The notes beneath the pieces are model-generated. The model was not told the origin of the DNA and ran no database searches. It saw only the letters and a list, made by a program, of their open reading frames with translations. Position numbers and translations under genes: made by a program. Of a stretch of DNA of 31,525 bases, positions 1 to 31,525 are shown one piece after another (the stretch's first letter is position 1; each line of letters begins with the position of its first letter). This stretch comes from a virus. The stretch lies in the IMG/VR virus record IMGVR_UViG_3300031566_003282, positions 1-31,525 of that record. One strand, given 5' to 3'.

Positions 1-780
1 ACTTTAATTAAACCTGATGAAATATATAATATTGCAGCACAAAGCCACGTTAGAGTTAGTTTTGATATACCTCAATTTACGGTACAAACAAATTCATTAG
101 GTGTTGTTAACATATTAGAGGCATATAAAAGAATTTGTCCTAACGCTAAATTTTACCAAGCAAGTTCGTCTGAAATGTTTGGATTAACAGTCGAAGATGA
201 TGGTTTCCAAAGGGAGAGTAGTATCATGAATCCTGTATCGCCTTACGGATGTTCTAAAGTATTCGGATATAATATTGTAAGACATTACAGAAGAGCACAT
301 AATCTTCATGCGGTAAATGGTATATTATTTAATCACGAATCACCAAGAAGAGGTAGTAATTTTGTAACTAATAAAGTTGTTAAAGCCGCGTGTTCTATTA
401 AATTAGGTCTTCAAGATAAATTAGAATTAGGTAATATGGATTCTTATAGAGATTGGGGACATTCTAAAGATTATGTTAAAGCGATGCACTCTATGTTAAA
501 TCACGATATTGCTGATGATTTTGTAGTGTCGACAATGAATACACATTCCGTTCGAGAGATGTGTGATGTTGTATTTAAATACTTAGATTTAGATTATAGA
601 GATTACGTAACACAAAACCCTAAGTTCTTAAGACCTGAGGAACTACCTTATCTTAAGGGTGACTCAACTAAAATTAGAGAAACTTTAGGGTGGAAACCTG
701 AATATACGTTTGAAGGAATGATGCATGAAATGTGTGACCATTGGATGGATGTCCTACAAGGAATTAAAAGTACTCGTTAA
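1..780 (+). CDS. gmd: GDP-mannose 4,6-dehydratase, 5' truncated by window edge
   Basis: Short-chain dehydrogenase/epimerase family enzyme that converts GDP-mannose to GDP-4-keto-6-deoxymannose with NADP. The reading frame is open from base 1, so the true start and the N-terminal Rossmann glycine motif lie outside the window. From base 1 I read EIYNIAAQSHV, then the serine-rich catalytic segment ASSSEMFG (about codons 54-61), then SPYGCSK (catalytic Tyr about codon 82, Lys about codon 86). The family signature NGILFNHESPRRG follows, with a C-terminal VREMCDVVFKYL / LGWKPEYTF region typical of GMD. It is the first of three sugar-nucleotide genes; the next starts 9 bases downstream. The methionine at 175 falls inside the conserved core and is not the start. 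The family is certain; the exact product sugar is inferred from the family. Confidence 0.93.
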   Translation, partial: TLIKPDEIYNIAAQSHVRVSFDIPQFTVQTNSLGVVNILEAYKRICPNAKFYQASSSEMFGLTVEDDGFQRESSIMNPVSPYGCSKVFGYNIVRHYRRAHNLHAVNGILFNHESPRRGSNFVTNKVVKAACSIKLGLQDKLELGNMDSYRDWGHSKDYVKAMHSMLNHDIADDFVVSTMNTHSVREMCDVVFKYLDLDYRDYVTQNPKFLRPEELPYLKGDSTKIRETLGWKPEYTFEGMMHEMCDHWMDVLQGIKSTR

Positions 781-789
781 AGATATAAA

Positions 790-1956
790 ATGGAAAAAAT
801 AGGTGTCATTGGTATCGGGAAGTTAGGTTTATCATTTTCACTACTTGCAGAACATAAGGGTTTTAAAGTATGGGGTTCAGACATATCTGAAGATTATATT
901 TCACATTTAAATCATAAGACATTAAAAAGTGATGAACCGTATGTTGAACAATACTTAAAAGATTCAAAAAACTTTTATCCGACAACTAATAATGTTGATG
1001 TCATAGGTATGTGTAAAACAATATTTACATTTGTACCAACACCATCATTACCAACGGGTGAATATGACCACACACATATTGAGGAAGTTATTGAGACTTT
1101 TGAGTCTGTATATAACCTCGGGATTGATGTGTCAGGTAAGACCCTTGTAATTGGTTGTACCACAAATCCAGGGTATGTTGATACTGTGACTGAAAGACTA
1201 AACATTTATGGTATAGATGTCGTATATAATCCCGAATTTATTGCTCAGGGTGATATAATTAACGGACTAAGACATTCCGACATTGTTTTAATTGGTTCTA
1301 AATCTAAAGAAGCCATTAAGAATGTTAAAAAGATTTATCGTCAATTAATGGATAGTTATACCCCAAACTTTAAAGTAATGTCAAATACTGCAGCAGAAAT
1401 CACTAAGATTTCAATCAACTGCTTTTTAACAACTAAAATATCGTTTGCCAATATGATTGGTGAAATTTGTCATAATACAGGTATTAGTAATGAGGTTGAA
1501 ACCGTATTATCCGCCATTGGTGATGATAGTAGAATAGGTAACAAATACTTAAAATATGGGTTTGGATTTGGTGGTCCGTGTCTACCGAGAGATAATCGAG
1601 CATTAGGTGTTCATGCGGAAAAAATGGGTTTAACACTTAATTTACCGATGGCGATTGACAAATTTAATGTCGAACACCATAAATTTTTGGTAAATAAATA
1701 CGTAAGAGAATTTCCTGACAGAGATACCACATTTGTATTTAACACGGTAACATTTAAAAAAGGAACTGACCAATTAACCGAATCACAACAATTAAACTTA
1801 TTATTATCATTATTATCGGAAGGGTATAATTGTGTGGTTATCGATATGGATACGGTTATTAAAAAATTAAAGAGTCCTTTGGAACGTACATGGGGGAATA
1901 GAATAAAGTTCCAACCAATTGGGACAATTGCCGATGGGGTAAAAATAATTTTATGA
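790..1956 (+). CDS. UDP-glucose/GDP-mannose dehydrogenase family protein
   Basis: NAD-dependent nucleotide-sugar 6-dehydrogenase, a four-electron oxidation of a sugar-nucleotide C6 alcohol to the uronic acid. The N-terminal Rossmann motif GIGKLG is at residues 8-13, and NPEFIAQGD follows at about 147-154. The central helix with conserved Lys and Asn (EITKISIN, about 203-210) is present, as is the catalytic-cysteine loop GFGGPCLPRD with Cys264. At 388 residues it is shorter than typical UGD enzymes (about 430); the shortening seems to lie in the C-terminal domain. It overlaps the next gene by four bases (ATGA), so translation is probably coupled. Substrate cannot be read from sequence: UDP-glucose is the common one, but GDP-mannose is plausible because both neighbours act on GDP-mannose. 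Confidence 0.87.
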   Translation: MEKIGVIGIGKLGLSFSLLAEHKGFKVWGSDISEDYISHLNHKTLKSDEPYVEQYLKDSKNFYPTTNNVDVIGMCKTIFTFVPTPSLPTGEYDHTHIEEVIETFESVYNLGIDVSGKTLVIGCTTNPGYVDTVTERLNIYGIDVVYNPEFIAQGDIINGLRHSDIVLIGSKSKEAIKNVKKIYRQLMDSYTPNFKVMSNTAAEITKISINCFLTTKISFANMIGEICHNTGISNEVETVLSAIGDDSRIGNKYLKYGFGFGGPCLPRDNRALGVHAEKMGLTLNLPMAIDKFNVEHHKFLVNKYVREFPDRDTTFVFNTVTFKKGTDQLTESQQLNLLLSLLSEGYNCVVIDMDTVIKKLKSPLERTWGNRIKFQPIGTIADGVKIIL

Positions 1957-2963
1957 AAAAAATAGTAGTACTCGGTGGTGGTGGATTCATAGGAGGACAC
2001 CTCTCAAAAAAATTAAAAGATAAAGGACATAATGTCACAATTTGTGACCTCAAGAAACACGAGTATTGGAACCACGAAGACATTTGTGATAAGTTTATTG
2101 TTGGTGATTTAAGAGACCCCAATGTGGTATCCAATGTTATATCTGAAGGTGTCGATGAAGTTTACCAACTTGCTGCAGATATGGGTGGAGCAGGTTACAT
2201 CTTTACGGGTGATAATGATGCTAATGTAATGCATAACTCAGCGTTAATTAATTTAAACGTGATACAGGAATGTACCAATAAAAAAGTTGGTAAAGTTTTC
2301 TATTCATCATCAGCATGTATGTATCCCGAACATAATCAACTAAACCCAGACAACCCTAACTGTGAAGAATCTTCAGCCTATCCCGCAAATCCAGACTCCG
2401 AGTACGGATGGGAAAAACTATTCTCTGAAAGACTATTTTTAGCATTTAACCGTAACTATGGGTTGGACGTAAGAATCGCTCGTTTTCATAATATTTTTGG
2501 ACCTATGGGGACATGGACAGGTGGAAAGGAAAAGGCACCTGCTGCGATGTGTAGAAAAGTTGCTGAAGGACTAAACGAAATTGAAGTATGGGGAGATGGT
2601 CAACAGACACGTTCATTCCTTTATGTTGATGAATGTGTTGATGCAGTATTAAAATTAATGGAATCAGACTTTTTAGGTCCCGTTAATATTGGGTCAGAAG
2701 AAATGGTAACCATTAATGAACTGGCCCAGATGTCTATTGATATATCAGGTAAAAAGATTAACATTAAGAATATTGGAGGTCAGGAATTTGTAGATAAATA
2801 CGGGTTCTCTTGTCCTGTAGGAGTTAGAGGTAGAAACTCTGACAATAAACTTTATAAGAAAAAAATAGGTTGGGAAGTTTCTCAACGATTAAGAGTAGGT
2901 ATGGGAAAAACCTATACTTGGATTAGCGAACAAGTTAATAAAAAAAATCTCATTAAAAATTAA
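1953..2963 (+). CDS. GDP-mannose 3,5-epimerase-like NAD-dependent epimerase
   Basis: Extended short-chain dehydrogenase/reductase with strong resemblance to plant-type GDP-mannose 3,5-epimerase, which makes GDP-L-galactose/GDP-gulose. Visible motifs: the dinucleotide motif GGGGFIG (Gly8, Gly11, Gly14), LAADMGGAGYI (73-83), SSSACMYPE containing catalytic Cys122, the YGWEK Tyr151/Lys155 pair, RFHNIFGPMGTW (177-188), and GGKEKAPAAMCRK (190-202) with the second acid/base Lys194. QTRSF and GVRGRNSDN are also family signatures. All residues needed for C3/C5 epimerisation appear intact, so it should be active. The start overlaps the upstream dehydrogenase stop. Other 4-keto or GDP-sugar epimerases are possible, but the Cys/Lys pair argues for this subfamily. 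Confidence 0.88.
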   Translation: MKKIVVLGGGGFIGGHLSKKLKDKGHNVTICDLKKHEYWNHEDICDKFIVGDLRDPNVVSNVISEGVDEVYQLAADMGGAGYIFTGDNDANVMHNSALINLNVIQECTNKKVGKVFYSSSACMYPEHNQLNPDNPNCEESSAYPANPDSEYGWEKLFSERLFLAFNRNYGLDVRIARFHNIFGPMGTWTGGKEKAPAAMCRKVAEGLNEIEVWGDGQQTRSFLYVDECVDAVLKLMESDFLGPVNIGSEEMVTINELAQMSIDISGKKINIKNIGGQEFVDKYGFSCPVGVRGRNSDNKLYKKKIGWEVSQRLRVGMGKTYTWISEQVNKKNLIKN

Positions 2964-2971
2964 AAAATATT

Positions 2972-3061
2972 ATGATTTATAAAAAACAAGACCGACCACA
3001 ATGTGGATGTGGAAACACACAAGACCCTAATGGATATTGTGATGGTTCACACAATAAGTAA
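2972..3061 (+). CDS. 29-residue CDGSH-like iron-sulfur miniprotein
   Basis: A very short frame starting 8 bases after the epimerase stop and ending 23 bases before phoH. It contains CGCGNT followed by GYCDGSH, matching the 2Fe-2S ligand pattern of CDGSH (mitoNEET-like) domains: Cys11, Cys13, Cys23 and His27. The spacing between Thr16 and Cys23 is one residue longer than the usual C-x-C-x2-[ST]-x3-P-x-C-D-G-[SAT]-H pattern, and the usual proline before the third Cys is displaced. No ribosome-binding site is visible, but few genes here have one; the leader is A/T-rich. The gap it fills would otherwise be unusually long for this packed operon, which supports a real gene. Cluster binding is inferred from the ligand set. 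Confidence 0.65.
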   Translation: MIYKKQDRPQCGCGNTQDPNGYCDGSHNK

Positions 3062-3084
3062 TCAAATTAATTAAATAACATTTA

Positions 3085-3798
3085 ATGACCACAAAAGGTA
3101 GAAAAATAGAATTGACAAATTCGAAGATGAGTCGAAAAGAACTTATAAGAAGTATAGTTGGAAGAACTCCAAGAAAAAAATTCTTATCAGATAGTCAAAA
3201 AGAATATTACGATATTCTAACAAATAGTGAAATAACAATCTGTACAGGACCTGCTGGTGTTGGTAAATCATATGTGGCAATGAGTGCTGCGGTACAGCTT
3301 TTAATGGATGAAACAAATTCATACGAAAAACTCATCATTGTTAGACCGGCCGTTGAGGCGGAAGAAAAATTAGGTTCGTTACCTGGTAACTTGGAAGAAA
3401 AACTCGACCCTTACATTTTTCCATCTTACTACCTATTAAATAAAATTATAGGTAAAGAGGTTAGGGAAAAATTAAAAGAGGCTGATATTATTGAGGTGTT
3501 TGCTTTAGCATATATGAGAGGTATGAATATTGATAATTCAATTTTAATTTTTGAAGAGGCTCAGAATTCAACACCAAATCAAATGAAATTACTTTTAACT
3601 AGAATCGGTTTTAATTCTAAGTTTTTCATCTCAGGTGATATAGAACAAACAGACAGATATAAAGATAAGACTCACTCAGGATTATATGATGCCATGAGTA
3701 AATTTTCAGAATTAAAAGAAATTGGTACTTATAACTTCAAAATGGAAGATATTATTCGTAACCCAATTATCAGTAAAATATTAAAGAAATACGAATGA
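3085..3798 (+). CDS. phoH: PhoH-like P-loop ATPase
   Basis: PhoH-family nucleotide-binding protein, common in marine T4-like phages and often discussed in relation to phosphate stress or RNA metabolism; its actual role in phages is unsettled. Walker A is GPAGVGKS (55-62). The family block IVRPAVEAEEKLGSLPGN (about 85-102) follows, then AYMRGMNI and a Walker B-like strand SILIFEEAQN (152-161), and the FISGDIEQTDR motif near residues 182-192. The usual Asp of the DEAQN motif is Glu157 here. Length (237 residues) matches the short phage form, without the N-terminal PIN domain of longer relatives. Its stop overlaps the next start by four bases (ATGA). Confidence 0.92.
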   Translation: MTTKGRKIELTNSKMSRKELIRSIVGRTPRKKFLSDSQKEYYDILTNSEITICTGPAGVGKSYVAMSAAVQLLMDETNSYEKLIIVRPAVEAEEKLGSLPGNLEEKLDPYIFPSYYLLNKIIGKEVREKLKEADIIEVFALAYMRGMNIDNSILIFEEAQNSTPNQMKLLLTRIGFNSKFFISGDIEQTDRYKDKTHSGLYDAMSKFSELKEIGTYNFKMEDIIRNPIISKILKKYE

Positions 3799-4400
3799 AA
3801 ATCTCTATAGACACAAACGGAGTATTAAGAGATACTTTTGGTAAGGCTGAACAAGTTTACCAAAAATACATGATTGATGATTACATAAAAGGGGAAGATG
3901 AGGAAGAATTTGAATTCAGGTTGAATACTCCAATTACCTCTATGACTTTAACTGACCATTTTATCTTTAAAGAAAAAGAAGGGATATTTGATTTCTTTTA
4001 TGTTGACTTTCCAATGAACATATTCGGACACGCATCGTCTACTGAAAATAATAGTTTTAATACTTTAAATGAAATTTATAAAGATTTAAGAGGTGAGAAT
4101 GATTTGATGATTGTTTCTGATGAAATTGAAAAATCAAAACCCGCAACATTATTTTTTCTATCTAAATTTGGATGTTTAATTGAGAAAATTAAATTCTTTT
4201 CTAAAATTACAGAAGAATCTTTATGGGATGAAACCGACATTCTTATCACCTCAAATCCAAATCTTATGGATACAAAACCTGAAGGTAAGATAGTAGTAAA
4301 GTATAAAACAACGTATAATGAAAATTCAGTTTCTGATTATGAAATAGAAACTATTGAAGAATTTAGAACTTTATATGAAACACTTAAATTAAAAAAATAA
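3795..4400 (+). CDS. HAD-like hydrolase, possibly catalytically altered
   Basis: A 201-residue protein whose N-terminus, ISIDTNGVLRDTF, looks like motif I of the haloacid dehalogenase superfamily (nucleophile Asp6). The second acidic residue of the usual DxD is Asn8. A plausible motif II is LMIVSDE (about 104-110), motif III could be a Lys in KSKPATLFFLSKF, and motif IV could be the Asp pair in WDETDILITSNP. If the fold is right it would be a phosphatase or a phosphate-binding relative; the Asn substitution makes ordinary phosphatase activity doubtful. It is embedded between PhoH and a small unknown gene, with overlapping start and stop codons on both sides. Family call moderate, activity unknown. 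Confidence 0.5.
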   Translation: MKISIDTNGVLRDTFGKAEQVYQKYMIDDYIKGEDEEEFEFRLNTPITSMTLTDHFIFKEKEGIFDFFYVDFPMNIFGHASSTENNSFNTLNEIYKDLRGENDLMIVSDEIEKSKPATLFFLSKFGCLIEKIKFFSKITEESLWDETDILITSNPNLMDTKPEGKIVVKYKTTYNENSVSDYEIETIEEFRTLYETLKLKK

Positions 4401-4714
4401 TGATTGATGTATTAGGAAGTATGTATTATCTCGATTTAGAGGAGCTTGAAAGCTTTATTGAATTGGACGATGTAAAGATTACAAAAGATAATGATAAAAT
4501 AGAAGGTGATGGTAATGTAACTGTAGTGGAGAGTGGCCAAAGATTTTCAGTCATTAAGTTTGACATAATTAAAATGATGATTGAAGTTGTCATAACAGAA
4601 AGAGAAGAGTTTGATGAAAACTTAGGTTCATACCAAGCAAAAAAGACAAGTATTCCCTTTCGTGTGGCATTTAATACATTATTAAGGTATAATATAATAA
4701 AAAGTTTAAATTGA
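4400..4714 (+). CDS. hypothetical protein, 104 residues
   Basis: Family not recognised. The protein starts MIDVLGSMYYLDLEELESF and is mixed alpha/beta in character, with a run of alternating hydrophobic residues in the middle (FDIIKMMIEVVIT) and a basic, helical C-terminus (FRVAFNTLLRYNIIKS). No cysteine cluster, signal peptide or transmembrane segment is seen. The start codon overlaps the stop of the HAD-like gene (TAATG) and the stop overlaps the next start (TGATG), so it is firmly part of the operon and probably translationally coupled. Its placement before two glycosyltransferases gives no firm clue to function. Confidence 0.75.
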   Translation: MIDVLGSMYYLDLEELESFIELDDVKITKDNDKIEGDGNVTVVESGQRFSVIKFDIIKMMIEVVITEREEFDENLGSYQAKKTSIPFRVAFNTLLRYNIIKSLN

Positions 4715-5787
4715 TGGACCAAAATACAATTCAAAAAGTTGAAAAATCGATTGGAATCTTAAAAGATTCACAATCCAAAGTTTTCTTTTTGGTACAAGAT
4801 ACCAAAGGAAATGCAAAAGGTGCTATCCGTTACATTTATCAAATGGCTAAAGCCCTTAAAGATGGCGGATTAAATCCAGTGATTCTACATGAATCAAATA
4901 ATTACACAGGTGTTGGAGCCTGGTTAGGTGAAGAATATATGGAAATGGAACACGTTTCTATTGAAGGTAAAAATTTACAAATTTCACCTGAAGATTTCGT
5001 TGTGATTCCAGAATTATATGGACATGTGATGGACCAATTGAAAGATTTGCCGTGTGGTAAAATTGTTTTGGCTCAAGCATATGACCATATCTTCGAGACC
5101 TTACAGCCTGGAACTACATGGTCACAATACGGGTTCTTAAAGTGTATCACTACAAATGAGAAACAATTAGAACAAATCAAATCATATATGAAAAATATTA
5201 GTTTTGATATTATTGAACCTTTGATTCCAAGTGAATTTAATAAAAAACCAAAACCCTCTAAACCTATCATTTCAATTCACACACGTGAACAAAGAGATAC
5301 TATGAAAATCATTAAAGGTTTTTATTTAAGATACCCTCAATATAGATGGATTACTTTTAGAGATATGAGAGGTTTAACACAAGAAGAATTTGCAGAGTAT
5401 CTAAAGGATTCGTTTGTTTCCGTGTGGGTAGATGATACCTCAGGGTTCGGAACGTTCCCTATTGAGTCTATGGCAAGTAGAACACCTGTAATTGGTAAGG
5501 TCCCAAACTTGAAACCTGATTGGATGAATGAAAAGAATGGTATTTGGACGTATGAATTAAATAATATGGTTGATATTATTGCTGAGTTTGTACAGAACTG
5601 GTTAGAAGATAATATTTCAAACCAACTGTACGATGAATGTCTATTAACAGCAGAAACGTATAAAGACGAATCGTTATTTAATAATAATGTTACGGGACTT
5701 TTTAAAGGATATATGAATAAAAGATTAGAGTTATTTGAAACTCAGTTAGATAAACTTAAAGTTGAAGAATCAGAAGATGGAAAATAA
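4714..5787 (+). CDS. glycosyltransferase, GT-B fold (GT4-like)
   Basis: A 357-residue predicted sugar transferase. The N-terminal half has the KVFFLVQDTKGNAKGAIRY strand-loop-helix (22-40), resembling the glycine-bearing acceptor-domain loop of GT-B enzymes. The C-terminal half has the donor-binding signature GFGTFPIESMASRTPVIG (244-261), where Glu251 corresponds to the conserved Glu of GT4-type enzymes contacting the nucleotide sugar. I take the ATG at 4714 as start, because it overlaps the preceding stop (TGATG); a TTG one codon earlier is less likely. The downstream glycosyltransferase overlaps its 3' end by 11 bases. With the GDP-sugar enzymes upstream it probably transfers a phage-specified sugar; acceptor (virion protein, DNA or host envelope) unknown. 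Confidence 0.78.
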   Translation: MDQNTIQKVEKSIGILKDSQSKVFFLVQDTKGNAKGAIRYIYQMAKALKDGGLNPVILHESNNYTGVGAWLGEEYMEMEHVSIEGKNLQISPEDFVVIPELYGHVMDQLKDLPCGKIVLAQAYDHIFETLQPGTTWSQYGFLKCITTNEKQLEQIKSYMKNISFDIIEPLIPSEFNKKPKPSKPIISIHTREQRDTMKIIKGFYLRYPQYRWITFRDMRGLTQEEFAEYLKDSFVSVWVDDTSGFGTFPIESMASRTPVIGKVPNLKPDWMNEKNGIWTYELNNMVDIIAEFVQNWLEDNISNQLYDECLLTAETYKDESLFNNNVTGLFKGYMNKRLELFETQLDKLKVEESEDGK

Positions 5788-6583
5788 TTTAGACGTATCG
5801 GTAATATTACCAATCGAGAGTTCAAAACACAAAAATTTTATAGAATTGTTTAGTAATGCAATTCTATCAATTAAACAACAAACTGTCGGAGTAAAAGAAG
5901 TTGTTATCGTTCATTCTGGTGAAGAATCATTAGAATCTATTCTAACCTCTTACGATTACAGTGGATTAACCGTTAACCTAGTAAAAAACTATGGTAAAAC
6001 AGATTTTGCATCTCAGATGAACTTAGGTGTTGAGAGTGCGAATTCTGAATGGGTTTCATTTTTAGAGTTTGACGATGAATATTCATCAATATGGTTTAAA
6101 AATGTTAAACGTTATGCTGAAGCATATCCTGAGTTCGATTCATTTTTATCATTAGTTATTGATACTGACGATAAAGGAGCATTTGCAGGATTTACTAATG
6201 AGGCGACATTTGCAGCTTCAATGAATACCGTTATCGGTATTTTAACAAATGAAGTTCTATTGTCGTATCAAAATTTCCAAACTAGTGGTATGGTTATTAA
6301 AAAATCGACATATCAATCATATGGTGGTTTCAAACCATCAATGAAATTGACATTCGTTTATGAATTCTTATTGAGGTTAACCTATAACTCGGTAAATATG
6401 ATGACAATCCCTCGTATAGGTTACAAACATACGAACCTTAGAGAAGGTTCTATTTTTTGGAACTATAAAAATGGTGAACAAAGAATGACAGATGACGAGG
6501 TTAGATTTTGGTTGGAATCTGCCAAGAAGGAACATTTCTTTGTTGACGATAGAAACATAAAGTATGAACCAACCGATGTTTAA
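5777..6583 (+). CDS. glycosyltransferase family 2-like, GT-A fold
   Basis: A 268-residue GT2-like transferase. VSVILPIES opens the Rossmann-like domain (8-16), VVIVHSGE follows at about 42-49, and the region ASQMNLGVESANSEWVSF (78-95) matches the conserved segment before the metal-binding motif, here FDDE (98-101) in place of DxD. The later SYGGFKPS and helical EFLLRL match the usual acceptor side of GT2 enzymes. I place the start at the ATG at 5777, which gives an N-terminus directly before the first beta strand and an 11-base overlap with the upstream gene; the in-frame TTG at 5762 would add five residues of no obvious use. It is cytoplasmic, with no membrane segment. Donor probably one of the cluster's GDP-sugars; acceptor unknown. 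Confidence 0.82.
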   Translation: MENNLDVSVILPIESSKHKNFIELFSNAILSIKQQTVGVKEVVIVHSGEESLESILTSYDYSGLTVNLVKNYGKTDFASQMNLGVESANSEWVSFLEFDDEYSSIWFKNVKRYAEAYPEFDSFLSLVIDTDDKGAFAGFTNEATFAASMNTVIGILTNEVLLSYQNFQTSGMVIKKSTYQSYGGFKPSMKLTFVYEFLLRLTYNSVNMMTIPRIGYKHTNLREGSIFWNYKNGEQRMTDDEVRFWLESAKKEHFFVDDRNIKYEPTDV

Positions 6584-7347
6584 TGTTTCAAGAAATAACA
6601 GGTACCACAACAACTGGTGATACGGAAACGATACCGAAAAAACGGGGTCGTAAACCAAAAACCACCACAAACTATTTTGATGTCCGTGAAGAGACTGCAG
6701 TTAGGATGTTCCTGACTGCCTCCACATGGAATGAGAAAAATCAAATATATAACGAATTCCTCAAAGCACCTTTAGATAAGATGATTGAGTCTATTATTCG
6801 TAGGTATAAGTTATATCGTAAGGATATGGAGTTTATTGAAATACATCAAGATACACATTCGTTTTTAATAACAAAGGTAGATAAGTTTAGACCCTCTAAA
6901 GGTAAAAAGGCATACTCTTATTTTGGTACAATATGTAAGAACTATCTTATGGGTCAAATTATTAAAGACCAAAAATTACAAAACAGAAAAATATCTTATG
7001 AAGATATCTCATCATCATTAGAGAATAGACCAGACTTAATTTATCACTTAGAATTTGATGTAGTTGAGCCTTCAGAAATTATTAAAAAATTTATTAATGA
7101 AATGGAATTGTTTATGAAAACAACCAATCTCAACGTTAATGAAGTAAAATTAGGATACGCACTAATCGACCTATTTAGTAATTATGATAATATTTTTATA
7201 GGTACAGATAATAATAAATTTAATAAAAATATAATTTTATTATCACTTAGAGAAATGACTAATTTGTCAACTAAAGAAATTAGAACATCAATGAAAAAGT
7301 ATCGAACTCTTTATTATAACTTAGTTAAGAGAATTAATAACATATAA
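6583..7347 (+). CDS. late-transcription sigma factor, T4 gp55-like
   Basis: A 254-residue protein resembling gp55-type sigma factors of T4-like phages, which redirect host RNA polymerase to late promoters together with the sliding clamp. The core at about 56-130 has EFLKAPLDKMIESIIRRY, then HSFLITKVDKFRPSKGKKAYSYFGTICKNYL, the sigma region-2-like block (KG.KAYSY...KNYL) characteristic of these proteins. The N-terminus carries a basic KKRGRKPK segment (19-26) like an AT-hook. The C-terminal 120 residues are helical (region 3/4-like) but I cannot assign them. The start overlaps the upstream stop (TAATG). A short AT-rich gap with a TATTTATA box follows, so this ends the first transcription block. 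Good family match by eye, not verified by search. Confidence 0.75.
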   Translation: MFQEITGTTTTGDTETIPKKRGRKPKTTTNYFDVREETAVRMFLTASTWNEKNQIYNEFLKAPLDKMIESIIRRYKLYRKDMEFIEIHQDTHSFLITKVDKFRPSKGKKAYSYFGTICKNYLMGQIIKDQKLQNRKISYEDISSSLENRPDLIYHLEFDVVEPSEIIKKFINEMELFMKTTNLNVNEVKLGYALIDLFSNYDNIFIGTDNNKFNKNIILLSLREMTNLSTKEIRTSMKKYRTLYYNLVKRINNI

Positions 7348-7361
7348 AATATCTCTTAAGA

Positions 7362-7369
7362 TATTTATA
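7362..7369 (+). promoter_or_regulatory. TATTTATA box, candidate phage late promoter
   Basis: TATTTATA six bases before the ATG at 7376, in the 28-base gap after the sigma-factor gene. Same box and orientation as upstream of other late genes here. If it is a -10 element, the transcript would start close to the ATG and be nearly leaderless. Confidence 0.4.
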
Positions 7370-7375
7370 GATACT

Positions 7376-7750
7376 ATGGGAAGACCTAAAAAAAAAGAAA
7401 TTGTTTTATCTAAAGACTCCGTTCTGAGTCTTATGCAAGAAATCTATAACGAGCTTGTAGAACAAAGAGCGACTGCAGTAAGAATACAAAACAAAATGTT
7501 AGCAATGTTAAAGGAACCAAAAGACATGCAATTAATTGGTCCCATAGTTAAAGAACAACAAAAAATTATTAACGATACTATTGAAAAGAAATTATCTCTA
7601 TCAAAGCTTCAGTCTTCTATATGGGAAAAATCACAAATCGGTAATGACGATTCATTTAACTTAGCAGAAATGGATGACGATGTACTATCAGCACTAATTC
7701 AAAGGGATAGTGAAAGTAGTGAAACCATAGAAGGTTATAAATTAGATTAA
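7376..7750 (+). CDS. hypothetical protein, small basic N-terminus and helical core
   Basis: A 124-residue protein of unrecognised family. It opens with MGRPKKKEI, a basic nucleic-acid-binding-like start, continues with long amphipathic helices (about residues 15-90, likely coiled coil) and ends in an acidic tail (EMDDDVLSALIQRDSESSE). This layout resembles small terminase subunits and other DNA-end or assembly factors, but I see no motif that proves it, and the large terminase is far away on the other strand. It is the first gene of the plus-strand structural block and is followed after 11 bases by the 659-residue protein. Confidence 0.75.
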   Translation: MGRPKKKEIVLSKDSVLSLMQEIYNELVEQRATAVRIQNKMLAMLKEPKDMQLIGPIVKEQQKIINDTIEKKLSLSKLQSSIWEKSQIGNDDSFNLAEMDDDVLSALIQRDSESSETIEGYKLD

Positions 7751-7761
7751 AGGAACCTGGT

Positions 7762-9741
7762 ATGTCATTAGATGATAATTTAATTAACGGTTATAAGAAA
7801 GTTAATAGTAAAGCAGATTCGTATCAAAAAACCGTAGACGCTAAAAAGAAATCTACCAAGCTGGCTAAGGCAAATGCTCAAAGTAATTTCGATGGTGACC
7901 AAGGTAAAAAATTCTCAAACTTAAATGAGTGGGGTGAAACTGCGGAGGCAAAAATTGCGGCAAAGAAAAAACAATTACAAGATAAAGCAACTAATCAACT
8001 TGATGAATTAGTAAAACTTTTTACTATCACCCGTGATAAAACAACGGATGAAACCGTATCGTCGGGTAATACACTTGGTAGAATAGTTAAAGGTAAAACT
8101 ATAGATACGTTAGTTGACATCTATAATAAAACTATTCTGAATACTCGAAGCAGAATGACTGAAATTTTTATTAAAGAAGTCGTTAAAACGCTTGGTTGTT
8201 CTGAAGAGCAAGAATTTACAGTATCGCCAATTTATATCCGTGTAGAGTCATTAGACCTTTTTAAAATGTTAAAAGAAAACCCAGACGGTGCGGGTAAATT
8301 CATTTACGAAAAATCTACGACTACAAATGGTAATCAACCCTACGCGATGAATAGACAGTTATGGGATAGGTTACAAAATTTAGGTACGTCATTTAATACT
8401 AATTATAGTGCAGACTATATTGGTGCTTCCCGTAACCAAATATTTGATATAGAATATGTAGACCAAGACGACCAAGGAAATTTTGGTAATTTTTATAAAG
8501 TGACCCCAAAGTCGGGTATATCTCAAGTTAAGTCCGTAACACAGTTTCTTTACGATTATTACATGAGTATACAGATGGTTGATGTAGATGAATTAATAGC
8601 CCATATAATAAGTTTATTAATGGGGGCATTTTCCGATATCAGTATTACCAGTGACCAAGCTCAGGAACAATCTAAATTTATGAAAATATTACAAAGAGCC
8701 TTAGGATTGTGTTTTGACAATCAAAAAGAAATTGACGTTTCAGGTATTGCTAAATTATCGGTAATTGATAATATTGATGAAACATTTTTTGAATTCACTA
8801 ATACCGATTTACGGGATATAGAAAACTTAGTGAATAACATTATAAATGGAGTTACCGAATTTACAGATTGTGATAATGTGAAATTACCGATAAATAAGGT
8901 GGGTATTCAAGAAGGTTTATTAGATATTCAGGACCTACCTACAGATTCAGATAAGTTAGCTGGTTTGGTTTCCTTACTGGACGATTTAGCAGATGAAGAA
9001 GCTTGGAAATTATTGTTACCCACATTAGACATAAAGGGTAAGGTTAAATATGATTTCTTAAAAGTAATCCCACTCGCGATTGTTAGAACATTATTAAGTC
9101 CAAAGAATTTATTAGGATTTTTTACGGTAGCAAAAATGTTACAAAATACTATCGTTGACGCCATTGAAAGTTTAGCAGACTTTTTAGCTAACTTTAAAAC
9201 GTTTATTATTGAATTAATTTCTAAGATTGGGGCAATCTTTGTTGAGGAATTATTTAAAGAGATTAAAAAAAATATCGACAAATTAGTTAAACAACTATTA
9301 AAAGAGATACAATTAGAAGTTAAAGATGCTAGAGTAAAAATGATAATTGGTCTTATACGTGGAGCCATTATTTTAACAGAATTTATACAGGATTGGAGAA
9401 GGTGTAAAGGAGTGTTAGATGAACTATTAGATGCGCTTAAATTAGCTGCTCAGTCTCTTGGGTTACCACAGGTCGCATTGGCATTATCCGGACAGTTACC
9501 GGGTATGACACCATCAAGTATGTTAGCAAATGCAATTGAAGGGATGGAAAAAGCCGGATTACCGACAGGTGATTTACCAGATGGTTCACCGAATAGAATG
9601 GTTGAGGCTCAAAAAGTCTCATTTACCGCTATGTTACAAGAAATGCAGGAAAATGGTAAAACTGAAATTTTTATTCCACCATTAGCAATGACTCCAGCTG
9701 GTTTTACAGTACCGGCTAAAGCAGTAGGAAAATCGTATTAA
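7762..9741 (+). CDS. predicted virion structural protein, 659 residues, helix-rich
   Basis: Large protein with no family I can name. The first ~85 residues are rich in Lys, Ala and Gln (coiled-coil-like). The central part (about 140-400) is mixed alpha/beta. Residues about 440-560 are a string of long amphipathic or hydrophobic helices (e.g. LLGFFTVAKMLQNTIVDAI, TFIIELISKIGAIFVEELF). The C-terminus is Pro/Gly-rich and ends IPPLAMTPAGFTVPAKAVG. Such layouts occur in baseplate, tape-measure or injected proteins of contractile-tail phages. It lies directly upstream of a gp5-like spike/hub protein, supporting a tail or baseplate role. The leader AAAGGAACC before the ATG is one of the few with a weak SD-like GGA. 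Confidence 0.6.
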   Translation: MSLDDNLINGYKKVNSKADSYQKTVDAKKKSTKLAKANAQSNFDGDQGKKFSNLNEWGETAEAKIAAKKKQLQDKATNQLDELVKLFTITRDKTTDETVSSGNTLGRIVKGKTIDTLVDIYNKTILNTRSRMTEIFIKEVVKTLGCSEEQEFTVSPIYIRVESLDLFKMLKENPDGAGKFIYEKSTTTNGNQPYAMNRQLWDRLQNLGTSFNTNYSADYIGASRNQIFDIEYVDQDDQGNFGNFYKVTPKSGISQVKSVTQFLYDYYMSIQMVDVDELIAHIISLLMGAFSDISITSDQAQEQSKFMKILQRALGLCFDNQKEIDVSGIAKLSVIDNIDETFFEFTNTDLRDIENLVNNIINGVTEFTDCDNVKLPINKVGIQEGLLDIQDLPTDSDKLAGLVSLLDDLADEEAWKLLLPTLDIKGKVKYDFLKVIPLAIVRTLLSPKNLLGFFTVAKMLQNTIVDAIESLADFLANFKTFIIELISKIGAIFVEELFKEIKKNIDKLVKQLLKEIQLEVKDARVKMIIGLIRGAIILTEFIQDWRRCKGVLDELLDALKLAAQSLGLPQVALALSGQLPGMTPSSMLANAIEGMEKAGLPTGDLPDGSPNRMVEAQKVSFTAMLQEMQENGKTEIFIPPLAMTPAGFTVPAKAVGKSY

Positions 9742-9742
9742 T

Positions 9743-9949
9743 ATGGCACTAAAAGAAGAAAGACTAAAAACAATAATCACTGACTATAAAACTAAAAGTA
9801 ATGGTGAGTTAAAATTTGCGTTAGAAGAATTAAGTGAGGATTATGAAACCACTAAAAATATGATAGTTAAACTAACATATCATTTAGATTCGGTTGAAAA
9901 AATATATACTGATATATTAACAGAATATAAAGATAGAGGTAACAAATAA
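9743..9949 (+). CDS. hypothetical small helical protein, 68 residues
   Basis: Starts one base after the stop of the 659-residue structural gene and ends nine bases before the spike-like gene. The sequence is almost entirely charged amphipathic helix (ERLKTIITDYKTKSNGELKF, then EELSEDYETTKNM and KLTYHLDSVEKIYTDIL), consistent with a short coiled coil. Its position between two baseplate-type genes suggests an assembly chaperone or small structural component, but nothing in the sequence proves a function. No cysteines, signal peptide or membrane segment. Confidence 0.7.
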   Translation: MALKEERLKTIITDYKTKSNGELKFALEELSEDYETTKNMIVKLTYHLDSVEKIYTDILTEYKDRGNK

Positions 9950-9958
9950 TAAACTCAG

Positions 9959-11473
9959 ATGAGTAGAAATAGACAAATCATATATCCAGGACGTTGTGTA
10001 AATAACCAAGACCCATATTTACTTGGTCGTATTCGGGCATACCCTGAAGACCAAAATATTGCAGATAGAATTGCGTCCGTATATAAATTTAATGAAGAAA
10101 CCGATAAATGGTCTAAAAAAGACCCGTTTGTGTTTTTACCCTTACTACCGTATTTTGTTTATAACGTCCCTAAAGTAGATGAGTTAGTTAATATATTTTA
10201 TTCTAACCCTGAATTTAAAACATTAAAAGCTCAGTATTATGTACAGGGTCCATTCTCTAGCCCTACCACAACAAAAAAAGAAAATATAAATTCAGCCAAA
10301 TCATTTTTAGATTCGGGTATTCAAAATATTCCTTACCCTGCACTACTAAATAAAAATGGTGAGTATTTCAACACAAAAAGTGAAGGTGTTTTTCCTAAAC
10401 CTGAAGATGTTGCCATATTAGGTAGGAATAATACAGATATCGTTTTAAAAGACGAAGATGAAACAGTTTTAATTCGTTCAGGAAAACACACTAAATATGA
10501 GAAATTAGAAATCCCATCCGCAAATACAAATAGAGCCTTTTTACAATTAAGTAATTATCAAACTGTCGAACAATATGGACCCGTCCAACAACAAATTCGG
10601 TTAATTCAAGAAGATAAGAATATTACAAAATTAATTGAATATGAAATCTTTAATCCTGAAAATCAATTTAGTGCATTTACTGGTCAAGTTATACTATACA
10701 ATATAAAACCTGACGCATCGGGTAGTACGATGGCATCATTTGTTACTGCACGTTCTAATTTAGAAAAATTTAAAAGTATTCAGAAAATCCAACAGTTTAC
10801 CTCAAAAACGTTACCTGAAGTTACAAAGATTATCAATAATTTTTTAAAGTCAGTTAAGAAGGGAGTGTTTGAAGATGGTTCACGAATAGTTAACCAATTT
10901 CCATTTTATTATAGAGCCAATATTGAAAATTTAGAACAGGTAACTAATTTTACCGGTAATACTAATATTAACACATACGAAACGTTAGTTAAATTATTTA
11001 GTGGGGTTAAGGTATCAGACTTTAATCCAACGATTTTAGGTAATGGTTTAATATATGATAAAACCGGTAAAACTTCGGTTCCCACAAAACCTAAAATGGA
11101 GTATTACACCCCTAAAACTTATACTAATCAACCACTAAGTGTTAATATTATGGGTGCCCAACAACTGTATTTCTTATCTCACGATAGTAGTAATCCGGCA
11201 AAGGCTAAAGTTAATTTAGAGAATACCATATACGGTATTGACCAAACAAGATTATCGAGTGATATACAACCTAAGACATCTTCTATGGTTAGAGGTGAAG
11301 AGTTAATAACATTGGTCGAGTTGATTGTTAGATATCTTGCAACTCACGTCCACCCCTATCCGGGTCTACCTCCTGTTTCAGTTTCATCTGATGGGACAAG
11401 GGTTGACGATTTATTAAAAGAATTATTAGAAGCTGGCAATAAAATTTTAAATAAGAATATTCGCATTAACTAA
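9959..11473 (+). CDS. baseplate hub/spike protein, gp5-like
   Basis: A 504-residue predicted virion protein. The N-terminus, GRCVNNQDPYLLGRIRAYPED (about 12-32), resembles the OB-fold opening of T4 gp5/VgrG-type hub proteins, which normally reads 'DPL..GRV+V'. The following FLPLLPYFVYNVPKVDELVNIF (about 59-80) fits the second half of that fold. Residues about 145-180 (VAILGRNNTDIVLKDEDETVLIRSG) look like short beta repeats. The C-terminus contains THVHPYPG (462-469), a motif frequent near the end of spike and hub proteins and able to bind metal through its two histidines. I see no lysozyme domain as found in T4 gp5. Category confidence is moderate; subunit identity is an inference. Confidence 0.58.
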   Translation: MSRNRQIIYPGRCVNNQDPYLLGRIRAYPEDQNIADRIASVYKFNEETDKWSKKDPFVFLPLLPYFVYNVPKVDELVNIFYSNPEFKTLKAQYYVQGPFSSPTTTKKENINSAKSFLDSGIQNIPYPALLNKNGEYFNTKSEGVFPKPEDVAILGRNNTDIVLKDEDETVLIRSGKHTKYEKLEIPSANTNRAFLQLSNYQTVEQYGPVQQQIRLIQEDKNITKLIEYEIFNPENQFSAFTGQVILYNIKPDASGSTMASFVTARSNLEKFKSIQKIQQFTSKTLPEVTKIINNFLKSVKKGVFEDGSRIVNQFPFYYRANIENLEQVTNFTGNTNINTYETLVKLFSGVKVSDFNPTILGNGLIYDKTGKTSVPTKPKMEYYTPKTYTNQPLSVNIMGAQQLYFLSHDSSNPAKAKVNLENTIYGIDQTRLSSDIQPKTSSMVRGEELITLVELIVRYLATHVHPYPGLPPVSVSSDGTRVDDLLKELLEAGNKILNKNIRIN

Positions 11474-11474
11474 G

Positions 11475-11482
11475 TATTTATA
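11475..11482 (+). promoter_or_regulatory. TATTTATA box, candidate phage late promoter
   Basis: TATTTATA followed by GTAAAAAC, ending 13 bases before the ATG at 11496 in the 22-base gap after the spike-like gene. This is the usual spacing of the box in this window. Confidence 0.45.
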
Positions 11483-11495
11483 GTAAAAACGAATA

Positions 11496-12995
11496 ATGTC
11501 TATTTATAAGTCTTACTTTAAAAGGAACGATACCTTAATTTATAATTCATATACCAATACAGGTAGAAATCCTGTCGTTGAATTGTTTTTTGGTAGGGTG
11601 GATAACCTTATCAGTCCAAAGGGTTATAGTCGATTTATATTTGATTTAAACTTAGATAAGTTAGAATCTAAAATATCTAATGGTACTATTGCTACGGGTT
11701 GTAGTAGTAATATGACTCACGTTCTTAAGATGACTAATACATCGTCATTTGACGAAGAACTATTAAATACCACTTGGTCAAACGGTAGAAGAAGAGCAAC
11801 TTCTTTTGATTTGGTATTATTCCGTATTCCTAAAGTTTCTGGTACTACTGGTGACCAACAATCGTGGGATGAAGGTGTGGGATACGATTATTACGGGAGT
11901 AATAGTATGAATTCATCAACAGCCTCAAGTTATCAAACTCAAATCGAATCCGATAAATCGTTTTCTGATAGACCATCAAACTGGCACCAACGGTCAACAA
12001 TTAAAAATTGGTCATTACCTGGCATATACGACAATACAAATTCAAACGTAATTTCTGGATTAAATTATTCCGGTTTAACCATTGTATCAACTCAACATTT
12101 TGAATTTGGTGATGAAGATATTGAATTTGACATGTCAAATGAAATTAATAGTATTTTAACAGGTGGAACAGTTAATGAAGCGGGTTGGGGGATTGCCTTT
12201 GTACCTCAAGTAGAAAACATAACAGGAATGACTGAGAACTATTCGGTTGGATTCTTTTCACGTCATACTCAAACATTTTATGAGCCTTACCTAGAAACAA
12301 CATATAATGATTTAATACAAGATGACCGTTATACGTTCTATCAGGGGAAAACAAACAAATTGTATCTTTACGCATATATCAATGGGAATCCAATAACTTT
12401 AGATGAAAACCCTGTGGTAGACATTATTGATAGTGCGGATAATGTTATTACCACACTAACTGCATGTACAAGAGATAAAGGTGTTTACGAAATTTCAGTA
12501 CCACCAATTACAGGTGCCACTACGGTTCCGTGTATGTATTATGATAATTGGAAAGAATTGGTGTATGAAGGAGATTCCATTTCACCAATCGAAAACGAAT
12601 TTGTTTTACTTAAAGCCCAAGATTATTTCACTTTAAGTACCAGGACAGAAGAACCAAAAATTTATGGGTTTGATTTTAGTGGTATTAAACAGGATGAGAA
12701 AATTTTAAATACAGATATCAGGAAAGTTAATTTAACTATTAAAAAGGCTTACACTTCAAAAGAAGTGCTTTCACATGTTGAATCATATTATAGAATTTAC
12801 GTTAAAGAGGGTACTACAGAAGTACAAGTACAGGATTGGACACAAGTTAATAAGACTTCAGATGGTTATTACTTTGTGTTTGACACGACGGATAAAATTC
12901 CAAATGAATATTTTGTGGATATGAAAGTTGTTACAGATAGAGAGATTAACACATATAAAAGAGAACTACAATTCCAAATAGTTAATAAAAAATGA
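11496..12995 (+). CDS. predicted virion protein, beta-rich adhesin-like (DNRLRE-like region)
   Basis: A 499-residue beta-rich protein. The N-terminal ~270 residues resemble a DNRLRE-type carbohydrate-binding/adhesin beta-sandwich: it describes an RFIFDLNLDKL strand, later HFEFGDEDIEFDMSNEI and GWGIAFVP, and closes with SVGFFSRHTQTFYEPYLE, the 'F-S-R-E/H ... P.LE' ending of such domains. The rest (about 290-499) appears to consist of Ig-like beta domains with TDxKIPNEYFVDMKV near the end. No membrane segment or signal peptide, as expected for a virion part. It sits downstream of the spike gene and overlaps the next gene by four bases, so a tail-fibre, baseplate or host-adhesion role is likely. 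Confidence 0.5.
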   Translation: MSIYKSYFKRNDTLIYNSYTNTGRNPVVELFFGRVDNLISPKGYSRFIFDLNLDKLESKISNGTIATGCSSNMTHVLKMTNTSSFDEELLNTTWSNGRRRATSFDLVLFRIPKVSGTTGDQQSWDEGVGYDYYGSNSMNSSTASSYQTQIESDKSFSDRPSNWHQRSTIKNWSLPGIYDNTNSNVISGLNYSGLTIVSTQHFEFGDEDIEFDMSNEINSILTGGTVNEAGWGIAFVPQVENITGMTENYSVGFFSRHTQTFYEPYLETTYNDLIQDDRYTFYQGKTNKLYLYAYINGNPITLDENPVVDIIDSADNVITTLTACTRDKGVYEISVPPITGATTVPCMYYDNWKELVYEGDSISPIENEFVLLKAQDYFTLSTRTEEPKIYGFDFSGIKQDEKILNTDIRKVNLTIKKAYTSKEVLSHVESYYRIYVKEGTTEVQVQDWTQVNKTSDGYYFVFDTTDKIPNEYFVDMKVVTDREINTYKRELQFQIVNKK

Positions 12996-13225
12996 GCGTA
13001 ATAAAACTAACAGAAGAACAATTAGAACAAGTCATTCGTAGAGTAATTCAGGAAAAAAAGAAAGACACCACTTTATGTTCACGGGGTATTAACTCTGCAA
13101 AATCTAAATACGACGTATACCCATCAGCATACGCCAATGGTCATGCAGTACAAGTCTGTAAAGGAAAAATCAAAGGTTTAGACGGAATAAAAAAATGTTC
13201 AGGTAAATATTGTTCAGGTAAATAA
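12992..13225 (+). CDS. small Cys-containing phage protein with capsid-targeting-like leader
   Basis: A 77-residue protein starting in the stop of the previous gene (ATGA overlap). The N-terminus IKLTEEQLEQVIRRVIQE (4-21) is an amphipathic helix ending in a VIQE sequence like a prohead-protease site. The remainder has the segment SAKSKYDVYPSAYANGHAVQ (about 35-54), a block I recall from many small proteins of T4-like and marine phages, and four cysteines (one near residue 29, one in VCKGKIKG, two in CSGKYCSGK) that could bind a metal. A similar leader occurs in the gene at 20966-21355. Function unknown; I infer possible packaging in the head. Confidence 0.72.
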   Translation: MSVIKLTEEQLEQVIRRVIQEKKKDTTLCSRGINSAKSKYDVYPSAYANGHAVQVCKGKIKGLDGIKKCSGKYCSGK

Positions 13226-13259
13226 TTCTATATATATTAGCCCTTTAATAAATTCACCA

Positions 13260-13439
13260 ATGATGCAAGTAACCAATCCGACATATGTACTTTCAAAAGA
13301 AGGTAAAGTAATAATGGAAGTCACCGCGACTTCTGTTGAAAGAGCTCAAGACTATTTTTATGATACTATGCCTGAATCATATAGTTTTGGATATGTGGTT
13401 TATCCAAAACCAATCGAGACACCTAAAGGATTAAGTTAA
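13260..13439 (+). CDS. hypothetical protein, 59 residues
   Basis: Small frame beginning ATGATG, 34 bases after the preceding gene, on the same strand. The product (MMQVTNPTYVLSKEGKV at the N-terminus, then MEVTATSVERAQDYF, ending YPKPIETPKGLS) has the composition of a compact alpha/beta protein and no recognisable motif. Either of the two adjacent ATG codons could be the start. Its 3' end overlaps the 3' end of the convergent cupin-like gene by nine bases. It fills what would otherwise be a 205-base gap, and codon use looks like that of its neighbours. Confidence 0.6.
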   Translation: MMQVTNPTYVLSKEGKVIMEVTATSVERAQDYFYDTMPESYSFGYVVYPKPIETPKGLS

Positions 13440-13958
13440 TACGTTAATCACCCATTGGTATCCATGGTTTCCACCATGTAATAACCAATCAATATACTCA
13501 GGGTCTTTACTAGGATTACCTTTATAATTTTCATTAAGAGATATACTCTTAGATTTACTATCAAAGTAAGTTTTTAATTCTTTAATTTCATCTAATGAAA
13601 TCGTCTCATTCATTAGATAGTGAGAAAAGGATTTACGACTGTACATTAACCCCTTTTTGACTTGTTTTTTTACGGCTTTTGGTATTCTAACCTTATGAGA
13701 CTCCTCAATAGTCAAAATAAGGTCACCAGTCCCCTTAATAACTCTATGGTATGTCTCTTTAGGTATGATATATTTTTGTCCCTCTTGCAAGACCTGAGGT
13801 AGTTCATTATCCATCTGTAACATCCAACCGTCACTTGATTCAACAAAAACCTCACGATTTTCGTAATCACGGTGCCAAACCAATTCGTGATTATCCACAT
13901 TTTCAGTGAATACTCTCCTAAATTTATTATTTGTTATGTTTTCTTGACTATATACCAT
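13431..13958 (-). CDS. cupin-like phage protein
   Basis: A 175-residue protein whose first ~105 residues look like a single small cupin barrel: VWHRDYENREVFVESSDGWMLQ, then LPQVLQEGQKYIIPKETYHRVIKG and a closing strand LILTIEES. The His/Asp of WHRD and the His of YHRVIKG are the likely metal ligands. The C-terminal ~65 residues are basic and then helical (SFSHYLMNETISLDEIKEL) and end in HGGNHGYQWVINVLT. I choose the ATG at 13958 because it overlaps the stop of the upstream 664-residue gene by one base (TAATG). Similar cupin-like proteins occur in T4-like phage genomes; substrate and role are unknown. Confidence 0.62.
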   Translation of the reverse strand: MVYSQENITNNKFRRVFTENVDNHELVWHRDYENREVFVESSDGWMLQMDNELPQVLQEGQKYIIPKETYHRVIKGTGDLILTIEESHKVRIPKAVKKQVKKGLMYSRKSFSHYLMNETISLDEIKELKTYFDSKSKSISLNENYKGNPSKDPEYIDWLLHGGNHGYQWVINVLT

Positions 13959-15952
13959 TACCAATATCTACCAGGAACATTATTACCAAAATCTTTATGA
14001 GCCCTACACGCCCAATATCCAGCTTTAGTTCTATCTTTTTTCTTCTCACACTGATGTCTTGCTGCGAATGATGCTCGGGCACCAGGGTCATTCCATTTTG
14101 CCGACATAACGGGTGAACCATAAGACACCTTAATAACCTTACCCGTTGTTGGATTTTTAACATAAACGTACCATTTTTTAGAACCCCCCGTTTTAGGTTT
14201 TCCTAAATCAACATTTTTACCTTTATACTCGGCTTCATTAACATTAAATATTTTTTTAGCTTTATCATTTAAATTAGAAGGTTTGATGAGTTTAGCTGGA
14301 ATTGTTTTTGAGTTAGACCTTAATGCGTTTTGTGCTCTATGATTACCATCAAGTATCCATTTAATTTTATTATTCTCATCTACCATAATTAAAATGGGGT
14401 ATTGATATGACACTTCTACTTGTGATATTCGTTCAATTTCTTCAGGATTATTATCCCAATTTAAAACAATTGTTGCTAGTTTTTTTGTTGGAAAGTTAAT
14501 CACGGGAACGTTATCAATTAAATTCAAAATTTCCTCTAAAGTAATAATATCCTTATTATCTGACCATGAAGTATCGGCCCCTTGTTCATTAACCATTGGG
14601 TAATCTAAAGGTAATCTTTCACCTTTATAATTAAAAAACTTACCTAAATCAGACTCTAATAATTCACTATCGTATTCATTAAGGTAAACACCCTTTTGTT
14701 TCAAGGTTCTTGCTTCATTAATTACGTTAAAATACTTTTCACTACCTGGTCTAAAAACATTTTCACTAATTGGGATATTATTATCAATATGGTATTTCAT
14801 TCCATCTGTGATATTTTCTTTTGTGTTAATAAATGAATTTAAAACGTTTTGAATATTTTCCGTTAAGTTATCTTCCTCCTCAGAATCATTAAAAGATGTG
14901 TTTACATCATTAAAAGACTCCAATTCCTTAGGTGCCAATGGTGGGTCCAATAAAAATCTTTTGTTTACCCATTCTCTTAATTCATTTTCAACAAAAAATT
15001 CAGGTACCGGTGCGTCATCAGGTTTTACAGATGCAATATTTGAAATGTGATATGCAAATTTTAACTTATTTTCATCATTCATTAAATTCATTAAACCGTC
15101 ACTAATAAAAAATATCTTACTGAATGGGTCTGATGGATTAATATCTCCCTCTGCAAAGCTAAAAACTTTCATAATTGCTTTTGACCACCAAGATTTATAT
15201 GACGGAGTTTCCTTTAATGTTGGTGCTAAAATTTTATTAACCGCTCTCATAGCAGAACTAAACATTCCCGCAACGGCAATTTGAGGTATAAACCAAGGGG
15301 TTAATCTTATGAACGCTTTAAAACTACCTTCACCAATATGTTTAGCTAATCTCTTATTCTTGGCTACGTTGACAATACTTTTTAATTGTCCAAAAGTGAT
15401 AGGTCCTTGAGCATTACAGAATTTTTTGGAATCACAAATACTTTTTATAACCTTACTTGATGGATTTACTTGTTTTTCTTCGTCCTCAACAATATTAGGG
15501 GTATTATCTTCACCACACTTATGGCAGGTGTATAAGTCATCTCCCCCATCTTTTATTTTCCAACTCCAACCACAACTATCACAAAGAACCTTATCGTTAA
15601 CAATAGATTCCAATAACGTGTAGGTGGATTCATTAATTGATTCGTTTTTCTTATATGATACCATATTAGGTTTTTGACCTTTTCCCGTTTGTTTGTCTTT
15701 TTTCTCCACTTTTCTTTTTTGTGAACATGCAGACTTCTTTTCAGAATCACTCATCTTACCTGCAACGCCTGATGCACGACATTTTGGGTATCCACCCTTA
15801 CCAGAGTCAGGACGACCACACGGAGGATGACTACCGTCTTTATTTGTACGACAAATATTTACCCACGGACCCTTAGGTTGTTTACTACCCTTTGGTTTTT
15901 TCTTTTTGCCGAACCAAACTGCTAAATCTTCTGATAAAATATATTCACTCAT
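13958..15952 (-). CDS. mosaic protein with zinc ribbon and ParB-like domain
   Basis: A 664-residue protein of several parts. Residues 28-80 hold a basic Cys-containing module (VNICRTNKDGSHPPCGRP, GYPKCRASGVAGK; Cys34, 45, 58, 76). Residues 124-146 are a zinc ribbon (CDSC ... CHKC; Cys124, 127, 143, 146). Residues about 180-340 form a helical region that includes a hydrophobic stretch (PWFIPQIAVAGMFSSAM, 219-235) and ISDGLMNLM. Residues about 485-560 resemble a ParB/sulfiredoxin-like domain with DGNHR (535-539). The C-terminal 65 residues form another Cys/Arg-rich module (ARHQCEKKK, YWACRAHKDFGNNVPGRYW). Several INE/VNE tripeptides lie near the domain boundaries. It starts a minus-strand pair with the cupin-like gene. 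Nuclease, NTPase or DNA-binding activity is plausible from the ParB-like part; overall function unknown. Confidence 0.6.
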   Translation of the reverse strand: MSEYILSEDLAVWFGKKKKPKGSKQPKGPWVNICRTNKDGSHPPCGRPDSGKGGYPKCRASGVAGKMSDSEKKSACSQKRKVEKKDKQTGKGQKPNMVSYKKNESINESTYTLLESIVNDKVLCDSCGWSWKIKDGGDDLYTCHKCGEDNTPNIVEDEEKQVNPSSKVIKSICDSKKFCNAQGPITFGQLKSIVNVAKNKRLAKHIGEGSFKAFIRLTPWFIPQIAVAGMFSSAMRAVNKILAPTLKETPSYKSWWSKAIMKVFSFAEGDINPSDPFSKIFFISDGLMNLMNDENKLKFAYHISNIASVKPDDAPVPEFFVENELREWVNKRFLLDPPLAPKELESFNDVNTSFNDSEEEDNLTENIQNVLNSFINTKENITDGMKYHIDNNIPISENVFRPGSEKYFNVINEARTLKQKGVYLNEYDSELLESDLGKFFNYKGERLPLDYPMVNEQGADTSWSDNKDIITLEEILNLIDNVPVINFPTKKLATIVLNWDNNPEEIERISQVEVSYQYPILIMVDENNKIKWILDGNHRAQNALRSNSKTIPAKLIKPSNLNDKAKKIFNVNEAEYKGKNVDLGKPKTGGSKKWYVYVKNPTTGKVIKVSYGSPVMSAKWNDPGARASFAARHQCEKKKDRTKAGYWACRAHKDFGNNVPGRYW

Positions 15953-15985
15953 TCTTGACTATATTATAGTTTTTACTATATATAT

Positions 15986-15993
15986 TATAAATA
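15986..15993 (-). promoter_or_regulatory. TATTTATA box on minus strand in divergent promoter region
   Basis: In the 77-base divergent gap 15953-16029. Read toward the 664-residue gene it is TATTTATA, with a TATAGTAAAAAC sequence downstream similar to that after the box at 11475, and the ATG 33 bases away. On the plus strand the same bases read TATAAATA, 36 bases before the ATG at 16030, so one site could serve both directions. Confidence 0.4.
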
Positions 15994-16029
15994 TCAACTA
16001 AAAGATAAACTAAAAAGAAATTAGATAAT

Positions 16030-16392
16030 ATGGCAACACCAAAAAAGACAGCGGCTAAAACAACAAAGAAAGCTGAAGTAAAAACTGAAACACCTGTGGA
16101 AGAAACAGTAAACCAAGAAACTCCAAACACTGAGGGTCCTAAACCAATTGGTCAACTTTTTAACACAATAAATTATAATAATAATGAGGATTTAGATTCG
16201 TTCATTAATCAAATGACTCCTGACCAAGGATTATATATCCTAGTTCAAGCCGCTAGAGCTGCACATACAAGGAACGCATTCGGAATGGAAGAAGCTGAGA
16301 CTATTTCTAAAGCAATTAGAATAATCACATCTCCTAAATCACCTGAAGAAAACAAACCTGTAGGTGAACCTGAAATTCACAAAGCTAATTAA
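16030..16392 (+). CDS. hypothetical protein with Lys/Ala/Thr-rich disordered N-terminus
   Basis: A 120-residue protein of unknown family. The first ~40 residues are low-complexity and disordered (MATPKKTAAKTTKKAEVKTE and an acidic/Thr stretch). The core (about 45-105) is helical: DLDSFINQMTPDQGLYILVQ, then AARAAHTRNAFGMEEAETIS. It ends in another disordered tail. The pattern of a basic Lys/Ala/Thr tail plus a small helical domain resembles nucleic-acid-associated or internal virion proteins, but nothing decides this. It forms its own transcription unit: divergent promoter region upstream and a strong intrinsic terminator 20 bases after its stop. Confidence 0.72.
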   Translation: MATPKKTAAKTTKKAEVKTETPVEETVNQETPNTEGPKPIGQLFNTINYNNNEDLDSFINQMTPDQGLYILVQAARAAHTRNAFGMEEAETISKAIRIITSPKSPEENKPVGEPEIHKAN

Positions 16393-16412
16393 TATTAATA
16401 AAATTTAAAATT

Positions 16413-16437
16413 GGAGGTCGTTGACCTCCTTTTTTTT
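16413..16437 (+). terminator. intrinsic terminator after the 120-residue gene
   Basis: A 7-bp perfect stem GGAGGTC / GACCTCC with a three-base loop, followed directly by eight T residues. It lies 20 bases after the stop at 16392 and before the next plus-strand ATG at 16453. Confidence 0.88.
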
Positions 16438-16452
16438 GCTAAAAAACCAATA

Positions 16453-16638
16453 ATGGATAGGAATAAAATAAGTTCTAAAATTGTTAATAACGAAATGTTA
16501 ATGAGAGCGGCAATGACTAAAGGACATATGCCATCTGACAATGATAAATTTCAACCACTTAGAGTTGAAAATGAAATATTAAGATGTTTATATTTCGGAG
16601 AAGATTCTCCATTTTGTAAACGATACTATACTAAATAA
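16453..16638 (+). CDS. hypothetical protein, 61 residues
   Basis: Small protein MDRNKISSKIVNNEMLMRAA and onward, with MPSDNDKFQPLRVENEILRC in the middle and ending FCKRYYTK. Basic overall, with two cysteines (in ILRCLYFG and FCKRY). The in-frame TTG at 16411 would place translation through the upstream terminator, so the ATG at 16453 is the better start. It is separated from the preceding gene by a terminator, so it needs its own promoter or readthrough. A palindromic terminator follows three bases after the stop. Function not recognised. Confidence 0.65.
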   Translation: MDRNKISSKIVNNEMLMRAAMTKGHMPSDNDKFQPLRVENEILRCLYFGEDSPFCKRYYTK

Positions 16639-16640
16639 AA

Positions 16641-16664
16641 AAAGGGGACCATATGGTCCCCTTT
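16641..16664. terminator. bidirectional terminator between convergent genes
   Basis: A perfect 24-base palindrome, AAAGGGGACCAT / ATGGTCCCCTTT, between the stop at 16638 (plus) and the stop of the capsid gene at 16687 (minus). On the minus strand the stem is followed by seven T residues, making it a strong terminator for the gp22-gp23 unit; on the plus strand it is followed by CTATTAG, a weaker tail. Confidence 0.88.
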
Positions 16665-16686
16665 CTATTAGTAATTTTAAGATATA

Positions 16687-18465
16687 TTATCTTAAAGAGT
16701 TAATGTCAAACGTTCTAACACCATCAACCATGATAACACCATAGAAACGGTTATTAACCATTTTCTTAGCGTATCTCGTCATAATACCCTTTATCGGAGT
16801 AAAGTTGAACGGGTTGTACATTGTAGGAGTCAACTGTAATGGTACATAAGGTGCGTAAACGTAACCTGTGTCCAATAAAGAAGAACCTTTATGTCCAATC
16901 AATAATTGATTTGGTGGGAAGTAAGGGTCACGATATACTTGATATCTACCTGATAACGTTCCTACTCTTTCAATACCCATGTTATACTGGTCCTGGTCAG
17001 GAGCAGCGTTTGAAACGTGGAAGTACTCTAAATCGTCAAAGATAGCTGAGATTTCAGAAGAACATACAATCCAGTTAGCTCCACCTCTTAAAGTAGATTT
17101 GTGGATTTGAGCAGATAATTGATTTACCGCAGTAATCAAAGTCTGATTCCAATCTTTCTGGTTGTAGTTTACTGAACCGTTAGAAACTCTTTTCCAACCG
17201 TTGTAATCCCATCTTAATGACCATGCCGCACCTTTTCTCAAATCTCTTAAGATTTCTCTATCGATTTCAGCCGCAACTTGTTCAGATAATAAAGCTGTTA
17301 ATTCAGCTTCAGCATCGATGTTATGGAATGCAGACACGTCTTGTGCCAATTCTGGAGACCATTGTGCTCTTAATTTTCTTTCTGTTACAGAAACTGTAAC
17401 TGACTCAAGGTCGAAAGAAACTTCACCAATTTGGTCTTCAAATTCTAAACTTTGATAAACTCTGTAAGACGCAGTGAACACAGGTGCCGCAGCAAATGTT
17501 GTACCAGTATAACCATCTAATGATGATGTACCAATAGCCGCTGGTGTTGATGTGTCAACAGAAATATAAACAACGCCGTTAGCGTCACATGTATCGTAGA
17601 ATTTACCACCTGGTCCTTTGTTAGTACCACTATAGAAAGTAGTTTGTGTTTCAGAACCGTACTCAACAATACCTTTACCGTATTTCTGAGTTACTAAGTT
17701 AAAGTTAAAGAATATAGTTGCACCAGCCACACCATAAGGTCCTGATACCTCTAATGATGCTAAGAAATCCTCAGTATCCATCTCTTGTCCATCAGGACCG
17801 ATTAACTTACCAGCACCAGCTGATGAGAAACCTGACATAGCTATAAGTACAGTTCTTACGTTACCTGTATAAGAAGTAGAAGGTGCCGTGTACAATTGAC
17901 TACCATTCCATAATTGATTTACCGCAGTTACAGAAATCGCTGAAAACGCTCCTTTAGAATAATCGAATAAACCTGCAGGGTCTGAATTAGGTACAGAACC
18001 TTCATAGAATTGGTCATATAAATTTTTCTGACCAGCAGGGTAACCCGCTCCTACCGCTTGTGTTTCAGCACCAGGTGCTCCATAAGGTGCGTAATGTTCG
18101 TCACCAGTAACCAACCCACTTCCTTGGTAACCTTGAATTTTAGGTACAAAATAGAACAATTTACCGATTGGTAAGTTCATTGCTTGTACAGATACGATAT
18201 CGTTAGCCAATAATTTAGAAAATACTCTTCTAACTATTGGAAAGACTACAGTTTCGAATGAACCTGAGCCGTCTGAAGACGATGCTTCATTAATTAAGTG
18301 AGATGCTTGGTTTTCATATAGCTGTGCTACGTTTTCTCTCATGTGACCTTTTAAGCCATCTAAGAAACCAAGTTTGTCCCATTTGTTTATTGTGTCTTCT
18401 TTGATAACTTTAAGGTGTTTTAACCCTACGTTACCAACTAGACCTGATTCTAATAATGCTCCCAT
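16687..18465 (-). CDS. major capsid protein, T4 gp23-like
   Basis: A 592-residue HK97-fold capsid protein of the T4 gp23 type, a little longer than T4 gp23 (521). The N-terminus (residues 1-60) is a propeptide-like region with EDTINKWDKLGFLDGLKGH and ends SHLINE60, followed by ASSSDGSGSF; LINE-A fits the (I/L)xE cleavage rule of gp21-type proteases and the size of T4's 65-residue propeptide. FPIVRRVFSKLLANDIVSVQ and GKLFYFVPK follow, as in gp23. The C-terminal half has LRAQWSPELAQDVSAFHNID and AEAELTALLSEQVAAEIDRE, the conserved helix of the family, then YAPYVPLQLTPTMYNPF. It follows the scaffold gene by 30 bases and ends at a strong terminator, consistent with high expression. Confidence 0.94.
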   Translation of the reverse strand: MGALLESGLVGNVGLKHLKVIKEDTINKWDKLGFLDGLKGHMRENVAQLYENQASHLINEASSSDGSGSFETVVFPIVRRVFSKLLANDIVSVQAMNLPIGKLFYFVPKIQGYQGSGLVTGDEHYAPYGAPGAETQAVGAGYPAGQKNLYDQFYEGSVPNSDPAGLFDYSKGAFSAISVTAVNQLWNGSQLYTAPSTSYTGNVRTVLIAMSGFSSAGAGKLIGPDGQEMDTEDFLASLEVSGPYGVAGATIFFNFNLVTQKYGKGIVEYGSETQTTFYSGTNKGPGGKFYDTCDANGVVYISVDTSTPAAIGTSSLDGYTGTTFAAAPVFTASYRVYQSLEFEDQIGEVSFDLESVTVSVTERKLRAQWSPELAQDVSAFHNIDAEAELTALLSEQVAAEIDREILRDLRKGAAWSLRWDYNGWKRVSNGSVNYNQKDWNQTLITAVNQLSAQIHKSTLRGGANWIVCSSEISAIFDDLEYFHVSNAAPDQDQYNMGIERVGTLSGRYQVYRDPYFPPNQLLIGHKGSSLLDTGYVYAPYVPLQLTPTMYNPFNFTPIKGIMTRYAKKMVNNRFYGVIMVDGVRTFDINSLR

Positions 18466-18495
18466 TTTTAAATTTTTTTAATTGTTAATTTATTT

Positions 18496-19836
18496 TTATT
18501 TGATAATTTTTGACATCAAATCCTTCATTCTCATGAATTGTGGATTCTCATATGTCTTAGATTCGATAAGATTTGAAGAACCTTTCATAGGTGACTTAGA
18601 TACTTTCGTAGAAACAGATTCTGCGATAGTAGTAGCCTCCTTAGTGTCAAACTCTTCTTTTAAATTCTTATACAAACCTTTAGATTCTTTCAACGTTTCA
18701 ACTGAATCGAATCTTCTAAGGATGTTGATTTTCTCTAGCTTAGTGGTAGTGTTCTCTGTGAATAAACGTGTAGCATAAGCTAAGTTAGAATTGAATACTG
18801 CAACTTCATTTAATTTTTCCTTAAAGATGTTAAGTGCCTTACGGTACTCTTCATTCTTCTCTCTTAATTGTGTAATCTCTTTTTCGTAAGATTCACGCTT
18901 TAAAGATTTAGGGAAACCTTCCGGTTTTAAATTAGTAGCTCTACCATTAACGTGTGAACGAACAGATGATTCTGTTGCCTCACCTTCATGGTGACGTTTA
19001 GCATCGTAGTGTGCATCTTTCTTTAACTTCTCAATTTGTGAGTAGTCATCTTCAGCTGCATCACCAAAATAATTTCCATCGTCTTCTTTCATTTCTTCTT
19101 CAAATGCACCGTACGTACCGTCTTCAACTTCGTGACCTTTCACATCTTTTCTGTGAAACTTATCACCTTTGTTCATACCGTACTTACCTTCAGCCATTTC
19201 CTCTTCCATACCTTCTTCCATTTCATCTTCATCTTCAACTTCGATTTCGTAAACGATTTCGTCAGTCTCTTCTTCAGACTCCATTTGAATCTTGTATTCA
19301 ACATCAGCATCTTGGTCAGTAAGTGTAATGTCGTCACCGTCTTGTTTTACGATGATTCCATCTTCTTCACCCATTGCTTTGAAAACCTTTAAGATTTCCT
19401 CGTCAGATGCACCTGTTAAATCAAGTGGTAATAGAACTTCTTCTTCATCGTCCACTTCAAATTCATCTCCAGGTAAGTCCATCATTAACATGTCTTCCAT
19501 ATCAACTTCGTCACCTTCTTCTTCATCTTCCATTTCTGATTCTTCATCAGATTCCATATCGTCCATGTCTACCATGTCTTCTACTTCATCCTCTAGGTCT
19601 TCAATGTCAAGTTCCATTTCCTGTTCAGTCATTTCTGACTCTTCTTCGTCGTTTGAACCTTCTTCCATTGCGACCATTTCAACCTCGTCCTCAGATAGAG
19701 ATTCTTTTACTAATTCACTGATTTCTTGCTTCATCGTAGAAGCAAGTATTCCTTTTGCGTTTTCCGTTACGGCGTTTTCCAAGTTTTTCATTTGGAGTAA
19801 TGCCTCTTCAACTAATGATTTTTTTTCGTTTGCCAT
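18496..19836 (-). CDS. prohead scaffold (core) protein, gp22-like, highly acidic
   Basis: A 446-residue protein directly upstream of the capsid gene and downstream of the protease, the gp22 position. N-terminus MANEKKSLVEEALLQMKNLE is helical. Residues about 50-240 are extremely acidic Glu/Asp/Met-rich low-complexity sequence. The C-terminal ~120 residues form a coiled coil (SYEKEITQLREKNEEYRKAL, then FNSNLAYATRLFTENTTTKL, INILRRFDSVETLKES), the region expected to contact the capsid protein. It ends MKDLMSKIIK. I choose the ATG at 19836; six more in-frame codons from an upstream TTG are less likely. Internal scaffold proteins of this kind are removed by the prohead protease. Family assignment rests on position and composition. 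Confidence 0.8.
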   Translation of the reverse strand: MANEKKSLVEEALLQMKNLENAVTENAKGILASTMKQEISELVKESLSEDEVEMVAMEEGSNDEEESEMTEQEMELDIEDLEDEVEDMVDMDDMESDEESEMEDEEEGDEVDMEDMLMMDLPGDEFEVDDEEEVLLPLDLTGASDEEILKVFKAMGEEDGIIVKQDGDDITLTDQDADVEYKIQMESEEETDEIVYEIEVEDEDEMEEGMEEEMAEGKYGMNKGDKFHRKDVKGHEVEDGTYGAFEEEMKEDDGNYFGDAAEDDYSQIEKLKKDAHYDAKRHHEGEATESSVRSHVNGRATNLKPEGFPKSLKRESYEKEITQLREKNEEYRKALNIFKEKLNEVAVFNSNLAYATRLFTENTTTKLEKINILRRFDSVETLKESKGLYKNLKEEFDTKEATTIAESVSTKVSKSPMKGSSNLIESKTYENPQFMRMKDLMSKIIK

Positions 19837-19884
19837 TTTGTTTTTTTTGCGCAAATATTTGCAATTGTTTATTTATAGTTTTCT

Positions 19885-19892
19885 AATAAATA
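19885..19892 (-). promoter_or_regulatory. TATTTATT box, with inverse TATAAATA nearby (19870-19877), upstream of gp22
   Basis: In the gap upstream of the scaffold gene, the minus strand reads TATTTATT (19885-19892), then TATAAATA (19870-19877), 33 bases before the ATG at 19836. TATAAATA is the classical T4 late -10 box; TATTTATT is the form seen before other genes in this window. Which is used cannot be decided by eye. Confidence 0.45.
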
Positions 19893-19932
19893 TCACTGGA
19901 TTAAAAAAAATTCACTTTATTATATAATGAGC

Positions 19933-19962
19933 AAAAAAAAATCGGAGTTTTCACCCCGATTT
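19933..19962 (-). terminator. intrinsic terminator after the gp21 unit
   Basis: Read on the minus strand: a 9-position stem (AAATCGGGG / CTCCGATTT with one mismatch) around a six-base loop, followed by a T-run (nine A residues on the plus strand from 19933, partly in the stem). It lies after the 69-residue gene and before the gp22 promoter region, so protease and scaffold genes are separate units. Confidence 0.8.
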
Positions 19963-19985
19963 AAATTATTGTTAGTATGATTTTT

Positions 19986-20195
19986 CTATTCGAAAACCTC
20001 GTCAATCTTACTTTCCGCACATGCCGTAATTCTCCATTCGTTTGGAAAACCCTCAAACTTTTTAGTAACTTTAGCTTCAACATCTGTTACGTTAAAACCT
20101 TTAACTAATTTTTCTTCTCTGATTTTTTTGATTTTACCCGAGTTATCATCTGGTAAATCATACTGAATTTTTGCTACAAAATACTTTTCTTCCAT
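19986..20195 (-). CDS. DUF4494-like small protein
   Basis: A 69-residue protein: MEEKYFVAKIQYDLPDDNSG, then KIKKIREEKLVKGFNVTDVE, AKVTKKFEGFPNEWRITACA, ending ESKIDEVFE. The pattern of a beta strand, a 'K+++E+LV.GF..TDVEAKV' helix and a closing 'ITA..ESK..E+F' strand is what I recall for DUF4494, a short family mostly found in Bacteroidota and their phages. Role unknown. It starts 13 bases after the protease gene with no promoter between, so it is likely co-transcribed, and is followed by an intrinsic terminator. Confidence 0.6.
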   Translation of the reverse strand: MEEKYFVAKIQYDLPDDNSGKIKKIREEKLVKGFNVTDVEAKVTKKFEGFPNEWRITACAESKIDEVFE

Positions 20196-20208
20196 GTTTT
20201 TAATGTTT

Positions 20209-20928
20209 TTAATTTCCTAAATAATCGGATAATCTTCTCATTAAGTCAATAGACGCACCCATAGCACCATTAAATTTTGGTTCAGAAATTGGTTTTTTCT
20301 CTTCGTCTAAGCTTTCTTCATACTTCATCTTATCACCTTTATCTAAGAATAGATACGCCCCTGGTGTTGATGGTGACGATACTAAGTCAAAACAAATCAA
20401 TTCAAAATCTTCCTGTACTTCGTTTCTTTCACCCTTACGAGCTAAAGAACCCACACCACGTGATGAAACACCCATAGTGACACCTTGTCTCATTAAGTTA
20501 GCTGCTTGGTCACCAGGACACGAAACAACACCACTACTATGAAACCCTGGAGATGTTAATAATTTTAACTTACCCATTAAAGTACTACCTTCCCACCACA
20601 TATCCGTGATAAGGTGAGATACACGGTCCAAATCAATTAATGATGATTCAGGGTGATTTAATTCGGAAATCGATAGACCTTTTTTAATTGCTCCTTGATA
20701 TCTTTCGGCTTCTCTACGTAAAATCTTTTCAGGATAAACCCTACCATTTCTATTAGGTGTATCAAACTTTTGTAATACAGCATAAAACTCAAATGGTTTA
20801 GAGTGGTCTAACTGTCCATACGATTCTTTTATAACGTCAGCATTTCTACTATCATTTGGATTCACAAAACCTGCGTCCCACTCAATCAATATTCCTTTAC
20901 CCGTATCGTTTGGTCCTAATATTTTCAT
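20209..20928 (-). CDS. prohead protease, T4 gp21-like
   Basis: A 239-residue serine protease of the phage prohead type (herpesvirus-assemblin-like fold). It shows FDTPNRNGRVYP (55-66), the catalytic His92 in SELNHPESS (88-96), and the catalytic serine in MGVSSRGVGS (152-161; Ser155 or Ser156), with an acidic ICFDLVSSPSTPGA segment (178-191) completing the fold. It should cleave scaffold and capsid propeptides after (I/L)xE sites; the capsid protein has LINE at 57-60. The gene lies upstream of the scaffold gene as in T4. A TATTTATA box sits 15 bases before its ATG. Its own C-terminal region after residue 195 is charged and may be autoprocessed. Confidence 0.92.
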   Translation of the reverse strand: MKILGPNDTGKGILIEWDAGFVNPNDSRNADVIKESYGQLDHSKPFEFYAVLQKFDTPNRNGRVYPEKILRREAERYQGAIKKGLSISELNHPESSLIDLDRVSHLITDMWWEGSTLMGKLKLLTSPGFHSSGVVSCPGDQAANLMRQGVTMGVSSRGVGSLARKGERNEVQEDFELICFDLVSSPSTPGAYLFLDKGDKMKYEESLDEEKKPISEPKFNGAMGASIDLMRRLSDYLGN

Positions 20929-20943
20929 TGTAAAATTCTTTAT

Positions 20944-20951
20944 TATAAATA
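20944..20951 (-). promoter_or_regulatory. TATTTATA box upstream of prohead protease gene
   Basis: Minus strand reads AAAGTATTTATAATAAAG; the box ends 15 bases before the ATG at 20928. Same orientation and spacing class as the other boxes. Confidence 0.45.
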
Positions 20952-20965
20952 CTTTATATTGAGGT

Positions 20966-21355
20966 TTATTCTATTATGACATCATATTCGCTAATCTCTA
21001 CACCAATAAGTGATAAAAATTCTTTATTCATTATCTCAGCTAAATCCGTACATATTATAGTACCTAAGGGTAAGTCATCACTCGTCCATTCATTTCTTAA
21101 GGTCCATGATAATGCGAAATCGGTAACATCTTTACCGTCATATTTGATTTTATCAATCAAACACTTAACGGTCATATTCCCATCTTTAATATCACCCTCA
21201 ACCATAATAGAATCAAATGTTACCACAACCAAACCTGTTGTAATAGTAATGTCTTTAGCGTTAATAAGATTATTAAGGTTATCAATGGGGGTGTTCGCCT
21301 CATTAATAACCTTATTTAATCTCTTCAATTGATTTTCAGTAATTTTGATTCTCAT
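20966..21355 (-). CDS. hypothetical protein with capsid-targeting-like leader
   Basis: A 129-residue protein of unknown family in the head module between the portal-side genes and the protease. The N-terminus MRIKITENQLKRLNKVINE (1-19) is a basic amphipathic helix ending in INE followed by Ala, an excellent match to the (I/L)xE-A cleavage rule of gp21-type proteases and to the layout of capsid-targeting leaders of T4 internal proteins. The rest is beta-rich (ITITTGLVVVTFDSIMVEGD, NMTVKCLIDKIKYDGKDV) and acidic near the end (ISEYDVIIE). I infer an internal head protein, matured to about 110 residues; function once inside is unknown. A TATTTATA box precedes it. Confidence 0.75.
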   Translation of the reverse strand: MRIKITENQLKRLNKVINEANTPIDNLNNLINAKDITITTGLVVVTFDSIMVEGDIKDGNMTVKCLIDKIKYDGKDVTDFALSWTLRNEWTSDDLPLGTIICTDLAEIMNKEFLSLIGVEISEYDVIIE

Positions 21356-21369
21356 TAAAGTAATTTAAC

Positions 21370-21377
21370 TATAAATA
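21370..21377 (-). promoter_or_regulatory. TATTTATA box upstream of the 129-residue gene
   Basis: Minus strand reads TAGTATTTATAGTTAAAT; the box ends 14 bases before the ATG at 21355. It overlaps nothing but the 22-base gap after the 145-residue gene. Confidence 0.45.
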
Positions 21378-21815
21378 CTAAACTTTTTTTGTTTTTGACT
21401 TTGTCATGGTAAAATACTTGGAACCCATTAACTCATCTTGGTATATTGATTTACAAATTTGTTTAACTCTATCTCTTAATATTATAGATTTAAAATCGAT
21501 TTCAGATTTCATAAATAAAGTTATTTCTAAATTCATAAAACTCTTTTTACCCATTTGAACCCCACTACTACGTAAATCTAAATCCACGATATTATGACTC
21601 TCAAACATGAATGGGTCTACACACTCTATTAAATTATGTTTTATTTGTCGATTAACATTACCCGTTATTCTATCCCAATGACCGTTTTCTATTGTGGGTT
21701 GTACCCACGATTGTATAGAAATGTATAGTGATTTAAAATTTTGTGCGTCAACGGTTCCGTAACTACACTTTGCATTATCGAAGATTTCTAACTTCGAAGT
21801 TTTACCTTTTTTCAT
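21378..21815 (-). CDS. hypothetical protein, 145 residues
   Basis: Unrecognised protein in the head module. It starts MKKGKTSKLEIFDNAKCSYG and includes an aromatic-rich middle (SIQSWVQPTIENGHWDRITG), a beta-like segment (FMNLEITLFMKSEIDFKSII) and a basic C-terminus ending in lysines (TMTKSKTKKV). Two or three cysteines are scattered, without a metal-binding pattern. Gene order places it where T4 has small core genes (67, 68), but I see no similarity by eye. It shares a 105-base divergent regulatory region with the bS21 gene on the opposite strand. The short leader is AT-rich with no SD. Confidence 0.75.
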   Translation of the reverse strand: MKKGKTSKLEIFDNAKCSYGTVDAQNFKSLYISIQSWVQPTIENGHWDRITGNVNRQIKHNLIECVDPFMFESHNIVDLDLRSSGVQMGKKSFMNLEITLFMKSEIDFKSIILRDRVKQICKSIYQDELMGSKYFTMTKSKTKKV

Positions 21816-21835
21816 ATATTTTCATAATGACTCTT

Positions 21836-21888
21836 ATAGTTTATTTGTTTAAATTATAGTTAATAAACTATGGTAAGTCAAAATTGAC
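21836..21888. promoter_or_regulatory. operator-like inverted repeats in the bS21/145-residue divergent region
   Basis: The 105-base gap 21816-21920 holds a perfect 10-bp inverted repeat, ATAGTTTATT (21836-21845) and AATAAACTAT (21862-21871), with a 16-base spacer that includes a further ATAGTT half-site (21856-21861). A second near-palindrome, GTCAA-AA-TTGAC, follows at 21877-21888. Both lie between the two divergent starts, as expected for a regulator site. No regulator can be named. Confidence 0.4.
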
Positions 21889-21899
21889 GAAATAAAATG

Positions 21900-21907
21900 T
21901 ATTTATT
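21900..21907 (+). promoter_or_regulatory. TATTTATT box upstream of bS21 gene
   Basis: TATTTATT followed by ATAAT, 13 bases before the ATG at 21921. Variant of the box seen before other genes. The leader from here to the ATG (ATAATACAGATAT) has no Shine-Dalgarno sequence. Confidence 0.42.
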
Positions 21908-21920
21908 ATAATACAGATAT

Positions 21921-22112
21921 ATGTTAATAGTAGAAATCAAAAAAGGGGAGAGCATCGAAAAAGCTTTGAAGCAATATAAGTTCAAAGTTAATAAAACCAA
22001 ACAAACTATAATGCTCCGTGAAGGACAAGAGTTTCAAAAACCTTCAGTAAAAAGAAGGAAGCAAAAACAAAAAGCAATATATCTTGAAATGAAAAAGGGT
22101 TTAGAAAACTAA
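21921..22112 (+). CDS. rpsU: phage-encoded ribosomal protein bS21 (Bacteroidota type)
   Basis: A 63-residue bS21 homologue. MLIVEIKKGESIEKALKQYK (1-20) matches the 'MLII.VK.GESI+RALK+YK' start of bacterial S21, the middle has KVNKTKQ, and the C-terminal half has EGQEFQKPSVKRRKQKQKA (34-52), matching 'R..F.KPSV.RR...QKA.Y' of Bacteroidota proteins, with Tyr54 in KAIYLEM. bS21 sits at the 30S platform beside the 16S 3' end, where in Bacteroidota it helps hide the anti-Shine-Dalgarno sequence. The gene is plus-strand, alone, inside a minus-strand head module, with its own box upstream and a terminator that overlaps its stop. It has no SD in its leader. Phage bS21 genes are known; this gives the virus a means to alter host ribosomes. 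Confidence 0.88.
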   Translation: MLIVEIKKGESIEKALKQYKFKVNKTKQTIMLREGQEFQKPSVKRRKQKQKAIYLEMKKGLEN

Positions 22113-22124
22113 ACCCTTTTTTTT
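22092..22124. terminator. bidirectional terminator overlapping the bS21 stop
   Basis: A 13-bp perfect stem, AAAAAGGGTTTAG (22092-22104) and CTAAACCCTTTTT (22109-22121), with an AAAA loop and T residues through 22124. It includes the bS21 stop codon and ends at the stop of the convergent 244-residue gene. The flanking A/T tracts let it work both ways. Confidence 0.85.
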
Positions 22125-22857
22125 ATAACCCTGAATTTAATTGTCGTAGTTTGTAGAGGTTAACTAAATCGTTTTCACTCTCATTAATTTTTTGGATAGT
22201 CTTAGTTAGACTTTCTATAAGTTCTTTATCTTCGTTCTCGTTAAGAGTTCCTTGTAATTTAGAAACAACTGACTCACGTAATGTTAACATTTCGGATTGT
22301 ATTTCTAATGTACTCATAGACAATAAACTTTTTAATTCTTCTTTTTCAGACTCCTCAATGTTACCATATTCTTGATTGAATGTGTTTGAGGCAATTTTTA
22401 ACATTGTTGAAAGTGGTAAGTTAATAGACTCTGTGATTGTCTGCTCAACATTTTCAGTAATGATATTCTTTTTAATTCTATTTTTAGATTCTAAAACTTT
22501 TTCTAAATTTTTAAAAGATTTCTCATATAAAACATAATCGATATCAGAATAATCGTTCTCAACTTTTTTACCAATAAGTTCATCAGCCCAATCAGATAAC
22601 GTTTGAATATCTCTTTGATTTTTCTCAATAATAGAGTTTAACTTCTCAAATGATTCAGAAAGATAATCAGATACAATTTCAGGATTCATACCTTTTTTTG
22701 AGTTTAACTCGTCGTAGATATAAAATGCCTCTGCCATTGTTTTATTGGATAAAACGGTTTCTTTAAATTTCTTCATTGCCGGTTTAAACGATGGTTTACC
22801 GTATAAAGAAACTAACCCTTTTTCTATTTTTGATTTTATTTGACCTAATTTATTCAT
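22123..22857 (-). CDS. hypothetical helical protein in head module, possible prohead core component
   Basis: A 244-residue, almost wholly alpha-helical charged protein located immediately downstream of the portal gene, where T4 has the small core genes 67 and 68. N-terminal segment IKSKIEKGLVSLYGKPSFKP, then KKFKETVLSNKTMAEAFYIY, and long coiled-coil-like helices (SESFEKLNSIIEKNQRDIQT; NLPLSTMLKIASNTFNQEYG). Tripeptides of the (L/I)xE kind occur (e.g. LNENEDKEL). Composition and place fit a core or scaffold component, but I do not recognise the family. Preceded by a box containing both TATTTATA and TATAAATA sequences 12 bases before the ATG. Confidence 0.68.
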   Translation of the reverse strand: MNKLGQIKSKIEKGLVSLYGKPSFKPAMKKFKETVLSNKTMAEAFYIYDELNSKKGMNPEIVSDYLSESFEKLNSIIEKNQRDIQTLSDWADELIGKKVENDYSDIDYVLYEKSFKNLEKVLESKNRIKKNIITENVEQTITESINLPLSTMLKIASNTFNQEYGNIEESEKEELKSLLSMSTLEIQSEMLTLRESVVSKLQGTLNENEDKELIESLTKTIQKINESENDLVNLYKLRQLNSGL

Positions 22858-22869
22858 AACTATTTTATT

Positions 22870-22877
22870 TATAAATA
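22870..22877 (-). promoter_or_regulatory. TATTTATA box upstream of the 244-residue gene
   Basis: Minus strand reads GGATATTTATAAATAAAATAG; the box ends 12 bases before the ATG at 22857. TATTTATA and TATAAATA overlap here, so orientation is ambiguous. Confidence 0.42.
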
Positions 22878-22880
22878 TCC

Positions 22881-24755
22881 TTATTTAAGTAACTCATTCA
22901 ACTTTTCTCCTATTTCACCTAAAGACTTACGTCCTTTAGATAAATCTATAGTCTCATTTTGACCAAATAAAGTGGAATCTTCCAAAATTAAGTCAAGGTC
23001 TTTATTCTTAACCAGTCCTTCAGGTGTTACCTCAGTTTCACCTCCACCACCGATTTCAGAACCTGTATCAGTACCTAAATCAGTACCTAAATCAGTACCT
23101 AAATCAGTACCTAAATCAGAACCGAAGTCAGAACCACCACCAAAATCATCAGTACCCATATCCCCACCAGATTCTTCACTTTCAGCTGGTTTTTGTCCTT
23201 TCTGACCATATAACTTATCTAGGTTATCGAATATACCTGTACTTAGAATAACTTCTTGTGTTTTTTCTAATTCACCGGCAACTGCTCTTTCAATTCTTTG
23301 TTGTTGAATATCTAATTTAATTTCCTCATCAGAGAAACCAAGAATATGTTTCTTAGCCCATGATGAAGATACTGGTTGTATACCATTTCCTGGGTCACTA
23401 ACCGCATCACGATATAATGAAATTTTTTGTGTCCATTGCTCAATCTTAAGTAAATCTGCTTGTGTCGATGGATTAGTTAATCCTAATGTAAAGTTATCTA
23501 ACTCATCTTCAAATCCTAAAATATATAAATGGATAACTGCAATTTTATTTAACTCCTGAATCATAGATTTTTGAATTCTATTGATTGTACGAGCAAAACG
23601 AATATCCTGTAATGCTAAGTTTTTTCCTTCACCTGTAACCTCTTCAAAACCTAAGAATGCCTTAGGAACACGAAGTGCCGTCAATAGTTTCTTTTGGATA
23701 TACTCAATATCTGCAATTTCAGATAGATTAGTAGCCCCAGGTAGGGTATCTATTGGATTAGGTGCGTTAGGGTCTCTAACAGGAATAAAGTAATCCTGGT
23801 CAACCGCCATTTGATTCATACGTAAATCTACATTACCCGTTTGAGGGTCAGCAACTTGGTCACGTTTGAATTTATTGGCAACACGTTGTACATACGGTTC
23901 AACATCTTTGTCATCCATATTACCTACGAAGACTTTAAACACTCTTCTTTCAGGTGCTCTTGATGTTCTATATATTAACATCGCATCTTCAGAAAGAATA
24001 AGTTGTTTCCAAATTCTTCTGGCTTTTTCTAACATAGAAGTACCATAAGGAAGTTTACGGTCATCACCTAATAATCTAAAGTGTGCCATTTCCCAAGTAT
24101 TAAACTCTAAGTCTTTAACCTTCCATTTGAATTTTAACGACTCATCAGATTCTGTTGTTGGAGTATTGATACCATATTGTGATGGAGTAGATTTCATACC
24201 TCTCTCCAATCTTTCAATTTCTATGTTTGGAAGTTGTTGTCCTCCCATTATACCCTTTTCAGGGTCAAGTTTTAAGTAAACAAAATTGTCCCCATACTTA
24301 CAAGTATTCCTTGTCCACATAGGTAAATTAGTATTGATATCAAGTCTATTGTTGAATAAGTCACCAAGTATCGATTTAATTCGTTTGCTCTCTGAGTAAA
24401 TTTGTAAAATATGTCCATCTTCGTTTGTTGTTGTAGATTCTTCTGAATAAATGTCTAATGCTGCAGATATCTCAGGAGTAAATTCCATACTCTCGTAATC
24501 GTAAAATGCAGCTAATCTTGTTGGTTCATAATATACGGCTTGAGTGTAAAGGTTATTCTCAACCTTTTGCCATTGTGCGCCCAAATAAAGTGTTTGTTGT
24601 GCTTGAAGTTTTTCTCTTTCAAACTCACTTTTATCTTTAGTCTTTAGAAGTTCTTTCTTATCAAACTTATAGACAGGCGGTTGCTGGTCCAAAGTTGAAT
24701 TGGGACCAAAGACTTTACTTAATCTTTGCCATACTGTGTAATTATTCTGTGCCAT
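22881..24755 (-). CDS. portal protein, T4 gp20-like
   Basis: A 624-residue portal protein that forms the dodecameric DNA channel at the capsid vertex. Recognised from MAQNNYTVWQRLSKVFGPNS, the conserved PEISAALDIYSEESTT segment near residue 96, GDNFVYLKLDPEKGIMGG, the RRVFKVFVGNMDDKDVEPYV block, PGATNLSEIADIEYIQKKLL and PKAFLGFEEVTGEGKNLALQ, typical of gp20. The C-terminus has an unusual Gly/Asp/Thr low-complexity linker with tandem LGTD units (DNA repeat 23069-23116) before a short helical tail (GEIGEKLNELLK). It follows the large terminase gene by 49 bases, with no sheath or tube gene between. A TATTTATA box is in that gap. Confidence 0.92.
   Translation of the reverse strand: MAQNNYTVWQRLSKVFGPNSTLDQQPPVYKFDKKELLKTKDKSEFEREKLQAQQTLYLGAQWQKVENNLYTQAVYYEPTRLAAFYDYESMEFTPEISAALDIYSEESTTTNEDGHILQIYSESKRIKSILGDLFNNRLDINTNLPMWTRNTCKYGDNFVYLKLDPEKGIMGGQQLPNIEIERLERGMKSTPSQYGINTPTTESDESLKFKWKVKDLEFNTWEMAHFRLLGDDRKLPYGTSMLEKARRIWKQLILSEDAMLIYRTSRAPERRVFKVFVGNMDDKDVEPYVQRVANKFKRDQVADPQTGNVDLRMNQMAVDQDYFIPVRDPNAPNPIDTLPGATNLSEIADIEYIQKKLLTALRVPKAFLGFEEVTGEGKNLALQDIRFARTINRIQKSMIQELNKIAVIHLYILGFEDELDNFTLGLTNPSTQADLLKIEQWTQKISLYRDAVSDPGNGIQPVSSSWAKKHILGFSDEEIKLDIQQQRIERAVAGELEKTQEVILSTGIFDNLDKLYGQKGQKPAESEESGGDMGTDDFGGGSDFGSDLGTDLGTDLGTDLGTDTGSEIGGGGETEVTPEGLVKNKDLDLILEDSTLFGQNETIDLSKGRKSLGEIGEKLNELLK
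23069..23116 (-). repeat. tandem 12-bp repeat in portal gene (LGTD linker)
   Basis: Four perfect copies of a 12-base unit (plus strand CAGTACCTAAAT) lying in frame in the portal gene, with degenerate copies on both sides (23057-23068 and 23117-23128). They encode repeated Leu-Gly-Thr-Asp in the C-terminal linker. Confidence 0.95.
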
Positions 24756-24767
24756 TATAAGTTTTTA

Positions 24768-24775
24768 TATAAATA
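24768..24775 (-). promoter_or_regulatory. TATTTATA box upstream of portal gene
   Basis: Minus strand reads TACTATTTATATAAAAACTT; the box ends 12 bases before the ATG at 24755, in the 49-base gap after the terminase gene. Confidence 0.45.
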
Positions 24776-24804
24776 GTAATATATTATTTGAATATCTGTA
24801 TCCT

Positions 24805-26583
24805 TTATTTTTTTCCGCCCAATAACCATAAATAGTTCTGATAGTCACTTTTTGTCGCCTGACCACCACTACGTTGTTGATTATAATCTCCTCCGTTATA
24901 CATGCTCAATGATGGGTTGAAATCATTAATAGGGTTTCTAACCGCACTTTCCTGTACTGTCCAACTATCTACCATGGCCTTAGTTTGGTTAGTAACTTTT
25001 TCTAAATTAGTGAATGAATTCTCACCAACATAAATCGCCATAGCCATTGCCATAATTAAATCATCATGTTGGCCTTTCATGTGGTCAGGTCTACCGTTAA
25101 CATAAACAAACGTATTTAACTCATTTAACAAACGAGATGAACGAACTGCGAAACTATGTCTTAACGCTTCTTCAAATGATGCAATAATCTGAACACGCTT
25201 GGTGTTAAAGTTTAACCCCGGTGTTTTATCTACTATATTTGCATTGTATCTCCACTTATCGGCAACATTAACACCATCAATATATAAATTCTTATATCCC
25301 AACTCCATTAATTTCCTTGCAGTTGAAACTCCCATACCACCAGTGATATCAATAACCACAAAAGCGTTATACATAGTTGCCCATTTAAATGCAATCTCAG
25401 CCGCAACGTCAGGTGGAATCTTACCTAAGTATTCTAACACCTGTTCTCTCTCGTCAAAGTCAATTATACAGAATGTTGTGAAATCCTCACTATCACCACG
25501 AGAAACGTCAATACCCATAATATATTTATGACTTTCAATAGGTTCTTTCCATTGCCACATTGCACCACCCATAAATTTATTTTCAGGTGGGATAATAAAA
25601 TTCTCTTTAATAGACTCAACAGTTTCATTAGGGATGACACTATCACCAGAACCTAAGAAATTACATTCAAGCTCCTGAGCTATTTTACGTCTATCAAATT
25701 TTAACTTTTTAGCCATGTTTTCAAACCAAGAAGAGTAAGGACGATATCCTTCATTAAACCTTTCTTTAATTTCCACAAAATCTCTTAACATTGGGTCAAT
25801 AGACTCATATCGTATAATGATATCATCATCAACGTATTCATCTCTATTTAACATATAATGAACAATATCCTTACATTTTATAAGTTGCAAGTCTTTGGCA
25901 TAACGAGGGTCTCGGTACCAATACATTTCAGTAATTTTGAAATCATTCATTCCTCGAAGTGATTGTTCGTAAATTGAATAGTAAATAGCATCAAATCCGT
26001 TAGGTGTTGATACTACGATTACCTTACCACCCGTAGATAGAGAGGCCATACACGCAGACCAAAAGTCATCGTCAGCATCGATAAACGCTGCTTCATCAAA
26101 AATAAGTATAGTAGGTGTATAACCACGCAAAGCATCTTTAGAGGTTGCAACGGCTTTAACCTCACATCCGTTAGATAACTTAAAATGTCTTTGTGAATTT
26201 TTTTCTTGAGAAAATTTAACACCCAACCATTCAGGCCATTGGTCAACAAACGCTCTTACCTTATTTGCAAATTCCATGGAAGTATCCAATTTATTTGCAA
26301 TGATTAGAAGTTTTTCAGGTTGTGATTTTTTGGCTGTGATTAATTTTTTAGATGCCCAAGCCGCGGTAACTGTTGATACACCCGCTTGACGATATTTTAA
26401 CGCTATGTTTTCTTCATAGGTGTCGTAATCGTTAATTAAATGTTCTTGGTCTGGAAATAATTCTAAAGGAACGTATCGTAATTGAGTATTGTCGTAAGTC
26501 TGTAGGTAAGTCTTTAATGCATAAGGTGTGTCCTTAATGATTTTCGCATATTCTACTAGTGCTTTTTCTTTTGAGATACTCAT
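24805..26583 (-). CDS. large terminase subunit, T4 gp17-like
   Basis: A 592-residue DNA-packaging motor with ATPase and nuclease domains. Walker A-like KYRQAGVSTV (63-72) has the R-Q-x-G-x-S-T pattern of terminases; Walker B is TILIFDEAAF (158-167) with Asp163 and catalytic Glu164; VVSTPNG (190-196) is the coupling motif. The C-terminal RNase H-like nuclease has acidic strands IMGIDVSRGDSEDF and FVVIDITGGMGV, plus GQHDDLIMAMAMA near the end. Length and order match T4 gp17 (610). The ATPase-side lysine of classical Walker A is absent, as is usual for this clade. Directly upstream of the portal gene. Confidence 0.95.
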   Translation of the reverse strand: MSISKEKALVEYAKIIKDTPYALKTYLQTYDNTQLRYVPLELFPDQEHLINDYDTYEENIALKYRQAGVSTVTAAWASKKLITAKKSQPEKLLIIANKLDTSMEFANKVRAFVDQWPEWLGVKFSQEKNSQRHFKLSNGCEVKAVATSKDALRGYTPTILIFDEAAFIDADDDFWSACMASLSTGGKVIVVSTPNGFDAIYYSIYEQSLRGMNDFKITEMYWYRDPRYAKDLQLIKCKDIVHYMLNRDEYVDDDIIIRYESIDPMLRDFVEIKERFNEGYRPYSSWFENMAKKLKFDRRKIAQELECNFLGSGDSVIPNETVESIKENFIIPPENKFMGGAMWQWKEPIESHKYIMGIDVSRGDSEDFTTFCIIDFDEREQVLEYLGKIPPDVAAEIAFKWATMYNAFVVIDITGGMGVSTARKLMELGYKNLYIDGVNVADKWRYNANIVDKTPGLNFNTKRVQIIASFEEALRHSFAVRSSRLLNELNTFVYVNGRPDHMKGQHDDLIMAMAMAIYVGENSFTNLEKVTNQTKAMVDSWTVQESAVRNPINDFNPSLSMYNGGDYNQQRSGGQATKSDYQNYLWLLGGKK

Positions 26584-26604
26584 GAATCATAATTTACTCT
26601 ATTA

Positions 26605-27882
26605 TTAAGATAAATCAATTCCTAAACCACCTAGGAAATCTTTGAATCCTTCGTTGTCTTCCTCATCATCTGATGATGACATCGCATCTTCATAGTCATA
26701 TTGACGTAATTCCTCGTTGATTTCATCTACCATCCTCTTAACAATCTTTTTACCCTTCTCTGAACCTTTCATAATTTCCTTAGCGACTTCAAAAAACTCA
26801 GATGTTGTTAATGAAGAAAAACGACTGAACAAATAATTCTGTATTTCTCTTAAATCATCTTCAAATAAGTCATCAGGATAAGATTCAATAAATTTCTCCC
26901 AAATAACAGGACCTAATCTTAAATCCCAAATTTCATAAGGTAACGTATCCTGAGATGCCATAACCATTTCTGCAGATTTAGGGTCGTCAGGTAATCCCTG
27001 TGTTCCTATAACTTCATACACACCTTTTAATAGTTCGTGTATCAATATTGGGAAAAATAACCCAACGGCTTTAATTGTTGGTGGGTCAGTAGTGTCATCC
27101 ACTTCTTCTGAACCTTGAATTCCTTCTCCTGAACCAGACATCATTTGTGTAACCTCATCAGGTACAATCCAATACATTAAATCGGCAATAGACATTAACA
27201 CACCATAAAGATTTAATAATGATGGGTCTAAACGATTTAATTCATCTTCAACAAGTGCAAACATATAATGTCCTTTTTTAGAGGCTCCCTGTATTAATGA
27301 ATTAATAAACCTTCTCTTAGCCTTTTCCATATCAAAGGTTTCAAAGGCCGCCATAAAATCATCTAAATCATCTTCAGCTTCATCAGACTTAACTCCAAAT
27401 TGTTTTATAACATCCTCGTCTTCAGGTTCGGAAGATTGTTTATTCATTTTGGAAGTGTCAACCTGACCCATACCCGTATTTAATTTGGCATCAAATTGGA
27501 ATGCATCATCAGGTAAAGACATTTCTTTCTTTACTAAGTCAACCGCTAAGTTTTGTAAATATTCTACATTTTCATTCTCAATAGATTTAACTTTATTAAC
27601 CGCCTGAGCTAACATTCTCTGTAATTGCATCAATGATGATTGTCCTGAGATATCTGTTAAACCTGTGTATTCTTTTACTTTATTAACTACATCCTGAAAC
27701 CTTTTAGATGCAATTTTCTCTTCAAATGAGGAAATTACTCCGTCACCATCAATATCAATATCCAACGCTGGATTATCAGATAAAGGAGTATCCTTGTCCT
27801 CAATCTTTTTTTGAATGTCCGAAGCCATTCTTTCTCTACCAGTACCGTAATCTATCGGCGCTTCGTTAATTCTCTTGCTCAT
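26605..27882 (-). CDS. virion-associated protein with EF-hand-like loop
   Basis: A 425-residue protein of unrecognised family upstream of the terminase. It begins MSKRINEAPIDYG, with an INE-A site seven residues in, like the protease-site signature seen elsewhere here. Residues 43-54 (DIDGDGVISSFE) match the canonical 12-residue EF-hand calcium loop D-x-D-G-D-G-x-I-x-x-x-E, preceded by an acidic ALDID stretch and followed by helix EKIASKRFQDVVNKV. The remainder is helical and acidic, with a conserved-looking core (FFPILIHELLKGVYEVIGTQ, YEIWDLRLGPVIWEKFIESY) and a Ser/Asp-rich C-terminal tail (SSSDDEEDNEGF). It overlaps the upstream 294-residue gene by 17 bases. Calcium binding and virion location are inferences. 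Confidence 0.6.
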   Translation of the reverse strand: MSKRINEAPIDYGTGRERMASDIQKKIEDKDTPLSDNPALDIDIDGDGVISSFEEKIASKRFQDVVNKVKEYTGLTDISGQSSLMQLQRMLAQAVNKVKSIENENVEYLQNLAVDLVKKEMSLPDDAFQFDAKLNTGMGQVDTSKMNKQSSEPEDEDVIKQFGVKSDEAEDDLDDFMAAFETFDMEKAKRRFINSLIQGASKKGHYMFALVEDELNRLDPSLLNLYGVLMSIADLMYWIVPDEVTQMMSGSGEGIQGSEEVDDTTDPPTIKAVGLFFPILIHELLKGVYEVIGTQGLPDDPKSAEMVMASQDTLPYEIWDLRLGPVIWEKFIESYPDDLFEDDLREIQNYLFSRFSSLTTSEFFEVAKEIMKGSEKGKKIVKRMVDEINEELRQYDYEDAMSSSDDEEDNEGFKDFLGGLGIDLS

Positions 27883-28741
27883 CTCTGAATTTAATATTTA
27901 AAGTGTTGAATTTCAAAAAACTCGGTAACTCTTTTTTAGCCTTAGGTGCTGGTTTATGTTTCGGTTGATATGGGGTTTTTCTTTCAGGTACTGAAGGTGC
28001 AACACCTGGTTTAACTTTAGGTGCCGTTTGAGTGTCACCAGCTTTAGGTGCTGGTTTATGTTTTGGCTTATACGGTGTTTTTCTTTCGGGTGTGGTTCTT
28101 GTTGGTGTTTTAACAGGAGCCTCTTTAGTACCGGGTAGTTGTTCTAATAAATTTAATAATGCTTTTTTAGTCATAGTTTCAGGAATATACTTACGTACTA
28201 AATGTATTAAAGATTCTTCAATTTGTCTAATCTTACTTTCACTTACTTTCTTAGGTAATTTTTTCCAATTCTTAGTGTCACCAGCAAACTCATCAGCCAT
28301 CTTACACCATTTTGAATTAGGACCCTCTTCCTCACACTTAGCAAAGAAATAACCTTGTTGTGCTTTGGAACGAAATTTTTCTTTAATTTCTGATTCACCC
28401 ATCTCAGAACGGTTATTATCTGAATCGTCATCCATACCGTCGGGTGCCATATCTTTTTCATCGTGAGGTGTTTCTTGACCTGTATCGGATTGCATCGCTA
28501 AATCACCTAACGCATTATCATCTTCAATATTATCTTCTTCACCAATTTTTGCAGCAAGATTGTTAACCATTTGGTCTACACCGGCTAGCTCTTCTTTGGC
28601 TCCTTGGATTTTCTTTGTAAGATTGTTCTGTTCACCAACTACGCTAGTGTATAACATATTAATTTGAGTTTCGTTTAACATTTTTAATGTTTCGAACTTG
28701 ATACCTTTGTTTAATAAAACGGCTACTTTTGAATTATTCAT
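27866..28741 (-). CDS. hypothetical protein with Lys/Pro tail repeats
   Basis: A 291-residue protein, helical at the N-terminus (MNNSKVAVLLNKGIKFETLK, then a coiled coil), with an acidic middle, a central domain bearing two cysteines (FFAKCEEEGPNSKWCKMADE) and a basic, disordered C-terminus. The tail holds two near-identical 17-residue repeats, PERKTP-YKPKHKPAPKA and PERKTP-YQPKHKPAPKA, separated by about 20 residues, resembling histone H1-like or other DNA-contacting tails. I take the ATG at 28741; the three upstream in-frame codons begin at a TTG. It overlaps the preceding gene by eight bases. Function unknown; DNA or core contact in the head is an inference. Confidence 0.65.
   Translation of the reverse strand: MNNSKVAVLLNKGIKFETLKMLNETQINMLYTSVVGEQNNLTKKIQGAKEELAGVDQMVNNLAAKIGEEDNIEDDNALGDLAMQSDTGQETPHDEKDMAPDGMDDDSDNNRSEMGESEIKEKFRSKAQQGYFFAKCEEEGPNSKWCKMADEFAGDTKNWKKLPKKVSESKIRQIEESLIHLVRKYIPETMTKKALLNLLEQLPGTKEAPVKTPTRTTPERKTPYKPKHKPAPKAGDTQTAPKVKPGVAPSVPERKTPYQPKHKPAPKAKKELPSFLKFNTLNIKFRDEQEN
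27934..28098 (-). repeat. direct repeat encoding the Lys/Pro tail units
   Basis: Two imperfect copies of about 51 bases (near 27940-27992 and 28041-28093) that encode PERKTPY-(K/Q)-PKHKPAPKA. Copies differ mostly by silent changes (e.g. TTTCGG against TTTTGG), so the protein repeat seems to be kept by selection. Confidence 0.75.
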
Positions 28742-29141
28742 TGTGTGCAATAGTTTTTTCGTATGTTAATACGATATCTCTTTCGTATATTTTATCCTCC
28801 ACTTGTTTAACAGTATCACCATAACGGAAAACCATTCTATTTAGTCCACTGTCGTTTACGGCTTCACTTTCACTAACTTCCCATGCTAACGCAATAATAT
28901 CTTCAGTTGCGTCATAAACAGAGAAGTAATCAGAATTCTGAATTAGGTTTAATTGTATACCTGAATTTCTTAGAACTCCAACTTTTTTTATAAAATGTAA
29001 AAGGGGTGGAGTTGGGTTACCACTTGCAGGTTCTTTATCCCAATCTTCACCCCATACATCTTCAATATCACTAAATATGAATTCGTATATATTGTCCCCT
29101 TTATAGTTGGGTCCTAACTCATTCACATATACTAGTTTCAT
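28734..29141 (-). CDS. hypothetical conserved-type phage protein, 135 residues
   Basis: Protein starting MKLVYVNELGPNYKGDNIYE, with acidic FIFSDIEDVWGEDWDKEPAS, then PPLLHFIKKVGVLRNSGIQL and a beta-rich second half (DYFSVYDATEDIIALAWEVS, RMVFRYGDTVKQVEDKIYER). I associate this layout with small T4-like and marine phage proteins of the head region but cannot name it. It overlaps the start of the 291-residue gene by eight bases, and its own start overlaps the preceding 404-residue gene (ATGA), so the three are translationally linked. No signal or membrane segment. Confidence 0.72.
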   Translation of the reverse strand: MKLVYVNELGPNYKGDNIYEFIFSDIEDVWGEDWDKEPASGNPTPPLLHFIKKVGVLRNSGIQLNLIQNSDYFSVYDATEDIIALAWEVSESEAVNDSGLNRMVFRYGDTVKQVEDKIYERDIVLTYEKTIAHNE

Positions 29142-30352
29142 AGTATTTCACCATTCTGAGAAACTTTTATCTGTTGTCCCTCGTTTTTGAATACTAAATT
29201 ACCTTTGTTTGTTTTACCTAAAAATTTAATGTTTTGATTTTCTTTCAATAAAAAGTCAGCACTCATTTCTTGTTCAACGGTTTCACACATTGATTTCATT
29301 TCTTTTTTAATGGTAACTTTTTGTATTTTTCCTGAGATGAATTTTTTAATGTTGTTTGACTCTGTCAAAGTTTTTTCTTCATCGCTAACTACAAAATATT
29401 TTGAAAGTACTTTATCGATTTTAGATTCAGAAAAAATTTCATCCATTACTCTTTCACCATACATAGATTCTCCAGCCTCTACAGACATTTCATCGTCCAA
29501 ACCTAAATCAAGGTCCATACCTAAATCTAATTCGTCACCAGCATCAACATCTAAATCTGCTTCATCATCAACACCATAGTCAATTTCATCTTCTTCGAAA
29601 TTTGTTAAGATATCTTCTTTATCTTCCTCAGTTAATTTATCTAAATCAACTGCTGAGATAATCGAATTCAATACATATTTTATATCTTCTGAAGTTAAAC
29701 CTTCTTGTTGGTCAATAGTTCTCAATTTTTGACCAAGTTTACCGGTTAGCTTTTGGATAGCTTTAATGGTTATTTCTTCATCATCAACTGGTAACTCATC
29801 AGATACTTCCATATCAAAATCTAAATCTTCTTCACCCTCAGGAGTATCTAAACCTAAATCTAAATCCAATTCTGAATCGTCAGATGATGGTAAGTCCATA
29901 GACATATCTTCACCAGATGGTTCAGGTAAATCTAAAGACACTTCTTCTTCAGAATCTACCGACACTTCAGGTTTCGGGGTTTTTAAAACAAATTTCTTTT
30001 GTTCTCCAAATAATGAAATTTCTTCTCCATTTTCGTGGAGTGAGTTCAATTCTTTAGCTGTTAAATTTAATCTTTTTAATGCTTTAGAATAAGAAGAATG
30101 ATATCTTCTATTTTGTATTGCATCAGTATACTCAAGTTCTGATTCATTCAAACCTGATTTAATGATATAACCGTTTTTTTCATTAACGATTGAATAGTAT
30201 TTTCCGTCGGCTAGTTGTCTTGTGTAGTCTACAGAAGAATTTTCATTAACTTGAGAACGGTCAACTTCGTTGTAACGAGCAATCTCCATAATACGTCTTA
30301 ACTTATCCGTACCGTTCAATTTTTCACTACCTAAAGGTCTTAAATCTGCCAT
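29138..30352 (-). CDS. acidic core-like protein, 404 residues
   Basis: A protein with a globular N-terminal region (about 1-125, with KLNGTDKLRRIMEIARYNEV and KYYSIVNEKNGYIIKSGL), a long acidic central part with Asp/Leu repeats (about 130-300; units such as LDLDLGLD and LGMDLDLGLDDE), and a mixed C-terminus (GLTSEDIKYVLNSIISAVDL lies between acidic blocks; SKYFVVSDEEKTL, KFLGKTNKGNLVFKNEGQQI at the end). The composition resembles the gp22-like scaffold in the same module, so a second prohead-core or internal protein is plausible. It heads the run leading to the large terminase. Family not recognised. Confidence 0.6.
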   Translation of the reverse strand: MADLRPLGSEKLNGTDKLRRIMEIARYNEVDRSQVNENSSVDYTRQLADGKYYSIVNEKNGYIIKSGLNESELEYTDAIQNRRYHSSYSKALKRLNLTAKELNSLHENGEEISLFGEQKKFVLKTPKPEVSVDSEEEVSLDLPEPSGEDMSMDLPSSDDSELDLDLGLDTPEGEEDLDFDMEVSDELPVDDEEITIKAIQKLTGKLGQKLRTIDQQEGLTSEDIKYVLNSIISAVDLDKLTEEDKEDILTNFEEDEIDYGVDDEADLDVDAGDELDLGMDLDLGLDDEMSVEAGESMYGERVMDEIFSESKIDKVLSKYFVVSDEEKTLTESNNIKKFISGKIQKVTIKKEMKSMCETVEQEMSADFLLKENQNIKFLGKTNKGNLVFKNEGQQIKVSQNGEIL

Positions 30353-30378
30353 TTTATATTTTTTTTAATATTTTTAAT

Positions 30379-30525
30379 TTAGTTATTATAACCACCAGGT
30401 CCAATTTTAACCGTATTACATTGTACTACCGCATCACCTGATGAGTTAGTATATACAGCGTGTATTGTTGGAGTGCCACCTGAAAAGGCATTGTATTCTG
30501 TAGTTGGGTCGCATCCTTGTGCCAT
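30379..30525 (-). CDS. hypothetical protein, 48 residues
   Basis: Small frame beginning MAQGCDPTTEYNAFSGGTPT, then IHAVYTNSSGDAVVQCNTVK and IGPGGYNN. It has two cysteines, and Gly/Thr/Ser-rich, beta-prone composition like small virion decoration or fibre-tip proteins, though that is only a guess. A TATTTATT box lies 13 bases before its ATG, with an A-rich AAGAAAAACT leader. It is 26 bases upstream of the 404-residue gene and fills a 239-base gap otherwise without genes. No close family recognised. Confidence 0.65.
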   Translation of the reverse strand: MAQGCDPTTEYNAFSGGTPTIHAVYTNSSGDAVVQCNTVKIGPGGYNN

Positions 30526-30538
30526 AATAGTTTTTCTT

Positions 30539-30546
30539 AATAAATA
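30539..30546 (-). promoter_or_regulatory. TATTTATT box upstream of the 48-residue gene and the core/terminase run
   Basis: Minus strand reads GGTATATTTATTAAGAAAAA; the box ends 13 bases before the ATG at 30525. No other box is seen before the downstream genes through 24805, so this may start a long transcript to the terminase. Confidence 0.42.
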
Positions 30547-30551
30547 TACCC

Positions 30552-30583
30552 AAATAATAGATTTTTCACTTTTTCTATTATTT
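30552..30583 (-). terminator. weak AT-rich hairpin after the nucleotidyltransferase gene
   Basis: A 10-bp inverted repeat, AAATAATAGA (30552-30561) and TCTATTATTT (30574-30583), with a 12-base loop, placed directly downstream of the stop at 30592 (minus). It is AT-only apart from one G-C pair, and no long T-run follows, so termination is uncertain. Confidence 0.35.
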
Positions 30584-30591
30584 TGGTTATT

Positions 30592-31344
30592 TTATTCGGC
30601 AATTTTTTGTTCTAGTGATAATCTATTATCGACTAATTCGTTCGTAAAATCAAAAAGTTTTTGAATATATCCGTTACGTCTTAAGAATTTAAATACCAAA
30701 TTCTCATACGAATATTCACCTTCTCTCTCTAACCCACAACTTCTAAACTTCTTAAGTTTATCCTTAACACTATCAATCATTACTAAAGCGGTATCTAAAT
30801 CTTCATCATCCGCATTGTCAATAACCAAATCTATAATATCCATCCATTGGTCTACTTTAGATTTAAGTTTATCCTCATCAATCGTGACACTTTCAGGTGT
30901 TGGTTCAACAATCCACTCATTATATAAAACAGAGTAAACGCCAGTAGAAAAATGGGTTTCTTCGGTGTCCTGAACATATAATTCAACATCGTAACCTTTT
31001 ACTAAGATATCGTGAGTTGAATTAAATAATGTCTTTTTTAATTTAAAAAGTTCTTGGTGTAATTCTTTCTGACTACCTGACTCTGTAAAATTATACATAA
31101 CGTGTAAATCGACATCTGAGAATTCAGACCAATTATAGTTCGATAATGAGCCGGTCATTGTGATATCAGAGATAAAAATGTCAATACCTAAAAATTGAAT
31201 AAACTCTTCTGATATTTCTAATAATGCATTTCTTACTTCTGAAATCATCCTTGACTTACTGGGGTCATCGGGATTAGTCCAAATATCAGGATTTAATTCG
31301 TCCTGAATATAAAAGCTAGAAAGTATTTTATTATAATTTTCCAT
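30592..31344 (-). CDS. nucleotidyltransferase-fold protein
   Basis: A 250-residue protein with the Pol-beta/MNT nucleotidyltransferase signature: MTGSLSNYNWSEFSDVDLHV, with Gly65-Ser66, then Asp77-x-Asp79, and a third acidic strand YDVELYVQD (118-126; Glu121 or Asp119). The pattern GS-x10-D-x-D is diagnostic of the fold. C-terminal residues about 155-250 are helical (EDKLKSKVDQWMDIIDLVID, VMIDSVKDKLKKF) and end SLEQKIAE. I choose the ATG at 31344; an upstream TTG would overlap the TATTTATA box. Substrate unknown (a nucleotide, tRNA, protein or antibiotic would all be possible for the fold). Similar proteins occur in phages of this group, with no known role. Confidence 0.8.
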   Translation of the reverse strand: MENYNKILSSFYIQDELNPDIWTNPDDPSKSRMISEVRNALLEISEEFIQFLGIDIFISDITMTGSLSNYNWSEFSDVDLHVMYNFTESGSQKELHQELFKLKKTLFNSTHDILVKGYDVELYVQDTEETHFSTGVYSVLYNEWIVEPTPESVTIDEDKLKSKVDQWMDIIDLVIDNADDEDLDTALVMIDSVKDKLKKFRSCGLEREGEYSYENLVFKFLRRNGYIQKLFDFTNELVDNRLSLEQKIAE

Positions 31345-31348
31345 CACA

Positions 31349-31356
31349 TATAAATA
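31349..31356 (-). promoter_or_regulatory. TATTTATA box upstream of the nucleotidyltransferase gene
   Basis: TATTTATATGTG ends right before the ATG at 31344 (four bases between). As at 7362, such close spacing implies a nearly leaderless transcript if this is a -10 box. Confidence 0.35.
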
Positions 31357-31366
31357 CAAAGAAGTA

Positions 31367-31525
31367 TTACTTTTCTACTTTTTTGTATTTGTACTTCTTA
31401 GAAATCTCTTTATTGAAGAATGCTCCTTGTGATTCGGCCATTCTGAATTTTGTATAAACATTGTGTGGAACATCATTATAAAGATATTCTACACCGTTGT
31501 TAAATGTGGCAATAAGTGTTTTATC
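31367..31525 (-). CDS. KTSC-domain protein, 5' truncated by window edge
   Basis: The minus strand is open from the window end to a stop at 31367 (52 residues visible). The visible part, TLIATFNNGVEYLYNDVPHN, then VYTKFRMAESQGAFFNKEIS, matches the KTSC domain, whose signature is a short 'L.I.F..G..Y.Y..VP...Y..+..A.S.G.FFN..I' fold named after its K-T-S-C residues. The protein ends in a Lys-rich tail (KKYKYKKVEK). KTSC domains are small and their molecular role is unknown; they occur in bacteria and phages. The start lies outside the window. Confidence 0.8.
   Translation of the reverse strand, partial: DKTLIATFNNGVEYLYNDVPHNVYTKFRMAESQGAFFNKEISKKYKYKKVEK

Follow-up and report, generated by a model that had tools for sequence, protein, structure and literature searches.

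Gene content and setting of the bS21 locus

The window (i.e. the whole stretch of DNA analysed) is a complete IMG/VR record, a linear fragment of 31,525 bases in which a tRNA scan detected no tRNA genes. Its relevant features are given in Table 1. The T4-type head genes (terminase, portal, protease and major head protein) are all carried on the minus strand, between nt 16687 and 26583, and the gene for ribosomal protein bS21 (rpsU) is the lone plus-strand gene within this block. When phage records were ranked by query coverage x identity, the best for the terminase was Flavobacterium phage immuto, at 31% identity. Elsewhere in the window, nt 175–2963 (+) and 5777–6583 (+) carry sugar-nucleotide genes (UDP-glucose/GDP-mannose dehydrogenase, NAD-dependent epimerase) and a glycosyltransferase, which perhaps serve surface sugars.

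Table 1. Coordinates of genes and sequence elements in the window.
Feature	Position (nt)	Strand	Details
Phage bS21 (rpsU) CDS	21921–22112	+	63 aa; ATG at 21921; Tyr54 is codon 54
Hypothetical gene, divergent neighbour of bS21	21378–21815	-	no family
Hypothetical gene between bS21 and portal	22123–22857	-	TATTTATA at -20
Portal protein (T4 gp20 type)	22881–24755	-	phrog_213, E 3e-67; TATTTATA at -20
Terminase large subunit	24805–26583	-	phrog_2, E 2e-42
Head maturation protease	20209–20928	-	phrog_207, E 1e-42; TATTTATA at -23
Major head protein	16687–18465	-	phrog_138, E 6e-66
Possible sigma70-family (gp55-like) factor	6583–7347	+	highly conserved gene; TIGR02937, E 9e-4, below cut-off
TATTTATT, promoter-like word, late-promoter candidate	21900–21907	+	-21 from bS21 start
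TATTTATA copies before late genes	24768–24775; 22870–22877; 21370–21377; 20944–20951; 11475–11482	-; -; -; -; +	
Predicted bS21 5' leader, no SD	21913–21920	+	about 8 nt
Overlapping sigma70-like match, TTGACG-17-TATAAT	21884–21912	+	11/12 matches; among the best four of the window
Divergent sigma70-like match, TTGACT-17-TATAAT	21853–21881	-	candidate for gene 21378–21815; GTCAAA block kept in related intergenic regions
Terminator-like 13-bp hairpin, T-run on both strands	22092–22121		between convergent genes; -14.8 kcal/mol (+), -15.5 kcal/mol (-)

The same arrangement recurs in related phages. Among 80 phage loci fetched by the portal protein of the window (the portal-relative sample), bS21 lies opposite to the portal gene in 64, and nearly all of the remaining 16 end too soon past the portal gene. 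The one clear exception is locus L231, which continues for 3,973 bases after the portal gene without a bS21. A comparable setting was described by Chen et al. in 2022 for bS21 phages predicted to infect Bacteroidetes, where bS21 is flanked by two hypothetical genes and consistently transcribed in the opposite direction to terminase, portal, protease and capsid (PMC9723584). The window resembles those phages in both respects, as well as in its aromatic residue 54, Flavobacteriia bacterial relatives and myovirus head genes.

Identity and relationships of the phage bS21

The product of nt 21921–22112 is a bS21 of Bacteroidota type, with tyrosine at position 54. It passes the family thresholds of both Pfam PF01165 (42.5 bits, cut-off 27) and NCBIfam TIGR00030 (33.3, cut-off 28.95), and matches phrog_21469, 'ribosomal protein S21' (E 1.4e-5). 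It aligns without gaps to the bS21 of F. johnsoniae (7jil chain z) and to a second bS21 chain (9i5v, similar to a Porphyromonas protein in L149), with residue 54 being Tyr. These two are its nearest solved relatives, well before those from other phyla (E 1.6e-11 for the F. johnsoniae protein, 9e-6 for the next group). The AlphaFold2 model has a mean pLDDT of 90.8, with helices at residues 12–35 and 41–62. The top PDB matches found by Foldseek with this model were bS21 chains, at weak scores (E 0.09, TM about 0.4), which is unsurprising, as nothing fixes the angle between the two helices when the protein is not in the ribosome. The original prediction, that this virus carries its own S21 and that the protein has Tyr54, is confirmed in both parts.

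For comparison, 74 phage loci were fetched by bS21 (67 usable), together with 80 cellular bS21 loci, almost all of which carry a Bacteroidota label; as the latter were drawn with a Bacteroidota query, the host set speaks for that phylum only. All 73 distinct host proteins have Tyr54, as do 84 of the 87 distinct phage proteins, with His in the remaining three; the residue is thus conserved rather than a chance occurrence. A similar picture emerges from Chen et al., with an aromatic residue 54 in all of their phage bS21 proteins and Tyr in 54 of 61 (PMC9723584). Arg46 and Ala52, like Tyr54, are near-invariant in phages and hosts, and all three lie in the C-terminal part, which is turned towards the 16S tail. 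Consistent differences between phage and host proteins are found at positions 5, 21, 23, 24, 27 and 28, in agreement with the first-helix divergence described by Chen et al.; from host to phage the changes include F to V/I at 23, D/E to I/Y at 24, G to K/R at 27 and T/V/A to Q at 28, and Arg21 is frequently lost in the phage proteins. L068–L072 and L074 encode another kind of bS21-like protein, in which the N-terminal reading frame is longer and a Phe lies near the Tyr54 position.

In a tree built on 64 columns, with the root not placed, the phage proteins form one clade (support 100/99) apart from the sampled Bacteroidota hosts. As a single, well-supported and separate clade they look like an old phage lineage rather than a recent capture. 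The Bacteroidota affinity that had been predicted for the protein stands as regards the gapless alignment, Tyr54 and the nearest solved relatives, but not as regards placement, since the phage proteins fall in a clade of their own and not inside the host clade; a sister position is unproven without an adequate outgroup. A Bacillus fragment tried as root was useless, as it fell inside the Bacteroidales on a long branch.

Chen et al. suggested a role for phage bS21 inside ribosomes, where it would favour the transcripts of the phage (PMC9723584). Their proposal is that the phage version selects phage mRNA by way of its diverged, mRNA-facing N-terminal helix, while the C-terminal part binds the ribosome. 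The consistent differences at positions 23, 24, 27 and 28, the frequent loss of Arg21 and the separate clade are what such a role would lead one to expect, but drift, or evasion of a host factor, may also account for these changes, and any element of the mRNA recognised by these positions is hypothetical. As an explanation for the phage gene, selection of mRNA by this helix is judged rather unlikely.

Absence of a Shine-Dalgarno sequence

In F. johnsoniae, rpsU is autoregulated via an extended Shine-Dalgarno (SD) sequence, its translation being raised by a Y54A change or by loss of bS21, while most other host genes are SD-less (McNutt et al. 2023, PMC9976891). The phage protein shares Tyr54 and the same gapless frame of 63–64 residues with its counterpart in that system, but differs in what precedes the gene. 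The pairing energy between each 25-nt leader and the 16S tail ACCUCCUUUCU was computed, a value of -13 kcal/mol being the level typical of autoregulated host rpsU. The bS21 leader of the window gives -0.5 kcal/mol, i.e. it has no SD, and an extended SD of the F. johnsoniae type (below -13 kcal/mol) is absent from it. A Chryseobacterium-type alternative anti-SD was ruled out, the leader being without TGAGA.

The missing SD is a class property of phage rpsU. Among 71 distinct phage leaders (median -0.5 kcal/mol) no value is as low as -13 and four are -7 or lower, compared with a median of -16.9 and 47 of 66 at or below -13 among distinct host rpsU leaders (Mann-Whitney p 6e-19, a descriptive value only, as the sequences inside each set share ancestry). 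About 29% of the sampled Bacteroidota host leaders are likewise without a very strong SD. The four phage leaders with a moderate SD are those of L223 (-12.2 kcal/mol), L066 (-9.3), L204 (-8.2) and L186 (-7.4); in three of them the SD sits between TATTTATA (see below) and the start codon. Two cellular loci labelled Candidatus Pelagibacter (L132) and Limnohabitans (L086) carry a Flavobacteriales-type rpsU with an extended SD, and are probably mis-binned metagenome contigs.

SD-less leaders are general in these genomes. Only one of the 34 leaders of other genes in the window reaches -7 kcal/mol or below (median -1.45, shuffled -1.5), and the same level is reached by 2.7% of 405 phage gene leaders (shuffled 1.8%) and by 3.9% of 331 leaders of host-locus genes other than rpsU (shuffled 3.6%). 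It had been predicted that host rpsU keeps a strong SD, that the phage gene lacks one, and that most phage genes have SD-less, A-rich leaders. The first two points are borne out by the figures above. The third holds for the window as a whole, where gene leaders are 49% A, but the bS21 leader itself is AT-rich and not strictly A-rich.

These counts bear directly on the mechanism first put forward for the phage protein, in which a Tyr54-bearing bS21 masks the anti-SD, giving SD-less phage messages an advantage over those of the host. Its two premises are sound, in that the protein does have Tyr54 and the phage leaders do lack an SD. However, host bS21 already has Tyr54 and host genes other than rpsU are equally SD-less, so that nothing would change for phage relative to host messages. 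A hidden anti-SD cannot tell phage from host mRNA when both are SD-less, and the sole host message that it distinguishes is rpsU. A bias of host ribosomes towards SD-less phage mRNA is therefore not supported by the leader comparison, and this reading is considered very improbable.

Promoter words upstream of phage and host rpsU

Host rpsU leaders carry the word TAnnTTTG in 39 of 78 cases, mostly near -37, and in the Flavobacterium examples it lies exactly at -37, with the SD core at -16 to -15. Before phage rpsU this host-type word occurs only at chance level (1/28, and 1/50 among the portal relatives). In the phage gene, both the TAnnTTTG near -37 and the extended SD of a host-type rpsU are missing, and TATTTATT is present at -21. 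Both the TATTTATT element and the lone plus-strand position of bS21 were missed in the original prediction.

The same or a closely similar word recurs in the window. Either TATTTATA or TATTTATT is found at -20 to -23 from the portal and protease genes, two more genes of the head region, gene 11496, gene 30379 and bS21. Eight of the 11 exact copies of TATTTATA in the window precede a gene start on the same strand, seven of them by 12–23 nt and one by 41 nt, and the shorter word TATTTAT occurs in eight leaders where 0.25 would be expected. In the rpsU leaders of the portal relatives, TATTTAT lies between -30 and -8 in 44 of 50 distinct sequences, mostly at -19 to -27 (shuffled mean 2.2), while it is present in none of the 78 host rpsU leaders. 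The other phage set has it in 1 of 28 rpsU leaders, that one being the sequence type of the window itself. That set is SD-less by different means, in some cases by a start that overlaps an upstream gene. In one such group of phages (L006, L011–L034, L054 and others) the bS21 start is overlapped or abutted by a same-strand upstream gene, which suggests coupled translation in place of an own promoter.

Taking relatives and window together, TATTTATA is present in 82 of 462 distinct gene leaders, compared with 4.7 after shuffling. In the cultured Flavobacterium phage immuto (MW353177; 40 kb covered), seven of the eight plus-strand copies are followed 12–25 nt later by a gene, terminase and portal being among them. 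Judged by its placement, TATTTATA looks like a late-promoter box. Immuto thus resembles the window in its T4-type head genes, in TATTTATA before late genes and in a sigma-like gene (see below), while a search for bS21 in this genome at E up to 0.01 found none. A second enriched leader word, AAATAAAC, was seen in the gene leaders of L156–L235 (46, compared with 3.3 shuffled).

The consensus of T4 late promoters is TATAAATA, a box found in only 8 of the 462 leaders, against the 82 with TATTTATA. Both systems have T4-type head genes, and in both the only clear element ahead of late genes is an AT-only box of 8 bp (PMC2988020); the word itself differs, being TATTTATA in the window and TATAAATA in T4. 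A possible reader of the word is encoded at nt 6583–7347. Foldseek aligned its model, which is of modest confidence, to region 2 of RpoS (TMt 0.6, 95 columns) and to viral sigma factors, all with poor E-values, and a profile search against solved structures gave nothing relevant. A relative of this gene is present in immuto. On these weak matches, the product could be a late sigma factor that reads TATTTATA.

In T4 the TATA box lies about one helical turn upstream of the transcription start (PMC2988020), and the native rpsU leader of F. johnsoniae is 25 nt long (PMC9976891). Applied to the phage gene, either the T4 geometry or a calibration on F. johnsoniae (25-nt leader, box at -37) would give a bS21 mRNA leader of about 8–9 nt. 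A host SD, whose core starts between -16 and -12, would not fit into a leader of this length, and the short predicted leader would supply a physical reason for the missing SD. A different start, leaving the bS21 mRNA almost leaderless, would be possible if the overlapping match TTGACG-17-TATAAT were used. This start is not preferred, since sigma70-like matches are no commoner in the window than in shuffles (71 and 79, respectively) while TATTTATA is strongly position-specific. In L170, L203 and L206, TATTTAT lies just 11–12 nt ahead of the rpsU start codon, and the mRNA of these genes might begin at the AUG itself, i.e. be leaderless.

The sharing of one promoter word with the head genes agrees with published transcriptomes of related phages, in which bS21 is expressed late and together with the head genes (PMC9723584). 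The expectation that phage bS21 is made late in infection is indirectly supported by both lines of evidence. The data are also consistent with a less purposeful origin of this arrangement, namely that late leaders in these phages are all short and AT-rich by default, and that escape from feedback was never under selection at bS21. As described above, few leaders in the window or among phage genes at large reach -7 kcal/mol, and rpsU shares its promoter word with the head genes. As phage genes are generally SD-less, the missing SD at bS21 need not reflect selection for escape. Against this, the few phage lineages that carry an SD before rpsU show that one is possible there, and a default origin leaves the functional consequence uncontradicted. 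Such an origin is possible, though on the doubtful side.

A proposed feedback-immune bS21

The explanation towards which the evidence leans, if only slightly, is that a working bS21, expressed from a late promoter of the TATTTATA type and immune to feedback, takes the place of the host copy, with host rpsU staying repressed as a result. Late in infection, alongside expression of the head genes, the phage protein would be translated from a message with a very short, SD-less leader. Because this message is without the extended SD by which host rpsU senses a shortage of bS21, its synthesis would lie outside the host feedback. The protein would then enter the host 30S subunit, where Tyr54 and the conserved C-terminal helix would keep the 16S tail tucked away. 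Entry into ribosomes has a precedent in the bS21 of Pelagibacter phage HTVC008M, which enters E. coli 70S ribosomes, as reported in PMC9723584; compared by description alone, the two cases are alike in that bS21 is phage-encoded, and differ in host phylum. Ribosomes carrying phage bS21 would look replete to the host circuit, and since phage-supplied bS21 would be read as sufficiency, host rpsU would stay repressed while the phage protein accumulates. Phage bS21 would thus probably be made freely with the host copy shut down, and the ribosome population would shift one way, to the phage version. Any further gain from that version probably lies in the diverged first helix (positions 21–28), as Chen et al. 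proposed. The earlier claim that the phage copy escapes autoregulation is upheld to the extent that, from its upstream anatomy, the gene appears to lie outside the SD feedback, as do its counterparts across the relatives.

A simpler role would be supply or repair, with the phage copy only replacing bS21 that has been lost, degraded or become limiting, and so sustaining SD-less initiation. Ribosomes without bS21, or without its C-terminus, do initiate poorly on SD-less mRNA, and McNutt et al. raised, as a speculation, the degradation of host bS21 by phages (PMC9976891). Host autoregulation, however, would already restore bS21, and no bS21 protease was identified in the current study. Taken as the whole explanation this is unlikely, although it is not exclusive of replacement by a feedback-immune copy and is compatible with it.

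McNutt et al. further speculated that the autoregulation of rpsU is a counter-defence (PMC9976891). The working proposed here for the feedback-immune copy is the reverse of that idea, and could explain why Tyr54 has been kept in nearly all phage copies alongside a diverged first helix. Extended to the whole group, phage bS21 would be a feedback-immune mimic that turns host autoregulation on the host and converts its ribosomes one way, as a general strategy of the large phage-bS21 clade in Bacteroidota viruses; this wider claim is offered tentatively, its prospects being somewhat short of even.

The core of these observations (a phage bS21, Tyr54, hijack late in infection) was already published in 2022, and the window fits that account closely (PMC9723584). 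The searched text of that paper contains no leader, SD or promoter analysis, and a limited literature search returned no paper on phage rpsU leaders or promoters. What is new, on the sequence comparisons made here, is the class-wide replacement of the host regulatory leader, promoter and SD together, in phage rpsU.

Phages very often carry bS21, and the rpsU of Bacteroidota hosts is among the few worked-out feedback loops built on specialised ribosomes. In uncultured myoviruses of Bacteroidota, TATTTATA can serve as a late-promoter candidate, and its presence may allow late genes to be spotted from sequence. Since the phage copies, as a class, are without the host promoter and SD, the vague notion of a 'ribosome hijack' becomes a specific prediction, that during infection host rpsU would stay off while phage rpsU stays on, and this could be tested with the existing F. 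johnsoniae reporters.
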